NCBI GenBank assembly: GCA_019638485.1
Contig: JAHBTP010000001.1
Span: forward strand, 1,240,001 to 1,304,000
DNA: 64,000 nucleotides
Source of the DNA: Ferruginibacter sp.
GTDB lineage: Bacteria; Bacteroidota; Bacteroidia; Chitinophagales; Chitinophagaceae
Reading direction: 5' to 3'
The first letter of the stretch is position 1. Each line of letters opens with the position of its first letter. The translations under genes and the position numbers were made by a program. Positions 1 through 64,000 of the stretch are shown here, piece by piece. The notes beneath the pieces are model-generated. The model was not told the origin of the DNA. It made no database searches and saw nothing but the letters and a program-made list of their open reading frames with translations.

Positions 1-552
1 TCCGGAAGAGAAAGTTTTCAAAAAGGGAAAAATTATGTTGTTGTGTTTAATCATAATGCCCTGCTTGACCCTCCATTATCCTGCCCCTTCTCTGCATTTC
101 CCAACAAAACCATAGCAAAAAAATCGTTTGTCAAAATTCCTTTCTTTGGATGGTATTACCGAAAAGGTGCTGTATTAATAGATAGAAAAAATGAAGTTAG
201 CAGACAACGTAGTTTTGAAGAAATGAAAAGAGTATTACTAACGGGGATGCACATGTGCATCTATCCTGAAGGCACCCGAAACAGAACAAATGAGCCAATG
301 AAATCATTCTATAATGGTGCTTTCAAACTTGCAGTAGATTGCAATAAAGAAGTAATTCCCTGTGTGATTACCGGAACCAGAAAGGCTATGCCTCCTCATA
401 TCCCCTTCTACCTGATACCGGCCAAGCTCACCATGCATTTTCTTAATGCAGAGGCTCCGGGTACAAATGTAGAGGAGTTGAAAACAAGAGTAAGAAGTAA
501 AATGATTGAAGCCTATACCAAACAATTAGAAAATCAGAAATCAAAAAAATAA
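1..552 (+). CDS. plsC: 1-acyl-glycerol-3-phosphate acyltransferase family protein (5' end outside window)
   Basis: The reading frame is open from base 1, so the true start lies upstream of the window. The visible C-terminal 183 residues carry the two hallmark acyltransferase motifs of the PlsC/LPLAT family: an NHxxxxD block (NHNALLD, the HX4D catalytic pair) near the visible N-terminus and YPEGTRNR, the lysophosphatidate-binding block. The family transfers an acyl chain to the sn-2 position of lysophosphatidic acid at the cytoplasmic membrane. A GTG inside this frame at 43 is not a credible start because it would remove the residues just before the catalytic His. The last 19 bases overlap the convergent lptD gene. 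Exact acceptor specificity cannot be told from the sequence. Confidence 0.85.
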   Translation, partial: SGRESFQKGKNYVVVFNHNALLDPPLSCPFSAFPNKTIAKKSFVKIPFFGWYYRKGAVLIDRKNEVSRQRSFEEMKRVLLTGMHMCIYPEGTRNRTNEPMKSFYNGAFKLAVDCNKEVIPCVITGTRKAMPPHIPFYLIPAKLTMHFLNAEAPGTNVEELKTRVRSKMIEAYTKQLENQKSKK

Positions 553-3179
553 CGGGTACGATTAACCTTTAAATCTCGTAATAACACTGATTTAGGACTA
601 ATAGTGATATTAAAAAAACGATAGCGTCCTACAGGTGAAACATTTACCGCCATTTGCCAGCAATGCATATCTCGTGATAAATACATGCTTATTGTACCTA
701 CTTCTCGTAAAGTAATATTGTAAAATCCAGTCATGCCCAGCTTCCATTTTGGCGTAAGATTTATAGCCCCATTCCAATTAACATCTTGAAAAACCTGGGG
801 TTTAAAACGTCGTAAATCTTGTCGGTAGTTACTTTGAAAACGTAAACTATATCCAAAATCAATACTCCAGGGAATTGAAAAATCAGCAAATTCACCGGGG
901 TTATTATATATATATGCAGCCTCACGTTGGTAATCATCAAGCGTAAGTCCTGTGCCTTCCGGTGGCAAAAATGAAGGAGTCGCCTTATTACTTTCCTTTT
1001 TCTTTTCACCACCTTTAAATGAACTCTGTAAGGAGATACTACCTGAACGCATACGACCGAGGGTGAACGGTGTTTTCGTCCATACTAATTTATCTACTGC
1101 CCTTCCCATTGTATCATACAAATAAGGATCCATTACAGCAGAAGCAGTGATGTTAATGCGATTTAAAATATTACTGCGGGCTGTAAGATTTAATGGACCA
1201 AGCCTAAATGAATCTGCAAGGAAATTATATGTACCATTTAAACTTAAGCCATCCAAAATAGATACCTTCTTCAACTTTGTTGAATCTGATTTATCCTTAA
1301 TCTTCATGCCTAAATTATTATCTATGGAAAAACTTAATCCGCCAAATTTTCCAGCACCATAAGCACCATAAATACTCCCTTCATAAATAGAATAACGTGC
1401 GGTTCGTCCAAAAGTATCAACTTGTGTTTCGTAATATGAACCACTATTCATATCAGGCTTGTAATTAATTACAACACTCGGCCTAATTTCATGCCGGATT
1501 GCCTGAATTTTACTTTTCTTTTTAAAGCCATACATTCCAAAAATTCGGGTAGAAGCGCCCAGCCCAAAACTAATTTCGCGCGCAGTAAAAAAACCACGAG
1601 AAATAGCCGTATCCACTTTTTTATCTATACTATTCCAAGAGCGCATAAATTTCTTCTGATACCATCTTTCCTGATAGGAAACAGATGGACTAATTTGAAG
1701 TGGCCCAAGTTCCGGTAGCGATAATGAAATGGGGATACTATGCATGGCTCCCCATTGGAAATTATCATTTATTTGCTGCATAATTCTTCCTGCAGTATCA
1801 TAAAAAGAAGTAAGGCTGCGCGCATTGGTATTAAGACCGATGCCCAAATTTTCGTACCATTTCAATTTCCCAACAGGATTAACTCTCCTAAATGGATACA
1901 GGGTATTTATATTAAATGCTACATCTGGCAGATTCAGATTAATTAACCGGTTTTGTGTGTTTTGATTATGATTGGCATTAATGGAAATATTATAGGGCTT
2001 GTCTTTCCAATTGCGAGAAAAACTGATGGATGAATTAAGCTGATTGGTAAAATTTAAAGTAGGGTTGTTTGGTACTTGTTGATTAAACTTACTGCTACCG
2101 GCGTTTACACTTGCTCGAAAAGTTACGCCCGGATGTGCTTTATTATCCATCATGTGCGACCACCGAATACTGTATGCCTGGCTGGAAGTATAGTCCGGAT
2201 CACCTTTAAAATTTGTTTTGAAATGCTGAATATCCAATGAAAGATTACCTTGATATTTATATCGTTTAAGGTACCTTGGGCTAATACCCAACGTCCATCC
2301 TCCGTACGAATACAATGTGCCTCTAATTACCGCATCCCAATGTTCACCAAACACTTTATAATAACCTAAACCGTCAAGAGAAAGCCCCATTTGGTCATTA
2401 GCTGAAAAAGCGGGTGCCAGCAAACCTGAATGCCTGCCCATTTGCAAAGGATAGATTCCAAATGGCAAAACAACAGGCAATGGAACGCCTTCAAATTCCG
2501 GATGAACAGGCCCGGTAAAGGCCATCTTTTTATTAATAAGTTTTACTCTCCTGCTTACAAAAGCAAAATGAGGTGTATCCAAATTACAAGTAGTAAACCT
2601 GCCTTGTAGCGCATAAAATACATTAGGCGAAACCTTTTTTATTTTTTCTCCATAAACAAACATTTCACCCTGCTGAGTATATGTCCCTTTTGTTAATCCC
2701 TTTTGTGTTTTCATATTAAAACGAATAGTATCGCTTTGGGATGAAAAATCTGCCTGATTAAAAACCGGATAGGCAATAACCTTTCCTGAGGAATCTTTTA
2801 TTAAGTAGGCTGATAGTAAATCAATAGCCTGCTCATAAATAATTACCGGCGCATTAAGTTTATTATCTACATAATCCAACTTTGATTCACTGCCATACAA
2901 ATACATTTTTTTTCCGGGCACATCAAGAACCATTGAATCATTAGCTGAATAAAAGACCGGTGCTGTAAGATCATTCCCAAACTTAATATCTAAAGTATCA
3001 GCAGTAGGAACAACCGTAGTATCTGTAAGTTGAGATGATGATGATACCGATTGTAAAAGACCATTTGTGGGCACAGCATAAATATCAACATTACAAACAA
3101 AGAATGTTAATAAAATGGATAGCACGCTAAATGCCCATCCAAAACGGTTTTTTACATTACCTTTGTAAGCGTGCTTCAT
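534..3179 (-). CDS. lptD: Outer-membrane LPS-assembly protein LptD (Bacteroidota type)
   Basis: This 881-residue protein matches the Bacteroidota LptD family. A hydrophobic signal segment (about residues 14-35) is followed by an OstA-like beta-jellyroll region rich in short repeats (about 75-200), then a long beta-barrel that ends in aromatic Phe. LptD is the outer-membrane channel that inserts LPS into the outer leaflet, fed by an LptA-like bridge and plugged by LptE. Both partners may be in this window: the OstA-like gene at 5402 and lptE at 43393. The start ATG at 3179 lies 13 nt after a TAnnTTTG box at 3193-3200 on the minus strand. The gene diverges from the amidase gene at 3266 and overlaps the plsC-like gene by 19 bp at its 3' end. 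Confidence 0.88.
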   Translation of the reverse strand: MKHAYKGNVKNRFGWAFSVLSILLTFFVCNVDIYAVPTNGLLQSVSSSSQLTDTTVVPTADTLDIKFGNDLTAPVFYSANDSMVLDVPGKKMYLYGSESKLDYVDNKLNAPVIIYEQAIDLLSAYLIKDSSGKVIAYPVFNQADFSSQSDTIRFNMKTQKGLTKGTYTQQGEMFVYGEKIKKVSPNVFYALQGRFTTCNLDTPHFAFVSRRVKLINKKMAFTGPVHPEFEGVPLPVVLPFGIYPLQMGRHSGLLAPAFSANDQMGLSLDGLGYYKVFGEHWDAVIRGTLYSYGGWTLGISPRYLKRYKYQGNLSLDIQHFKTNFKGDPDYTSSQAYSIRWSHMMDNKAHPGVTFRASVNAGSSKFNQQVPNNPTLNFTNQLNSSISFSRNWKDKPYNISINANHNQNTQNRLINLNLPDVAFNINTLYPFRRVNPVGKLKWYENLGIGLNTNARSLTSFYDTAGRIMQQINDNFQWGAMHSIPISLSLPELGPLQISPSVSYQERWYQKKFMRSWNSIDKKVDTAISRGFFTAREISFGLGASTRIFGMYGFKKKSKIQAIRHEIRPSVVINYKPDMNSGSYYETQVDTFGRTARYSIYEGSIYGAYGAGKFGGLSFSIDNNLGMKIKDKSDSTKLKKVSILDGLSLNGTYNFLADSFRLGPLNLTARSNILNRINITASAVMDPYLYDTMGRAVDKLVWTKTPFTLGRMRSGSISLQSSFKGGEKKKESNKATPSFLPPEGTGLTLDDYQREAAYIYNNPGEFADFSIPWSIDFGYSLRFQSNYRQDLRRFKPQVFQDVNWNGAINLTPKWKLGMTGFYNITLREVGTISMYLSRDMHCWQMAVNVSPVGRYRFFNITISPKSVLLRDLKVNRTRYFFDF

Positions 3180-3192
3180 GTTTGGTAAGCAA

Positions 3193-3200
3193 CAAAATTA
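3193..3200 (-). promoter_or_regulatory. -7 promoter box for lptD
   Basis: The minus strand reads TAATTTTG here, a full match to the Bacteroidota -7 consensus TAnnTTTG, ending 13 nt before the lptD ATG. No clear TTG -33 element is visible at the expected distance. Confidence 0.5.
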
Positions 3201-3265
3201 ACCATTAATGTATAATGATTTTGTGAATTATTATACAATTAAAACACGAAAAAATCTAACGACCT

Positions 3266-4216
3266 ATGGTGAAGAACTTTCTGATTATCGGAATGGTGTG
3301 TTCAACACTATTTAGTTCTACCCTATCCTATGCACAAACAAAAAAGGTAAAAACAATAATTGTTGATGCCGGACACGGAGGTGAAGAACCCGGTGCCATT
3401 GGACAATATGAAGGTACTTTAGGTACAAAAGAAAAAGATGTAACCCTGGCAATTTCACTCAAATTAGTGAAGGAATTGAAGAAACAGGCCCCTGAACTCA
3501 CTGTGGTACCTACCAGAACAACCGACATTTATCAAAACCCAAAAGAAAAGGCAAAAATTGCAAATGATGCAAAAGGTGACTTGTTTATTTGTATCCATGC
3601 AGATGCTGCAGCGCTTAAAACCGGAAAGAGACAAGTGGGCACACGTACAGTAACACGATATAAAATAACTTATACCGGCAAAGGAAAAAATCGGAAAAAA
3701 CACCGTACACCATACAAAGTTGAAGAACCTGTATATCATTATTATAAATTACCAACCCAGCGAAATGGTACAAGCGTTTGGATTTTTGCTGCACATAAAA
3801 CAAGTGATAAATTAAAAGCTATTGTTTCAGAAGAAGGTGATTATGATTTAGCAGGGCATGATGACCCTGAAGACGCAAAAGTTGATTTCAATTCACCCGA
3901 AGGCAGGCTTATTGCGCAGGTTTATGCAAAAAGATATCAGGAAAAAAGTGATTTCTTAGCTACCTTAATAAATGAAGAAGTTGAAAAAACCGGGCGACCG
4001 GCACTTGGTGTGAATCAACGCCAGGTAGGAATTTGGGTTCTTCAGGCAACCAATATGCCCGCTGTATTAATTGAAACCGGGTTTATCAGCAACCCTGAAG
4101 ATGAACGATATATTTCCAGTGAGGCCGGGCAGCAAGAACTTGCGGAGGTAATTGCAAAAGCTATTCTTCGGTATAAAGCACAGGTTGAAAACCCTCCTAC
4201 CGCACAAAATAATTAG
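3266..4216 (+). CDS. N-acetylmuramoyl-L-alanine amidase (Amidase_3, AmiC-like)
   Basis: This is a 316-residue exported zinc amidase that cleaves the bond between N-acetylmuramic acid and the stem peptide, as in cell separation and wall turnover. A signal peptide (about 1-23, ending SYAQ) precedes an Amidase_3 domain. Candidate zinc ligands and catalytic residues are visible: His in DAGHGG (about residue 37), Glu in KEKDV, His in CIHADA, and the catalytic Glu in LIETGF near residue 270. A lysine- and arginine-rich insertion of roughly 60 residues after CIHADA is typical of Bacteroidota homologues and may gate the active site. The ATG is the first in-frame start. The gene diverges from lptD and lies just upstream of the MCE gene. 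Confidence 0.9.
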   Translation: MVKNFLIIGMVCSTLFSSTLSYAQTKKVKTIIVDAGHGGEEPGAIGQYEGTLGTKEKDVTLAISLKLVKELKKQAPELTVVPTRTTDIYQNPKEKAKIANDAKGDLFICIHADAAALKTGKRQVGTRTVTRYKITYTGKGKNRKKHRTPYKVEEPVYHYYKLPTQRNGTSVWIFAAHKTSDKLKAIVSEEGDYDLAGHDDPEDAKVDFNSPEGRLIAQVYAKRYQEKSDFLATLINEEVEKTGRPALGVNQRQVGIWVLQATNMPAVLIETGFISNPEDERYISSEAGQQELAEVIAKAILRYKAQVENPPTAQNN

Positions 4217-4282
4217 ATAGATGAATTTTTTTGTCAAAATCTGTTGAATAAATTTAATCTATCCATTCATTTTCAGTTAATT

Positions 4283-4290
4283 TATATTTG
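4283..4290 (+). promoter_or_regulatory. -7 promoter box upstream of the MCE gene
   Basis: TATATTTG matches TAnnTTTG. It coincides with the TTG codon at 4288 that would otherwise be taken as the start of the next gene, so that codon is unlikely to be the start. A -33 TTG at the usual spacing is not seen. Confidence 0.45.
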
Positions 4291-4356
4291 CAAACCAATA
4301 TTCCAACAAGGAGGCATCCAAAACTGGTTATTGAAGTAAGAAAATATTTACCGCTT

Positions 4357-5382
4357 GTGAAAATATCTAATGAAATAAAGGTTGGAGTGATTGCTATAAT
4401 CGGCTTGCTCTGTCTTTTTTTAGGTTATAACTTCCTAAAAGGAAAAAGGCTTTTTGACAATTCCACCATTATTTTGGGAACATACGAAAATGTTCAAGGC
4501 CTCACCACCTCAAATCCCATCACCATCAGTGGACTGGAGGTTGGCTCTGTGTACGGTATAAAGCCCGCAAAGGATATGCGAAGCATTAGCGTACAAATGT
4601 CAATAAACCCTGATATCAATATCCCCAAAAATTCTATCGCGATAATTAAGCCTAACCCACTTGGTGTAACAAGTATAGAAATTAAATTAGGTGATGCAAA
4701 TGTTTACTTGAAAAATAAAGACACTATTTCTACTGATGCCAGTCCCGGATTATTGGAAGATGTGATGAAGAAAGTAGATCCGGTGTTATACGAAGTAAAA
4801 AAAGCAGTGGGTTCAATTGATACCCTCTTGCTCAATGTAAATTCAGCCATTGACCCAGCCACAAAATCAAATCTTCAATCGACCATAGCTAATCTAAATA
4901 AACTCACTGCCTCATTAATTATTTCTGCAGCATCTCTTGAATCTATGCTAAATGCACAAACCGGAACGGTAGCTAAAACAATGAATAATTTAAATACCAT
5001 CACTTCCAATTTGGCAAATAATAATGATAAGATTAATCATGTAATGACAAATTTGGATGTAACTACAGAGAAATTATCAAAATTGGAATTGCAACAAACT
5101 TTAGATACGCTGAACAGCGTAATTAGCCATATAAATACCTCTATGGAAAGACTCAATTCAAAAGATGGTACTATGGGATTATTACTGAACGACCCAAGCC
5201 TATACCGAAATCTGGCATCTACCAGCAACAAACTTAATTTGCTGCTCGATGATATGAGGCTTCATCCAAAGCGATATTTGTCATTTTCCGTATTTGGCAA
5301 AAAAGCAAAAAATAACCCGCTAATGGTTCCTTTAACAGATACATTGAACGCACCATATATTATAGAAACTAAAACCGATTAG
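4357..5382 (+). CDS. mlaD: MCE/MlaD family lipid-transport protein
   Basis: A 341-residue protein with one N-terminal transmembrane helix (about 7-26), an MCE domain (about 35-125), and a long helical C-terminal tail with repeated NLN/TNL-like heptads. MlaD-type proteins form hexameric rings that move phospholipids or other lipids between the membranes, anchored in the inner membrane with an ABC transporter. I chose the GTG at 4357, giving MKISNEIKVG, because Bacteroidota MlaD proteins usually begin this way. The alternative TTG at 4288 lies inside a -7 promoter box. No MlaE or MlaF gene is next to it. The OstA-like gene follows after 19 nt, suggesting co-transcription with an LPS-transport component. 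Confidence 0.85.
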   Translation: MKISNEIKVGVIAIIGLLCLFLGYNFLKGKRLFDNSTIILGTYENVQGLTTSNPITISGLEVGSVYGIKPAKDMRSISVQMSINPDINIPKNSIAIIKPNPLGVTSIEIKLGDANVYLKNKDTISTDASPGLLEDVMKKVDPVLYEVKKAVGSIDTLLLNVNSAIDPATKSNLQSTIANLNKLTASLIISAASLESMLNAQTGTVAKTMNNLNTITSNLANNNDKINHVMTNLDVTTEKLSKLELQQTLDTLNSVISHINTSMERLNSKDGTMGLLLNDPSLYRNLASTSNKLNLLLDDMRLHPKRYLSFSVFGKKAKNNPLMVPLTDTLNAPYIIETKTD

Positions 5383-5401
5383 TTTTCCTAACCGGAATAC
5401 C

Positions 5402-6997
5402 TTGCTGAAATTTAGCATCATACTCGCCCTCTTGTTGCCATTATCAAACCTAATGGCTCAAAACCAACTCAGTATAAATACCCCCACCGACTCTACCCGA
5501 CCCATAGAAATTATTGGTGCACATAATATGCGACAAATTACTTTGGTTAATGGAGAAGTTATTCAAACACTTGCCGGGAATGCACGAATTAAACAAGGCA
5601 ACACCTTCCTATCCGGTGATAGTATCCTATTAAACTCACGATTAGGAATAGCCGAAGTATTTGGACATGTACACATTAATGACGCAGATACTATTAATAC
5701 CTTTGCAAACTATCTGCGTTATGTAGGCCCACAAAGAATGGCATACCTCAAAAATAATGTGAAGCTCACAGATGGGCGTGGTGTAATCCTTACCGATAAT
5801 CTGGAATATAATTTACAAACCGGAATGGCTACTTACACTAACGGCGGAAAAGTACTTAATGAAGGAACGGAACTTACCAGTGAAAGTGCAGTGTATTATG
5901 CCGATACAAAAGATGTTTATTTTAAAAGGAATGTTCACCTTATTGATTCAAAATATGATATTACCGCTGATAGCCTCTTATATAATACCGCATTTAAAAC
6001 AGCCCATTTTATAGCCCCTACACATATCATCAGCAACGGGAATATTATTGATACGCGTGCAGGAAGTTACAATTTGGATACCGGTGAGGCGCTCTTCTTA
6101 GACCAACCTGTATTTAAAGACAGCACCCGCTCACTTACAGGTCGTTCTGTTGCTATGGATGAAAAATCAGGAATGGTTACTATTGAAGGAAATGGGAAAA
6201 TGGTAGATAGCATAAATCAGGTTATTGTTATAGGTGAGCAACTCTTTATTGACAGAAAAAAGAATGCTTTTTTAGCCACCCGAAAACCGGTAATCATTTT
6301 TTATCAAGATAATGACAGCACCTATATTGCTGCAGACACATTACTTTCAGCCTTGCAGATTAACGACACCACCAAACAAATAGCATTAAGAAATGACACC
6401 TTGATAGGCGGAAATAAACAAAGCACGGACAGCGTTAGATATTTTCTTGGATTTCATCATGTACGCATTTACAATGACTCATTACAAGCAGTAAGTGACA
6501 GCCTGTTCTACTCTACCGAGGATTCAATTTTTCGATTAATTAAATCACCGGTATTTTGGAATGGTAAAAATCAAATAAGCGGAGATACCATACACTTATT
6601 TATCGCCAATAAAAAGCCTGATAAGCTGCACGTTTTTAAAAATAGCTTCGTAATAAATAATCCTCAGCCCGGTATTTTTAATCAGATTGCAGGGATTGAC
6701 CTTACAGCAACTTTTAAAGATGGGGAAATTGATACTGTTAGAACAATTGGCATCCCCGCAGAAAGCATCTACTATCCGCAGAAAGAGGATAGCAGTTATA
6801 TAGGAATGAATAAGAGCAGTGGTAATATTATTGACATTTATTTTGCAAATAAAGAACTCAATAAAGTTAAATTTGTTACCGAAGTAAAGGGAGTTATTTT
6901 TCCCATGACTCAGATTCCGGAAGATAAAAAATATCTAAAGGGATTTCAATGGCTTGACCACCAAAGGCCAAAAAATAAACTTGAACTTTTTGAATAA
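5402..6997 (+). CDS. OstA-like (LptA/LptD N-domain type) periplasmic protein
   Basis: A 531-residue exported protein with a signal peptide (about 1-19, ending LMAQ) and repeated short strands of the OstA/LptA jellyroll type (phrases such as LSGDSILLNS and ITADSLLYNT recur roughly every 35-45 residues). Proteins of this kind carry LPS across the periplasm. It is about three times the length of enterobacterial LptA, as is common in Bacteroidota, where several OstA repeats are fused. The start is a TTG at 5402, 19 nt after the MCE gene. The next ATG would delete the signal peptide. Together with lptD (534-3179) it suggests a local LPS-export cluster. Its role as a true LptA substitute is inferred. 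Confidence 0.78.
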   Translation: MLKFSIILALLLPLSNLMAQNQLSINTPTDSTRPIEIIGAHNMRQITLVNGEVIQTLAGNARIKQGNTFLSGDSILLNSRLGIAEVFGHVHINDADTINTFANYLRYVGPQRMAYLKNNVKLTDGRGVILTDNLEYNLQTGMATYTNGGKVLNEGTELTSESAVYYADTKDVYFKRNVHLIDSKYDITADSLLYNTAFKTAHFIAPTHIISNGNIIDTRAGSYNLDTGEALFLDQPVFKDSTRSLTGRSVAMDEKSGMVTIEGNGKMVDSINQVIVIGEQLFIDRKKNAFLATRKPVIIFYQDNDSTYIAADTLLSALQINDTTKQIALRNDTLIGGNKQSTDSVRYFLGFHHVRIYNDSLQAVSDSLFYSTEDSIFRLIKSPVFWNGKNQISGDTIHLFIANKKPDKLHVFKNSFVINNPQPGIFNQIAGIDLTATFKDGEIDTVRTIGIPAESIYYPQKEDSSYIGMNKSSGNIIDIYFANKELNKVKFVTEVKGVIFPMTQIPEDKKYLKGFQWLDHQRPKNKLELFE

Positions 6998-7021
6998 GTT
7001 GAATCATTTTTTACAACCATC

Positions 7022-8422
7022 ATGAAGTTTCTATACCCAATCATCATTACCCTCCTCTTTCCTTGTTTTTCTGTAAATGGCCAGGATGGCTATTCAGGCA
7101 CCTGGCATAGCACAGTTAAAGCTGCAGGTATTAAGGATAGTGCAAAAATTAATCTTCAATTAGGCGAAGCAAAAAATAATTTCCTGTATCCTGCACGATT
7201 AACGATTGCTATAGACACTTTTTGGGGCGATTATGATTTATTGCTGGTAAAGAAAAACATCCGACAACTTGCCATAAGCACCCAAAAGCATCCGCTTGAA
7301 GAAAGGCCCTTCTCCATGGGAAATGCTATTGCATACCTAAATGGCGTATTTGACTTTTCAAGAAATAATCAAGGACAATTTACCATTACAATAAACAGAA
7401 TAAAAAGACAAAATCTGGGTCTGCCAATGACAACGGCTCCGAAAGGATTGTCTGCTGATGAATTAACTATTTGGAAAGCACTTTCTGATATATTTCAAAA
7501 CGCTTCTATTACATTTATAAAACAGGATACCACAGCATGGCAAGATGAACGTGCCGAAAAAATATTTAAACCAAAAGAAACAGGAAAGTATTTTGGAATT
7601 ACAGACACTATTTATTCCAATACCCGTGATGGTTTAGTAAAAATAATCGGGAAAAAGAAAACCAATACCGGAGTAGTTAGTTCTACCTTAAACGGAAAAT
7701 CATTATTTGATTTCACCTATCTCACAGAAGGATGGCCGGCAGATGATTTTAAATTGGATACCGGAATTAATTACCTGGCATTTTATGCCGAAGATTTTGG
7801 AAAAACAACTGCAACAACCGGAACAATGGAATTAGACTTAAATGGGAAAAAGAAAGTTTTGGATTTTAATACATCACCAAACATCGCTGCCACTTTTATC
7901 CTTTCCCCTATTTACAGCAACCCACCTTATCAAAACCTCGACTCATCTCAAGATGTAATTATCAGAAGCATAACCGAATTAGCAGGGATGAGTAACCAAA
8001 TGGTTTATTATTATCCGAGAGACCCTAAACGGAATCCCGATCAGGTGATACACACAGATATTGAAACTGAAAAATCACTGATGCGAAATGCTACTGTGGT
8101 AGATAACATTAAAGCTTCTACAAGACAAGTACTATTAGCCATTTGGGATGATGCCGTTGAAGATGGTGATAGTATATCATTAAATATAAATGGCCAATGG
8201 GTAGTACAAGGCTTGCCGGTAAAAAAACATCCTCAATTTATTTCCGTTAACCTCGATCCGGGAATGAATAGAATCATATTTATTGCTGATAACGAAGGAG
8301 GTATTCCTCCAAACACGTCCATCTTAGAAATAATTGATGGCAGCCAAAGAAGAAGTTTTAAAATAGATACAGATTTATCCAGAAATAATTTGGTAAATAT
8401 TTTGTACGAACTAAGAGAGTAA
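7022..8422 (+). CDS. Secreted protein of unknown function
   Basis: 466 residues with a clear signal peptide (about 1-20, ending SVNG). I do not recognise the N-terminal half. The last 100 residues resemble a beta-sandwich module seen at the ends of many Bacteroidota exported proteins: AIWDDAVEDGDSISL, then LNINGQ, then a run of alternating strands, then ADNEGGIPPNTS and a terminal DG hairpin. It starts 25 nt after the OstA-like gene and probably belongs to the same transcript. No catalytic motif is visible. A structural or binding role at the cell envelope is possible, but I cannot say more. Confidence 0.7.
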   Translation: MKFLYPIIITLLFPCFSVNGQDGYSGTWHSTVKAAGIKDSAKINLQLGEAKNNFLYPARLTIAIDTFWGDYDLLLVKKNIRQLAISTQKHPLEERPFSMGNAIAYLNGVFDFSRNNQGQFTITINRIKRQNLGLPMTTAPKGLSADELTIWKALSDIFQNASITFIKQDTTAWQDERAEKIFKPKETGKYFGITDTIYSNTRDGLVKIIGKKKTNTGVVSSTLNGKSLFDFTYLTEGWPADDFKLDTGINYLAFYAEDFGKTTATTGTMELDLNGKKKVLDFNTSPNIAATFILSPIYSNPPYQNLDSSQDVIIRSITELAGMSNQMVYYYPRDPKRNPDQVIHTDIETEKSLMRNATVVDNIKASTRQVLLAIWDDAVEDGDSISLNINGQWVVQGLPVKKHPQFISVNLDPGMNRIIFIADNEGGIPPNTSILEIIDGSQRRSFKIDTDLSRNNLVNILYELRE

Positions 8423-8462
8423 GCACAACCTTCGAAGAAAAAAATCTAATCATTTAAAAACT

Positions 8463-8658
8463 ATAGAAATTTCAATCGAAAAGATTGCGGCACTCGCTAA
8501 AGAAAAGACGCGCTCTAATTAACCTCAACCCAAAGCTAACCCACAACAATTTCTTAATGAATGAATATGCAACAAAGGATGGTCTGCATTTTACAAGTAA
8601 GGCCTATTTAATTTGGAAGGAGGAAGTATTAAAAATATTAAAACAACAGAATATCTAA
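8463..8658 (+). pseudogene. Decayed C-terminal fragment of an SGNH/GDSL hydrolase
   Basis: Translating both forward frames gives remnants of an SGNH-hydrolase C-terminus. One frame (from about 8463) reads EKIAALAKEKTRS and then stops. After a frame change near 8515, the other reads INLNPKL, a short linker, then the block KDGLHFTSKAYLIW and a helix, ending at TAA 8656. The block DGLHF followed by a GY-like turn and IW is the family's catalytic Asp-x-x-His block V. Neither frame has a start or the N-terminal GDS block, and the preceding gene ends only 40 bp upstream. I take it as a truncated, frameshifted relic, by pattern recognition alone. Confidence 0.5.
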
Positions 8659-8867
8659 CCTACTGCCAATAGCCTTATTGAAATTATAAAATAAACTAAC
8701 TACACCCACAAAATCACCGGAAGAACTACAACTAAGGTTTTTCAAATTGTTCAATGAAGAATACAAGGCAACTATAAGAATTATGTAAATAACTACACTC
8801 CTTCAATATCTTTTTTTTTAAAAAAGCAGTTATACAATGGTTGAGATTATTTGGTGTTGCATTTTGC

Positions 8868-8875
8868 TACCTTTA
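8868..8875 (+). promoter_or_regulatory. Near-consensus -7 box just before nnrD
   Basis: TACCTTTA differs from TAnnTTTG only at the last base. It ends 4 nt before the ATG at 8880, the same very short spacing seen at several other genes in this window. Confidence 0.3.
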
Positions 8876-8879
8876 TCTT

Positions 8880-10355
8880 ATGAAAATCTTTTCCATCAGC
8901 CAAATTAAAGCATGGGATAAAGCCACACTACAAGAAAAAAATATTTCGTCATTGGAACTTATGGAACAGGCTGCCAACGCTTGTACTAAATGGATACTTG
9001 AAAGCTTTAATCACGAAAAGGAAATAAATATTTTTTGCGGATACGGAAACAATGGAGGAGATGGCTTGGCTATCGCCCGGCTACTTACCCATTCTGGCAT
9101 AAGGCCTAATGTGTTTTTATTGGAAGGAACACCCTCACAAGATAACCGGGCTAACCAACAGCACCTGCATAATAAAATTAAAATTAATCTTATTCGTGAA
9201 CCCGGTGATTTGCCGATAATTAATAAATCATCACTCATTATTGAAGCATTGTTTGGAACAGGACTAAACAAACCGGTTACGGGAATTTCCGCCAAACTCA
9301 TTCACCATATTAATCACTCCGGCGCTACTATCGTTTCTATAGATATACCCGGAGGTTTACAAGCCGATGAAGCTACACCTTGGGAGGCAATAACAGCAAC
9401 GCATACCCTAACATTACAATCATTTAAATATTCCTATTTCCTTCCTGAATCTCATCACAACTGGGGAAAAATACATGTAATGGATATTGGATTAAGTGAG
9501 TATTTTGAAAATTCTACACATACGAACTGGCAACTCACTAAAGAAAACGAAATATATAAAATCATAAAACCTCGGCCGGCATTTTCTCACAAAGGAGATT
9601 TTGGCCATGCTGCACTTTGGTGCGGAAGTAAAGGTATGATGGGTGCTGCAGTGATGTCGGCAAAAGGATGCCTGTATGCTGGTGCAGGCAAGGTTACTTG
9701 TTATGTTACAACAGAAGGAATACCTATCCTGCAACAATGTGTGCCTGCTGCAATGACCATTGATGCCGGTAATGAGCATATCAAACACTTTCACCCTGCC
9801 CATACCCATCAGGCTATTGGGGTGGGTCCGGGAATTGGAGAGCCACAACATGTAGTAGAATGGTTGAAAGATTTATTAAAATCTACAAGTCCATTAGTGC
9901 TTGATGCGGATGCTTTAAATACCCTGGCACAAAACCCAGCCTTGTTAAATGCAATACCTCCTTCAACCATCATCACCCCCCATCCCGGTGAATTTGCCCG
10001 CCTTTTCCATACCTCTAGAAATCAGTATCCTGCTGCATTGGAAGAAGCAAAGAAACGAGGAATTTATATTATCCTAAAAGGCAGGTTCACCCTTATTGCC
10101 ACACCGGAAGGAAATGGCTGGTTTAATCCAACCGGCAATCCCGGTATGGCTAGAGGCGGCATGGGTGATATTCTTACCGGAATGATAACTGCCCTGCTTG
10201 CCCAAGGATACCATCCATTTGACTGCTGCAGGCTTGCTGTTTATTGGCACGGATTAGCAGGCGATATTACCGCCGAACTTTTTACTCAACAATGTATGCA
10301 ACCCGAAAATTTATTAGAAAATTTAAGTGAAGCCTGGAAGAGACTGGTTTTATAA
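8880..10355 (+). CDS. nnrD: Bifunctional NAD(P)H-hydrate epimerase / ADP-dependent NAD(P)H-hydrate dehydratase
   Basis: 491 residues, two fused domains. The N-terminal YjeF_N epimerase domain (about 1-210) has GNNGGDG and IPGGL motifs. The C-terminal ribokinase-like dehydratase domain (about 215-491) has LDADALN, TPHPGE, and the GNPGMARGGMGDILTG block with the catalytic Asp. Together they repair damaged NADHX and NADPHX: the epimerase interconverts R and S forms, the dehydratase restores NAD(P)H using ADP. I place the start at ATG 8880 (MKIFSISQIKAW), which matches family N-termini; the TTG at 8841 would add 13 unrelated residues spanning a -7-like box. It is convergent with the rhomboid gene. 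Confidence 0.92.
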   Translation: MKIFSISQIKAWDKATLQEKNISSLELMEQAANACTKWILESFNHEKEINIFCGYGNNGGDGLAIARLLTHSGIRPNVFLLEGTPSQDNRANQQHLHNKIKINLIREPGDLPIINKSSLIIEALFGTGLNKPVTGISAKLIHHINHSGATIVSIDIPGGLQADEATPWEAITATHTLTLQSFKYSYFLPESHHNWGKIHVMDIGLSEYFENSTHTNWQLTKENEIYKIIKPRPAFSHKGDFGHAALWCGSKGMMGAAVMSAKGCLYAGAGKVTCYVTTEGIPILQQCVPAAMTIDAGNEHIKHFHPAHTHQAIGVGPGIGEPQHVVEWLKDLLKSTSPLVLDADALNTLAQNPALLNAIPPSTIITPHPGEFARLFHTSRNQYPAALEEAKKRGIYIILKGRFTLIATPEGNGWFNPTGNPGMARGGMGDILTGMITALLAQGYHPFDCCRLAVYWHGLAGDITAELFTQQCMQPENLLENLSEAWKRLVL

Positions 10356-10379
10356 CTAAAATTTCTTTACTCTTTTATT

Positions 10380-11102
10380 TTAAAAATTGCTTGTTTTCAA
10401 TACATCCGGAGGATTTCGTTTTATAAAAAGTTTAATCAATATTAGCCCTGCTAAAAATCCTCCAACATGGGCAGCATAGGCCACCCCTCCGGCATCGGTA
10501 CCTTCTGCTAACCCAACATCATTATATCCGTTATATAATTGCCAAACTATCCATAACCCAAGCGCAACAAATGCAGGAATACGAATAACAAATACCAATA
10601 ATAAAACCGATACCCTATTTTTTGGAAACAACATCAAATAACCACCCAACACACCCGAAATAGCCCCTGATGCGCCTAAGCTGGGTACAAACATATCCCT
10701 ACCCAATATAGCAGTAAAAGCAACATGAGAAATTGAAGCTATTAAACCACACAACAAATAGAAAAATAAATACTTTCTGTGCCCAATCTTATCTTCCAAA
10801 TTATCTCCAAAAACCCACAGATACAGCATATTTCCAATTAAATGGCTTATACTGCCGTGCATAAACATGGCTGAAATTATAGTTAAATGAACCGGGTATG
10901 GAGACACTCCCCTGCCATCAGTGGTTATTAAATCCTTACCGGTAAGAATTTCATCCGGCACCATTGAATAACTAAGTAAAAAATCCTCATTTTTTCCAAA
11001 TTTTTGCAAAAAGATAAATACAAATACATTTAGAGCAATCAGTATATAATTAATATAAGGAAGACCCTGCCTTTTTGAATTATCATCACCAATCGGAAGC
11101 AT
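10380..11102 (-). CDS. Rhomboid family intramembrane serine protease
   Basis: 240 residues with six or so transmembrane helices. The catalytic dyad is visible: Ser in LGASGAISG (GxSG, about residue 143) and His in AAHVGGF (about 215). The oxyanion-related His/Asn cluster lies in the SHLIGNMLYLWVFGDN block of helix 2. Rhomboids cut transmembrane substrates within the membrane; the substrate here is unknown. The long loop between helices 1 and 2 contains the usual WR-like region in modified form. The ATG at 11102 is the only sensible start. It converges on nnrD and diverges from hppA. Confidence 0.9.
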   Translation of the reverse strand: MLPIGDDNSKRQGLPYINYILIALNVFVFIFLQKFGKNEDFLLSYSMVPDEILTGKDLITTDGRGVSPYPVHLTIISAMFMHGSISHLIGNMLYLWVFGDNLEDKIGHRKYLFFYLLCGLIASISHVAFTAILGRDMFVPSLGASGAISGVLGGYLMLFPKNRVSVLLLVFVIRIPAFVALGLWIVWQLYNGYNDVGLAEGTDAGGVAYAAHVGGFLAGLILIKLFIKRNPPDVLKTSNF

Positions 11103-11244
11103 TTTGGGAGGCTTTACCGTTCAATGTTAATAAATGCCATTGATTAAAACCAATTATTGATGATTTTTTTCACTATTCGTGCAAAAGTTGGTGTATATAA
11201 ATAACTTAATGCACGTGTAGCTATTAACTTTAACGACTTTGCCC

Positions 11245-11252
11245 TATTTTTG
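11245..11252 (+). promoter_or_regulatory. -7 promoter box for hppA
   Basis: TATTTTTG matches TAnnTTTG and ends 26 nt before ATG 11279. It makes the upstream TTG at 11264 an unlikely start, because that codon would sit within a few bases of the expected transcription start. Confidence 0.45.
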
Positions 11253-11278
11253 CCCACCAAAATTTGTTTAACACCATT

Positions 11279-13528
11279 ATGATGAATAATCTATTCTACT
11301 TGGTTCCTGCATTGGCTTTAGTAGGGCTGCTCTTTACTTTTATGAAATACGCATGGGTCTCAAAACAAGACCCGGGTACTCCACGGATGATTGAAATTAG
11401 TAATTATATCGCCGAAGGTGCTATGGCATTTCTAAAAGCTGAATATAAAGTCCTTACTTATTTCGTAATTATTGCAGCACTTTTACTTGGGCTATTGGGC
11501 TATTCAAATGAAAACAGCCATTGGTCAATTTCAATTGCATTTGTATTAGGTGCCTTTTTTAGTGCATGTGCCGGCTTTATTGGGATGAAAGTGGCTACAA
11601 AAGCAAATGTTCGTACAGCACATGCAGCCCGCTCTTCCTTAAGTAAGGCATTGAAGGTTTCATTTACCGGCGGTAGTGTTATGGGAATGGGTGTTGCCGG
11701 TCTTGCCGTATTGGGATTAGGTTCTTTATTCATTGTTCTTTATCATCTATTTGCTCCCGGTGCATCTGTTGATAGCCAGGAAATGGAACGCACTATCGAA
11801 ATTCTTACCGGTTTCTCATTAGGTGCAGAATCTATCGCTTTATTTGCAAGAGTGGGTGGTGGTATTTACACAAAGGCTGCAGATGTGGGTGCTGATTTAG
11901 TTGGAAAGGTAGAAGCCGGAATCCCTGAGGATGACCCTAGAAACCCTGCTACCATTGCTGACAACGTAGGCGATAATGTGGGTGATGTGGCCGGTATGGG
12001 TGCCGATTTATTTGGAAGCTATGTTGCTACTGTTTTGGCCACCATGGTTTTGGGAAGAGAAACTACCGCTGTAGATAACTTCGGAGGGATGTCGCCAATT
12101 CTACTACCAATGCTTATTGCTGCTACCGGAATTATTTTTTCTATTATCGGCACATTTATGGTGCGCATTAGTGAAGGAGCCGGCTTGAGTACCCAAAAAG
12201 TGCAAAACGCATTAAATATGGGTAACTGGGGTTCCATCGTACTTACCGCTATCCTCAGCTACTTCCTGGTGATTTGGATTTTACCGGATACCATGACTTT
12301 ACGAGGTGTTGAATTCACAAAAATGGGTGTATTTGGTGCTATTATAGTTGGCCTCGTAGTAGGTACACTAATGAGCATCATTACTGAATATTATACTGCC
12401 ATGGGCAAGCGTCCGGTTAATAGTATTATCAGACAATCCGGAACCGGGCATGCAACCAACATTATTGGTGGTTTAGCAGTTGGTATGGAAAGTACATTAT
12501 TGCCCACCTTGGTGTTGGCAGGTGGTATCTATGGCTCTTATCAATGTGCCGGGTTATATGGTGTAGCCATTGCTGCCGCCGGAATGATGGCCACAACAGC
12601 AATGCAGTTGGCTATTGATGCTTTCGGGCCTATTGCCGATAATGCAGGTGGTATTGCTGAAATGAGTGAACTTCCTAAGGATGTTCGTGAAAAAACAGAT
12701 ATTTTGGATGCTGTTGGTAATACAACGGCAGCCACAGGAAAAGGATTTGCTATTGCATCTGCAGCACTTACTGCACTTGCACTCTTTGCTGCATTTGTGG
12801 GTATTGCAAAAATTGATGGTATTGATATTTATAATGCCGATGTGCTTGCCGGACTTTTTGTAGGTGGAATGATTCCTTTTATTTTTTCATCTCTGGCTAT
12901 TAAAGCCGTTGGCCAAGCAGCTATGGCGATGGTAGAAGAAGTACGCCGCCAGTTTAGGACTATCCCCGGAATTATGGAAGGAACAGGTAAACCGGAATAT
13001 GATAAATGTGTGGCTATTTCAACAGAAGCATCAATTAAAAAAATGTTACTTCCGGGCTCTATTGCTCTATTGTCTCCTATTATAATTGGTTTTTCATTTG
13101 GTCCTGAGGTATTGGGCGGATTCCTTGCCGGAGCCACCGTTAGCGGAGTATTAATGGGAATGTTCCAAAATAATGCAGGTGGAGCATGGGATAATGCAAA
13201 AAAATCTTTTGAAAAAGGGGTAGAAATAAATGGAGAAATGCATTATAAAAAATCAGATCCACATAAAGCATCTGTTACAGGTGATACAGTGGGAGATCCA
13301 TTTAAAGACACCTCAGGCCCTTCAATGAATATTCTTATTAAGTTGATGAGCATCGTATCCTTAGTTATTGCGCCCTCCTTGGCAACGATGTATAATACCA
13401 GCTCTTCAACCGCAAAAATGAATAACGAAATAATGAGAAGCGAAAAGAAAATTTCAGAACAAAAAATAAACCATATCGCTTCCTTAACAGAAAATAAAGA
13501 AACAATTACCTTGCCTCAGGCTAAATAA
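11279..13528 (+). CDS. hppA: Membrane-bound ion-translocating pyrophosphatase, probably K+-dependent
   Basis: About 749 residues and 15-16 transmembrane helices. Signature motifs of the M-PPase family are intact: [11 protein letters not shown] (about 208-218), the acidic [20 protein letters not shown] block, [12 protein letters not shown], and the C-terminal [15 protein letters not shown]. The enzyme hydrolyses pyrophosphate to pump H+ and/or Na+ across the cytoplasmic membrane. [10 protein letters not shown] has Ala where K+-independent enzymes have Lys, pointing to the K+-dependent group, which includes Na+ and dual pumps. ATG 11279 or 11282 is the likely start, just after the box at 11245. 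A hydrophilic C-terminal tail of about 45 residues follows the last helix. A strong terminator follows. Confidence 0.95.
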
Positions 13529-13566
13529 AATCGTTTACATATAAATAAAGAGTTTCCGAAATATCA

Positions 13567-13597
13567 AAAAGAGCACCTAGAAATAAGGTGCTCTTTT
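13567..13597 (+). terminator. Rho-independent terminator after hppA
   Basis: An 11-bp perfect stem (AAAAGAGCACC / GGTGCTCTTTT) with a 9-nt loop followed by a T-rich stretch, 38 bp past the hppA stop. Confidence 0.85.
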
Positions 13598-13621
13598 AAT
13601 TTTTAAAACTATTCTAAAAAT

Positions 13622-13651
13622 AAAAAAGAGGTGAGTAATTATACTCACCTC
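13622..13651 (-). terminator. Rho-independent terminator of the minus-strand barrel gene
   Basis: A 10-bp perfect stem GAGGTGAGTA / TACTCACCTC with a 4-nt loop. On the minus strand it is followed by six T (A run at 13622-13627), so it ends transcripts of the gene at 13676-14197. Confidence 0.8.
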
Positions 13652-13675
13652 ATAAAATTGCCGGTTGTAATTAGT

Positions 13676-14197
13676 TTATTTAGCAAAATGAATTTGGAAA
13701 CCTATATTTAACCCAAAAGCCCCCTGGGATGGAGTTCCTTTAGATTTACTTGCACCGTACCCAAGGGTTGCCTCTAATGCAATACTTGGATTTAAAAAGA
13801 ATGCAGGACCGGCAGAAATACCCCAGTTTGTGCTTGAAACACTTTCTCCTCCTCCCTCTTTAGTACTTCCAAAGCCAAATTGTGCATGACCAAATAATTT
13901 TGCTTTTGACCCTAAATCAACAAAGTAATATCTAACAAAGGGGCCGGCACTAAATCCGGTAGTAGCATCAACATCTTTTGGTTTATAATAATCAAACCCA
14001 ATTCTGGCACCTACTGCTAATTTGTCCATCACAAAATAACCAATGTTAGGATTAATTTCAATCTCCGTTGATTTGTAATCTCCGGTGGTAGCACTAAATC
14101 CTGCGGAACCACCTAATAACCAAGTGCTCTTAGATACCTGAGAATATCCAAGGCTTGATACAGTAACTAATACTGCAATGATGAAAAGTTTTTTCAT
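13676..14197 (-). CDS. Small outer-membrane beta-barrel protein (OMP_b-brl type)
   Basis: 173 residues with a signal peptide (about 1-19, ending GYSQ) and about eight amphipathic strands with alternating aromatic residues, closing with GFQIHFAK. This is the small porin-like barrel common in Bacteroidota; its cargo or function is unknown. Its own terminator (13622-13651) follows, so it is probably monocistronic. Convergent with hppA. Its start codon is preceded by a T-rich stretch and no exact TAnnTTTG box. Confidence 0.75.
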   Translation of the reverse strand: MKKLFIIAVLVTVSSLGYSQVSKSTWLLGGSAGFSATTGDYKSTEIEINPNIGYFVMDKLAVGARIGFDYYKPKDVDATTGFSAGPFVRYYFVDLGSKAKLFGHAQFGFGSTKEGGGESVSSTNWGISAGPAFFLNPSIALEATLGYGASKSKGTPSQGAFGLNIGFQIHFAK

Positions 14198-14553
14198 TTT
14201 ACTAGTTTTTTTTAATGAGTAAGTAGTGCCAAAATATATACAAAAACATGAATTTCAAAGCACTTGTAACTTTTTTCTATACTTTAATAGTGTTTAGATA
14301 TTATTTACTTACCCAACAAACACTCAATACTATCATTATATACACTGATATAAAGTTGATTATACCAACATATAATATATAATACGTAACTGATTATTAT
14401 CCTATGGGAGCCCTTTAAATCATCTCCTATTATACACAAATGTTCACTTCTCCGGTTCGATTTTCTTATTGAAAAAAACTATTAAATTTTAACAACTACC
14501 CAAATTTCGATTACGAAATATTTCATACATTGCTTTACGAACCATATCGTACT
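14198..14553 (+). other. Divergent intergenic region, barrel gene / blaI-like gene
   Basis: 356 bp without a gene. It is strongly AT-rich and contains two overlapping palindromes near the blaI-like start (listed separately). No RNA gene or repeat is visible. Confidence 0.6.
14504..14524. promoter_or_regulatory. Candidate BlaI-type operator (overlapping palindromes)
   Basis: ATTTCGATTACGAAAT (14504-14519, 6-bp arms, 4-nt spacer) overlaps the perfect palindrome GAAATATTTC (14515-14524). They lie about 30 bp before the ATG of a BlaI/MecI-type repressor. Such dimeric repressors bind palindromes in their own promoter, so autoregulation is a reasonable inference. The sequence is not the staphylococcal TACA/TGTA operator. 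Confidence 0.35.
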
Positions 14554-14937
14554 ATGAAACAGAAAAACAATAAACCAACAGAAAGCGAATTGGAGATTTT
14601 GGGTATTCTTTGGGATAAAAAGGAAGCAACAGTTAGAACGGTCAATGAAGAAATTAGCAAAACCAAGGATGTAGGATACACTACTACCCTAAAGCTTATG
14701 CAAATTATGTTTGAAAAAGGTTTTGTAAATAGAGATGAAAGTGCAAAGACACATATTTACAATCCTATAGTAAGTAGAGAGAAAACCCAAAAACAATTCC
14801 TTTCAAAAATAATTGACAACCTGTTTGCGGGCTCTTCTACAGACTTGGTACTACAAGCTTTAGGTAATGGCAACACTTCGATTGAGGAATTGGATAAGAT
14901 TCAAATCATGATTGAGGAGTTAAAAAAGAAAAAGTAA
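14554..14937 (+). CDS. BlaI/MecI/CopY family transcriptional repressor
   Basis: 127 residues. The winged-helix fold of the BlaI family is recognisable: SELEILGILWDKKEATVRTV (about 10-29), TTLKLMQIMFEKGFV as the recognition helix and wing, and a C-terminal dimerisation helix (FLSKIIDNLFAGS). These dimers repress their own operon until the partner M56 protease signals and they are cleaved. I start at ATG 14554 (MKQKNNKPTESEL); an upstream TTG at 14530 adds eight unsupported residues. The blaR1-like gene begins 6 nt after the stop, so the two are one operon. The signal need not be a beta-lactam. Confidence 0.88.
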   Translation: MKQKNNKPTESELEILGILWDKKEATVRTVNEEISKTKDVGYTTTLKLMQIMFEKGFVNRDESAKTHIYNPIVSREKTQKQFLSKIIDNLFAGSSTDLVLQALGNGNTSIEELDKIQIMIEELKKKK

Positions 14938-14943
14938 ATTCAA

Positions 14944-16350
14944 ATGCATCCGATATTTGAAGCCTTTTTATTTACGCTATTACATTCTATTTGGCAAGCT
15001 TCAGTTTTGTGGCTTATCATAATGTCGTTGTACAATCTGAAAAATACTACTGCTTTATCTAAGCGGAATATGTTATTGCTAGCTTTGCTCTTTCAACTTT
15101 TGTGTTCAGTAATAACATTTATCTATCTCATTATACAGCCTATTAATGTTACATTAATACACTACGAGCTTCCTCTTTGGAAGGTAAATATCCCCACTTC
15201 TATTTTTAAAAGCATTGCATTGTGGGCTTATACCGCCATTGTTTTATTTAAAGCAAGCAAATTATTTATTCAATGGAATCGGCTCCGGGTGCTTAAAACA
15301 ACCCTTTTCTTATCTGATGAACAATTTCGTATATTCACTACAGTTAGTGCACATCAAATGGGGATTAAGCGACCGGTATCTATTTGGTTTAGTGAAAAGA
15401 TAATCACCCCACTCACCTATGGGTTTCTGCGTCCTGTGATTCTATTCCCCATAAGCTTAGTTAATCATTTATCCGTAAAGGAGGTTGAAGCGTTAATTAT
15501 CCATGAGCTATCACACATTAAGGAAAAAGATTTTCTTTACAATTGGGTTATTCTATTTTGTGGAGTATTTTATTTCTTTAATCCTTTCATTTTATTGATT
15601 TGCAAAAACGTAAAACTTGAACGTGAATCGCATTGTGATGAGATGGTCATTAACCGGAATTATGCTCACCTGCTGTATGCAGAAGCTTTGCTTAAAACTG
15701 CTCGCATTCAAAATAATACATTATTGGTATCAATGGCTGCCACAGGCCACCCCTCAATGCTTAGAGAAAGAATTTTAAGATTTACCATAAACAAAAATGA
15801 ATTCAAACCACGACATTACCCTCAAAAAAGGATAGGTTTTGTCTTTTTTTTATGTTTAATCCTCCTTTCCGGAATTTATTTGTTAATAGGTACGCCAACT
15901 AAAACCCAGCCTGCTGCCATTCATGATGGGCCCGTGCTAAAGCACTCCCCCATCCCTTCTTCAACCATTGAAAAACATTTTTCTATTGCTACTGTATCTT
16001 CAAGCCAAACGGTAATTGGAAAAAACACCCGGGTTTTTCCAAAAGAGAAATCTAAAAGAAAAAATACAGCCATTAAAAATAGTGTAGATAATAAAGAAAT
16101 GATCTCCCCTACACTACCACCAAGCTATAATATCACCCAGGTTGCAATAAAAGAACCCATTGAGCTAAAATTACAGATGACCGAAGAAATTAGTAAAACC
16201 GGAAAGATTACCACTCAATTTACTTTCAAATTCCAAAACGGGCAATGGGAAATTGAACCCAATTGGCAGATTATAGAAAAAAATGGGCTTCCTGATAGTG
16301 TTGAATTATCAGGCCCTGCTGTAGCAGTACCTTTCCATGAAATTCAATAA
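14944..16350 (+). CDS. BlaR1/MecR1-like M56 family membrane metallopeptidase
   Basis: 468 residues. Three or four N-terminal membrane helices surround the cytoplasmic M56 zinc protease, with HELSH and flanking residues (about 181-185) and a later ERESHCDEMV helix that supplies the third ligand. One more transmembrane segment lies near 300-320, followed by an extracytoplasmic tail of about 150 residues rich in Lys, Ser and Thr. The tail has no SxxK or KTG penicillin-binding motif, so the beta-lactam sensor of true BlaR1 is absent and the signal is unknown. Pairs with the repressor 6 nt upstream. A strong terminator follows. Confidence 0.88.
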   Translation: MHPIFEAFLFTLLHSIWQASVLWLIIMSLYNLKNTTALSKRNMLLLALLFQLLCSVITFIYLIIQPINVTLIHYELPLWKVNIPTSIFKSIALWAYTAIVLFKASKLFIQWNRLRVLKTTLFLSDEQFRIFTTVSAHQMGIKRPVSIWFSEKIITPLTYGFLRPVILFPISLVNHLSVKEVEALIIHELSHIKEKDFLYNWVILFCGVFYFFNPFILLICKNVKLERESHCDEMVINRNYAHLLYAEALLKTARIQNNTLLVSMAATGHPSMLRERILRFTINKNEFKPRHYPQKRIGFVFFLCLILLSGIYLLIGTPTKTQPAAIHDGPVLKHSPIPSSTIEKHFSIATVSSSQTVIGKNTRVFPKEKSKRKNTAIKNSVDNKEMISPTLPPSYNITQVAIKEPIELKLQMTEEISKTGKITTQFTFKFQNGQWEIEPNWQIIEKNGLPDSVELSGPAVAVPFHEIQ

Positions 16351-16355
16351 AACAA

Positions 16356-16381
16356 AAAAGCTGTATTGAAATACAGCTTTT
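16356..16381 (+). terminator. Rho-independent terminator after the M56 gene
   Basis: An 11-bp perfect stem AAAAGCTGTAT / ATACAGCTTTT with a TGAA tetraloop, flanked by extra A/T pairs, 6 bp past the stop codon. Confidence 0.85.
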
Positions 16382-16389
16382 GTTAAAGA

Positions 16390-17631
16390 ACCTTTTGGTC
16401 CTGTAACCCCCAAAGAAAACGAGTTTATCCCGAAGGAAATATCTTTACTTCTTCACCCTAAGGTGAAGAAATCATTTTTTTAAAAAAGGAATTCCATTGC
16501 CCTCACCCCAGCTAAATGCTATTGAAAGGACTAAATTATTTATTGTTTTCATCTCGCACGGTTTTATGCTAATTGCTATTTTATAGCTGTACATAATAAC
16601 GGCCTTAAATAAGACGAGGGATTAATTCATTTTTTCAAAAATTGCCACTACCCTTTTGAGAAAGGATATTTACTATTTTGCTTTACCGGATTCAACACAG
16701 GCTTAAGTAATAATGGACCCGGAGAAAAAATGTTGGAGATTAATTGAAGGAAGGTGTAAACAGTCTTCATTTCTTACGGTTTAGGTGTTTATTAGGTTCA
16801 AGTTTCAGAATTAGTATTCATCACTTGAGAAAACAAACATAGAGCGCTGTTGCGAAAAATGCAAGTTTTTAACTCAGTATTTTTACGGTGTTTTGAGTAC
16901 ATTTAGCATAACTGTTTAAAAATGTGCAGCTTATTAAGAAAGATAAAATAGTTAACCAGGTAAAATAAATTCAAGTGAATAGCTCCTGCTTCTAATAAAC
17001 TTTTTAAACAAACCTGGGAAAACATTAACCTTGAAATCGCTCCAACTCAAAAAAGCATTATTAAACAAAACCTACAAAATACTCCTTATTCATTACGCAA
17101 ATTCAGGGTGGTTTAGGGGATAAGACCTTAATCTTTTAAAAGTCATTTTGTCATTGTCAAATAAAATGAAACCCAAATCTTCTCTTTTGGTTTAAATTAA
17201 AAAAGCTGACCTTTCTTAGAATTACATTACCGACCACAAAACATTGAAAAGAATCAAAAATTTTGATCTATTATATAACTTTATTTTATAATTTATATAT
17301 CTATACGAAATTTAATTTTAATTAAAAATACTAATATTATTATAATCAGTTAATTAAGTACTTATATTGTTAATATTTTTTATGCAATGCAATTATTGGT
17401 ATCTTTTATAAAATCTTCAGCGTATAATGGATAACCGAATTTTGAAAATAAAGTTCAAATATAGTTTCTGATTAGCTGATTATTAGATAATAGTATTAAA
17501 TATTATTAGCTAAAAAGATTAGTTTGATTTTATTTTTAAAATTTCAAAAAAATACTAACCTTCTTAGCTTCATTTTTGCATATACATTTATTAATATGTA
17601 TCATTCTTCTCTATTTTTAGCGTATCTACCC
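16390..17631. other. Gene-poor 1.25-kb region
   Basis: No convincing gene on either strand. The first 850 bp has normal base composition but is broken by stops in all frames; one short open stretch (about 16979-17116, plus strand, 45 codons, with phrases like KLFKQTWENINLE) reads like protein but has no start and no partner, so it may be a relic. From about 17260 to 17600 the DNA is extremely AT-rich and holds an imperfect inverted repeat (TTAGCTGATTATTA at 17472 against TATTATTAGCTAA at 17501). No DnaA-box cluster, tRNA or repeat array is seen. Confidence 0.55.
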
Positions 17632-17639
17632 TATTTTTG
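17632..17639 (+). promoter_or_regulatory. -7 box immediately before the LEA-type gene
   Basis: TATTTTTG matches TAnnTTTG and ends only 4 nt before ATG 17644, which would give a leaderless or nearly leaderless mRNA. Confidence 0.4.
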
Positions 17640-17643
17640 AGTT

Positions 17644-18099
17644 ATGAAACATTACCTTCCTTTTGTTATTATCGGTTTCTTATTAATGCTGTCAGGATGT
17701 CGCAAACCGAATGATTTAGTTTTTCGTAGTGTAAAAAATGTTTCACTTCAAAAACTCAGCTTTAGAACGGCTGCCCTATTAGTAGATTTGGTTTATTATA
17801 ACCCGAACAATTTTGGAGTAGAGTTAAGACAAACTGATTTGGATGTTTTTGTAAATGGAAATTATTTAGGAAAATCAACACAGGATGTACAGGTAAAGGT
17901 GCCCAAACGAGCAGAATTTACGCTTCCGTTAAAACTTGATGTAGATATGAAGAATCTTATTAAAAACAGTATTATTGCCCTGTCTAACAAAGAAGTTACG
18001 CTAAATTTAAAGGGAAGGGTTAAAATAGGAAAGGCTGGTGTTTTTAAAAGTTTTCCGGTTGATTATACTACAGTACAGCAGTTTAGATTGTGGGATTAG
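17644..18099 (+). CDS. LEA type 2 family lipoprotein
   Basis: 151 residues. A lipoprotein signal ends in LSGC (Cys19). The rest is a single LEA_2/WHy-type beta-sandwich: LVDLVYYNPNNFGVEL is the characteristic first strands with the NPN turn, followed by VNGNYLGKS and VPKRAEFTLPLKLDV. Proteins of this family are linked to stress or desiccation in plants; in Bacteroidota they are small envelope lipoproteins with no proven role. Stands alone after the gene desert, with a -7 box right next to its start. Confidence 0.75.
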   Translation: MKHYLPFVIIGFLLMLSGCRKPNDLVFRSVKNVSLQKLSFRTAALLVDLVYYNPNNFGVELRQTDLDVFVNGNYLGKSTQDVQVKVPKRAEFTLPLKLDVDMKNLIKNSIIALSNKEVTLNLKGRVKIGKAGVFKSFPVDYTTVQQFRLWD

Positions 18100-18130
18100 G
18101 GCTAAATAATGCAAGAACTGGTCATTAATA

Positions 18131-18160
18131 AAAAGAGCCGGAAACACAAGGCTTCCGGCT
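18131..18160 (-). terminator. Terminator of the HMA-domain gene
   Basis: An 8-bp stem AGCCGGAA / TTCCGGCT with a 9-nt loop. On the minus strand it runs into CTTTTTATT, so it fits termination of the gene at 18185-18532. Confidence 0.65.
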
Positions 18161-18184
18161 GTATAACATTAAAAAGGTGCTTTT

Positions 18185-18532
18185 TTATCCCTTCTTTTTA
18201 CAACATCTTGGTAATTTCATATAAGCCTCTTGGTTGGCCTGTGTATCGTCCACATCATACCCAATATTTACAATAGCTGCTTTAATTTGGGCAAGATTTG
18301 TTTTCTTTTCGTCCCAACTTACAGTAGTTGTCTTGCCTTTTACATTTACATCAACTGCTGTTACTCCTTCCATCTTGCCAAGGTTCTCTTCAATCCGATC
18401 TTTACACATCCCACACTGGATACTAGGGGTATTAATAGCTATATTTTGTGTGGTATCTGTCTTAGCATCTTGCGCAAATGCTGATACACCAAAGCCTAGA
18501 ATGGCTACAATAAAGAGTTGAATTTTTTTCAT
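18185..18532 (-). CDS. Exported heavy-metal-associated (HMA) domain protein
   Basis: 115 residues. A signal peptide (about 1-20, ending SAFAQ) leads into an HMA ferredoxin-like domain with the metal-binding CGMC motif (about 40-43) and the typical GVTAVDVNVKGKTTTVSWD strands. It ends in LPRCCKKKG, a second Cys pair. HMA proteins carry Cu+ or other soft metals; an exported copy would act in the periplasm. It lies 20 nt after pyrE on the same strand and has a TAnnTTTA-like box at 18548-18555, so it may have its own promoter. The metal is not known. Confidence 0.8.
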   Translation of the reverse strand: MKKIQLFIVAILGFGVSAFAQDAKTDTTQNIAINTPSIQCGMCKDRIEENLGKMEGVTAVDVNVKGKTTTVSWDEKKTNLAQIKAAIVNIGYDVDDTQANQEAYMKLPRCCKKKG

Positions 18533-18552
18533 AATTGAGGTTTAAGGTAAAG

Positions 18553-19197
18553 TTATAGAATACCCATCCAATTTTCGGGATCTTGCCGCCAATTTAACAA
18601 GGTATCAACCATTTTTTCAGAAACTATCCCTCTAATTGCTGCTTCTTCAACCAAGGCTTTATAATTGGTAAGGGTACGAAGTGTTATCCCACTTTTTAAA
18701 AATGCCTTCTCAGCCTGAGGAAATCCATAGGTAAATATTGCCACCATGCCTTCCACCTTCAATCCTTGATTTGTTAAAGCATCACAAACCTGCAAGCTAC
18801 TTTTACCCGTACTAATTAAATCTTCCACCACAAGCACTCTTTGTCCCGCAGTAAATGCACCTTCAATTTGGTTACCCATTCCATGTTCTTTAGGCTTTGG
18901 TCTAACGTACATAAAGGGTAATTTTAATTGATCTGAAACCATCGTCCCCCATGGGATACCTGCAGTAGCCACCCCTGCAATAGCATCAACATCCGGAAAT
19001 TCAGAAAACACCAATGCTCCCAATTCGCTTTTAAAAAAATCACGTATATATGGAATTGACAATAACCGGCGGTTATCACAGTATATAGGGCTTTTCCAGC
19101 CACTTGCCCAAATAAATGGCTCCTCTGGCCTAAAATTCACCACATTAGCCTCTATTAATTTAATAGCTATTGAACGCGTGTCTGTCATTGTATTCAT
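18553..19197 (-). CDS. pyrE: Orotate phosphoribosyltransferase
   Basis: About 214 residues. It converts orotate and PRPP to orotidine 5'-monophosphate in pyrimidine synthesis. The PRPP-binding loop VLVVEDLISTGKS and the substrate region WASGWKSPIYCDNR are present, as is GVATAGIPWG. The minus-strand TTG at 19206 lies in the -7 box TATCTTTG, so it is not the start; ATG 19197 (MNTMTDTRS) or ATG 19188 (MTDTRS) is. Divergent from the NUDIX gene. pyrB and pyrR are encoded 2-3 kb away on the same strand. Confidence 0.93.
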   Translation of the reverse strand: MNTMTDTRSIAIKLIEANVVNFRPEEPFIWASGWKSPIYCDNRRLLSIPYIRDFFKSELGALVFSEFPDVDAIAGVATAGIPWGTMVSDQLKLPFMYVRPKPKEHGMGNQIEGAFTAGQRVLVVEDLISTGKSSLQVCDALTNQGLKVEGMVAIFTYGFPQAEKAFLKSGITLRTLTNYKALVEEAAIRGIVSEKMVDTLLNWRQDPENWMGIL

Positions 19198-19203
19198 GGT
19201 ATG

Positions 19204-19211
19204 CAAAGATA
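19204..19211 (-). promoter_or_regulatory. -7 promoter box for pyrE
   Basis: Minus strand TATCTTTG, an exact TAnnTTTG match, ending 6 nt before ATG 19197 (15 nt before the alternative ATG at 19188). Confidence 0.5.
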
Positions 19212-19265
19212 ATCATTCACTATTTCTGCCCGTTTGAGAGATGGTGCTTAATTTTACAAAAAAAA

Positions 19266-19895
19266 ATGCACATTTCAATTTACATAGGATCCAAGCCGGT
19301 GCATTTATGTGATGCCGCTCACCCCATGCTGAAGGAAAAGCAAGGGAATAAAGATGTTATTTTCATAAATGAATTATCGGCACGGTCTATTACCGATCTT
19401 CTTTCACGAATGAAGCAGGGGGATATTAAAGAAGGTATTATGGCACATCCGAATTGGGAAAAGCTTAAAAAGGCTTTTTTTAAACAATTTACTGTTATTA
19501 CTGCTTGCGGAGGTATAGTTCAAAATGTAGAAAAAGAATTACTTTTTATATACCGTCGTGGAAAATGGGATTTACCAAAAGGGAAAATGGAAATAGGTGA
19601 GCTTCCTGAAACATGTGCTGCCCGCGAGGTGGAAGAAGAAACAGGAATAGGACAACTTGTCTTAAAAGAAAAGATTGGTACAACTTATCATACCTATGAA
19701 GAAAACGGAAAACAGATTTTAAAAGAAAATCACTGGTTTTACTTTACCACAAAAAGTCATCAGCAACCTGTGCCCCAATCTGAAGAAGAAATCACAAAGG
19801 CGAAGTGGATTCCAACACGACATATTAAAGAACCTATGGATAATACTTATCCGGCTATACAGGATATTCTGCACACCTTTTTTGATAAACCCTAA
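19266..19895 (+). CDS. NUDIX hydrolase
   Basis: 209 residues. The Nudix box is complete: GKMEIGE, then seven residues, then REVEEETGI (about 118-140), with WDLPKGK just before it. These enzymes hydrolyse nucleoside diphosphates linked to another group; the substrate is not evident. The N-terminal 70 residues precede the Nudix domain and are unassigned. I start at ATG 19266 (MHISIYIGSK); the TTG at 19170 would add 32 residues antisense to the pyrE start region. Its stop codon lies inside an 8-bp inverted repeat. Confidence 0.85.
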   Translation: MHISIYIGSKPVHLCDAAHPMLKEKQGNKDVIFINELSARSITDLLSRMKQGDIKEGIMAHPNWEKLKKAFFKQFTVITACGGIVQNVEKELLFIYRRGKWDLPKGKMEIGELPETCAAREVEEETGIGQLVLKEKIGTTYHTYEENGKQILKENHWFYFTTKSHQQPVPQSEEEITKAKWIPTRHIKEPMDNTYPAIQDILHTFFDKP

Positions 19896-19913
19896 TCCAA
19901 AGCATTTAGGGTT
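19888..19913. terminator. Possible bidirectional terminator hairpin
   Basis: AACCCTAA / TTAGGGTT, 8-bp stem, 10-nt loop, overlapping the NUDIX stop codon and lying between convergent genes. There is no strong T run, so the assignment is weak. Confidence 0.35.
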
Positions 19914-19935
19914 AATGTGCATTATTTAAAAATCT

Positions 19936-20136
19936 TTATTTCTCGTTTAAAATAGATTTAGCCCTAGGGCTATTCAACATCTTCCATACAAATAACAGGC
20001 CTCCGGTTACTTGTAAAATCATACCTGTAATAAGAAAATCATTTGAATAATTATAATGAAGTATTTTAAATAATGCACCAATAAAGACGCAAAATAAACC
20101 TATTATAAAAATTAAAATGGTGTACTTAATCTTCAT
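19936..20136 (-). CDS. Small membrane protein, GldL-like
   Basis: 66 residues, two transmembrane helices separated by a short ILHYNYSNDF loop. The pattern FIGALFKILHY, then NDFLITGMILQ, then a second helix resembles the N-terminal membrane pair of GldL and of short GldL-related proteins common in Bacteroidota. Here only the membrane pair is present, without GldL's long C-terminal domain. I start at the ATG at 20136 (MKIKYTIL). It is the last gene of the prfB-to-thioesterase run, 32 bp after the thioesterase. Function unknown. Confidence 0.55.
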   Translation of the reverse strand: MKIKYTILIFIIGLFCVFIGALFKILHYNYSNDFLITGMILQVTGGLLFVWKMLNSPRAKSILNEK

Positions 20137-20168
20137 TTCTCCAATGTTAAATAGCAAAACTTAGCCAA

Positions 20169-20594
20169 TCAAAAATAGGGAATAATAGCTACAGTAAGGC
20201 GAGATATACATACCAATTGTTTCTCTTCATTCTCTATTCGAATATCCCAAACATGTGTCTTTTTCCCAAGGTGCAACGGGCGAGCGGTAGCGGTTACAAA
20301 TCCTGATGAAACCGATCTTACATGATTCGCATTTATTTCCAGACCTACACATTTATATTCTTCATGATTAATCACAACGGCTGAAGCCACACTGCCAATG
20401 GTTTCTGCCAGCGCACAACTGGCACCGCCATGCAACAGTCCATAGGGTTGTTTTGTTTTGTCAATAACAGGCATGCGCATACGAAGATAATCTTCACCCA
20501 CTTCAACCCATTCCATCTCTAAAAAATCAGCCATCGTACTTTTATGCAGGCGCTGCAAATCATCCACCTTAAGTGATTTATTAAACCAAATCAT
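20169..20594 (-). CDS. Hotdog-fold thioesterase (PaaI/YdiI-like)
   Basis: 141 residues of the PaaI-type hotdog family. The motif GLLHGGASCALAET (about 52-65) carries the catalytic region (His-Gly-Gly and the acidic residue at ET). Enzymes of this type hydrolyse aryl- or acyl-CoA thioesters; relatives include the 1,4-dihydroxy-2-naphthoyl-CoA hydrolase of menaquinone synthesis, which would suit a menaquinone-using Bacteroidota, but the substrate cannot be read from the sequence. It follows coaD by 15 nt. Confidence 0.85.
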   Translation of the reverse strand: MIWFNKSLKVDDLQRLHKSTMADFLEMEWVEVGEDYLRMRMPVIDKTKQPYGLLHGGASCALAETIGSVASAVVINHEEYKCVGLEINANHVRSVSSGFVTATARPLHLGKKTHVWDIRIENEEKQLVCISRLTVAIIPYF

Positions 20595-20609
20595 ATAAGC
20601 ATTTAAAAA

Positions 20610-21080
20610 TTATTTATTAATATCTCTATTCACTACATCCGGTAAAAAACCTGATGCATCCCCTCCGTGCCGAAGTACATCACGTACCAGTGTAGAGGCC
20701 ACTGATGTATATTTAGGAAGACACGTTAGAAAAATGGTTTCCACATTTTTATTTAAACTGCGATTCATATCTGCAATGGCCTTTTCATATTCAAAATCGT
20801 TAACGTATCTGATGCCACGCAACACATAATGAGCCCCAATTCGTTCACAGCAGTGAACTGTTAATCCTTCATAAATAATAACCTCAACCTTTTTATTCCC
20901 TTTGTATATATCCATAATCCATTGCAGCCTTTGCTGATCGGGAAACATGGGTTGTTTGCTGCTATTCACGCCTATCCCTACAACCAATTTATCAAACAAA
21001 GGCAGTGCCCTGTCAATAATATCCTTATGCCCTAAAGTAAAAGGGTCAAAGGTTCCGGGAAATAAACATATCCTTTCCAT
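20610..21080 (-). CDS. coaD: Phosphopantetheine adenylyltransferase
   Basis: 156 residues. It makes dephospho-CoA from 4'-phosphopantetheine and ATP, the penultimate step to coenzyme A. The nucleotidyltransferase motif GTFDPFTLGHKDI is at the N-terminus and RGIRYVNDFEYE in the middle. I start at ATG 21080 (MERICLFPGTFD), the family's normal N-terminus; a start at 21104 would overlap pyrB. Gap to pyrB is 13 nt, gap to the thioesterase 15 nt, so it is operonic. Confidence 0.93.
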   Translation of the reverse strand: MERICLFPGTFDPFTLGHKDIIDRALPLFDKLVVGIGVNSSKQPMFPDQQRLQWIMDIYKGNKKVEVIIYEGLTVHCCERIGAHYVLRGIRYVNDFEYEKAIADMNRSLNKNVETIFLTCLPKYTSVASTLVRDVLRHGGDASGFLPDVVNRDINK

Positions 21081-21093
21081 ACTAATTGCGTTT

Positions 21094-22026
21094 TTAATGC
21101 ACATTACCTCCTCCTAACAGATACATTACAGCCATCCTTACGGCTACTCCATTCTCTACCTGTTGCAAAATTATTGATTGATGGCTATCAGCTACATCAC
21201 TATCCAGTTCCACTCCCCGGTTTATAGGACCGGGATGCATGATTACAATCTCTTTATTAATAGCATCCAGCACACTTTTTTTAACACCATACGACAAATT
21301 ATATTCGCGTAATGAAGAAAACAACACCTGATGTTGCCGTTCCAGTTGGATACGTAAGATATTAGCCACATCACACCAAGCTAATGCCTTTTTCAAATTG
21401 AGTTCAACCTTCACACCCAATGCCTCTGCAATATAAACCGGCATTAATGTTGGCGGGCCTGAAACCATCACTTCTGCTCCCATCTTTTTTAGCAGATATA
21501 TATTACTTAATGCTACCCTGGAATGCATAATATCACCAATGATAAGCACCTTTCTACCTTCTATTGAACCTGTTTTTTCAATTATTGAAAAGGCATCCAA
21601 TAATGCCTGGGTGGGATGTTCATTAATGCCATCACCTGCATTAATTATAGCTGTATTTGGTAAGTGCCTGGCAAGAAAGTGAGGTGCTCCACTTGCACTA
21701 TGCCGCATCACTACCATATCTACCTTCATAGCCAAAATATTATTTACGGTATCCAGCAATGTCTCTCCTTTTGAAACAGAGGATGAAGAGGTAGCAAAGT
21801 TTATAGTATCGGCGCCTAATCTTTTTTCAGCCAACTCAAAAGAAATTCGAGTGCGTGTAGAATTTTCATAAAACAAATTCACCACCGTTATATCTCTAAG
21901 TGAGGGAACCTTTTTTACCGGGCGCTGTAGTACTTCTTTAAATTGAATAGCGGTTGTGAGAATGGTAGAAATATCCTTACGGGTAAGTTCTTTAATGCCT
22001 AAAAGATGTTTAGTAGATAGTTGCAT
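21094..22026 (-). CDS. pyrB: Aspartate carbamoyltransferase catalytic subunit
   Basis: 310 residues. It joins carbamoyl phosphate and aspartate, the committed step of pyrimidine synthesis. Carbamoyl-phosphate motif STRTRISFE and the HPTQALLDAF block are intact; MHPGPINRGVE near the C-terminus belongs to the aspartate site. No pyrI regulatory subunit is next to it. It follows pyrR by 21 nt, the usual pyrR-pyrB order. Confidence 0.95.
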   Translation of the reverse strand: MQLSTKHLLGIKELTRKDISTILTTAIQFKEVLQRPVKKVPSLRDITVVNLFYENSTRTRISFELAEKRLGADTINFATSSSSVSKGETLLDTVNNILAMKVDMVVMRHSASGAPHFLARHLPNTAIINAGDGINEHPTQALLDAFSIIEKTGSIEGRKVLIIGDIMHSRVALSNIYLLKKMGAEVMVSGPPTLMPVYIAEALGVKVELNLKKALAWCDVANILRIQLERQHQVLFSSLREYNLSYGVKKSVLDAINKEIVIMHPGPINRGVELDSDVADSHQSIILQQVENGVAVRMAVMYLLGGGNVH

Positions 22027-22047
22027 TAAAAAGCAAATTTAACCATT

Positions 22048-22572
22048 TCAGGGTTTAATCAGCTCTACTTCCAGCAAATCATTCACTTTTTTTATCAGTT
22101 TCACCTTTTCATTGGCTGCAGTTTCCAATACCATGCCTACATAATCCGCTTGTATAGGGAATTGCCGGTGTTCATGCCGGTCAATCAATACACACAATTC
22201 AACCCTTTCCGGACGACCATAATCAAGCAATGCATCTAAAGCAGCTTTAATTGTTCTACCAGTAAATAGTACGTCATCTATCAGAATAACATGCAGTCCG
22301 GTTATGGCAAAAGGTAAATGCATTTTATCAGGTGTAAGCATGTTTTTATGCAAATCGTCACGATAAAAGGTAATGTCTAATTTTCCGTAAGGAATTTCTT
22401 TACCTGGCAATTGGAATTTCAACTGCTGCATTAAATGATTAGCAAGCACTACCCCTCCTTGTTGAACTCCAATAATAGCAATATTTTTCATTCCCGGATT
22501 TCTTTCCAGAATAGTGTGGGCTAATTTTTTTACTTCAGCCAGAAATTCGGTATGAGATAAAACCGTAGCCAA
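22048..22572 (-). CDS. pyrR: PyrR-like uracil phosphoribosyltransferase / pyr regulator
   Basis: 174 residues of the type I PRTase fold. The PRPP loop VILIDDVLFTGRT (about 90-102) and FYRDDL (substrate/dimer region) match PyrR. In Firmicutes PyrR binds mRNA hairpins to attenuate pyr operons; whether it regulates here is unknown, and I see no obvious anti-terminator before it. The start is TTG 22572, immediately after the TAA of the dehydrogenase gene, which implies translational coupling. The next in-frame ATG would lose the first 27 residues. Confidence 0.88.
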   Translation of the reverse strand: MATVLSHTEFLAEVKKLAHTILERNPGMKNIAIIGVQQGGVVLANHLMQQLKFQLPGKEIPYGKLDITFYRDDLHKNMLTPDKMHLPFAITGLHVILIDDVLFTGRTIKAALDALLDYGRPERVELCVLIDRHEHRQFPIQADYVGMVLETAANEKVKLIKKVNDLLEVELIKP

Positions 22573-24207
22573 TTATTTTTCTTTCATAAATGGATAACGA
22601 TAATCTGTAGGTGAAACAAATGTTTCTTTAATGGTACGAGCGCTTAACCACCGATATAAATTAAGCATACTTCCTGCTTTATCATTTGTTCCGCTGGCTC
22701 GTGCACCACCAAACGGTTGCTGACCAACAACTGCACCGGTTGGTTTATCATTAATATAGAAATTACCTGCTGCATTACGCAATTTATTAACAGCAGCATC
22801 TATGGCAAAACGATCATGCGCCATAATGGAGCCGGTAAGCGAATAAGGAGATGTAGTATCTACCAATTTTAAAGTCTCCTCATATTTATTTTCATCATAA
22901 ACATAAATTGTAAGTATGGGTCCAAATAATTCTTCGCACATGGTAACATACTTAGGATCCGTTGTTTCAATTACTGTTGGCTCAATAAAATAGCCTTCAG
23001 TCTTATCGCATTTCCCACCAATAATAATTCTTGCACCGCTGTTTCTTTTACGTACATCTTTTAAATAACCGGCTAGCTTATCAAAGCTCTTTTCATCAAT
23101 AACTGCATTGATAAAATTTGTAAAATCTTCCACAGTACCCATTTTCATGGTGGCTATTTCCATCTTTAATTTCGATTTAATTTCTGCCGCCAGGTTAGAA
23201 GGAAGATAAGCTCTTGAAGCAGCAGAACATTTTTGTCCTTGATATTCAAAAGCACCGCGGGCAAGGGCTGTAACTACTGCATCCACATCTGCTGAACGAT
23301 GTACCATTACAAAATCCTTACCACCCGTTTCACCTACAATACGAGGATATGATTTATATAGACCGGTATTTTTCCCTATTGTTTCCCACATACTGTTAAA
23401 CACAGCTGTACTTCCGGTAAAGTGAAGCCCTGCGAAATCAGGATGGTGTAAACAAACTTCGCCCATAACTGGACCGCTTACAAAAACCAAATTAATAACG
23501 CCATCCGGCAAACCAGCCTCTTTCAAAATACGCATAAACATTTGTGCACTATACACCTGGGCATTTGAACATTTCCATACCACCACATTACCGCACATCG
23601 CAGGGCTAGTGGGAAGATTGCCGCCAATAGCAGTAAAATTAAATGGCGTTAATGCGAACACAAATCCTTCAAGCGGACGATATTCCATCCGGTTATTTAC
23701 ACCCGCTGAACTGATTGGTTGCTGCCTGTATATATCGCTTAAATAATGCACATTAAATCGGAGAAAATCTATAAGCTCGCAGGCAGAATCAATCTCTGCC
23801 TGATATGCATTCTTACTCTGCCCAAGCATAGTAGTAGCATTCATATATGCCCGATATTTCCCTGCAATTAAATCTGCGGCTTTTAAAAATATATTCGCAC
23901 GGTTTTCCCACGACATGGCAGCCCATTTATCACGCACACGCAATGCTGCATTAATGGCCCTTTTTACATGATTAGCATCACCATTATGATATACACCTAA
24001 TGAGTGCTTATGGTCATGCGGGGGGCGAATAGCCGATGTCTTATCTGTACGCACTTCTTCACCGCCAATATACATAGGCACATCAATTTTTTGCGCCTTC
24101 AATTCCTTAATGGCATTCTTTAATGCAGCTTTTTCGGGTGTTCCGGGGGCATACGTCAAAACCGGCTCATTTGCCGGAAGAGGATAGTAAAAATCACCGT
24201 AATTCAT
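22573..24207 (-). CDS. pruA: L-glutamate gamma-semialdehyde dehydrogenase (1-pyrroline-5-carboxylate dehydrogenase)
   Basis: 544 residues. It oxidises glutamate semialdehyde to glutamate with NAD+, the second step of proline breakdown. Catalytic Cys is in YQGQKCSAASRAY and the general-base Glu in VGETGGKDF. Length and N-terminus (MNYGDFYYPLPANEPV) match the Bacteroidota single-function enzyme. The minus-strand TTG at 24309 falls in the -33 promoter element, so I use ATG 24207. A 70-nt leader separates it from its -7 box. Confidence 0.92.
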   Translation of the reverse strand: MNYGDFYYPLPANEPVLTYAPGTPEKAALKNAIKELKAQKIDVPMYIGGEEVRTDKTSAIRPPHDHKHSLGVYHNGDANHVKRAINAALRVRDKWAAMSWENRANIFLKAADLIAGKYRAYMNATTMLGQSKNAYQAEIDSACELIDFLRFNVHYLSDIYRQQPISSAGVNNRMEYRPLEGFVFALTPFNFTAIGGNLPTSPAMCGNVVVWKCSNAQVYSAQMFMRILKEAGLPDGVINLVFVSGPVMGEVCLHHPDFAGLHFTGSTAVFNSMWETIGKNTGLYKSYPRIVGETGGKDFVMVHRSADVDAVVTALARGAFEYQGQKCSAASRAYLPSNLAAEIKSKLKMEIATMKMGTVEDFTNFINAVIDEKSFDKLAGYLKDVRKRNSGARIIIGGKCDKTEGYFIEPTVIETTDPKYVTMCEELFGPILTIYVYDENKYEETLKLVDTTSPYSLTGSIMAHDRFAIDAAVNKLRNAAGNFYINDKPTGAVVGQQPFGGARASGTNDKAGSMLNLYRWLSARTIKETFVSPTDYRYPFMKEK

Positions 24208-24277
24208 TATGTAAGTTTTTAATAGTCTGAATGAAGAAACAACCTTAATAATCCGGGCTGTTTTACCAAATGTTTTG

Positions 24278-24309
24278 CAAAGGTATGAAGGTTTTTGGTT
24301 AAACAACAA
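24278..24309 (-). promoter_or_regulatory. Promoter of pruA (and likely pyrR-pyrB-coaD)
   Basis: On the minus strand TTG (24304-24306 or 24307-24309) is followed 18 or 21 nt later by TACCTTTG (24278-24285), a consensus Bacteroidota -33/-7 pair. It overlaps the 3' end region of prfB. Confidence 0.6.
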
Positions 24310-24321
24310 GCACCCGTTTAG

Positions 24322-25405
24322 CTATTCTGCTTCACTCATCAGGTAGGCCTTTATAAATCCATCCAACTCTCCGTCCATTACCGGACCTACGTTGCTTACT
24401 TCATAATCTGTTCTATGGTCTTTGATCATTTTATAGGGATGAAATACATAGCTGCGAATTTGACTCCCCCACTCTATTTTTTTCTTTTTAGAATTGGTGG
24501 CATCGCGTAATTCATTTCGCTTTCTTAACTCTTCTTCATATAAACGACTTTTGAGCATTTGTATGGCCTTTTCCCTATTTCCCATTTGAGAACGTTCAGT
24601 TTGGCATACAACCACAATACCGGTTGGAATATGTGTAAGAAAAACCTTTGTTTCTACCTTATTTACGTTTTGTCCGCCTGCACCACCTGATCGAGCGGTT
24701 TCCATTTTTACATCAGCATCCTTAATTTCAATATTGATAGAATCATCAACTAACGGGTAAACATATACGCTGGCAAATGAAGTATGGCGCCTTGCATTAC
24801 TATCAAATGGAGAAATACGAACTAACCGATGCACCCCACTTTCTGCTTTTAGAAACCCGTAAGCAAATGGCCCGTCAAACTGAAAGGTACAGGTCTTTAT
24901 ACCTGCACCATCCCCCCATTGCCAATCAAGCTCAGTTACCTTCCATCCCTGTTTTTCACCATACATACGATACATCCTGGATAACATTTCTGCCCAATCC
25001 TGGCTTTCTGTACCTCCTGCACCGCTATTTATTTCCATCACAGCCGGCAATGCATCCGAGGGATCATTTAGTGTGCTTTTAAATTCCGCTTCATCAATAG
25101 CGATATTTGCCGTATCAAAGGCTTCCTTTACTTCCATTTCATCTGCTTCCCCGGCTTTCCAAAAATCAAATAACACAGCAAAATCTTCCACCTTCAGTTC
25201 AACGCGGTGAAACATGCCTACCCAATATTCATTTAATTTGATTTCTTTTAAAATTCCGGTAGCCCGGTCAGCATCATCCCAAAATCCGGGAGCAAGGGAG
25301 AGCTGTTTATCATTTTCTATTTTTGCTTCTCTATTAGCTACGTCAAAGAAACCTCCTCAAAACCAAAAGGCGGTCTCTCATATCTTTTAAATGCTCTGTT
25401 GTCAT
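24322..25405 (-). CDS. prfB: Peptide chain release factor 2, expressed by +1 programmed frameshift
   Basis: 360 residues assembled from two frames. Frame one starts at ATG 25405 ([14 protein letters not shown]) and stops at codon 21, TGA at 25343-25345. The site reads AGGAGG TTT CTT TGA C, the classic RF2 shift signal (SD-like element, then CTT, TGA, C). A +1 slip puts GAC at 25344 in frame and the second frame runs to TAG at 24322. The second part has the GGQ catalytic loop (GGAGGQNVN) and the SPF anticodon motif ([10 protein letters not shown]). RF2 reads UGA and UAA. The shift lets low RF2 raise its own synthesis. An ATG at 25215 is not the true start. Confidence 0.93.
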
Positions 25406-25410
25406 AGCTG

Positions 25411-25418
25411 CAAAGATA
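25411..25418 (-). promoter_or_regulatory. -7 promoter box for prfB
   Basis: Minus strand TATCTTTG, exact TAnnTTTG, ending 5 nt before the frame-one ATG of prfB at 25405. Independent support for that start. Confidence 0.5.
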
Positions 25419-25806
25419 GAAAAAAAGTAAGGATATCAGGCTACTGTACTTAATGTTCCGCAACAGATTGGTATTTGTACTGATTAAAGTGGAAGTAATT
25501 TTATTAGCAATTGAAAAACGTGTATTTAATTTTTCTTAAGCCCTCTGCAACCCGGCAAAACTCAGCTATCGGTTGGAGGTAAAAAGAAATTATTTACCGC
25601 TCACCAATGGCAATCAGGAAAAATAACTCTCACACAGATATGGCAAATTTTTACTATCACTTCTAATCCGCTCTTCTCTGTGTTTCAAAGTTAATAAGCA
25701 GAAACGCTATTACTTATGAGTTACGAGCTATTAGTTCTTGGTTAAGCGGGTAGGATTAGGACTCCAAGTTGATAAAAAACATTTTCGTGTATCCGTAGTA
25801 GTTATG
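25419..25806. other. Intergenic DNA, no gene seen
   Basis: About 390 bp with stops in all frames, no RNA gene and no clear hairpin terminator. Its last 50 bp shade into a degenerate unit of the tandem repeat that follows. Confidence 0.5.
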
Positions 25807-26082
25807 CTCCATAAATACCGAATTTGAGGTATTGTTTCATATTTAAAATAATCCGAACTTTGAATTGGGGTGGGAAACGCAGTTTCCCCTTTTTTGAAAT
25901 ATACCCCATAAAGTACCTAATCGAGGTATTGTTCCCTGTTTTCATAATTCCGAAATTTGCTTTAGGGCGGGAACGCCAGTTCCCCATCCGTTTGGGGTAG
26001 CACCTACAAAGTACCGTGATGAGGTATTGTCCCGTGTTTTAAAAAATGCGAAATTTGAATAGGGGATGCGGGTAGCGTCCCC
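25807..26082. repeat. Tandem array of about 97-bp units, each with two hairpins
   Basis: GAGGTATTGT recurs at 25826, 25923 and 26021, a period of 97-98 bp. Each unit has hairpin A, AATACC/GGTATT in unit 1 and AGTACC/GGTATT (one G-U) in units 2 and 3, and hairpin B whose stem differs but still pairs: GGGAAAC/GTTTCCC (25872-25888), GGGAAC/GTTCCC (25969-25984) and GGGGATGC/GCGTCCCC with one G-U (26062-26082). Between them lie conserved CGAA and TTTG words. Changed stems that still pair point to selection on structure. It lies in a 1-kb gene-free gap between prfB and an ompA-like gene. No coding potential survives: the one open frame (25802-25987, minus) simply runs through the units. Confidence 0.75.
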
Positions 26083-26404
26083 AGGCAGCAATACAAAAAA
26101 CGGAACCTACATAATTACATCTTGCCTTTGCCAGCCGCACAAAAAAAATATACCACAAAACAACAAGGCGCTTCACCTACTCAAGAAATATACCACACAG
26201 TATCTTGAGATGCCCGCATTATTTATTAAGAAAAAGGTGAAAACCGGGCTTGTATCTATAAACATGCTAAACAAAATATCACCCAACGCCATTAACAATT
26301 TTATGTCTAAATTAAAATCCCCTTCTTTAATAAGCTATCCATTACTCTATTATTCATTTTACACATTCTTAACAGTAATCACTTTCTTAGCCTAAACAAT
26401 GAAG
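26083..26404. other. Intergenic DNA before the ompA-like gene
   Basis: About 320 bp. A plus-strand open frame (26066-26395) exists, but it begins inside the repeat array, has no promoter or family resemblance and ends in the promoter of the next gene, so I do not call it. Nothing else is seen. Confidence 0.45.
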
Positions 26405-26412
26405 TATCTTTG
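26405..26412 (+). promoter_or_regulatory. -7 promoter box of the ompA-like gene
   Basis: TATCTTTG, exact TAnnTTTG, ending 22 nt before ATG 26435. It rules out the in-frame ATG at 26399 as the start. The -33 element is not TTG (CTTTCTTAG region). Confidence 0.5.
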
Positions 26413-26434
26413 CGCCATTAAAAAAATAACTTTT

Positions 26435-27304
26435 ATGAAAGCCTCAAACCTTTTAATTATTCTCGCTTTTGGCGGATTATTACTGAATTCCTGTGTAAGT
26501 AAAAAAGTATTAAAAACTGAGCAGAATAAATATACTACCCTACAAGGCGATTATGAAAGGCTTCAAGCAGAATTGAAAAATTGCACCTCCACATCTGAAG
26601 CTGATGCCCGTAAAAGAACTCAATTAGAAGCCGAAATTGCATCGTTACATAAACAAATTGATTTTTTAAAGGAAAATAACACACAAGCTTTAAAGCAATT
26701 GGAAAACCTTAGTGTTATCTCAGGTGCACAAGCAGAAAGCATTAAGAAATCATTGGAAAACATCAGTTCAAAGGATGCATATATTAAAGACTTACAAGGA
26801 GCTATTGCGCGCAAAGACTCTCTTAATTTAGCCTTGGTTACTAATTTAAAAGGAGCCATCGGAAATTTAGATGACGAAGACATCAATATTAAGGTAGATA
26901 AGGGGGTGGTTTATATTGACATTTCAGACAAGTTGCTTTTTAAAAGTGGGCAATATGAAATTACAGACCGGGCTATGATAGTTTTAGGTAAGGTAGCAAA
27001 GGTTTTGAAGAACCAGCCCGACATTGAATTTATGGTTGAAGGGCATACAGATAATGTTCCTTATCGTGGAAGTGGGTTATTGCTGGACAATTGGGATTTA
27101 AGTGTAAAGCGTGCTACTGCTGTGGTGCGGGTGCTTCAAAATCAATACGGTATTCCTCCGGCTAAAATGACTGCAGCAGGGCGCAGTGAATATGTTCCTG
27201 TTGCAGATAACAATACCACCGAAGGGAAGGCTGCTAACCGTCGCACACGTATTGTGATTTTACCTCAACTTGATCAATTCTTCAAATTACTCGAAACAAA
27301 GTAA
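26435..27304 (+). CDS. OmpA-family peptidoglycan-binding lipoprotein
   Basis: 289 residues. A lipoprotein signal ends LLNSC (Cys20). A coiled-coil region (about 25-125, rich in Glu, Gln, Lys) is followed by an OmpA-like C-terminal domain (about 160-280) with VEGHTDNVPYRG, NWDLSVKRA and GKAANRRTRI, the residues that bind meso-diaminopimelate in peptidoglycan. The protein probably ties the outer membrane to the wall. The start is ATG 26435 because the -7 box lies at 26405-26412. It ends with its own terminator. Confidence 0.9.
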   Translation: MKASNLLIILAFGGLLLNSCVSKKVLKTEQNKYTTLQGDYERLQAELKNCTSTSEADARKRTQLEAEIASLHKQIDFLKENNTQALKQLENLSVISGAQAESIKKSLENISSKDAYIKDLQGAIARKDSLNLALVTNLKGAIGNLDDEDINIKVDKGVVYIDISDKLLFKSGQYEITDRAMIVLGKVAKVLKNQPDIEFMVEGHTDNVPYRGSGLLLDNWDLSVKRATAVVRVLQNQYGIPPAKMTAAGRSEYVPVADNNTTEGKAANRRTRIVILPQLDQFFKLLETK

Positions 27305-27321
27305 TTTATAATTGAATTTTT

Positions 27322-27352
27322 AAAAAGCCCATTTTTAAAAAATGGGCTTTTT
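27322..27352 (+). terminator. Rho-independent terminator after the ompA-like gene
   Basis: A 13-bp stem AAAAAGCCCATTT / AAATGGGCTTTTT with a short loop, followed by T-rich DNA. Confidence 0.85.
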
Positions 27353-27363
27353 AATTTTATGAT

Positions 27364-27822
27364 TCAAACGAGCTGTTCAAAAATTTCTTTATGGCTAGCC
27401 CAAAAACGATTTAGACTAATTAACCTTGCTTTTAAAAAAGAAATAGCAGCAGGCCATGTTTCCTGCTTAAAGATATTAACGTCATTTAATACACTCACAA
27501 TTTGCGCGGATGGCTTACCATCCTCCACCTGATAATCCAATATTTCCCATACTCCTTCCTGTTGCTCATCCAGGTCATTTATGAGCAATTCAAAATGCTT
27601 CAGTACAACTTTTCGATCGTTATCGTCAGGATAGGTAATCACTATTTTCGCACATGCCTCCTCGTTAGTAAACCGGGTAAAAAAACGAATATGCTTGATC
27701 CCGGTTTTATAATTAATCCAGTTTACTTGCTCAGACGATGCCGAATGAACAGGGGCCATATACTTCCCAAATTTTGTCCAAAATGCTTCCCTAATTTTAG
27801 ACGCTTCGGTTTTTGAATACAT
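27364..27822 (-). CDS. DUF4268 family protein
   Basis: 152 residues, cytoplasmic, of the uncharacterised DUF4268 family (KIREAFWTKFGKYM at the N-terminus, then GIKHIRFFTRFTNEEACAKI). Some DUF4268 domains are found beside restriction or defence genes, but here it stands with no such neighbours. Start ATG 27822 (MYSKTEASK); a TTG three codons upstream is less likely. It is convergent with the ompA-like gene and followed by no gene on the same strand. Confidence 0.7.
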   Translation of the reverse strand: MYSKTEASKIREAFWTKFGKYMAPVHSASSEQVNWINYKTGIKHIRFFTRFTNEEACAKIVITYPDDNDRKVVLKHFELLINDLDEQQEGVWEILDYQVEDGKPSAQIVSVLNDVNIFKQETWPAAISFLKARLISLNRFWASHKEIFEQLV

Positions 27823-27900
27823 AATATGCAAGTTAAATACAATATCAGCAGTAGTTTACACCGGATGTAATGTATGTGGAGAATATGGATTTCCTTCGCT

Positions 27901-29703
27901 TTAATTAGCAATTATAAAATCAGGTTTTTTAATAAAGGTGCTATTGTATTTAAACCGGATGTTTGACGAAAAAGAAATCTCCCATGGTTTCATCCCTCCA
28001 GGTGTGCGGGGGAAATAGGCTCCACGTAGTTCTAAGGTGCCAAAAATCAGGTTTTCATTTCGGGTTCTAATACCACCACCAAAAGCTGTAAATCCATTCG
28101 TTTTAGAGAAACTTTCATCCACAGGAGTTAGCATGGTAAGACCTGTAAATGCAAAAGGGGCAAAACGAAAACCTAAAAATTTTCGAAGATTAAAAAATAC
28201 TGATTCTGCCTTTACCGTTGCTCTAAAATTACCAAACACTGAATTGGTAAAATCAGGTAACCCGAAATCAGAACCTAAGAACAAAGGAGTATTCAACAAA
28301 GGATTTATTTGTTTAGCAATCCCTACCTGAACAAAATTTCTATGGCGCCACTTAGCACTCATCTTTCTCAACGCTGAAAAATGATAAATATCCAATAAAA
28401 TATCTGTATCTACCCAATGACCATGATCACGAAAAGTACCTCCACGAAGTATTACAGAATAATAATTACCTTTTGAAAAGAATTTACTTCCTTCAGCACC
28501 GATACCATAATATCCACGCCTTTTTCCACTTTTATTTGTCCACCCACCGGTGGCAGAAATATTTAATCCTTCGGGAATATCTTCGCTTCTGCCAAAGCCA
28601 TAAATAAATCCGGTTTTATAAAAATTTTGACGATACAGTGTATAGCTCATCAAGGCACCATTTAAATCAGCATATTGATAATTATAAACACCATCAAACT
28701 TATCGGGCTTTTTAAAAAAGTGGTTATAAAAAGTTCGAACCGAAACAAAATGTCTTATTCTATTAAAATGGTCAGTAAGCCTGGCGCGTTTATATCCTAT
28801 ATTATATCCCAACCAAAAATCTGATTGTAAATAGCGGTAACGAAAATCTTCATTGAATAACGAATCAGAAATATAGCGGTTATAACTGTTATTTATTTGA
28901 AATTCGGCAGCACCTGTAAATCTGGTGTACCGGCTAAACATCGGCCGTTCCAGTATAGTATAAACATTCCATTCATCCCGCCTCCCACTGTTAAAGGCTG
29001 AACTATAATTTAATGCACCCAGCCGCCAATCTATAAAACTGCCTTTTATATTTCTTCGAAGAAATTCTCCTCCCAGGCCAATTTGAGGATTCCTCGACTT
29101 ATCATAATACGTAGAAAGGGAAACAAAATTTCCTTTGCCTGCTAAATTTTCCTCTTTCAACTCCACCCGACCCTCATTTTCGGAACTGATATCCAAATTC
29201 CCACCCAACGAAAACACATCTCTTACAATAACAATTACATCTACCGAACGATTGGAATTTTCACTTGGTTTAACTTCAATCAATGCATCCTGTAGGTAAT
29301 CCTGCTGGCGCAAAAAACGCTCATTATCTGAAAGCATAAATGGCAGCAAAACATCACCGGCCTTAAAAAACAGGTTGTTCCTAATAATTTCTTCTCTTGT
29401 ATTTTTATGCAAAGCATTTGCTACCCGAATAGGAAAATTCGTTTTAATCACAGTGGTATCATCAAAAGAGCGATTAAATCCTAACCGTACAACTTTTACA
29501 GACTGAATACGCTTTCCGGCGTAAGGTTGAAATGGATTAGATGCCAAAACAGGAGCTACAATCGGGTCATCTTTGGAAATACTTTTACCCAACTTTCCTA
29601 ATAAGCCCTTTTTCTTAGCTAAAAAAAAGGTATCCGTATCCGGCTGCTGGGCCATTAATGAGAAACTACCTATACAAAATATTAAACAGAAAAATATACG
29701 CAT
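27901..29703 (-). CDS. Omp85/BamA-like outer-membrane protein
   Basis: 600 residues. Signal peptide (about 1-19, ending SLMAQ), then a short POTRA-like region (about 50-150: KRIQSVKVVRLGFNRSF, RNNLFFKAGDVLLPFMLSDNERFLRQQDYLQDALIEV) and a long beta-barrel ending in FIIAN. One POTRA, not five, so it is not the main BamA but a relative of the surface-antigen/TamA-like group. The barrel has an FRA-type strand (NSVFGNFRATVKAES). The role in protein or lipid insertion is inferred from the fold only. ATG 29703 gives the signal peptide; a start at 29745 would add 14 residues. Confidence 0.75.
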   Translation of the reverse strand: MRIFFCLIFCIGSFSLMAQQPDTDTFFLAKKKGLLGKLGKSISKDDPIVAPVLASNPFQPYAGKRIQSVKVVRLGFNRSFDDTTVIKTNFPIRVANALHKNTREEIIRNNLFFKAGDVLLPFMLSDNERFLRQQDYLQDALIEVKPSENSNRSVDVIVIVRDVFSLGGNLDISSENEGRVELKEENLAGKGNFVSLSTYYDKSRNPQIGLGGEFLRRNIKGSFIDWRLGALNYSSAFNSGRRDEWNVYTILERPMFSRYTRFTGAAEFQINNSYNRYISDSLFNEDFRYRYLQSDFWLGYNIGYKRARLTDHFNRIRHFVSVRTFYNHFFKKPDKFDGVYNYQYADLNGALMSYTLYRQNFYKTGFIYGFGRSEDIPEGLNISATGGWTNKSGKRRGYYGIGAEGSKFFSKGNYYSVILRGGTFRDHGHWVDTDILLDIYHFSALRKMSAKWRHRNFVQVGIAKQINPLLNTPLFLGSDFGLPDFTNSVFGNFRATVKAESVFFNLRKFLGFRFAPFAFTGLTMLTPVDESFSKTNGFTAFGGGIRTRNENLIFGTLELRGAYFPRTPGGMKPWEISFSSNIRFKYNSTFIKKPDFIIAN

Positions 29704-29772
29704 ACTAAATAATTCAAGAACTAAAGTATAGTATTCTAAAATCAAATTCCGTGTTTCTTATCCACAGACTAA

Positions 29773-29904
29773 CTACCCTTTCATAGCCTCCATTCTTAAT
29801 CCCACTACCTTACTAAGTCCAAGATACTGACCAACACGATGATGAATAAAATATATACATGAAGTTAATACCACTGCCATGAAAAATTTATAAATATAGT
29901 TCAT
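29773..29904 (-). CDS. Possible small membrane protein (43 residues)
   Basis: An ORF of 43 codons on the minus strand: ATG at 29902-29904, TAG at 29773-29775. It reads MNYIYKFFMAVVLTSC, a hydrophobic stretch, then a basic tail (HHRVGQYLGLSKVVG). One transmembrane helix is likely. It starts 38 nt after the stop of the 96-residue membrane protein and runs in the same direction, so it could be the third gene of the pcm operon. No family recognised; the call is tentative. Confidence 0.35.
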   Translation of the reverse strand: MNYIYKFFMAVVLTSCIYFIHHRVGQYLGLSKVVGLRMEAMKG

Positions 29905-29941
29905 AACACAAATAACCAATACCAAATAGATGACCCAATGG

Positions 29942-30232
29942 TTACCAAATGAAAAAATAGATCACTTGACTTATAAACACAACGCCATTACACACCATAT
30001 AAAAAAGCGGAAGATTCAACTTTTTTCTAACCATCAATAAAAACAACAAGCTACTAAAGAATAGAAAATTAACGACAATAGCTCCATAGCCCATTATTAT
30101 TATGGTATTTCGGATATTCGTGTAAGGGATGATATTATCCGGATGATAATTCTTACTTTCCAAAAATCGCATAATAACAGACAACACAAAAGCAAGGTTA
30201 CATAACACTGCAATACGTGCAAACATTTTCAT
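29942..30232 (-). CDS. Small integral membrane protein, unknown function
   Basis: 96 residues with three transmembrane helices (about 5-22, 45-68, 75-95). A loop with SKNYHPDNIIPYT joins the first two. It follows pcm by 9 nt, so it is co-transcribed. Similar small membrane proteins occur in Bacteroidota without a known role. Confidence 0.6.
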   Translation of the reverse strand: MKMFARIAVLCNLAFVLSVIMRFLESKNYHPDNIIPYTNIRNTIIIMGYGAIVVNFLFFSSLLFLLMVRKKLNLPLFYMVCNGVVFISQVIYFFIW

Positions 30233-30241
30233 AAAATGAAA

Positions 30242-30901
30242 TTATCCTCCGTTCCTGCCTTTTAGCATAGGAACAAACGAAAAATTCTCAAAAGCTTCTT
30301 CAGTTGTACTGCCATCCGGTTGCTTAGTGATTCGTAACATACGCTGATATGCTCCTTCATTGAGCGGCAAAACCATCATTCCACCGGGCTTTAACTGATC
30401 TATCAAGCGTGGAGGAATATACGGCGCTGCAGCAGTTATAAGTACTTTATCAAACGGAGCATAAGTAGGTAACCCTTCAAACCCATCTCCATAAAAGAAT
30501 TTAATATTTCTATACAGATGTTGTAATGGGAATTGCTTTGTTTTTTCAAACAGATTTTTCTGTCTTTCCACAGAAAACACCAGGGCTCCAAGAGCAGCCA
30601 ATACGGATGCCTGATACATACTTCCGGTTCCTATTTCCAAAATTTTCTCTAATGGCTCAACACGTAGCAACTGTGTTTGATAAGCAACTGTATATGGTTG
30701 CGATATCGTTTGTCCTTCACCGATAGGGAATGCCCTGTCTTCATAAGCCATACTATCTAACCCCGGGTCCATAAAGAAATGTCTGGGAACTTCCTTCAAA
30801 GCTTCTAACACCCGTTCATCAGTTATCCCCTTTTCTTTTACTATTTCCACCAATTTCTTGCGTAGTCCTTTATGCCGATAAGTATCTTCACGTTTTTTCA
30901 T
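30242..30901 (-). CDS. pcm: Protein-L-isoaspartate O-methyltransferase
   Basis: 219 residues. It methylates isoaspartyl residues from damaged proteins with S-adenosylmethionine so they can revert to aspartate. The SAM-binding motif ILEIGTGSMYQASVLA (about 90-105; family EIGTGSGY with Met in place of Gly) and the substrate loop GEGQTISQPYTVAY (about 60-73) are visible, with KPGGMMVLPL near the C-terminus. It heads a short operon with the small membrane protein at 29942. Confidence 0.92.
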   Translation of the reverse strand: MKKREDTYRHKGLRKKLVEIVKEKGITDERVLEALKEVPRHFFMDPGLDSMAYEDRAFPIGEGQTISQPYTVAYQTQLLRVEPLEKILEIGTGSMYQASVLAALGALVFSVERQKNLFEKTKQFPLQHLYRNIKFFYGDGFEGLPTYAPFDKVLITAAAPYIPPRLIDQLKPGGMMVLPLNEGAYQRMLRITKQPDGSTTEEAFENFSFVPMLKGRNGG

Positions 30902-30934
30902 ATTGGTTCTTCCTTGCAGGTAAAAGTAGGCGTT

Positions 30935-32662
30935 TTAATCAGCCAGTTTCATTTCTGAAATAATATTAGCAATCTTCTTATCCAATTCCATTTCCACCTT
31001 TTCAAAATTATCAGCACTACTTAACGAAGTATTTACACTAAAATAAAATTTGATTTTAGGTTCAGTTCCACTGGGTCGGGCAGAAATTTTAGTCCCATCG
31101 TCAAGAATAAATTGCAACACATTACTTTTAGGAATATCAATTTTCCACTTCGTACCATTAATTAAATCGCACCCTTCCTGTAGTTGATAGTCTAGCAGTT
31201 GAACAACTTTGTTGCCGGCAATTGATTTAGGCGGTTGTTTTCTAAAAGTTTCCATCATTGCCGCAATTTCTTTGGCACCATTAATTCCCTTTTTAGTTAT
31301 ACTAAGTAAGTCTTCTTTATAAAAACCATATTCAACATAGAGGTCAATTAACTTATCCATCAGACTTCGTCCTTTATCCTTTTCATACGCCACCATTTCA
31401 CAAATCAGCGCCACAGCACTAACTCCATCTTTATCTCTTATTTTATCCCCAATCATCAACCCAAAACTTTCTTCGCCACCAATAATATAATTTTCCTTGG
31501 CTTCCTTTGCTTTAATCAATGATGAAATCCATTTAAAACCGGTAAGCACATTATAACAAGCCACTCCATTACGTTTGGCAATTACATCAATCATATCTGT
31601 GGTAACAATGGTTTTAATAACCATATCATTGGGCATGGCAATTCCCTTTGTTTTTCTGGCTTCAATAAGATAATTAAAAGCAAGTAATGCGGTTTGATTC
31701 CCGTTCATTAATATCCACTCTCCCTTTCTATTCTTTATTCCAATACCAACACGATCAGCATCGGGGTCTGTTCCCAAACAAATATCTGCATCCAGTTTTC
31801 GTGCGGTTTCTAAACAGATACTCATCGTTTCTCGTTCTTCAGGATTAGGATAAATCACGGTGGGGAAATTGCCGTCTGGTGTGCTTTGTTCTTTAACTAC
31901 GTGCACGTTGGTAAACCCAAAACGGGCTAATGCCTCTGGCACCAGCATAATACCTGTTCCATGTATAGGTGTATAAACAATTTTTAAATCATGCTGTCTT
32001 TTACATACTTCAGGATACACACTTAATCCTTTCACCATATTCAGGTAAGCATCATCCATTTCCTTTCCAATAAGTGTAATTAATTCATCATTCCCTTCCC
32101 ATTTCACTTCATCTATAGATTTAATTTTTTCTACTTCCGCAATTACATTTGCATCATGTGGTGGCACCAATTGCGCTCCATCATCCCAATAGGCTTTATA
32201 TCCGTTATATTCCTTTGGATTATGACTGGCAGTACACACTACTCCACCCTTACAACCCAGGCTACGAATAGCAAAACTCAATTCCGGTGTAGGTCTTTTA
32301 GATTCAAACAAATAAACCTTAATACCGTTTGCCGCAAAAACATGAGCAGTAATTTCTGCAAAAGACCGACTATTATGTCGTACATCATGTGCGATTGCCA
32401 CACTGGCACTTTCGCCAAAACACTGTATAAGATAGTTAGCATATCCTTGTGTGGCCATGCCTACTGTGTATCGGTTCATACGATTAGTTCCTACACCCAT
32501 TAATCCACGTAAACCACCGGTACCAAATTCCAAATTTTTATAAAATGCATCTTCCAATAAATCAGGTTGGTCAGCCTGCCATTTTTTTATGGTGGCTTTT
32601 GTCTCTTCATCATACGGTCCTTCAAGCCATTGCTTAACTCTGTTTAAAACTTTTTCATCCAT
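30935..32662 (-). CDS. Phosphoglucomutase/phosphomannomutase family protein
   Basis: 575 residues, four-domain alpha-D-phosphohexomutase. Active-site Ser in TASHNPKEYNGYK, metal loop GTDPDADRVG, sugar-binding GGEESFG, and phosphate-binding RPSGTEPKIKF are all present. It interconverts hexose 1- and 6-phosphates for polysaccharide and nucleotide-sugar synthesis; glucose, mannose or phosphoribose specificity is not decided by motifs, but its length and context match the Bacteroidota phospho-sugar mutase. A TAnnTTTG box lies at 32686-32693 on the minus strand. Divergent from the DUF2279 gene. Confidence 0.9.
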   Translation of the reverse strand: MDEKVLNRVKQWLEGPYDEETKATIKKWQADQPDLLEDAFYKNLEFGTGGLRGLMGVGTNRMNRYTVGMATQGYANYLIQCFGESASVAIAHDVRHNSRSFAEITAHVFAANGIKVYLFESKRPTPELSFAIRSLGCKGGVVCTASHNPKEYNGYKAYWDDGAQLVPPHDANVIAEVEKIKSIDEVKWEGNDELITLIGKEMDDAYLNMVKGLSVYPEVCKRQHDLKIVYTPIHGTGIMLVPEALARFGFTNVHVVKEQSTPDGNFPTVIYPNPEERETMSICLETARKLDADICLGTDPDADRVGIGIKNRKGEWILMNGNQTALLAFNYLIEARKTKGIAMPNDMVIKTIVTTDMIDVIAKRNGVACYNVLTGFKWISSLIKAKEAKENYIIGGEESFGLMIGDKIRDKDGVSAVALICEMVAYEKDKGRSLMDKLIDLYVEYGFYKEDLLSITKKGINGAKEIAAMMETFRKQPPKSIAGNKVVQLLDYQLQEGCDLINGTKWKIDIPKSNVLQFILDDGTKISARPSGTEPKIKFYFSVNTSLSSADNFEKVEMELDKKIANIISEMKLAD

Positions 32663-32685
32663 AGTATTTTTCTTTATTAGGATTT

Positions 32686-32693
32686 CAAAAATA
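32686..32693 (-). promoter_or_regulatory. -7 promoter box of the phosphohexomutase gene
   Basis: Minus strand TATTTTTG, exact TAnnTTTG, ending 23 nt before the ATG at 32662. Confidence 0.45.
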
Positions 32694-32714
32694 GAGGTTT
32701 CATAAACAATATGG

Positions 32715-32722
32715 TAATTTTG
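32715..32722 (+). promoter_or_regulatory. -7 promoter box of the DUF2279 gene
   Basis: TAATTTTG, exact TAnnTTTG, ending 20 nt before the TTG start at 32743. The two divergent promoters are only 21 bp apart, so they may compete. Confidence 0.45.
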
Positions 32723-32742
32723 TTGGTAACATTACCTTTCAT

Positions 32743-33726
32743 TTGATTAACACAAATCGCAATATACTTCACTCCTTCCTATTACTGCTGTTACTTTCAG
32801 CAGTTTTATTTGTGTCTCCTCCAAATGTATATGCACAATATACTTTTCGGGATACAATCGTTGATCAATCCTTAAAATATCCGTATAATAAAAGAAATAC
32901 GACCCGGATTGCTATTGGACATGGTGTAATTATTGGTGGCTCGCTAACAGCACTTTCTACTGCATGGTATAAAAATCACAAACAAACTTCTTTTCACTTT
33001 TTTAACGACATGCCTGAATGGATGCAGATGGACAAGATAGGACATATCTATAGCACATATACAGCAGGCCACATTAGCAGGGAGCTGTGGCGAACAACAG
33101 GTATTGATCGTAAAAAGCAAATATGGTATGGCGGCTTAAGCGGAGTAGCCTTTCAAACCGTTATTGAAACCCTTGATGGGTTTAGTTCAGAATGGGGATG
33201 GAGTTGGGGAGACTTTGGAGCCAATATACTTGGAGCAGGAATGTTTATCTCACAAGAACTTGCCTGGGATGAGCAGCGCATACAAATGAAGTTTTCGTTT
33301 AATCATAAACGTTATGGTGACCCGGAATTAAATGTACGTAGTGATCAAATTTTTGGTCGTTCTGCCATAGAAAGATTTTTAAAAGATTACAATGGGCAAA
33401 CCTATTGGTTAAGTACAGATATTAAATATATTTTACCGCACGCTAACCTACCGGATTGGCTTCAGGTATCAATAGGCACCGGTATAGAAGGTGTTTTTGG
33501 CGGACGGGAGAATTTTGCTGAAAAAGACGGCCTGGTAATTTTTAACCGCCCCGATATTAAAAGGTATCGCCAATGGTATTTGGCTCCTGATATTGATCTT
33601 ACTAAAATTAAAACTCAAAAACGATTTATTCGAACCTTACTCAACATGGTTAATGTAATTAAATTTCCTACACCGGCTTTAGCACTCAGTAATGGGAAAT
33701 TGCAATGGAAGTGGATTGCTTTTTAA
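32743..33726 (+). CDS. DUF2279 family exported protein
   Basis: 327 residues with a signal peptide (about 1-31, ending VYAQ) and a DUF2279 domain: MDKIGHIYSTYTAGHISREL, then a hydrophobic segment and ETLDGFSSEWGWSWGDFGAN. The family is uncharacterised and probably membrane-associated; the conserved His, Asp and Trp residues of these motifs could form a site. A TTG start at 32743 is needed to keep the signal peptide; no ATG lies nearby. Convergent with the S46 peptidase gene. Confidence 0.75.
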   Translation: MINTNRNILHSFLLLLLLSAVLFVSPPNVYAQYTFRDTIVDQSLKYPYNKRNTTRIAIGHGVIIGGSLTALSTAWYKNHKQTSFHFFNDMPEWMQMDKIGHIYSTYTAGHISRELWRTTGIDRKKQIWYGGLSGVAFQTVIETLDGFSSEWGWSWGDFGANILGAGMFISQELAWDEQRIQMKFSFNHKRYGDPELNVRSDQIFGRSAIERFLKDYNGQTYWLSTDIKYILPHANLPDWLQVSIGTGIEGVFGGRENFAEKDGLVIFNRPDIKRYRQWYLAPDIDLTKIKTQKRFIRTLLNMVNVIKFPTPALALSNGKLQWKWIAF

Positions 33727-33753
33727 TAAAATTTCAGGCTTAGCCTATTTTCA

Positions 33754-35940
33754 TTACCGCTTTCCTCTTTTCTTTTTAATAGCTTTTGGGTAAACTAATT
33801 TCATCTCATCTACAAGATGCTTTGCATTAGCAAATTTATCAATGATAAAAAGCACATAACGAATATCTACCTGTATATTTCTACAAATGGAAGCATCGTA
33901 ATTAATATCACTCATTGTTCCTTCCCACACCCTGTCAAAGTTGAGTCCAATTAAATTACCATACGCATCTAAAACCGGGCTTCCACTATTTCCTCCGGTA
34001 GTATGGTTAGTTGCCAAAAAGCAAACGGGCATCCGTCCATTTTCACCATAAGGACCGAAATCTTTATTCGCATACAGCGTTCTTAATTTTTCGGGTACAT
34101 CAAACTCATAATCACCCGGAATATATTTTTGCATTACACCATCTAAATCAGTTGAATACTGATAATACACCCCATCACGTGGTGTATAACCTTTTACATT
34201 GCCATAGGTAAGTCTTAACGTACGATTGGCATCAGGATAATATTTCCTTTCCTTTAATACTTCCATTTGGGCAAACATATACATACGTTGCCATTCATTA
34301 ATCCTATCTTGATAATCCTTAATTTTTGATTGAACATTTTCCTGATAATTTAACTGAATAGCTTTGAAAAACCGAATAGTGGAATGAGTATTTAAAAAAT
34401 CAATCACTTCAACCGAAGGCTTACTCAACAAGTCAAACACAAAATCTTTATTCAACAGATTATTTTCATTATAAAAATTTGATGCAAAAACACTAAAATC
34501 ATTATCCACGTTATTGAATTCATTTTTAAAAACTGAAGCAACAAAAGGAGTCGGTTGATCCTTATATACAGGCATCAGCGCCTCAAACACATCTCTATCA
34601 ACATTCTTATTCATCCCTTTATATAATGACGACAAGTAGTCGGTAACCTGGGGTAATCTTTGGCCATATCCGTTATCTCCATTTTTTTCATAGGCGGTAA
34701 CAAGGCTATTCAAATTCATAGCAATACCATACAACTCAATCTTAGAAAAAATTTCATTATAACGGTCACGCGCAAGCGAAAATGGTTCAATATCCGCATA
34801 CCCTGCTGAAAGGTTTTTCAATAAATTACCATATTTAATTTTCCAACTTGGATTAGCCTCTAAACGTGTTGAAAACACTTTTTCAATATTCATTTTCTTA
34901 TCCACTGCACGGGTTCGGGTAAGTCCCAATACTTCCCCACTCCATTTTTTCCAATAATTGGCCATTGAAGCATACTTGGCAGCATATTGAATTTTTATTT
35001 CTTCATCATTACGCATATAATCATCAATCACATTCATTGCTCTTCTACGGATATCAATTTTTGCAGGATCTATAACCTCTACGATCTGCCGTATTGCAGC
35101 ACTATGTAAATATTCATTGGTTGCACCCGGAAAACCAAATACCATAGTAAAATCCCCTTCCTTCACCCCACTCATAGAAATATTAAATGCCTTACGCGGT
35201 ACAAACGGAACATTATCAGCAGCGTATTGAGCGGGTTTATTCTCCTTCGTTGCATAAATTCTAAATAGGGAGAAATCACCGGTATGGCGTGGCCACATCC
35301 AATTATCAGAATCTTTTCCAAAATTTCCAATGGAAGAAGGCGGCGCCCCAACTAAACGTACATCCCGATAAGTTTCTGTAGTAAATAAATAATATTGGTT
35401 ACCTTCAAAAAATCCTCGTACAAAATTTTCCTGTGTGTCCTCTTTGTGATATTTTTTCCGAACTGCATCTATATTTTTATCAATAACAACCTGCCGTTCA
35501 GATTCACTCATCTTAGCTGTTACGCCCTGCATAATTTCGACACTTACATCATCTATCCTAATAATAAACGTAACAAACAAGTCCTTATTAGGCAATTCAT
35601 CTCTTTTGTCCATTGCCCAAAATCCATCATGCAAATAATTATGCTCAATAGATGAATGTTTTTGTATGGCACCAAAACCGCAATGATGATTAGTTAGAAT
35701 CAACCCCTGAGTAGAAATTACCTCAGCCGTACAAAATCCGCCCAAACTCACTACGGCATCTTTTAAACTACCGTGGTTAATGCTATAAATATCTTTCGCA
35801 CTTATCTTCATCCCAAGACTTTTCATGCGGCTTTCATTAAGGCGCTCCAATAATTGGGGCAACCACATTCCTTCATCGGCACGAGCAGTTTGAGCTACAC
35901 AAAAAATAACTAAAAAGAAAAAAATACGGGCCAGTTTCAT
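33754..35940 (-). CDS. S46 family dipeptidyl-peptidase, DPP11-like
   Basis: 728 residues, exported (signal about 1-21, ending ARA). The S46 chymotrypsin-like triad is visible: His near 86 in TNHHCGFG, Asp in RHTGDFSLF (about 227), and Ser near 652 in GNSGSPV. In S46 enzymes the residue of the motif FDxxWE sets specificity: Gly in DPP7 (bulky hydrophobic) and Arg in DPP11 (Asp/Glu). Here the motif is FDRVWEG with Arg near residue 670, so acidic P1 specificity is expected. These periplasmic enzymes cut dipeptides from peptide N-termini for amino-acid use. Confidence 0.9.
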   Translation of the reverse strand: MKLARIFFFLVIFCVAQTARADEGMWLPQLLERLNESRMKSLGMKISAKDIYSINHGSLKDAVVSLGGFCTAEVISTQGLILTNHHCGFGAIQKHSSIEHNYLHDGFWAMDKRDELPNKDLFVTFIIRIDDVSVEIMQGVTAKMSESERQVVIDKNIDAVRKKYHKEDTQENFVRGFFEGNQYYLFTTETYRDVRLVGAPPSSIGNFGKDSDNWMWPRHTGDFSLFRIYATKENKPAQYAADNVPFVPRKAFNISMSGVKEGDFTMVFGFPGATNEYLHSAAIRQIVEVIDPAKIDIRRRAMNVIDDYMRNDEEIKIQYAAKYASMANYWKKWSGEVLGLTRTRAVDKKMNIEKVFSTRLEANPSWKIKYGNLLKNLSAGYADIEPFSLARDRYNEIFSKIELYGIAMNLNSLVTAYEKNGDNGYGQRLPQVTDYLSSLYKGMNKNVDRDVFEALMPVYKDQPTPFVASVFKNEFNNVDNDFSVFASNFYNENNLLNKDFVFDLLSKPSVEVIDFLNTHSTIRFFKAIQLNYQENVQSKIKDYQDRINEWQRMYMFAQMEVLKERKYYPDANRTLRLTYGNVKGYTPRDGVYYQYSTDLDGVMQKYIPGDYEFDVPEKLRTLYANKDFGPYGENGRMPVCFLATNHTTGGNSGSPVLDAYGNLIGLNFDRVWEGTMSDINYDASICRNIQVDIRYVLFIIDKFANAKHLVDEMKLVYPKAIKKKRGKR

Positions 35941-36076
35941 ATCTTTTAATTAATTATAAATTAAATAATGATGAGGCAAGATAAAGCTTTCCTCTATCAT
36001 AAGGAGACAAAGTACCGGTATAACAATGTATAATTTAAAGCCGTAATTACTATCTTAGCTAATAATATATTTAAAT

Positions 36077-37357
36077 ATGCTGCTGATAGCACAAGTTTTA
36101 TTTATAATTGTACTCGCCTTAGCCACGTGGTTATTTTCAAAAAATATTGTTCAAATAAGGCGTAATATTTTGCTTGGCGTTGAAGAAGACCTAACCGATC
36201 AACCTCAAAAACGCTGGAGGAATTTGCTTCTCTTGGCATTTGGTCAAAAAAAGATGTTTCGCAATCCACTTGTGGCTGTTTTGCACTTCATCGTTTATGC
36301 AGGCTTTATTATAATCAATATTGAAGTTCTTGAAATTATATTGGATGGCATACTTGGAACACATCGTCTTTTTCGTGAGCCGTTGGGTAGCTTTTACCGA
36401 TTTGTAATTAATTTCTTCGAATTCTTTGCTATAGGTGTTATTGCCGCCTGTGCGATTTTTCTCATTCGTAGAAATGTTATCAAACTTAAACGTTTTATTA
36501 GTAAAGATTTGGATGGATGGCCCCGTAGCGATGCTAATTATATCCTCATTGCTGAGATAACCTTAATGAGCTTATTCCTTATCATGAATGCCACTGACCC
36601 AACTGTACATAATGATCCGTTTGTGGTTTCAGGAATTATATCTCCACTCTTTTCAGGCGTTTCTACAGAAACTTTACACACCATTGAAAGAACAGCCTGG
36701 TGGATTCATATCATCGGTATCCTAGCCTTCCTTAATTACTTACCTTATAGTAAACATTTGCATATCCTTCTCGCTTTTCCAAATGCCTATTATGCCAGAT
36801 TGGAGCCAATGGGAAAGTTAGATAATATGCCTTCGGTACAAAATGAAGTAAAATATGCGATGGAGCCGGAAACTGCTCCTACAGGAGAATCTCAGCCTAC
36901 TAAGTTTGGTGCCAAAGATGTGATGGATTTGAGTTGGAAAAATCTGTTGGATGCTTATGCATGTACAGAATGTGGAAGATGTACTGCAGCCTGCCCCGCA
37001 AATATGACAGGAAAGTTACTTAGCCCACGTAAAATTATGATGGATACACGCGACCGGTTAGACGAAGTAGGGAAAAATATTAAAAAGAACGGCCAATTTG
37101 TACCTGATAATAAAAGCCTGCTGTACGATTTCATTACGGAGGAAGAATTACGGGCTTGTACTACCTGCCAGGCGTGTGTACAGGAATGTCCGGTTAGTAT
37201 AAGCCCACTGGATATTATTGTACAATTACGCCGCAGCCTTATCATGGAAGAAAGTAAAGCGCCCCAAGAATGGAATACCATGTTCAGCAATATTGAAAAT
37301 AACTTTGCTCCTTGGAAATTTAATCCTGATGAACGGGATGAATGGACAAAAGATTAA
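36077..37357 (+). CDS. Membrane-bound 4Fe-4S dicluster protein, heterodisulfide-reductase-like
   Basis: 426 residues. Five or so transmembrane helices (about 1-250) with the pattern of a NarI/HdrE-like b-type cytochrome domain, then two 4Fe-4S clusters: CTECGRCTAACP and CTTCQACVQECP. This resembles the fused HdrE-D type electron-transfer subunit. Its partner with the CCG domain is encoded at 38183. The donor and acceptor are unknown; a menaquinone-linked oxidoreductase is the usual guess. The LysE gene on the other strand overlaps its last 4 bp. Confidence 0.8.
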   Translation: MLLIAQVLFIIVLALATWLFSKNIVQIRRNILLGVEEDLTDQPQKRWRNLLLLAFGQKKMFRNPLVAVLHFIVYAGFIIINIEVLEIILDGILGTHRLFREPLGSFYRFVINFFEFFAIGVIAACAIFLIRRNVIKLKRFISKDLDGWPRSDANYILIAEITLMSLFLIMNATDPTVHNDPFVVSGIISPLFSGVSTETLHTIERTAWWIHIIGILAFLNYLPYSKHLHILLAFPNAYYARLEPMGKLDNMPSVQNEVKYAMEPETAPTGESQPTKFGAKDVMDLSWKNLLDAYACTECGRCTAACPANMTGKLLSPRKIMMDTRDRLDEVGKNIKKNGQFVPDNKSLLYDFITEEELRACTTCQACVQECPVSISPLDIIVQLRRSLIMEESKAPQEWNTMFSNIENNFAPWKFNPDERDEWTKD

Positions 37358-38046
37358 TCAATCGGATTAGGTAATATATCCTCTTCTTTAATATCATCTA
37401 CTTTTTTTAATGCATCGCGGCGCATTAAAATTTTTATCAGATAAACTATTGCGGTAAAAGTGAAAATTCCTCCTATTACCCAATTTAAATAGGTTTGGCT
37501 TGCATTCAGTTTATTTACTAATAATTTCCCTCCAAAAATAAAAAGAGTATGCGCTATCAGTGTTCCTAAGCCGATTCCTAATATATATATATTGTATTGC
37601 TTGCGAACCGGCTGTAGCACTCCTTTTGAAAATAAAACCGTACTCCATCCAAACCAAAACGGTATTTGTACCGGATTTAAGGCAGACATCATTATACCTA
37701 AAACAAAGCGATGCATATTATTTTGCAAAACCACATTTTTAGCATCAGGGTTCTCTCTCATTGCAGCAATAAAACTACCTGCGGCTAACGCAAGCACGAT
37801 AGCTAATGTAATCCATTCCATGGCTTTCATCACCCTTCTTTGTTTTCTTACCCAATTTATGCCCACCAAAGAAAATCGTACATAAACAATTTCTACCAAT
37901 ACAACCCCAATTGAAAAATAATAGGCAAACTGAACCGTTTCCTGAATAGAAATCTGCATGGCTGTTATATTAAGTGTTCCCATGGGCAGCGACCCAAGGA
38001 AACTAATTAACAAACCCCAAAAAAACACTTTTAGAAATCTATGCAT
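37354..38046 (-). CDS. LysE family transporter
   Basis: 230 residues with about six transmembrane helices of the LysE/RhtB exporter fold (GLLISFLGSLPMGTLNI, a conserved N-terminal motif). The family exports amino acids or small metabolites; the substrate is unknown. I start at ATG 38046, 5 nt after a TAnnTTTG box; the longer frame from 38094 would run back through that box. It lies antisense between the two Fe-S genes, whose homologues I would expect to be adjacent. Confidence 0.75.
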   Translation of the reverse strand: MHRFLKVFFWGLLISFLGSLPMGTLNITAMQISIQETVQFAYYFSIGVVLVEIVYVRFSLVGINWVRKQRRVMKAMEWITLAIVLALAAGSFIAAMRENPDAKNVVLQNNMHRFVLGIMMSALNPVQIPFWFGWSTVLFSKGVLQPVRKQYNIYILGIGLGTLIAHTLFIFGGKLLVNKLNASQTYLNWVIGGIFTFTAIVYLIKILMRRDALKKVDDIKEEDILPNPID

Positions 38047-38051
38047 CGGCG

Positions 38052-38059
38052 CAAAAATA
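38052..38059 (-). promoter_or_regulatory. -7 promoter box of the LysE gene
   Basis: Minus strand TATTTTTG, exact TAnnTTTG, 5 nt before ATG 38046. Confidence 0.45.
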
Positions 38060-38182
38060 ATGGTATCCAAATTATCATTAAGATTTAACCTCAACCAAAT
38101 GCATTATTAGCACAAAAAAAATAATAAGCCCTTTATACAATGGAAATTTGTTCCTTACTTTGTTTACAAACAAAACAACATT

Positions 38183-38980
38183 ATGAAAGTTCCAACCATG
38201 GCTGAGCTGGCTGCAGAAGGAAAAACCCCTGAAATTCTGTTTTGGGTAGGCTGTGCAGGAAGCTATGACCAACGGGCACAAAAAATTACACGTGCTTTTG
38301 CCACTATCCTAAACCATTGTGGCGTATCGTATGCTATTTTGGGAAAAGAAGAAATGTGCACCGGCGACCCCGCACGCAGAGCGGGAAATGAGTTTTTATT
38401 TCAAATGATGGCCTATCAAAATATTAAAGTATTAAATGGATATGGGATAAAAAAAATTGTAACCATTTGCCCACATGGATTTAATATTTTTAAAAATGAA
38501 TATCCGGAGCTGGGAGGAAATTACGAGGTATTGCACCATACAGTTTTTTTACAACAACTCATTGACGAAGGGCGAGTTGTTTTCTCTGAAGATAATGCGC
38601 TTAAAGGGAAAAAGATAACTTATCACGACAGTTGTTATCTGGGCCGCTCAAATGGCGTTTATGAAGCTCCTCGCAAGGTTCTGGAAGCTTTTAATGCTGA
38701 AGTAGTTGAAATGGCACGTAACCGAAGTAACGGACTGTGTTGCGGTGCCGGAGGTGCTCAGTTCTTTAAAGAAGAAGAAAAGGGCGAAAAGCGAATTAAC
38801 GTGGAGCGTTCTGATGAGGCCATGGGTACCGGAGCTACAGTAATCGCTTCTGCATGTCCATATTGTAACACTATGCTTACAGATGGCGTAAAAAACAGAG
38901 AAAAAGAAAATACCGTCCAGGTATTAGACATTGCAGAATTGGTTGCTCAGTCATTACAAAGTAAAAATAATTCAAAATAG
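38183..38980 (+). CDS. (Fe-S)-binding CCG-domain protein, heterodisulfide-reductase-like
   Basis: 265 residues with two CCG (cysteine-rich) domains: WVGCAGSYDQRAQKI with later GEEMCTGDPARR-like residues, and DSCYLGRSNG ... GLCCGAGGAQF ... ACPYCNTML. Such domains bind the catalytic 4Fe-4S cluster of HdrB/HdrD-like oxidoreductases. It pairs with the membrane protein at 36077-37357, though here the two are separated by an antisense LysE gene. Expressed with the azurin gene just downstream is possible but not proven. Confidence 0.8.
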   Translation: MKVPTMAELAAEGKTPEILFWVGCAGSYDQRAQKITRAFATILNHCGVSYAILGKEEMCTGDPARRAGNEFLFQMMAYQNIKVLNGYGIKKIVTICPHGFNIFKNEYPELGGNYEVLHHTVFLQQLIDEGRVVFSEDNALKGKKITYHDSCYLGRSNGVYEAPRKVLEAFNAEVVEMARNRSNGLCCGAGGAQFFKEEEKGEKRINVERSDEAMGTGATVIASACPYCNTMLTDGVKNREKENTVQVLDIAELVAQSLQSKNNSK

Positions 38981-39010
38981 TTGGTATATACGCTACATTT
39001 CATACATTTG
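38981..39010 (+). promoter_or_regulatory. Promoter of the azurin-like gene
   Basis: TTG (38981-38983), 19 nt, TACATTTG (39003-39010). A textbook Bacteroidota -33/-7 pair. The -7 box ends 22 nt before ATG 39033. Confidence 0.65.
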
Positions 39011-39032
39011 CGGCCACTAAAACATCATCATT

Positions 39033-39563
39033 ATGAATTTAAAGAATATCCTTGCTGCTTCAGCAATTTTATTGTTCGCATCTTGCAGCCAACCAGAGCA
39101 AAAAGCAGAACCGGCTGCAGCTCCTGCCACAGAGCAAACTACTCCTGAAGAAACTCCGGAAGCAACCACAGAGGCAACTGAACCGGGTATTTCAAAGGTT
39201 ACAGTAAATGCCGATGACCAAATGAAATATGACACTAAAGAAATCCGAGTAAAAGCCGGTTCTAAAGTGGAATTAACACTTCATCACATTGGTAAAATGG
39301 ATAAAAAAGCAATGGGCCATAACTTAGTTATCATTAACGGAAGTATGGACTTGAGCATGTTTGCCGCAGCTGCCGCTAAAGCACATGATGCTGATTACAT
39401 TCCTAAAGGTGAAGAAAAAAATATTGTTGCACATACCAAATTATTAGGCGGTGGAGAAAGCGATACCATCACTTTCGATGCTCCTGAACCAGGTGTGTAC
39501 CACTTCCTTTGCACCTTCCCGGGCCACTGGGGTGTAATGAATGGTAAATTCATTGTTGAATAA
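39033..39563 (+). CDS. Azurin-like blue copper lipoprotein
   Basis: 176 residues. Lipobox FASC (Cys18), a 35-residue linker of Ala, Pro, Glu and Thr, then an azurin domain. The copper ligands are visible: His in GHNLVI, Cys in FLCTFPGH, the His of that motif, and Met in GVMNG. Azurins shuttle electrons in the periplasm, here probably on the outer face of a membrane. A low-pI linker may span distance from the lipid anchor. Has its own promoter and terminator. Proximity to the Fe-S pair invites a functional link, which is inference only. Confidence 0.9.
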   Translation: MNLKNILAASAILLFASCSQPEQKAEPAAAPATEQTTPEETPEATTEATEPGISKVTVNADDQMKYDTKEIRVKAGSKVELTLHHIGKMDKKAMGHNLVIINGSMDLSMFAAAAAKAHDADYIPKGEEKNIVAHTKLLGGGESDTITFDAPEPGVYHFLCTFPGHWGVMNGKFIVE

Positions 39564-39584
39564 TCTTTCAAATTATATTTCTTT

Positions 39585-39616
39585 AAACCTCATGCTAATA
39601 ACATGAGGTTTTTTAT
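39585..39616 (+). terminator. Rho-independent terminator after the azurin-like gene
   Basis: Stem AAACCTCATG / CATGAGGTTT, 7-nt loop, then a T run, 22 bp after the stop. Confidence 0.85.
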
Positions 39617-39659
39617 TTCTCTAAAACCTGAGTCAATCTGCCATGATGTATAAATTCAG

Positions 39660-39667
39660 TAACTTTG
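39660..39667 (+). promoter_or_regulatory. -7 box next to the SPFH-tail-like gene
   Basis: TAACTTTG, exact TAnnTTTG, 5 nt before ATG 39673. It rules out the in-frame ATG at 39643. Confidence 0.45.
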
Positions 39668-39672
39668 CCTGC

Positions 39673-40092
39673 ATGAAATCACGCACTTTTTTATTAGCTC
39701 TTTTTATAATTACTATTGGCATTATCGCAGCTCTCATGTTTGGCCTACCAAGATATAATGTGTGGCAACAAGAAATGGCCGGTAAAGCAGAAATGGCAAA
39801 AGCTGAACAAAACCGGCAAATACTGGTTGAAGAAGCCAAAGCCAGATTGGAAGCAGAAAAACTTAATGCGCTTGCAGAAATTGAAAGAGCTAAAGGAATG
39901 GCTGAGGCTATGAAAGTTGAAAATGGTACACTTAATGAAACATACAACCAATACCTATTTATCCGCACTTTGGAAAAGCTTGCAGATAAAGGCGATCTTC
40001 CGCAAATTATTTACATTCCTTCAGAAGGATTGTTGCCGGTAATGGACATAAACAAGAAAAAAACAACACTTCCGTTTAAAGCAGAAGAATAA
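39673..40092 (+). CDS. Membrane-anchored coiled-coil protein resembling the tail of SPFH/prohibitin proteins
   Basis: 139 residues: one N-terminal transmembrane helix (about 5-25), a charged coiled coil (about 35-90, EEAKARLEAEKLNALAEIERA), then a conserved-looking end (FIRTLEKLADKGDLPQIIYIPS). The coiled coil and the end look like the post-SPFH region of prohibitin or stomatin family proteins, but the SPFH domain itself is missing. It may be a truncated relative or an unrelated oligomeric scaffold. The gene 40104 follows after 11 nt. Start chosen from the -7 box at 39660. Confidence 0.6.
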   Translation: MKSRTFLLALFIITIGIIAALMFGLPRYNVWQQEMAGKAEMAKAEQNRQILVEEAKARLEAEKLNALAEIERAKGMAEAMKVENGTLNETYNQYLFIRTLEKLADKGDLPQIIYIPSEGLLPVMDINKKKTTLPFKAEE

Positions 40093-40103
40093 ACATAATA
40101 ACA

Positions 40104-40640
40104 ATGGCTGACTTAAATACCGAAATCTCCCTTCCTAAATTAAATATTAGCAATCACCTACCTGAAAACTTTTCACCGCAATCAAAAGTTTGGGTCTATC
40201 AGGCTTCTCGCCTGCTTACTATAAGCGAAGCATTGGATATAGAAAAGCAATTAATAGATTTTATTGCCAATTGGAAAAGCCATGGCACCCCTGTAACAGG
40301 TTATGCTAATCTTTTCTTTGGTCAGTTTTTTGTGATAATGGCTGATGATACTAATGATCGAATTTGTGGCCGAAGCATCAATCAATCAGTTGTACTCATG
40401 AAAGAAATTGCTGAAAAATATCAAATAGATTTATTCAATCGCCTTACCCTTGGCTTTTGGATAAAAGAAAAGGTAGAATTATTACCTATGACTCAATTGC
40501 CTTATGCAATTAAAAATGAGTTTATTACAAAGCAAACTCCATTTTTCAATAATGCAGTAGCTAACAAGGCTGAATTAGAGAATAATTGGATTAAACCGGC
40601 AGAAGAAACCTGGCTAAATTCCTATTTCTCAATAGGTTAG
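40104..40640 (+). CDS. Conserved hypothetical protein (Bacteroidota core family)
   Basis: 178 residues, soluble. I recognise the pattern of a small conserved Bacteroidota family sometimes mislabelled as an ABC transporter ATPase: KVWVYQASRLLTISEA near the N-terminus, WKSHGTPV, and CGRSINQSVVLMKEI in the middle. It has no Walker motifs, so the ATPase name is wrong. It often sits beside miaB, as it does here. Function unknown. Confidence 0.65.
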   Translation: MADLNTEISLPKLNISNHLPENFSPQSKVWVYQASRLLTISEALDIEKQLIDFIANWKSHGTPVTGYANLFFGQFFVIMADDTNDRICGRSINQSVVLMKEIAEKYQIDLFNRLTLGFWIKEKVELLPMTQLPYAIKNEFITKQTPFFNNAVANKAELENNWIKPAEETWLNSYFSIG

Positions 40641-40665
40641 TATTTTGGCGCTAATTGCTGCCATG

Positions 40666-40697
40666 TTGTCACATTTTCCTAATATTTTGTATCTTTG
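40666..40697 (+). promoter_or_regulatory. Promoter of miaB
   Basis: TTG (40666-40668), 21 nt, TATCTTTG (40690-40697), then 17 nt to ATG 40715. A clear -33/-7 pair. Confidence 0.65.
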
Positions 40698-40714
40698 CCG
40701 CTCAATTTTTTTGA

Positions 40715-42142
40715 ATGGAATCCCCTTTTGTATTGAACAAAACACATGATGAAACCCGGCAGGGAGAAGCTTATGGAATAAACAGCACTATTGTTCCGGG
40801 GAAAAAGCATTTTTATATAGAAAGCTATGGCTGTGCAATGAATTTTGCAGATAGTGAAGTAGTTGCATCTATTTTACAAAATGAAGGTTATGCGCCAACC
40901 ACCCAATTAGAAAATGCTGATGTTATTTTTATAAATACCTGTTCAGTAAGAGAAAAAGCTGAACAAACTGTAAGGGCTCGCCTTCGTGAATTCAGAAAGC
41001 TAAAGCAAAACAGAAAGGATATGTTGGTTGGTGTGTTAGGCTGCATGGCAGAACGACTAAAGTCGGCCTTTTTAGAAGAAGAAAAGTTGGTAGATATGGT
41101 AGTAGGCCCCGATGCTTACCGCTCTCTTCCTACCCTACTGGCAGAAGCACATAGCGGACAAAAAAGCGTGAATGTACTGCTAAGCAGAGAAGAAACATAC
41201 GCAGATATTTCACCGGTAAGATTAAATAGCAACGGAGTTACTGCCTTTGTAAGTATAATGCGCGGATGTAACAATATGTGCTCTTTTTGTGTGGTGCCGT
41301 TTACCCGAGGACGAGAAAGAAGTAGAGCGGTGGACAGCATTATGGAAGAATGTATTGATCTGTTTTCTCGAGGATATAGAGAGGTAACTTTATTAGGACA
41401 AAATGTAGATAGCTACCATTGGACATCTCCTGAACTAGCAGCTCCGGTAACTTTTGCCAACTTACTGGAACGCATAGCCGAAATCTCACCCCTACTTCGT
41501 ATCCGCTTTTCCACTTCTCATCCAAAAGATATTACCGATGAAGTGTTATTCACCATGAAGAAGTACGATAATATTTGTAAATACATTCATCTCCCGGTTC
41601 AAAGCGGCAGTAATAGAATTTTACAATTAATGAACCGTACATATAGCCGTGAATGGTATTTGGCAAAAGTAAATCGGATAAGAGAAGTGCTGCCCGGGTG
41701 TGGTTTATCAACAGATATGATAGCAGGATTTTGTACCGAATCTGAAGAAGACCATCAAGATTCTCTAAGCCTGATGGACTACTGTAATTATGATTTAGCC
41801 TATCTCTACTTTTATTCAGTGCGGCCTGGAACGCTGGCAGCAAGACGATTTGAAGACGATGTGCCATTGGAAACAAAAAAACGCCGCCTGCAGGAATTGG
41901 TTGACTTATACCGAATTCATTCTCTAAAGAGTATGCAAGCTGATGTAGGTAAAACCTTCGTGGTACTCATTGAAGGAACTTCAAAGAAAAATGAAACGGA
42001 ATTATTTGGGCGCAATGATCAAAACAAAGTAATTGTTTTTTCAAAAGACAACTATAAAAAGGGACAATACGTAAAAGTAAAAGTTGATTCATGTACTGCC
42101 GGAACATTAATTGGACATGTAACAGCAACAATGTTTGAATAA
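40715..42142 (+). CDS. miaB: tRNA-2-methylthio-N6-dimethylallyladenosine synthase
   Basis: 475 residues. A radical-SAM methylthiotransferase that adds a methylthio group to position 37 of tRNAs reading U-starting codons. Three domains: N-terminal UPF0004 with Cys ligands ([28 protein letters not shown]), the radical-SAM core with the CxxxCxxC cluster ([19 protein letters not shown]), and a C-terminal TRAM domain. It starts after a clear promoter at 40666-40697. The sigma-54 activator follows after 2 nt, and the run miaB, activator, lptE, TPR-like, secG is a familiar Bacteroidota order. Confidence 0.95.
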
Positions 42143-42144
42143 TT

Positions 42145-43383
42145 ATGGATTTACAACCAATAAAAAACAGATTCGGCATTACCGGTAATACTACCGGGCT
42201 AAACCATGCCTTACATACTGCAGCGCAAGTAGCAAGCACTGACCTGAGTGTAATTATTAGTGGAGAAAGCGGTGTGGGTAAAGAAGTATTTTCACAAATT
42301 ATCCATACGCTGTCACCCAGAAAACATAATCCATTTATTGCAGTAAACTGTGGTGCCATTCCGGAAGGTACAATTGACTCGGAATTATTTGGCCATGAAA
42401 AAGGCTCTTTTACCGGTGCCGTAGATAGCAGGAAGGGCTATTTTGAAACTGTAAATGGTGGTACTATTTTTTTAGATGAGATAGGTGAAATGCCTCTTGG
42501 AACACAAGCCCGGTTATTGCGTGTACTCGAAACAGGAGAATTCATTAGAGTAGGCTCAAGCAAGGTACAAAAAACAGATGTACGGGTAATTGCTGCAAGT
42601 AATAAAGATTTATTAGAACTTTCCCAAAAAGGGAGATTTAGAGAGGATTTATTTTACAGATTGAATACCGTGCCTATTCGCGTTCCTGCATTACGCAATA
42701 GAAAAGAGGATATCTTATTACTCTTTAGAAAATTTGCTGCTGATTTTTCTGATAAATACAAATCCATTCCGGTTCAATTGGATGATGAAGCTAAAGCCCT
42801 TTTATTAGCCTATCCATGGCCGGGAAATATAAGAGAGTTAAAAAATATTGCAGAACAAATTTCTGTGCTAAGCAAAGACCGTATTTTATCTGCCAATCAA
42901 CTACGTACCTTCTTACCTGAGCATTCTAATGCTCAGCTGCCTATGCTTGCCGGACATGGCAATGTAACACAAACCGAATTTGCAAACGAAAGAGAAATCA
43001 TTTACAAACTATTCTTCGACTTAAAAAAGGATGTAAATGAAATGAAGAAAATGTTTTTCGACCTTGCACAAAATCCTCAATTGGCACAACATGTGCCCGT
43101 TTACTCAGAAGACGTTTCGCAAAATGAATTCCACCCTTCATTATCTACTCCCTCACCTATTGTTTCTTCCCCAGTATATATTCAGGGAAACGAGAGTAGT
43201 GGCAACATCCACCAACATGAAATAATAGATGAATCATTAAGCATCATGGATATGGAAAAGGAGTTAATTATTAAAGCACTAAAAAAACACCGTGGTAAGA
43301 GAAGGGATGCTGCAAATGATTTAGGAATAAGTGAAAGAACACTATACCGAAAACTAAAAGAATATAATATTGATGACCTATAG
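42145..43383 (+). CDS. Sigma-54-dependent transcriptional activator without receiver domain
   Basis: 412 residues. The AAA+ domain fills the N-terminal two-thirds: Walker A GESGVGKE (about 33-40), GSFTGA loop that contacts sigma-54, Walker B IFLDEIGE. A Fis-type helix-turn-helix closes the protein (KHRGKRRDAANDLGISERTLYRKL). There is no N-terminal receiver or GAF domain, so control is probably by level, by a partner, or by the 100-residue linker between AAA+ and HTH. It is co-transcribed with miaB and lptE; target promoters are unknown. Confidence 0.9.
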   Translation: MDLQPIKNRFGITGNTTGLNHALHTAAQVASTDLSVIISGESGVGKEVFSQIIHTLSPRKHNPFIAVNCGAIPEGTIDSELFGHEKGSFTGAVDSRKGYFETVNGGTIFLDEIGEMPLGTQARLLRVLETGEFIRVGSSKVQKTDVRVIAASNKDLLELSQKGRFREDLFYRLNTVPIRVPALRNRKEDILLLFRKFAADFSDKYKSIPVQLDDEAKALLLAYPWPGNIRELKNIAEQISVLSKDRILSANQLRTFLPEHSNAQLPMLAGHGNVTQTEFANEREIIYKLFFDLKKDVNEMKKMFFDLAQNPQLAQHVPVYSEDVSQNEFHPSLSTPSPIVSSPVYIQGNESSGNIHQHEIIDESLSIMDMEKELIIKALKKHRGKRRDAANDLGISERTLYRKLKEYNIDDL

Positions 43384-43392
43384 AAATATCCG

Positions 43393-43917
43393 ATGAAAAT
43401 AAAATATTCATTCCTAATAAGTCAAATTGCAGCAGTCATTTTCGTATTTTCTTTTTGCTTTGCAACGTGCAAATACGGATTTAAAGATAGTGCCCCCATT
43501 CCTTCTGATATAACCACATTTAGAGTAAACTATTTTGAGAACCATGCAGAATATGTAAACACTCAACTGAGTCCTCAGCTAACGGAAAAACTAAAGCAGA
43601 AAATAATTAGTACTACCCGTTTAAGACAAACAAACAATGATAATGCACACTACGATATTAGCGGTTATGTATCACAATATGCCACATCTACGGTTGGTAT
43701 AAGTGGAAATAATGCCAGTGCAAACAGGCTCACCGTAAGCGTCCATTTAACATTTAAAAACACACTAGATCAAACAAAAAATTTTGATGCAGATCTTTCC
43801 CGTAGTTTTGATTTTGCGGCAAATCAAAGTTTAACCCAGGCGGAAGCCTCTTTAAACGATGAAATAGTTAAAAATTTAGTTGACGAAATATTCAATAAAA
43901 TCTTTTCTAATTGGTAA
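43393..43917 (+). CDS. lptE: LPS-assembly lipoprotein LptE-like
   Basis: 174 residues. A lipoprotein-like signal ends FATC (Cys26, an imperfect lipobox), followed by KYGFKDSAPIP, which matches the first strands of LptE family proteins, and repeated polar strands typical of the plug. LptE sits inside the LptD barrel and helps pass LPS. In this window lptD lies 40 kb away. It follows the sigma-54 activator by 9 nt in the same operon. Confidence 0.75.
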   Translation: MKIKYSFLISQIAAVIFVFSFCFATCKYGFKDSAPIPSDITTFRVNYFENHAEYVNTQLSPQLTEKLKQKIISTTRLRQTNNDNAHYDISGYVSQYATSTVGISGNNASANRLTVSVHLTFKNTLDQTKNFDADLSRSFDFAANQSLTQAEASLNDEIVKNLVDEIFNKIFSNW

Positions 43918-43938
43918 ATTCATTTCTTCTTAGCTTTG
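43911..43938 (+). promoter_or_regulatory. Internal promoter before the TPR-like gene
   Basis: TTG (43911-43913), 17 nt, TAGCTTTG (43931-43938), then only 4 nt to ATG 43943. A short-leader or leaderless start within the lptE-secG run. Confidence 0.5.
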
Positions 43939-43942
43939 AACC

Positions 43943-44710
43943 ATGCTGCAAAAGGAATTACTTAATAAAACTTTCCCTCAAATAACAGACAGTAATAAAG
44001 AAGACTTCCTGTCTGATTTAACCGAGTGCTATCCTTATTTTCTGCCTGCCGCATATTTTTTACTCCGGCAAAAAGGAAACTTTGAAAAAATACCATTCCT
44101 GGCAGCTAAAGTTGCATTGGGCTTTAATTCTTCTTTTTTACTTCAGCAAAGATTATTAGATGACGATATAATTGAAAAAGAAGAACTTTCATCTATTGCC
44201 TCAATACAAAATCAAATATCGGTTAAAAATGATTTACCCGTATCCTCCGATGATATGGACAAGGATAAAAATCAAATAACTGAACAGAAAGTTAACCCGG
44301 AAGATAAAGAAAGGATTATTCCTCAACCGATGAAAGAAGAGCAGCTTGGTGAACTAACCTTTGAACCATTATACACTACAGATTATTTTGCATCACAGGG
44401 AATAAAAATAACTGACGAAATGCTTAATAATGATAAACTCGGAAAACAATTAAAGAGTTTTACAGCATGGCTAAAAACAATGAAAAGAATTCCACCCGCT
44501 CAAAATGAGGCAGCTATAGATAGATCCATTGAGGTAATTGCAGAAAAAAGTAATAAAGAGGAGGAAATTAATACTACTTCTATGGCAGAAGTATATGAAA
44601 ATCAAGGGAAATTTGAAAAGGCAAGGGAGATATATAAAAAATTAAGTTTGCAAAATCCTTCTAAAAGCGCTTACTTTGCAGCCAAATTGGAAAAAATAAA
44701 AGACTATTGA
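43943..44710 (+). CDS. TPR-like protein between lptE and secG
   Basis: 255 residues, soluble. The last third (about 200-250) has one TPR-like pair (AEVYENQGKFEKAREIYKKL). The middle is charged and probably disordered (Lys, Glu, Asp, Gln). A protein of this kind occupies this place between lptE and secG in many Bacteroidota, but I know of no function. It starts 4 nt after a -7 box and is followed by secG with a 1-nt gap. Confidence 0.65.
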   Translation: MLQKELLNKTFPQITDSNKEDFLSDLTECYPYFLPAAYFLLRQKGNFEKIPFLAAKVALGFNSSFLLQQRLLDDDIIEKEELSSIASIQNQISVKNDLPVSSDDMDKDKNQITEQKVNPEDKERIIPQPMKEEQLGELTFEPLYTTDYFASQGIKITDEMLNNDKLGKQLKSFTAWLKTMKRIPPAQNEAAIDRSIEVIAEKSNKEEEINTTSMAEVYENQGKFEKAREIYKKLSLQNPSKSAYFAAKLEKIKDY

Positions 44711-44711
44711 T

Positions 44712-45086
44712 ATGTTAGTGTTTTTTGGGATATTAATAATGATTGCTTCAGTGATTCTTGGCTTTATTGTATTGGTTCAAAATCCAAAAGGTGGCGGCTT
44801 ATCCGGCACATTTGGTGGAGTAAGCAACCAGTTAATTGGCGTTAGGCAATCTACTGATATAATGGAAAAAGGCACCTGGATTTTTGCCGGTATAGTAGGT
44901 TTACTTTGCGTTATTTCACCAGCCTTTATTCCTATTGAAGGTAAGAGTTCCAATGACGACCTTTTAAAAGGAATTAATACAAAGCCTCAAACAGCACCTG
45001 CAGCGCCTGCACAAACACCAGCTAATACTGCTCCTATGCCGGGCACCACTCCGGCTCCTGTTGTTCCTGCACCCACTGCACCTTAA
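44712..45086 (+). CDS. secG: Preprotein translocase subunit SecG
   Basis: 124 residues. Two transmembrane helices joined by the SecG loop (LVQNPKGGGLSGTFGG), then an unusually long tail rich in Ala, Pro and Thr. SecG assists SecYEG in protein export. The proline-rich tail of about 35 residues is longer than in most SecG proteins and probably extends on the periplasmic side. It ends with a strong terminator. Confidence 0.92.
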   Translation: MLVFFGILIMIASVILGFIVLVQNPKGGGLSGTFGGVSNQLIGVRQSTDIMEKGTWIFAGIVGLLCVISPAFIPIEGKSSNDDLLKGINTKPQTAPAAPAQTPANTAPMPGTTPAPVVPAPTAP

Positions 45087-45107
45087 TTTCTATAAATAAT
45101 ATTTAAC

Positions 45108-45136
45108 AACCCCGTTCAATTGAGCGGGGTTTTTTA
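45108..45136 (+). terminator. Rho-independent terminator after secG
   Basis: AACCCCG / CGGGGTT stem with a 10-nt loop, then T6, 20 bp past the secG stop. Confidence 0.85.
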
Positions 45137-45168
45137 TTCATTATGTTTGACAAAGTATTTTATTACTT

Positions 45169-46188
45169 ATGAAAAAATGGCTTTTAATAATATTTCTTTG
45201 TATCACCGTCGCAGCAGGATATACCCTTTGGCAAATTCTTATAAGGCCACTTAATCCGCCAGATAAAGGTTATTTCTATGTTCCAACAAACACCAAAATG
45301 CCGGATTTAAAATCCTCCCTTTTAAACCAACAGATCGTAAAGAATTCCTTTTTTTTAAATCAGGTAATTAAATATGGGAAATTTAAAAACCCGCGTGCCG
45401 GCAGATATAAAATAAGCCATTCAATGAGTCTAATGGACTTAATAAAGGATTTAAAACGAGGTAACCAAACGTCTATTAAATTAGTAATTACTAAACTGCG
45501 TACAAAAGAAGACCTTGCAGGTAAAATTGGGCGTCAGTTTGAAGCAGATTCTCTTCAGGTAATACATTTCTTGTTAAATAATGACTCATTAAAGAAGTAT
45601 GAAACAGATACCAATACTGTAATGACCCTAATTATACCTAATACCTATGAGCTTTATTGGAACGGAAGTTTTAGTCGTATATTAAACCGATTAAAAGTGG
45701 AACATGATAAATTTTGGACAAACGAAAGAAAGGAAAAAGCAACAGCACATGGCTTAACTATCGGTGAAGTGTACACGATGGCCAGTATAGTGGAAGAGGA
45801 AACTAACATCTTGTCTGATAAACCCCTTATTGCCAGTGTATATATCAATCGTTTAAAAAAGGGAATGAAGTTAGAAGCCGACCCTACTGTTAAATATGCA
45901 AGCAGAAATTTTGGACTAACTCGAATTTTACACGGCCACTTAAAATTTCCATCTCCTTATAATACATATTATAAAGCAGGATTACCACCGGGGCCTATTT
46001 GTACACCATCACAACAAACAATTGATGCAGTATTAAATGCTCCGCAAACAAAATATTTATTCTTTGTAGCTAAGCCCGATTTTAGCGGATATTCTAACTT
46101 TGCCATTAATTATGAAGAACATAAAAGATTTGCCAAATCTTATCGGCAGGCACTGGATAGCTTAATTATATCCAAACAAAGACAATAA
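45169..46188 (+). CDS. mltG: Endolytic murein transglycosylase
   Basis: 339 residues. One N-terminal transmembrane helix, a LysM-like region (about 40-110) and the YceG/MltG catalytic domain with the conserved Glu in ASIVEEETN (about residue 207), ADPTVKYA and GLPPGPICTPS. MltG cuts nascent glycan strands and helps set their length. The stop overlaps the ATG of the YihY gene (TAATG), so the two are translationally coupled. Confidence 0.93.
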   Translation: MKKWLLIIFLCITVAAGYTLWQILIRPLNPPDKGYFYVPTNTKMPDLKSSLLNQQIVKNSFFLNQVIKYGKFKNPRAGRYKISHSMSLMDLIKDLKRGNQTSIKLVITKLRTKEDLAGKIGRQFEADSLQVIHFLLNNDSLKKYETDTNTVMTLIIPNTYELYWNGSFSRILNRLKVEHDKFWTNERKEKATAHGLTIGEVYTMASIVEEETNILSDKPLIASVYINRLKKGMKLEADPTVKYASRNFGLTRILHGHLKFPSPYNTYYKAGLPPGPICTPSQQTIDAVLNAPQTKYLFFVAKPDFSGYSNFAINYEEHKRFAKSYRQALDSLIISKQRQ

Positions 46189-47129
46189 TGACCATCACCC
46201 GATTTAAAAATATAATTTTAAATAACAGCCTTTACAAAGGCCTTATCCATTTGTTGAGCAGATGGAAAATTCCTGGATTTGAAGGAGTAAGTTTAATTGA
46301 TGTAATTAAAGCATTTAGGGTTCAAATAAAAATGGTGGGGCTTAGGGAACGTGCTGCTGCAGTGTCTTATCATTTTATTATGGCGCTGCCACCCTCCTTT
46401 TTATTCCTATTTACCCTTTTACCACACCTACCCTTTTTTTCAATAAAAAGTATTAAAACACAGCTACATGCTGTAATTTATGACATCATTCCTGCAAAAG
46501 AATATAACGATAACCTGATTAAATTTATAGATTCGTTTATTGACCAATCACGAATTGGATTACTATCATTTTCTCTCCTTCTATCTTTATTCTTTGCATC
46601 AAACGCTATGATGGGATTGATGCGTGCTTTTAATAAAAAATATCATGGACTAACTAATCGGAAAGGAATATATGTACGCTGGGTAGCCATTAAACTCACT
46701 TTTATTGTATTTGGCTTACTTATGGCTTGTTTGCTGTTGATGGTGATGCAAGGAAAGCTATTGAATTGGTTAGTTAAAGATACCGGATGGAGGACGGTTA
46801 TTTTATACACCCGATGGATTTTTATTACGCTATTAATTTATTTCATTATTGCATTCATTTACAGATACGCGCCGGCTGTTCAAAAAAGATGGAAAATATC
46901 TAATCCCGGCACTTTTATCGCTACCTTGCTATGTATTTTATCGTCATTAGGGTTTTCTATTTTCGTTGACAATTTCGGCCGATTTAATGCATTATATGGC
47001 TCTATCGGAACATTGTTTATGGTTATGGCGCTCGTTTTTATCAATTCATTGGCATTGTTAATTGGTTTTGAATTAAATGTGAGTATAAAATCAACAAAAG
47101 CAAAACAGGAACAATATAAGAACTTGTGA
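46188..47129 (+). CDS. YihY/BrkB family membrane protein
   Basis: 313 residues with six transmembrane helices of the YihY/BrkB fold. The RERAAAVSYHFIMALPPSFLF motif marks the family. Once annotated as ribonuclease BN, now thought to be a transporter or scaffold of unknown substrate. Coupled to mltG by a 1-base overlap. Confidence 0.85.
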   Translation: MTITRFKNIILNNSLYKGLIHLLSRWKIPGFEGVSLIDVIKAFRVQIKMVGLRERAAAVSYHFIMALPPSFLFLFTLLPHLPFFSIKSIKTQLHAVIYDIIPAKEYNDNLIKFIDSFIDQSRIGLLSFSLLLSLFFASNAMMGLMRAFNKKYHGLTNRKGIYVRWVAIKLTFIVFGLLMACLLLMVMQGKLLNWLVKDTGWRTVILYTRWIFITLLIYFIIAFIYRYAPAVQKRWKISNPGTFIATLLCILSSLGFSIFVDNFGRFNALYGSIGTLFMVMALVFINSLALLIGFELNVSIKSTKAKQEQYKNL

Positions 47130-47191
47130 AAAGCATTTTCCTAAAAAATTTACCATCCCCATTTCGTAACTTTAATACCTAATTTTATATT

Positions 47192-47797
47192 ATGCAAAAG
47201 TGGTGTTTGTTTTTAATGATTGCTGCCGTATCAACTATGGCCTTTATTACAGAGGTTTTACCTATCGGAAGCAAGCTCCCGGAAGCAGATTTAAAAATGA
47301 AAGATATTTCAGGCAATGAGATGACAATGAAATCTATTGCAAAAAAGAACGGCCTCTTAGTTATGTTTAGCAGCAACGGCTGCCCCTATGTAATAAAAAA
47401 TGAACAGCGTACTTTAACTATTGCAGAGTATGCGTTGCGAAATAATATAGGTGTGGTTTTGCTCAACAGCAATGAAGCCCAGCGCAATGAAGATGATAGC
47501 TTTGAAGCCATGAAAAACTATGCAAAGAGTTTACAATATCGCTGGCCATATTTGTTAGATGAAAACAGTGTGGTTGCTAATGCCTTTGATGCTAAACGTA
47601 CACCGGAAGTCTTTTTGTTTAATAGAGATTTGACCTTAGTCTATCACGGTGCAATTGATGATAATCCTGCAGATGAATTGGCTGTTACCCGTCAACATCT
47701 CCGTGAGGCAATTAATGAAATGGTAAACGAAAAATCAATAACAGTAAAGGAAACTAAGGGAATCGGATGTATTATTATGAGAAAGAAAAAAGGATAA
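47192..47797 (+). CDS. Exported thioredoxin-fold (redoxin) protein
   Basis: 201 residues. A signal or membrane segment (about 1-18) precedes a redoxin domain with NGCPYVIKNEQ, where a peroxidatic or resolving Cys sits in the thioredoxin site but the second Cys is Val. A further Cys near the C-terminus (GIGCIIMRK) could resolve it. The family is widespread in Bacteroidota with no proven substrate. Convergent with the TlpA-like gene. Confidence 0.75.
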   Translation: MQKWCLFLMIAAVSTMAFITEVLPIGSKLPEADLKMKDISGNEMTMKSIAKKNGLLVMFSSNGCPYVIKNEQRTLTIAEYALRNNIGVVLLNSNEAQRNEDDSFEAMKNYAKSLQYRWPYLLDENSVVANAFDAKRTPEVFLFNRDLTLVYHGAIDDNPADELAVTRQHLREAINEMVNEKSITVKETKGIGCIIMRKKKG

Positions 47798-47824
47798 TAG
47801 GGCTTTCTCCAATTCACAAAGTAT

Positions 47825-48304
47825 TTACAATGCCGCTTTTACTTCTTTTTCAAATGTAACGGCATCAATCTCATCTTCAAAGAATTTTTTATAGCCTGTA
47901 TGCGTATTTAAAATTAACGTTGCCGGAATACTCCCCTCCCATGTTGGAAACAATTTTGGACAAAAATAATCGGCATCCGTTTCATCTAACCATTTTACAG
48001 GCGCATTAAATTGATGTACGCTAACAAATGTGGCAATACCAATAGGATATTGGCTTTTTAAATCCACACTTAATAATAGTAAGGAGGCCTTCCCTTTATA
48101 TTCATTAATCACTTTTACAAATCCCGGAATTTCAGCTACACAGGGTTTACAAAAAGTAGCCCATACGTTTATAACTTTAACAGCCGGTCCGGTAGTATCC
48201 TTTAGATATCTTTGCACATCTTCAATCTTCCAACGCTCTATTCCTTGTGCTTGAGTTGATAATATAGCGAAACAAAGCAGGATAGTTAATAATATTTTCA
48301 TCAT
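47825..48304 (-). CDS. TlpA-family thiol-disulfide oxidoreductase
   Basis: 159 residues. Signal peptide (about 1-19, ending STQAQ), then a thioredoxin fold with the CxxC pair in WATFCKPCVAEIP. TlpA-like proteins reduce disulfides in the periplasm, often for cytochrome c or copper-site assembly. Context gives no clue about the partner. Divergent from lpdA. Confidence 0.85.
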   Translation of the reverse strand: MMKILLTILLCFAILSTQAQGIERWKIEDVQRYLKDTTGPAVKVINVWATFCKPCVAEIPGFVKVINEYKGKASLLLLSVDLKSQYPIGIATFVSVHQFNAPVKWLDETDADYFCPKLFPTWEGSIPATLILNTHTGYKKFFEDEIDAVTFEKEVKAAL

Positions 48305-48374
48305 AATGCTAATTTAAACTCATTATTGGGTTTGTCCATTAAAAAAGTATAATTATAGTGTCATAAACACCTAT

Positions 48375-48405
48375 TTGGTTAGTTAACACAGGTAAAGTAG
48401 TTTTG
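48375..48405 (+). promoter_or_regulatory. Promoter of lpdA
   Basis: TTG (48375-48377), 20 nt, TAGTTTTG (48398-48405), then 29 nt to ATG 48435. Consensus -33/-7 spacing. Confidence 0.65.
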
Positions 48406-48434
48406 CTTCGTTTAAAACATTAAAATCACTTCAC

Positions 48435-49823
48435 ATGGCATATGATGTAATTGTTATTGGCAGTGGCCCCGGTGGATATCCGGCAGCTATACGCTCGAGC
48501 CAATTGGGTAAAAAAGTAGCAATCATTGAAAAAGAAAGTCTGGGCGGTATCTGCCTTAACTGGGGTTGTATTCCAACCAAGGCACTTTTAAAAAGTGCAC
48601 AGGTTTATGAATATGCCAAACATTCCACTAATTATGGCATTGAAATAACCGGGGCAAAACAGGATTTCCCTGCAGTTATCAAACGCAGCAGAGGAGTAGC
48701 AGATAAAATGAGCAAGGGTGTTCAGTTTTTGATGAAAAAGAATAAAATTGAGGTTATTTCCGGTTATGGCCGAATTACTGCTCCGGGTAAGGTGGAGGTA
48801 ACCGCTGCCGATGGGAAAAAGCAAACCTTAGAAGCAAAAAATATAATTATCGCTACCGGAGGTCGTGCTCGTGAATTGCCTTCAATGCCTATTGACGGTA
48901 AAAAGATTATTGGCTATCGCGAAGCTATGTCCCTTGCCTCCCAACCAAAGAGTATGATTATATGCGGTAGTGGGGCAATAGGAGCTGAATTTGCCTATTT
49001 TTATAATAGCATGGGCACTAAAGTTACTATTGTTGAATTCATGCCTCGTATTGTACCGGTTGAAGATGAAGATATCAGCAAAGAGCTGGAAAAGCAATAT
49101 AAGAAACAGGGTATGGATATTATGACCAATAGTGAGGTTACTAAAGTAGATACTTCAGGTAATGGTGTTAAGGCTTATGTTAAAACAGCCGGTGGTGAAG
49201 TAGTACTTGAGGCAGATATTTTACTCAGTGCGGTAGGTGTTGTAGCAAACCTTGAAAATATTGGTCTTGAACAATTAGGAATAAAAACTGAAAAAGGAAA
49301 GATTATTGTTGATGCCAATCAGCAAACCAATGTTCCGGGTATCTATGCAATTGGTGATTGCACACCCGGCCAGGCCTTAGCTCACGTTGCGTCTAAAGAA
49401 GGCATTAATGCTGCAGAACATTTAAGCGGTATGCACCCAGAACCTTTAGATTATCATAATATTCCCGGATGCACATACAGTACTCCGGAAATTGCATCCG
49501 TAGGCTTTACAGAAAAGGCAGCAAAGGATGCCGGATATGAAATTAAAGTTGGTAAGTTCCCTTTCATGGCAAGTGGAAAAGCAAGTGCTGCAGGAGCAAC
49601 TGAAGGATTTGTAAAAGTAATCTTCGATGCGAAATATGGTGAGTTCTTAGGATGCCACATGATTGGTTACAGTGTTACAGAAATAATTGCTGAAGCAGTG
49701 GTGGCCCGCAAGCTGGAAACAACTGCACATGAAATTTTAAATGCTGTTCATCCGCACCCTACCATTAGTGAAGCTGTAAAAGAGGCTACAGCTGTAGCTT
49801 ACGGAGAAGCAATAGATATTTAA
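48435..49823 (+). CDS. lpdA: Dihydrolipoyl dehydrogenase
   Basis: 462 residues. The E3 flavoprotein of 2-oxo-acid dehydrogenase and glycine-cleavage complexes; it reoxidises lipoamide with NAD+. FAD-binding GSGPGGYPAA, redox-active pair GGICLNWGCIPTKA, NAD-binding GSGAIGAEFA, and the His-Glu active-site pair in AVHPHPTISEAV are all visible. Single gene with its own promoter and a strong terminator, so it may serve several complexes. Confidence 0.96.
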   Translation: MAYDVIVIGSGPGGYPAAIRSSQLGKKVAIIEKESLGGICLNWGCIPTKALLKSAQVYEYAKHSTNYGIEITGAKQDFPAVIKRSRGVADKMSKGVQFLMKKNKIEVISGYGRITAPGKVEVTAADGKKQTLEAKNIIIATGGRARELPSMPIDGKKIIGYREAMSLASQPKSMIICGSGAIGAEFAYFYNSMGTKVTIVEFMPRIVPVEDEDISKELEKQYKKQGMDIMTNSEVTKVDTSGNGVKAYVKTAGGEVVLEADILLSAVGVVANLENIGLEQLGIKTEKGKIIVDANQQTNVPGIYAIGDCTPGQALAHVASKEGINAAEHLSGMHPEPLDYHNIPGCTYSTPEIASVGFTEKAAKDAGYEIKVGKFPFMASGKASAAGATEGFVKVIFDAKYGEFLGCHMIGYSVTEIIAEAVVARKLETTAHEILNAVHPHPTISEAVKEATAVAYGEAIDI

Positions 49824-49840
49824 GTCATTAAAATCAATAT

Positions 49841-49880
49841 ATACAAAAGGCTGCCAAAATTAAATGGTAGCCTTTTGTAT
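49841..49880 (+). terminator. Rho-independent terminator after lpdA
   Basis: ATACAAAAGGCT / AGCCTTTTGTAT, 12 perfect pairs extended inward, separated by a 16-nt centre; symmetric, so it can stop both strands. Confidence 0.85.
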
Positions 49881-49974
49881 GATAGTATATGGGTAATTCG
49901 TTAAACTTTAGCTACCCTATTAGAAGATAAAGTCAGGTATCTCACCGAGTCAAATGCAAACCCTTAGATAGACA

Positions 49975-50733
49975 TTAATTTGCAAACACTTTCTTTAATA
50001 AGTCCGTTACTCTTGCAGCCGGGTCTTTCCTAATCTTTTGCTCTTCCAATCCAATTGTATAAAACAAACCATTTAATGCACGTTCCGTTACATAGGCTGA
50101 TAAATCAGTGTTTACCTTATTTGGAGAAAAGCGATTGTAGGCTTTAAAAACATCTTCCCAGTACTTTGTTGCATTTACCTTATCTAATGAGGCATTAATT
50201 ACAGGTCGCATTTGTTCAGTAAGTTCAGAGGTAGTAGCATGCTTAAGATAATCAGTAGCCGCAAAATCACCACCACGTAAAATGTTTAATCCATCCTTTA
50301 CAGTCATTCCCTTTATAGCATGTAAAAAGATATTAGACACATCTCCTGCAGCATCTTCTGCAGCCCGATTCATGGATAGGATGGCTTTATCCACTAAGGA
50401 GCCCATTCCCATTGAACGAAGCGTTCTTTCCATCTTTTGTGCTTCTTCCGGCATCACAATCTTAATCGCTTCATTTGCAAAATAACCATCAGCAGCATGA
50501 AGAATCTTGGTACTATTTATCGTTCCTGTATTTAAAGCTTCCTTTAATCCGGCTACTATTTCATCACTACTTAACCCACCTCCTTTATTACCTGTTAGCT
50601 TCTGAGTAATATCACTTAACATTCCACCGGATGTGGAATCTTTTCCGGTAACTTTTTTTAGCTTATCTAACGTTATTTGCCCAAAGGATAAAGTGGAGGA
50701 AAATAATAAAAAACAGCAAATCACTTTTTTCAT
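49975..50733 (-). CDS. DUF4197 family exported protein
   Basis: 252 residues. Signal peptide (about 1-18, ending SFGQ) and a DUF4197 helical domain (AGLKEALNTGTINSTKIL, KIVMPEEAQKMERTLRSMG, ILRGGDFAATDYLK). The family is a Bacteroidota/Proteobacteria exported helix bundle of unknown function. Monocistronic by context; divergent from the dehydrogenase gene. Confidence 0.85.
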   Translation of the reverse strand: MKKVICCFLLFSSTLSFGQITLDKLKKVTGKDSTSGGMLSDITQKLTGNKGGGLSSDEIVAGLKEALNTGTINSTKILHAADGYFANEAIKIVMPEEAQKMERTLRSMGMGSLVDKAILSMNRAAEDAAGDVSNIFLHAIKGMTVKDGLNILRGGDFAATDYLKHATTSELTEQMRPVINASLDKVNATKYWEDVFKAYNRFSPNKVNTDLSAYVTERALNGLFYTIGLEEQKIRKDPAARVTDLLKKVFAN

Positions 50734-50829
50734 ATACCTAATTTTTTCAAATATAAAAACATAGAGGGTAACAACCGGCTAATGTTTAATAATAAAATCT
50801 TAATTTTCTTACTCCATAATTTATAATGT

Positions 50830-51963
50830 ATGAAAGTTGCTGTTTTGGGCGCCGGAATGGTTGGCCGTACAATTGCATTAGACCTTATCAAATATTTTGA
50901 AGTTACTTCTTTCGACAGAAACATAACCATGCTTCAAATACTTCAAAAGCGAAACACACAAATAAAAACCCAAGAGGCAGATTTATCAGATACACGCAGC
51001 TATGAAACACTATTTTCTTCTTTCGAATATATCGTTAGTGCAGTTCCGGGATTTATGGGATTTAAAACATTAGAAGCACTGGTTAAACTGGGCAAAAAGG
51101 TTGCTGATATCTCCTTCTTTCCTGAGGATGCGCTAACACTGGATGAATTAGCTAAAGCGAATAATGCAACCGCAATTGTAGATTGTGGTGTAGCACCAGG
51201 AATGAGTAATTTAATTTTAGGTTTTTATAATCAGGAAATGCATATCAACCATTTCAATTGTATGGTAGGTGGCTTACCTGTTCAAAGAGAGTTCCCCTGG
51301 GAATATAAGGCACCTTTTTCACCGGTAGATGTAATTGAAGAATATATGCGTCCTGCCAGATACAAAGAAAATGGACATATCGTTGTTCGTGAAGCACTAA
51401 GTGACCCCGAGTTAGTGAATATCCCACCCGTTGGAACACTTGAATCTTTTAACACAGATGGCTTAAGGAGTTTATTATTTACCCTTCCACATATTCCGAA
51501 TATGAAAGAAAAGACATTGCGTTATCCCGGGCATATTCGATTTATTCAAGCATTAAAACAATCCGGCTTTTTTGATGAGAAACCTATCAAATATAAAAAT
51601 CAAGAAATTATCCCATTACAATTCACTTCTGCATTATTGTTTAATCAATGGGAGCTAAAGCAGGGTGAGAAAGAATTTACCATAATGAAAATAGATATTA
51701 GTGGCGAAAACAAAAAAGGCAAGATTGATATTTCTTATTTACTTTATGATGAAGGGGATATAGATACTCAAAATTCATCCATGAGCAGAACAACCGGATT
51801 CACCTGTGCAGCCATGTTAAACCTGATGCACCAAAAAATGTTTTCAAAAAAAGGAATCTTCCCGCCTGAATTAGTAGGAAGCGAGCCAGGGTGTTATCAA
51901 TTCGTAATGGATTATCTTAATAAAAGAGGTGTGCACTACAGCATTACTGTTTTACAATCTTAA
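50830..51963 (+). CDS. Saccharopine dehydrogenase-like NAD(P)-binding protein
   Basis: 377 residues. N-terminal Rossmann fold (VLGAGMVGRTIA, about 5-16), then the saccharopine-dehydrogenase C-domain with DCGVAPGMSNLILG. It could be a lysine-metabolism enzyme or a general amino-acid reductase; motifs do not settle the substrate. It overlaps the convergent M43 protease by 20 bp. Confidence 0.82.
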   Translation: MKVAVLGAGMVGRTIALDLIKYFEVTSFDRNITMLQILQKRNTQIKTQEADLSDTRSYETLFSSFEYIVSAVPGFMGFKTLEALVKLGKKVADISFFPEDALTLDELAKANNATAIVDCGVAPGMSNLILGFYNQEMHINHFNCMVGGLPVQREFPWEYKAPFSPVDVIEEYMRPARYKENGHIVVREALSDPELVNIPPVGTLESFNTDGLRSLLFTLPHIPNMKEKTLRYPGHIRFIQALKQSGFFDEKPIKYKNQEIIPLQFTSALLFNQWELKQGEKEFTIMKIDISGENKKGKIDISYLLYDEGDIDTQNSSMSRTTGFTCAAMLNLMHQKMFSKKGIFPPELVGSEPGCYQFVMDYLNKRGVHYSITVLQS

Positions 51964-53164
51964 ATGTTAATGCTGATTTCCCCTCTCCAACACGCAATAC
52001 ATAAATACCACGTTGTAAATTACTCGGTTGAATAATTGTAACAGGATGAGCTAAAATACTCTTGTACATTATCCGTCCATATATATCCAGGATAACCACG
52101 GTTTTCCCGGCGGGATTAACATCATTTGTAGCTTCTATTTTCAGGGTTTGAACAAATGGATTAGGATATACTTTTAAAGAAAGAGTGACTTCCGGTTCGG
52201 GTTCCGGCAATGGGCCACCATCCGGTATCGGGCCGGCAGTAGAATTAGTTGAATCACACGCAAAAGATTGCAAGAAATTATTGCGTGCTCCATTGATAGC
52301 AAACACACTACGCATCTTTGCTTTCTGCCCTTGAGTAAACATCTTCATGCAGTCATCATTGGTTAGATCCATAAAGTTCATAAACATATCACCGTATGTA
52401 TTAGGAGAGCAAGAAGATACATGAGGAAAAGATGGACAATTGAAGTTAAATGTTTCCTGTTGGGGAGTGTCGTCCACATCATCGGAGCCACAAGTTTGAT
52501 CGCCCCAAATGTGCTTCAAACCCATCCAATGTGCCACCTCATGTGTTGTGGTACGGCCTTTATTAAATGGAGCACGGGCTGTGCCAATTGTACCAAAAGC
52601 ATCCCAGTTAATTACCACACCATCTCTATCCGGCTGAGATCCCGGCAATGTAGAATAACCTAATGAACGACCAAATAAATTACAAACCCATATATTCAAA
52701 TAGCGACGATTATCCCAGGTGTCATCACCACCTGCTGCTGTATATTTCATTCCATCATCACCTAAAAAGAATTCTCGATATGTATAACGGCGAACAATAC
52801 CCGAAGTTGGCCTTCCTTGCGGATCTACCTTTGCTAAACAAAATTGAATACGGGTATCCGCAGCGAAGGATTTAAAATAATCAGGCACGGAAGCGGCATC
52901 TGAATTTTGCATACGGAAATCTTCATTCAATACAATCAATTGCGACATTACCTGCGCATCACTAATATTTTGTGCTGAATTATTATATAATACATGAACC
53001 ACCACAGGAATCATGATTACTTCATCAGATAAGGTATCACGTAACCCAAGTTCAGGAGTTAACGACAATGATTTTACTTCACGAGTATCGGTAAGGCACA
53101 CACGCTGCCCAAAGCCAAAATGGAATGCAAAGCAAAGAGATAAAAGCAAAAAAATAAAACGCAT
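51944..53164 (-). CDS. Secreted M43-family zinc metalloprotease with T9SS sorting domain
   Basis: 406 residues. Signal peptide (about 1-19), a metalloprotease domain with HEVAHWMGLKH (about 208-218, three zinc ligands and the catalytic Glu; pappalysin/M43 type), Cys-rich following loop (TCGSDDVDDTPQ), and a C-terminal type IX secretion sorting domain (about 325-406: KVYPNPF then a Greek-key pattern ending KIVKQ). It should be exported by the type IX machinery, whose genes are not in the window. Convergent with the saccharopine-like gene, 20-bp overlap. Confidence 0.9.
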   Translation of the reverse strand: MRFIFLLLSLCFAFHFGFGQRVCLTDTREVKSLSLTPELGLRDTLSDEVIMIPVVVHVLYNNSAQNISDAQVMSQLIVLNEDFRMQNSDAASVPDYFKSFAADTRIQFCLAKVDPQGRPTSGIVRRYTYREFFLGDDGMKYTAAGGDDTWDNRRYLNIWVCNLFGRSLGYSTLPGSQPDRDGVVINWDAFGTIGTARAPFNKGRTTTHEVAHWMGLKHIWGDQTCGSDDVDDTPQQETFNFNCPSFPHVSSCSPNTYGDMFMNFMDLTNDDCMKMFTQGQKAKMRSVFAINGARNNFLQSFACDSTNSTAGPIPDGGPLPEPEPEVTLSLKVYPNPFVQTLKIEATNDVNPAGKTVVILDIYGRIMYKSILAHPVTIIQPSNLQRGIYVLRVGEGKSALTFKIVKQ

Positions 53165-53411
53165 CGAAAAAATATTTTAGATAAATATTTTTTCATCTGA
53201 TATGGAACAGGCCTTGGAATAGGATTTGCGGAAATAACTAAAATAGGATGATTCAGAAAACTGAAAATTGGAAGGAACCGATCATTTAAACATTCTTGTA
53301 AATGTATAAATACCCGGTTTCAGAAGTAGCGTGAAGATAATACCCAAAAAATAGAAAATGAAATAAAAACCTTAATTTTTTGCATCGCCCTGAAAAAAGT
53401 TAATTTCAACC

Positions 53412-53419
53412 TACTTTTG
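53412..53419 (+). promoter_or_regulatory. -7 box next to the glutaminyl cyclase gene
   Basis: TACTTTTG, exact TAnnTTTG, 4 nt before ATG 53424, another possible leaderless start. Confidence 0.4.
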
Positions 53420-53423
53420 TTAC

Positions 53424-54242
53424 ATGAATACACTTAACATCCGCTTTTTATTATTATTTTGTACTATATGCGTAATAGGTTGCGGTACAAGTAGTAACGA
53501 CGATGTTGATCATAATCTCAACACCTCCTATGCAGGGATTCCTGCACCCAAAATCTTTGATTATCCCGTAATTGCCCAACAATTTCATGATACCTCAGCT
53601 TTTACCCAAGGGCTACAATACTATAAGGGAATTTTATATGAAAGTACCGGTGACTATGCTGCATCTTCTTTAAGAAAGACAGATCGAAAAACCGGTAAGG
53701 TAATGGAAAAGCACATCATGGGTAGTAATGACATCTTTGGAGAAGGGATTACTATTTTGCACGATACATTATATCAGCTCACGTGGACAAACCACATTGT
53801 ATATGTGTACACACTCAATAATTTGGCAACCCCATTTAAAACATTCAATTGGCCGTATGAAGGATGGGGGATTACCAACAATGGGAAAGAATTAATAATA
53901 AGCGATGGTAGTGCTAACCTTTATTTTGTTACCCCCACCGATTTTCGTGTACAGAACACCGTTAGAGTTACCGATAATCGAGGTATCATTCCCAATATCA
54001 ACGAACTTGAATATGTAAAAGGAAAGATTTATGCTAATGTATTTCAAACCAATGATATAATTGAAATAGATCCTGAAAGCGGCCACGTAACCGGTAAAAT
54101 TACCTTAAACAACTTACTTACGCCCGAGGACATTAAGTACAATACGGATGTAATGAATGGAATTGCCTATGACAGTACAACCAATACCTTGCTTATTACC
54201 GGTAAAAGGTGGCCAAAATTATTTGAACTTCGATTACCTTAA
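53424..54242 (+). CDS. Glutaminyl-peptide cyclotransferase (plant-type QC) lipoprotein
   Basis: 272 residues. Lipobox VIGC (Cys20), then a five-bladed beta-propeller of the bacterial/plant glutamine cyclotransferase family: FTQGLQYYKGILYESTGDY, FGEGITIL, YEGWGITNNGKELIISDGS, NELEYVKGKIYANV, MNGIAYDSTTNTLLITGK. It converts N-terminal Gln to pyroglutamate on exported proteins, which matters in Bacteroidota because many signal-peptide cleavage sites leave an N-terminal Gln; several proteins in this window end their signal at AQ. Overlaps the next gene by 4 bp at its end. Confidence 0.9.
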   Translation: MNTLNIRFLLLFCTICVIGCGTSSNDDVDHNLNTSYAGIPAPKIFDYPVIAQQFHDTSAFTQGLQYYKGILYESTGDYAASSLRKTDRKTGKVMEKHIMGSNDIFGEGITILHDTLYQLTWTNHIVYVYTLNNLATPFKTFNWPYEGWGITNNGKELIISDGSANLYFVTPTDFRVQNTVRVTDNRGIIPNINELEYVKGKIYANVFQTNDIIEIDPESGHVTGKITLNNLLTPEDIKYNTDVMNGIAYDSTTNTLLITGKRWPKLFELRLP

Positions 54243-55126
54243 ACAGATTCAGCGATATAAATAAGAGAACTACACTTTTCTGCTTTCCATAGGGCAGCTA
54301 TGTTTGACTGTAGTCCATAAAAACATGCCGGTATAATACGGTTCCTTCCGGTTTTGTATTTTTCACTTAACATGCTTACATAAAAACTATCAAACCACAT
54401 GGGTGCTTTTTTTAGACAAACAAAGCCATGCTTTTCAAAAAGTATTTTTAAACTTAAAGGAGAAAAGTGATATAAATGTCGGGGCACATCCCATGCAGCC
54501 CAATATGCACCATAATGCATCCGGTCCCTACAGCAATAATTAGGAACAGCAATAATTAATTTGCCACCGGGCTTTAGCAATCTTTTAAATTCATCCATAT
54601 AACCATGAAGATCATGTACATGTTCCAACACGTGCCATAAGGTTATAACATCATAATTATCTGAAAGCTGAAACAATGTTTCTAGTGGTTGCAATGATAG
54701 TTTATACTTCTGCCGCGCAACTGCTACCGCTCCTGAATCAGGCTCTAATGCGGTAACCTGCCATCCTGATTTCTGCATAGCATCCGCAAACGCACCTGTA
54801 CCTGCTCCAACATCTAAAAGCTTACCTGCATTTTTTTTACTCACCCGCTGAATTAGCTTAGCCTTTTTCTTCAATGTATAATTTCGAACCTTATGATACA
54901 TCCAATTAACAAACCCTTGTTGCGTGTCTGAATGGGAAATGTAATTTTCTGAGCGGTAGTAGGGCGCTATAGATAAAGCATCAGGTACACCCTGAGTAAA
55001 TAAGACTGTACAGTGCAAACAATTCCAAACTTCAAACAACTCACCTGATACCGAAAAATCTTTTACGGCAAAATTCATTTTCACCAAATCACTTAAACAA
55101 ACGGGACATTGCTTGTACTGAATCAT
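54239..55126 (-). CDS. Class I SAM-dependent methyltransferase with zinc-ribbon N-terminus
   Basis: 295 residues. An N-terminal Cys cluster (CPVC near residue 7 and CLHC near 37) resembles a small zinc ribbon, followed by a Methyltransf_23-like domain (LLDVGAGTGAFADAM at about 99-113, LWHVLEHVHDL at about 153). Such proteins methylate sugars or small molecules in polysaccharide synthesis. It is the last gene of the operon 60462-54239, 8 nt after the HU-like gene, and convergent with the cyclase gene. Confidence 0.82.
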   Translation of the reverse strand: MIQYKQCPVCLSDLVKMNFAVKDFSVSGELFEVWNCLHCTVLFTQGVPDALSIAPYYRSENYISHSDTQQGFVNWMYHKVRNYTLKKKAKLIQRVSKKNAGKLLDVGAGTGAFADAMQKSGWQVTALEPDSGAVAVARQKYKLSLQPLETLFQLSDNYDVITLWHVLEHVHDLHGYMDEFKRLLKPGGKLIIAVPNYCCRDRMHYGAYWAAWDVPRHLYHFSPLSLKILFEKHGFVCLKKAPMWFDSFYVSMLSEKYKTGRNRIIPACFYGLQSNIAALWKAEKCSSLIYIAESV

Positions 55127-55134
55127 GAATCAAT

Positions 55135-55770
55135 TTATGGGAATATCTTATAGCCTACAGGTGCATCAGTTGATGGGATGGATTGCATGGTGCCAAATTT
55201 GCCTGGAGTATTGGCTTGCGTAAAATAAATCACACAGCCTATAATGATTATCATTGCAATTATTATTGCGGCTATCCAATTCAAATCAAATCTCTTTTCA
55301 CTTGATTTCGAATAAAATTCCGACATCTGTTCTGTAGTCCGCTCTTTATCACCTACCAATAGCGGATGAACCGATTGTTTTTTGATTATCCGCACAGCTT
55401 TCACTTCCGGCTGAAAAGAAGAATGTAGCTGGGAGGATCTGAAGGTTAAATTTCCATGGGCATCTGCAAAAAAGGTTCCCACTCCGGATATACGCTTTTC
55501 AGCATTCCGCATTGCAGTAATATTCGTACACCAATTTTGAAACTGAACCTTTGTTTCTAGTAATCCCAGGCCCAGGCAGGAAGAAAGATATTCAATAATG
55601 TTTTGTGCATCATAATTACCCTTTATTAATACAATCTCAGGCATGGGGGGAATCATAGTTTGTTCTATTTGACTATATGTAGCTGAACGCCATTGAAATT
55701 GTAACTCCCCCACACCCGGCAACGGGCAGGCTTTTTGCCAAAACAAAAATTCTGTAATAAACCTTTCCAT
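55135..55770 (-). CDS. HU-CCDC81-like domain protein with C-terminal membrane helix
   Basis: 211 residues. The N-terminal 130 residues show two half-repeats of the bacterial CCDC81-type HU fold: CPLPGVGELQFQWRSATY with PPMPEIVL, then FQNWCTNI with KRISGVGTFFADAHGNLTF. A hydrophilic linker and one transmembrane helix (about 172-195) follow. Related proteins in Bacteroidota carry SPOR or other tails; this one lacks SPOR. Start at ATG 55770, 5 nt after the barrel gene stop. A role in linking the envelope to DNA or peptidoglycan is speculation. Confidence 0.5.
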   Translation of the reverse strand: MERFITEFLFWQKACPLPGVGELQFQWRSATYSQIEQTMIPPMPEIVLIKGNYDAQNIIEYLSSCLGLGLLETKVQFQNWCTNITAMRNAEKRISGVGTFFADAHGNLTFRSSQLHSSFQPEVKAVRIIKKQSVHPLLVGDKERTTEQMSEFYSKSSEKRFDLNWIAAIIIAMIIIIGCVIYFTQANTPGKFGTMQSIPSTDAPVGYKIFP

Positions 55771-55775
55771 ATCAA

Positions 55776-57407
55776 TTAAAAATGGACAATAATTCCGCCC
55801 AGTAAATTTAGTCCATATACCGGGTACATTGGCCACCGTTCATACTTTTTACCAAAAACATTATTCACATCCAACCATGCCGCAAACTGGTTATTTATTT
55901 TATATTCTGCGCCAATACTTAAATCTGTTCCTCCCTTACCTGTTCGCTCACCTTTTTCGGCATCAAGGATTTTTGTACTGGCAAAGCTGTAAAAATCACC
56001 CTTAACCAAAAGTCGTTTCAACACCTGGTATCTGGCAGAAGCTCGTATTTCCAATGGCGTGGTATTCCAGGCCCTGCTATAAATATTTCGATTGGTATAT
56101 CCATTAAGTGTAAACGCACCTGTAAGTTCCAGATTTTCTTGAAACAGATAACTCACGTTACCGTGTATCCGCAAATTATTCATCTTAGTTTCATTACCTA
56201 CTGTAAATGCTTTTATTGATGCAATAGTATCATTCAAAAACATGGCATAATTATAATAAGTTATCCATGACACCTTACCACCAAAGTTAAAATGACTACC
56301 TAAGGTTGCCTTTACTCCTCCATAAAATTCAATTTCTCGTTCATTAAAGCGTTCATTAAGCGGGCTTATATATGGATTTATAGCAGACAAATTACGCATG
56401 GTATTCTTTTCAATACGGCCTACCCAGCCACCTTGGAGCATAAGCAAGTTATCCGCAAACCGGGCTTCGAAATAAATATTTGGCAACCAATATAGCTTAC
56501 TGTTATCCCAAACAGGTGAAGCACCACCGGTTATCATTAGATTTTGCTTATAGTATTTTCCAGATAATCTCAGTGAGGCTATGGTATTATTAAATTGTGT
56601 ATCCAATACATTCCCTTTTGTAGTATAACGTGTATAATCTACATTAAATCCTGCCTTTACTGAGAATGTTTCTCCTATTTTCTTCTCTGCAGGAGCATCT
56701 AACACGAAATTCGTTTCTGACATTCCATCTGCTAATGAAAATAAGTTGATACCAATCCTTGGGTCATATTCAACACCAAGTTTATTAGGTTGTGTATTTT
56801 TCACTCCGCCCCGGATATCAAATTCATTATATTTTTGTTTTACATCACTTTTAGAAAAATCAAACAAATCATGATCGTATCCATATAAATGATAGGTACG
56901 TGAACTAAATCCTGCAGAAGCATACCATTCATGTCCTTTCGAAAAATAACTGGCTACTCCTTTAATATTCATAAGTGCATAATCTTGATTTTTTATGTTC
57001 CCTTTAGATGAAATATAATCCGCATACACATTGGTAAGCAGGTTAGGATCGTTGCCCAATGAAACACCTGCTCTTAAATAAGGAGTAGAATAATTACCGA
57101 ATCCTGCCTTAATAAAATTCTTCACACCCAAATCGAAAGAAGTATCGGCAAGCAGTGCCAGCGGTTTGAGTGTTGTAGCTTGATAGGCATAATATACATG
57201 CTGAGCAGGGATTTGGTATGGCGATACCATTCGATTGGTATCCTGTTGCAATAGTGAACCTGAAAAGTTTATTTTTGACAAGTTGCGTAAAACCGGCTTA
57301 TAGTTTGAGGTAATTTCAATAGACATAGGTCGGGAGGTATCGCGTTGGGCTTGTACCTGCACACTTATTACCGAAACAAAAGCAAATAGTAAAATTGAAT
57401 ATCGCAT
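55776..57407 (-). CDS. Outer-membrane beta-barrel protein
   Basis: 543 residues. Signal peptide (about 1-20, ending VQAQ), then a short N-terminal stretch and about 14-16 amphipathic strands with a terminal aromatic (IIVHF), typical of TonB-like or porin-like barrels, but there is no plug domain and no TonB box. It follows the 1010-residue TPR gene by 22 nt, a pairing I believe to be conserved in Bacteroidota. Substrate unknown. Confidence 0.7.
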   Translation of the reverse strand: MRYSILLFAFVSVISVQVQAQRDTSRPMSIEITSNYKPVLRNLSKINFSGSLLQQDTNRMVSPYQIPAQHVYYAYQATTLKPLALLADTSFDLGVKNFIKAGFGNYSTPYLRAGVSLGNDPNLLTNVYADYISSKGNIKNQDYALMNIKGVASYFSKGHEWYASAGFSSRTYHLYGYDHDLFDFSKSDVKQKYNEFDIRGGVKNTQPNKLGVEYDPRIGINLFSLADGMSETNFVLDAPAEKKIGETFSVKAGFNVDYTRYTTKGNVLDTQFNNTIASLRLSGKYYKQNLMITGGASPVWDNSKLYWLPNIYFEARFADNLLMLQGGWVGRIEKNTMRNLSAINPYISPLNERFNEREIEFYGGVKATLGSHFNFGGKVSWITYYNYAMFLNDTIASIKAFTVGNETKMNNLRIHGNVSYLFQENLELTGAFTLNGYTNRNIYSRAWNTTPLEIRASARYQVLKRLLVKGDFYSFASTKILDAEKGERTGKGGTDLSIGAEYKINNQFAAWLDVNNVFGKKYERWPMYPVYGLNLLGGIIVHF

Positions 57408-57429
57408 GAATGAAGATTGGCTTTTATAA

Positions 57430-60400
57430 TCAGTTATTAATTTTAGATTGTTTTTTTTCTGCTAAAACTGCTGCATCATATTTTTGAGCAGCTTTTTGTT
57501 TTAAATCGGAGATTACTGCATTCTGTGCAACACTTTCATAAGTAGCTTTCGCATTGAAATAATCTTTCTGCTCCATAAAAATATCTCCCAATAATATATA
57601 AGCACTAGTTACCCAATAATCATAAGAACCGGTTTCCTTAATAACGGCATTAGCTGATTTTTCAGCCTGGCTTAAATTACCCCGGATAAAATAGCAAACA
57701 GCCAGCTCATACCTTGCTTCTGCACCCCAACCACTCCGATTAATGACAATCACACTTTTAAACGCATTTATAGCCCCATCCCAGTCTTTATTCACTTGTA
57801 ATGATTTACCCAAAACAAGATTTGCTATTGATTTATCATCTGTAGTAATTCCTTTTTCGCTAAGTAACTCACGCGCTGCACTATTGGCTTCATCAAACGA
57901 TTTCAATTGGTAATAAGAACGGGTTAAGCCGCGAAGCGCTTCCAATCGGGCTCCTTCACTTATTCCATTGACACGTAAACGTTCAAAGTATTTTTTTGCT
58001 TCGCCATACTGTTTTGTTTCAAAATAAGCTAAACGACCTGCCTCCATGGTAGCATCTTCATAATACTTACTAAATCCTTTGTCTGAAACAAAAGCAAAAC
58101 CTTTAAGTGCATTGATAAAATCTCCTTTTTTTACCAAGCATACGCTACGCATATAGGTAGCATCCAGCACAAATGTGCCATTAGGATAATTGATTAAATA
58201 ATTTTGCAATGCCGGTTCTGCTGCAGAATAATCTTCGTTATTAAACCGTAGTTCTGCAGATACAAAGGCTAATGAATCGGCTTCAGTATCCGAAACATCA
58301 TAGCCTACACTTTTACTAAGTTTTACAAAATCCTGAGGCCGGCCGGATTCAATCAAAATATCTTTTGCACTTTGCAATGCTTCTCTTGCTTCGGTGGAGT
58401 GCGGATATTTCTTAATTAGCGTTTCATATAGATTCAGTGCTTCTTTATTATTTCCACTGTTGTAATGGGCTAATGCAGATTGAAGGTAGGCCTGAGGTTT
58501 AAGTCCTTCATTAGACGACACCAGCACTTTGTCGAAATAGGGTAAGGCATCTTTGGGCCTTTCATCGGCGAGATAGGTATGTGCGATTTCCATATTGGCC
58601 TCCTGAGCCAGGCTGCTGGAGGGATTTTGAGCAGTAATACGAGACATCAACTTGATTTTCTCTTGGCTGTTATAGATACCGGCGATTCTTGCTTTTTGAA
58701 ACAATGCGTATTCCAACTGTGGTAAGGATTGATTTATAAAAGCATCATATACTGTATTTGCCTTTGTATAGTTACGCATCATATATAAAGCATCACCGCT
58801 TCTTAAATATGCATCTTGTTCTAAAGCTGAAGATCGAGATGAAACTTGTGCAGCAATTGCCTTAAAATAATCGAATGCATCTTCGTACAAGTCGAGATAA
58901 AGTGAGCTATAACCTAAATTATAACGTGCTGCATTTATGTTTGCTTCCCCCTGCCCCGGTACATTAGCAGAAAGAAATGCTCTGGTAAACCTAAGCGCAT
59001 CCGCATAGCGCTGTTGACGAAATGCAATCTCTCCTCTCCAGAACTGCGCATAAGGCCTGAGGTTATTACTATACGAATTAGAAATAACATCGGCCATCAA
59101 AACATCTGCTTGTGCCAATTGCTGGTCATTTATCAATTCAATAGCCCTACCATACATTATATCCGCAAAAATTCTCTCCATACCCGGTGTTGGCTTTGCA
59201 ATTCCGCGATATATCTCCATAGCTTCCCGGAAGTTGCTGGTGTGAGATAAGATATTCAACAATATTTCATTGGCTTCATCGCGATATTCAGATTTGGGAT
59301 AGTCTGCGATAAATTGTCTCATTTCAGACAAGGCCACATCCTGATACCCCAATTCATAAGAAAGTTTTGCATAATTGAACCGAGCAATTTGTTGTTGGGT
59401 TTCATTACTGCTATTATTTGCACAATATTGAAATGCGCTTCTGGCATTTGCTTTATCTCCCTTTTTTAAATATAAACTTCCTAAAAGGTACATACTATTT
59501 TGCCCCATTGAATCCTTCTCCCCGCTTAATTGTTTAAATCCTTCAATAGCTTTTTCCATATCACCTACCTTGTAATGGGCAAAGCTATATTCATACATTA
59601 CTTCCTTACTAACCTTATCAGCACTATTCACGTAATCATCAAGGAGCGGTAAGGCAGCAGAATAATTCTGCGCCTCATAATCCAATTGGCCAATCAGCAG
59701 TTTCATCCTGTTTCCATAATAAAGATTATCTCCGCTATTTAAAATTTCGGTACCATACTTTTTTGCCTCCTCTTTATTACCCTGGAAGTAATAAATTTCT
59801 GCAATGTAATAGGGCACAACTTCATTATATGGTTCAACAGATTCTACCGATTTAAAAGATTTTAATGCTGTGTTATAATCTTTATCAGAATAGGCTATAA
59901 ATCCATAATAATAATTTGCTGCTGTGAAATATTTATTTCCCGGTAGTTGAATAATTTCGGCAAACAAGGGTTTAGCCTCATTAAATTGTTTCAAATTAAA
60001 ATAGGAATATGCCAGTTCAAACTTTGCATCTGCTACTTGGGCATTAGTTAGATTATCTACACCTGCATACCCGTAATATTGAATCGCGGAAGAATACTCA
60101 CCTTTTAAAAAATAGTAATGTGCGAGGTGAAAAGACATCAATTGAATACGCGGTTCATTGCTTACACTGTTTATATATTGCACGGCATCACCAGTAGCTA
60201 ATTCCTGCATTAATTTCAAACGACACACCACCTCATAATACCATACATCCTCACGTAGGTATGAATGTTCACTGGCCATATTTGCAGGATATTTATCCAG
60301 CAATTCTTTCACCAGAGGATAAGCCAGCGCATACTGTTCCTTTACAAACAAATCTCGTGCTTCCTTATACTGTTTTTCAGAATCTGTAATTACGTGTGTA

Positions 60401-60462
60401 GCCTGTGAAAATCCAACAATAGAAAAACACACCATAAATAAAACCAAAATGCTTCCTTTCAT
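57430..60462 (-). CDS. Large exported TPR protein
   Basis: 1010 residues. Signal peptide (about 1-19, ending GFSQ) and roughly 20 tetratricopeptide/Sel1-like repeats over the whole length, for example KEQYALAYPLVKELLDKYP, LKSFKSVESVEPYNEVVPYY, and DALPYFDKVLVSSNEGLKP. It is likely a periplasmic or outer-membrane scaffold for the beta-barrel protein encoded next. Size and repeat density resemble YbgF-like or secretion-complex scaffolds. A TAnnTTTG box at 60496-60503 lies 33 nt before the ATG. Confidence 0.78.
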   Translation of the reverse strand: MKGSILVLFMVCFSIVGFSQATHVITDSEKQYKEARDLFVKEQYALAYPLVKELLDKYPANMASEHSYLREDVWYYEVVCRLKLMQELATGDAVQYINSVSNEPRIQLMSFHLAHYYFLKGEYSSAIQYYGYAGVDNLTNAQVADAKFELAYSYFNLKQFNEAKPLFAEIIQLPGNKYFTAANYYYGFIAYSDKDYNTALKSFKSVESVEPYNEVVPYYIAEIYYFQGNKEEAKKYGTEILNSGDNLYYGNRMKLLIGQLDYEAQNYSAALPLLDDYVNSADKVSKEVMYEYSFAHYKVGDMEKAIEGFKQLSGEKDSMGQNSMYLLGSLYLKKGDKANARSAFQYCANNSSNETQQQIARFNYAKLSYELGYQDVALSEMRQFIADYPKSEYRDEANEILLNILSHTSNFREAMEIYRGIAKPTPGMERIFADIMYGRAIELINDQQLAQADVLMADVISNSYSNNLRPYAQFWRGEIAFRQQRYADALRFTRAFLSANVPGQGEANINAARYNLGYSSLYLDLYEDAFDYFKAIAAQVSSRSSALEQDAYLRSGDALYMMRNYTKANTVYDAFINQSLPQLEYALFQKARIAGIYNSQEKIKLMSRITAQNPSSSLAQEANMEIAHTYLADERPKDALPYFDKVLVSSNEGLKPQAYLQSALAHYNSGNNKEALNLYETLIKKYPHSTEAREALQSAKDILIESGRPQDFVKLSKSVGYDVSDTEADSLAFVSAELRFNNEDYSAAEPALQNYLINYPNGTFVLDATYMRSVCLVKKGDFINALKGFAFVSDKGFSKYYEDATMEAGRLAYFETKQYGEAKKYFERLRVNGISEGARLEALRGLTRSYYQLKSFDEANSAARELLSEKGITTDDKSIANLVLGKSLQVNKDWDGAINAFKSVIVINRSGWGAEARYELAVCYFIRGNLSQAEKSANAVIKETGSYDYWVTSAYILLGDIFMEQKDYFNAKATYESVAQNAVISDLKQKAAQKYDAAVLAEKKQSKINN

Positions 60463-60495
60463 AATTGATTGATATAGGCGATTAAATCATCGTTG

Positions 60496-60503
60496 CAAAT
60501 GTA
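60496..60503 (-). promoter_or_regulatory. -7 promoter box of the TPR/barrel/HU-like/methyltransferase operon
   Basis: Minus strand TACATTTG, exact TAnnTTTG, 33 nt before ATG 60462. No clear -33 TTG. Confidence 0.45.
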
Positions 60504-60658
60504 ACACTACTCTACTAAAACCCAGCTACAAAAACAACCCATCAAAATCCATTGTAAACAAATGCAAACAACTTATTCACGCTGTTAAAAGATTGATAAA
60601 GAAATAAATCAAGCCTTTTATATTATCTTTACTTGTACAACACATAAAACCCTCCTTT

Positions 60659-61066
60659 ATGAAAAAGATACTCTCTACTCAGTACAATGCTGCTACTTTT
60701 AATTTAGGATTATTAATATTAAGGTTAAGTGCCGGAGGTATCATTATGATGAACCACGGCTACATGAAACTGACAGGTTTTGGTGGTATGAAAAATGAAT
60801 TTATGGACTTTTTAGGTTTGGGTCCAACCTTCTCATTGAGCCTTTCATTATTTGCAGAGTTTTTCTGTGCCATACTTCTCATTTTAGGTTTATTTACCCG
60901 GGTTGCCGCATTTTTACTTATTATTAATATGGGTGTGGCATTCTTTTTAGCACATGGAGGAAGCTTTACGGATGGCGAATTGCCATTTTTATATCTAAGC
61001 ATATTCTTAACCTTATTATTAATGGGACCGGGTCGCATTAGTATTGATAGAATGATAGGCAAATAA
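60659..61066 (+). CDS. DoxX family membrane protein
   Basis: 135 residues, four transmembrane helices of the DoxX family (LRLSAGGIIMMNHGYMKLTGF, LFAEFFCAILLILGLFTR). Some DoxX proteins reduce oxygen or quinones in thiosulfate oxidation, but most are unassigned. Its stop overlaps the next ATG (TAATG). A TATCTTTA near-box lies at 60624-60631. Confidence 0.82.
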   Translation: MKKILSTQYNAATFNLGLLILRLSAGGIIMMNHGYMKLTGFGGMKNEFMDFLGLGPTFSLSLSLFAEFFCAILLILGLFTRVAAFLLIINMGVAFFLAHGGSFTDGELPFLYLSIFLTLLLMGPGRISIDRMIGK

Positions 61067-61476
61067 TGTTTTCTTCAACAACTCCAATTCGTATTCATTA
61101 TGCGCTCACAGATCAGATGGGTGTGGTGTATCATGGGCATTATGCACAATTTCACGAAATAGGCCGAACGGAAGCGTTGCGGCAACTGGGAGTTACGTAT
61201 AAAGACATCGAGGCGTTGGGAATTATTATGGTGGTGGTGGATATACATACCCGGTTTTTATTACCAGCCCGTTATGATGATTTAATAATAGTAAAGACCA
61301 CCCTGCGCGAATTCCCTGTAGGGCATAAAATTGTTTTTTATGGTGAAATCTTTATAGCTGATAAGCTCATCAACACAAGTACAGTAACCTTGTATATTTT
61401 AGAAGCCAAAGGCATGAAGAAATCAGTACTTCCCGAATATATTAAAGACAAACTTCAGCCTTTTTTTAACACTTAA
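61066..61476 (+). CDS. Acyl-CoA thioesterase (YbgC/FadM, hotdog fold)
   Basis: 136 residues. Hotdog thioesterase of the 4-hydroxybenzoyl-CoA type: the motif YALTDQMGVVYHGHYAQFHEIGRTEALR holds the catalytic Asp (DQMGVVYHG). It hydrolyses short or aryl acyl-CoAs. Coupled to the DoxX gene by one base. Convergent with the carboxypeptidase gene, 9-bp gap. Confidence 0.87.
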   Translation: MFSSTTPIRIHYALTDQMGVVYHGHYAQFHEIGRTEALRQLGVTYKDIEALGIIMVVVDIHTRFLLPARYDDLIIVKTTLREFPVGHKIVFYGEIFIADKLINTSTVTLYILEAKGMKKSVLPEYIKDKLQPFFNT

Positions 61477-61485
61477 TCAATCTAT

Positions 61486-62880
61486 TTATTTTAACACATC
61501 AAGAACACGCCACATTTTTTCGCGAACAGTGGTAGCGCTTCCATAGAAATTATTCACTATAAATGCAACCAGGTAACTTCGTCCACCCTTACCAGTTATT
61601 ATACCGGTATAAGACCTAACTCCATTCATATAACCACTCTTTAATTTCATTCCATTCATTTCAGGCAATGCTTCATAAAAGGAATTATACCAATTACGTT
61701 TTTGTGCATATTCCAAAATTTTAACCAACACATCAGCAGTAACCCGGTTAGCCGGCGACAGTCCGCTCCCATCACTAATATTTAAAGCATCAGGAAGAAT
61801 TCCTTTTTGATTCCAAAATGCTTTAATAATATTCACCGCTTGCTCATTGGTTGCTTCCTTACCTTTTAAAAAAGCCATTGATTTGATAAATGCTTCACCA
61901 TACAAATTGATGCTCTTATTCATAAACCAATGGTTCATACTTGTAAATGGAGGTGACCAAAGGGTATCCAATACTTTATCCTTCAATTCAGCATAAGGTC
62001 TTTTATCATGCAGTAATGCCGATGAAACCAGTACTTCACCAACTTGTATTCCTTTCGATTCAAGGAAGGTCTTCAACTCCTTTCCCATAAAAAGTGCCGG
62101 TGAAGGCATAGCTGCTTTCACGGTAATCATTTTTCCGGGAGCAATTTTTCCTGTTATAAAAGCCTGCTGTTGGTAAGGTGCTGAATAAACAATTGATTTG
62201 TCACCAATACCAGGCTTACCTGTTTTTACAAAGTTTATCAGATAATCATTCATCCAGGAAGGGCGAGTGCCTATAATTTTAGTACCATCCTCTTCATTCC
62301 TGCCGGGCTCCAGGTCAATCTCATACATATTTTCTTTCCAGTTTAGACTCCAGCAGCCGGCACCATAATAATTTCCAATATCTTCCCAAACCCAACCCGG
62401 AGGTGTAGGTTGATAACCAAAATTGATATCTTTAAGAACAAGGCCTCCTTTAAGTGAAGACACTTTATTTTTCTTTAATGTAATCCAAATTTTATTAAAA
62501 ATATTTTCTGCCCTTGTGGTGTCCCACCGTTCACTTCCCAATGTAGGATCTCCTCTGCCATCAATAATTAAAACATTATCTTCTTCATTTAAATCCGCGG
62601 CAATAGAAATGATTGTTGGAAAACGAAAAGAGCTTTCCAGCAATTCAAAAGAAGTGGCAGAGGTTACCACTTTTAAAGAACTCGCCGGGATGAGCCCCAG
62701 ATCCGGATTTTTACTAAAAATAATTTTCCCGGTTTGCGCTTCTTTAATTACTAATCCGATTGAAGCATGTCGAAATTGCGAATCAACCTCCATCTTGCTC
62801 ACTGCTCGTTGCAATACATCATGCTGGCCAAACACAACCAAATTGAAAATACAAAACAATAAGCCAAAAACAAATCTCAT
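61486..62880 (-). CDS. dacB: D-alanyl-D-alanine carboxypeptidase/endopeptidase (PBP4 family)
   Basis: 464 residues. A signal peptide (about 1-18) and the S13 PBP4 fold. The catalytic SxxK is in PASSLKVVTS (about 62-71), the SGL motif in SDGSGLSPANR, and the KTG-like motif KSGYMNG near 415. These enzymes trim or hydrolyse peptide cross-links in peptidoglycan. Divergent from cinA, with no consensus -7 box in the 30-bp gap. Confidence 0.9.
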   Translation of the reverse strand: MRFVFGLLFCIFNLVVFGQHDVLQRAVSKMEVDSQFRHASIGLVIKEAQTGKIIFSKNPDLGLIPASSLKVVTSATSFELLESSFRFPTIISIAADLNEEDNVLIIDGRGDPTLGSERWDTTRAENIFNKIWITLKKNKVSSLKGGLVLKDINFGYQPTPPGWVWEDIGNYYGAGCWSLNWKENMYEIDLEPGRNEEDGTKIIGTRPSWMNDYLINFVKTGKPGIGDKSIVYSAPYQQQAFITGKIAPGKMITVKAAMPSPALFMGKELKTFLESKGIQVGEVLVSSALLHDKRPYAELKDKVLDTLWSPPFTSMNHWFMNKSINLYGEAFIKSMAFLKGKEATNEQAVNIIKAFWNQKGILPDALNISDGSGLSPANRVTADVLVKILEYAQKRNWYNSFYEALPEMNGMKLKSGYMNGVRSYTGIITGKGGRSYLVAFIVNNFYGSATTVREKMWRVLDVLK

Positions 62881-62912
62881 GTTAAGTAAATTGCATTAAA
62901 AATACATAAAGC

Positions 62913-64000
62913 GTGGTTAAAGCAAGCATAATTACAATAGGAGACGAACTACTCATTGGCCAGGTAATAGACACAAACAGCGCTTGGATTGCTAAACAGC
63001 TTAATGAAATAGGCATTTCTTTAATCAAACGAGTAGCTGTTGGCGACAATAGAAATGCCATCATTGAAGCATTACAGCAGGCAATGAATGATACACGGGT
63101 AATCATTATTACCGGTGGGCTTGGCCCAACAGATGATGATATAACAAAGAGTGTTTTAACTGACTTTTTTGGTGGGCCATTGGTAGTAAACAAGGCGGTA
63201 GAAGACCATGTAAAGCATTTATTTAAAGATGTATTTAAAAAACCTATGCCACTCCGCAACCTGCTTCAGGCACAGGTGCCCAGAAGCTGTACCACACTAT
63301 GGAACCCGGTAGGAACCGCCCCCGGAATGCAATTTGAAAAAGGCAATTGTTTTGTGTTTAGCCTCCCGGGTGTACCGTTTGAAATGAAAGAAATGATGAT
63401 AAATAGCGTTGTTCCATTTCTTGCAAACCGATTCAAACTAAAACCCATTCTTCATCGTACGCTGCTAACAGAAGGTATAGGTGAATCTGCGCTTGCCGAT
63501 TTAATAAACGACCTGGAAAAGAATATACCTAAAGGAATATCACTTGCCTATTTGCCCCATTTTGGAATGGTAAGGCTTAGGCTAAGTGCAAATTCCGGAA
63601 TACACGAGAGAATTTTGGATAATCATTTTTCTATTTTGTGTGAGCGGGTAAAGGAATATTTAGTTACACCAACAGATGAAACTTTGCCTGATTTGGTTTT
63701 CAAAAAGCTATTATCCACCCATCGAACATTAAGTACAGCCGAGAGTTGTACAGGAGGATACATTGCACATAAACTCACCCAAAAACCCGGAGCTTCTAAA
63801 ATTTTTAAAGGGAGTGCAGTAGTGTATTCAAACGAAGCCAAAATAAAAATGCTCAGGGTAAATCCTGAAACATTGAATGCACATGGTGCGGTTAGTGAAG
63901 CAGTGGTAAAGGAATTATTATCGGGGGTGCTGCAGCTAATGAATACCGATTACGCACTTGCTATTTCAGGCATATTGGGGCCGGGGGGTGGAACCTCTGA
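62913..64000 (+). CDS. cinA: CinA family competence/damage-inducible protein (3' end outside window)
   Basis: 362 codons seen; the protein runs off the window, so the stop is not visible. The N-terminal MoCF-type domain starts VVKASIITIGDELLIGQVID, with the GGLGPTDDDITK loop (about 74-85). The C-terminal nicotinamide-nucleotide amidohydrolase domain begins LSTAESCTGGYIAH with the active-site Ser-Cys-Thr region, and reaches SGILGPGGGT at the edge. The full protein is about 415 residues. The start must be GTG at 62913 because an in-frame TAA lies at 62907 and no ATG follows in the first residues. NMN deamidase and pyrophosphatase roles are known for the family. Confidence 0.93.
   Translation, partial: MVKASIITIGDELLIGQVIDTNSAWIAKQLNEIGISLIKRVAVGDNRNAIIEALQQAMNDTRVIIITGGLGPTDDDITKSVLTDFFGGPLVVNKAVEDHVKHLFKDVFKKPMPLRNLLQAQVPRSCTTLWNPVGTAPGMQFEKGNCFVFSLPGVPFEMKEMMINSVVPFLANRFKLKPILHRTLLTEGIGESALADLINDLEKNIPKGISLAYLPHFGMVRLRLSANSGIHERILDNHFSILCERVKEYLVTPTDETLPDLVFKKLLSTHRTLSTAESCTGGYIAHKLTQKPGASKIFKGSAVVYSNEAKIKMLRVNPETLNAHGAVSEAVVKELLSGVLQLMNTDYALAISGILGPGGGTS

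Follow-up and report, generated by a model that had tools for sequence, protein, structure and literature searches.

The tandem array described here belongs to a large family of intergenic repeats in its own genome. A new RNA gene is the less likely reading; the array most likely consists of self-spreading DNA. The family is probably a non-autonomous, modular interspersed repeat, restricted to one lineage, that contains promoter-like modules and operates in the manner of the BOX and BrickBuilt elements. It is apparently previously undescribed; a search of the literature on Chitinophagaceae for a described family of such repeats gave nothing relevant.

The window array and its family

The window (the whole 64-kb stretch of DNA analysed) contains three tandem units in the 1.2-kb gap between prfB (PF03462/PF00472) and a divergent OmpA-family gene (PF00691), the location given in the initial annotation. 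As reported there, GAGGTATTGT recurs at 25826, 25923, and 26021, in steps of 97 and 98 bp; TRF assigns the array a period of 97 (score 213). On the + strand, the element opens with a leader, TTCGTGTATCCGTAGTAGTTATGCTC (25784–25809), which forms its left end and is conserved ahead of the first unit in most arrays of the family, the flanks being otherwise unrelated. Unit 1 (25810–25905, +) combines a type I head with the hairpin of type II; relative to I-II-III-III-IV arrays such as that of locus L056, one period has been deleted. It is followed by unit 2 (25906–26002, +; type III) and by unit 3 (26003–26085, +; terminal type IV), the whole being a shortened I/II-III-IV form of the L056 array.

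The dyad initially annotated as hairpin A is present as TACC-N8-GGTA in unit 1 (25816–25831, without strand assignment), where we read it as operator-like, the combination of dyad and TTG also occurring in promoters of relatives. In units 2 and 3 it takes the form TACC-N7-GGTA (25914–25928 and 26012–26026) and shows the A-T to G-T change noted earlier. A promoter-like pair follows on the + strand: in unit 1 (25832–25862), TTG (25832–25834), 20 nt, and GAACTTTG (25855–25862); in unit 2, where dyad and pair together span 25914–25959, TTG (25929–25931), 20 nt, and GAAATTTG (25952–25959); and in unit 3 (together 26012–26057), TTG (26027–26029), 20 nt, and again GAAATTTG (26050–26057). The arms of hairpin B are likewise as first described, all on the + strand: GGGAAAC-gca-GTTTCCC (25872–25888), which with the CTTTTTT after it (to 25895) resembles an intrinsic terminator; GGGAAC-gcca-GTTCCC (25969–25984); and GGGGATGC-gggta-GCGTCCCC (26062–26082).

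The window units are far beyond chance expectation because the same units recur about 160 times in the genome. Searching the window's own genome (G000; 2.76 Mb, 7 contigs) with them by blastn returned 91 matches, and a profile iterated over the genome loci recovered 159 units in 41 arrays at about 30 intergenic places. All 41 arrays are intergenic, which bears out, for this genome, the earlier suggestion of a Bacteroidota intergenic repeat family; in being non-coding and dispersed through intergenic DNA, the arrays resemble MITEs. The unit period is mostly 95–102 bp, and the arrays follow a grammar in which a leader (TCGTNTATNCNTAACCGTTATGCTCC) is succeeded by type I, by types II, VI, and III, and by a terminal unit, usually of type IV, V, or VII. 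Type I (GGGGGC-GTA-GCCCCC) is the first unit in 24 of the 41; type II carries GGGAAAC-GCA-GTTTCCC with a T tract, and type III GGGAAC-GCCA-GTTCCC. Array lengths differ by whole periods, and the arrangement of start module, repeatable middle, and end module is that of BOX elements. Relative to the downstream gene, arrays lie on the same strand in 14 cases and on the opposite strand in 13, that is, at random; such indifference to genes is expected of a parasitic repeat.

Several further features were observed around the arrays. At nine loci (L033, L034, L035, L041, L044, L046, L049, L050, and L051), the array is preceded by a conserved stretch of about 450 bp that appears not to code for protein and that lies mostly between two same-strand arrays. 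L031 (6464–7752) holds four near-identical tandem copies of a larger element of about 402 bp, each with one type V unit, and the arrays at L034, L035, L042, L051, and L052 adjoin genes for very large proteins (1000–2000 aa or more). Protein coding was rejected for the units and for the ~450-bp spacer, since the frames there are short and inconsistent. An interpretation of the leader TAACCGTTATGC as an integron attC site was also rejected, as neither a paired attC site nor cassette genes were seen.

Hairpin pairing and promoter-like geometry

The initial annotation had taken both hairpins to covary and had suggested a structured RNA, perhaps a new non-coding one, or a protein-binding array. Covariation holds for hairpin B, both between unit types and inside type III. 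Of the distinct units, 57% form a hairpin B of 6 bp or more, as compared with 9% of dinucleotide shuffles; the RNAalifold prediction includes it, two of its pairs having changed on both sides, and type III contains 8 double compensatory cells (GGGAGC/GCTCCC, GAGAAC/GTTCTC, and others). For hairpin A the claim fails: RNAalifold does not predict it, and no pair has changed on both sides over 43 units, in an alignment that displaces the type I units by one position. A 5-bp hairpin test at this region, which needed three G-C pairs and was unable to score TACC/GGTA, was set aside. Hairpin A is better read as a putative binding-site dyad.

That hairpin B stays paired while its letters change would favor a family of structured non-coding RNA genes. 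However, stem mismatches comprise 14 G-T and 16 A-C, near-equal numbers that show no strand bias to G-U and lend no support to RNA-level selection; hairpin A, as noted, does not covary. Rfam covariance models gave no match in the window, and RNA folding of the three window units singly was not significant against shuffles (z −1.4, −1.3, and −2.4). Units of the related genome G039 (described below) hold the geometry rather than a stable perfect hairpin, and the arrays have no gene-strand bias. We consider an RNA gene family highly improbable: the mismatch counts, the Rfam result, and the random strand of the arrays count against a new structured RNA. The binding array suggested as the other possibility survives in recast form, with GAGGTATTG as a predicted operator–promoter-like module common to promoters of the genus.

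In the unit design, TTG abuts the dyad (TACC-N7/8-GGTA) and is succeeded by 20 nt, a (G/T)AnnTTT(G/A) box, and the GGG-hairpin. Within TTG-N20-(G/T)AnnTTTG, the spacing is exactly 20 in 108 of 119 scored units. Set against the sigma-A type Bacteroidota promoter (−33 TTG, −7 TAnnTTTG, 19–21 nt), the units agree in spacing, but the −7 box mostly begins with G rather than T (CGAnnTTTG in 80 of 113 units), which puts most copies one base off consensus. The T is present in type VI units and in several units of G039, which have a consensus-like box (TATCTTTA/TAACTTTA). The dyad is placed at about −41, the TTG at −33 and ahead of the −7-like box, and the GGG-hairpin at the expected start point. Class II activators bind near −41, where the unit dyad is centered.

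Promoters of the genome's own genes use a comparable pair of TTG and −7 box. In upstream regions, TAnnTTTG occurs 43 times (14.8 expected) and TTG-N19-21-TAnnTTTG 8 times (0.7 expected), while GAnnTTTG occurs once (6.1 expected). ACC-N7/8-GGTATTG-N19-21-TAnnTTTG was matched 45 times across the 90 genomes of the genus, as compared with 4 times for the reversed control, and 25 of 30 examined loci are intergenic. Among the genes downstream are porV, a type IX secretion gene (in three genomes), and LuxR-type/NarL response regulators; a matching dyad also lies ahead of recA in G000 (L199, about 1508–1525) and in G031. Loci of this class in relatives include L221, L227, L229, L206, L215, L224, L158, and L162. 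The unit geometry copies a predicted, apparently undescribed promoter class of the genus that the analysis brought to light ahead of response-regulator genes and porV; recA, too, is preceded by the dyad.

The arrays might accordingly be read as sets of regulated promoters, in which each unit would be activator-dependent, start at the GGG, and make a short hairpin RNA or titrate a regulator; the dyad would be bound by a host regulator, of the NarL/LuxR type or similar, ahead of the −33 TTG and a weak −7 box. The exact geometry, the promoters with which it is shared in this genome and across the genus, the dyad ahead of recA in two species, and the consensus-like boxes of type VI and some G039 units all favor this, as does the U-tract following 21 of 26 type II hairpins. 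However, most units have G at the first −7 base, a form for which regions upstream of genes show no enrichment. A hairpin at +1 also lies too near to terminate a functional RNA in the ordinary way, the stems have no G-U bias, and array strand is random with respect to genes. On balance, regulated-promoter arrays appear unlikely as the primary account.

A further reading combines promoter and mobile repeat. The dyad is common to the porV, recA, and response-regulator promoters, and the family could be a selfish element built from a host operator–promoter module, each of its roughly 160 copies carrying a predicted site for a two-component or stress regulator of the host. The element would then be transcribed, expose its hairpins, and spread in dependence on host signaling, to which the level of free regulator would be tied in return. 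We regard this as a decidedly long shot.

Distribution among relatives

Related genomes were covered in two ways. A blastn search with the repeat, of the kind proposed in the initial annotation, covered 93 genomes of the genus and 296 of the family; it yielded short chance matches only and missed G039. Pattern and profile searches (90 genus and about 390 family genomes; one genome per species) succeeded for this one other species, to which a profile built from 43 units pointed. The pattern TTG-N19-CGAANTT-N6-GGG occurs 68 times in G000 and 16 times in G039 (control 0 for both), as compared with 0–4 times in the other 88 genus genomes and 0–5 in the family sample. Judged by these matches, the many-copy design is present in only one other species, G039, among the 90 genus and about 390 family genomes. 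Pattern searches of phages, plasmids, viral contigs, and GTDB gave no matches, or scattered ones in chance-level numbers.

G039 has 27 units in dispersed tandem arrays of its own, with a spacing of about 157 bp. Its unit comprises the dyad CCCCCATCCGGGG, TTG, 19 nt, and CGAACTTTAAAATGGG; spacing and box have thus been kept while the letters of dyad and hairpin have changed. A further G039 array, on C67, has ~88-bp units with the hairpin GGGGAC-gaca-GTCCCC. In G035, which has the closest ompA homolog found, the prfB–ompA neighbors lie ~350 bp apart without repeats, as compared with 1.2 kb here; by this comparison of neighborhoods, the site equivalent to the window array is empty in the nearest relative. 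A different dispersed intergenic repeat, GTACAAGAGTGCGACGCCAATGAAGTTCAATAATAG, was observed in the relative G002 (C1 180349, 284823, 304298, and 362076).

These data add to the Bacteroidota, the phylum indicated by the promoter type and by the type IX secretion genes of the relatives, a large, apparently undescribed repeat family whose unit design is kept in two species while its dyad and hairpin sequences change. The strict 20-nt spacing and the conservation of the dyad in two species exceed what a passive repeat needs, and this counts against the mobile-repeat reading that we prefer. The family offers a testable case of a mobile repeat with a host-type regulated promoter module in each unit.

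Candidate mobilization and known systems

Under the preferred reading of a mobile modular repeat, units would multiply by unequal recombination inside arrays, and a transposase supplied in trans may at one time have carried copies of whole arrays to further sites. The promoter-like module might either let the element be transcribed or represent its origin. Ends typical of IS elements or MITEs were rejected: the longest inverted match between leader and end averaged 5.4, equal to shuffles (5.4), and target-site duplications averaged 6.0 as compared with 5.8 in shuffles, right ends being uncertain. Lacking inverted ends and target duplications, the arrays give no direct sign of a transposition mechanism.

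A HUH/RAYT-type single-strand enzyme is the leading candidate mobilizer, since such enzymes act on hairpins and the same core is present in a RAYT array of this genome. The genome has two Y1 transposases (PF01797; C2:159748 and C4:4965), and both of these RAYT-like genes lie beside or inside local hairpin-repeat arrays. The tandem hairpin arrays at the Y1 genes (L084, 1885–2661; L085, 920–3108) were observed to have 33-bp and about 50/98-bp periods. The RAYT array on C4 holds the repeat core TTG-N19-CGAAATTT-N6-GGG, specifically TTG-N19-CGAAATTT-AAATCGGG; it scores 13.1 bits against the repeat profile, as compared with at most 11.3 in 200 shuffles, and full units are absent there. This core is a possible lead to the mobilizer, not proof of it. 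RAYT genes occur in 68 of the 90 genus genomes, and hairpin arrays of about 50 bp were seen to flank many of them.

These observations raise the possibility of a REP/BIME-type family made directly by the genome's RAYT (TnpA_REP), and a REP-type GT[AG]G foot does precede many type I and type II hairpins (19 of 25 and 19 of 26, respectively). The foot is nevertheless found in only 7 of 36 type III hairpins and in none of types IV–VI. None of the arrays of the family contains or adjoins a transposase gene, the two Y1 transposases lying elsewhere, and the repeat profile found no match in the flanks of 30 genus RAYT genes except that of G000. Direct origin from the L085 RAYT repeats was rejected, as the REPs of L085 are themselves not dispersed and have the core alone in common with the family. 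Direct production by a RAYT is, in our assessment, rather doubtful.

Compared with known systems, the mobile modular repeat that we favor has several partial counterparts. The Correia elements (NEMIS) of Neisseria are, as here, dispersed, hairpin-bearing, promoter-carrying intergenic repeats. They have 26-bp inverted ends (PMC3049150) and a single unit, unlike the tandem modular arrays seen here. REP/BIME/REPIN sequences and their RAYTs are likewise intergenic hairpin repeats, with RAYT genes accompanied by hairpin arrays and a GT[AG]G foot, which part of the units here also have; by contrast, the present units are several times longer and stand in direct tandem rather than inverted pairs (PMC6006769, PMC3116915, PMC3733652). 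The arrays of this family are moreover dispersed without an adjoining RAYT, and the foot is not general.

The BOX elements of Streptococcus pneumoniae and S. suis, as far as their description in PMC3049150 goes, share with the present family start, repeatable middle, and end modules, hairpins, and a burst in one lineage; they have inverted ends and target duplications, unlike here, and that description gives no promoter-like geometry in each unit. The likeness is one of working, drawn from description rather than sequence and across phyla; the same account interprets BOX and its like as mobile parasites, from positional evidence of a comparable sort. The BrickBuilt MITE of Porphyromonas gingivalis (PMC4596501) is, like the present family, a species-restricted intergenic element of the Bacteroidota, with a leader, tandem repeats varying in number, a tail, and internal promoter elements. 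BrickBuilt has a 23-nt unit, terminal inverted repeats, and 19 copies, whereas the family described here has 97-nt units, several hairpin types in a fixed order, no inverted ends found, and ~160 units (PMC4596501).
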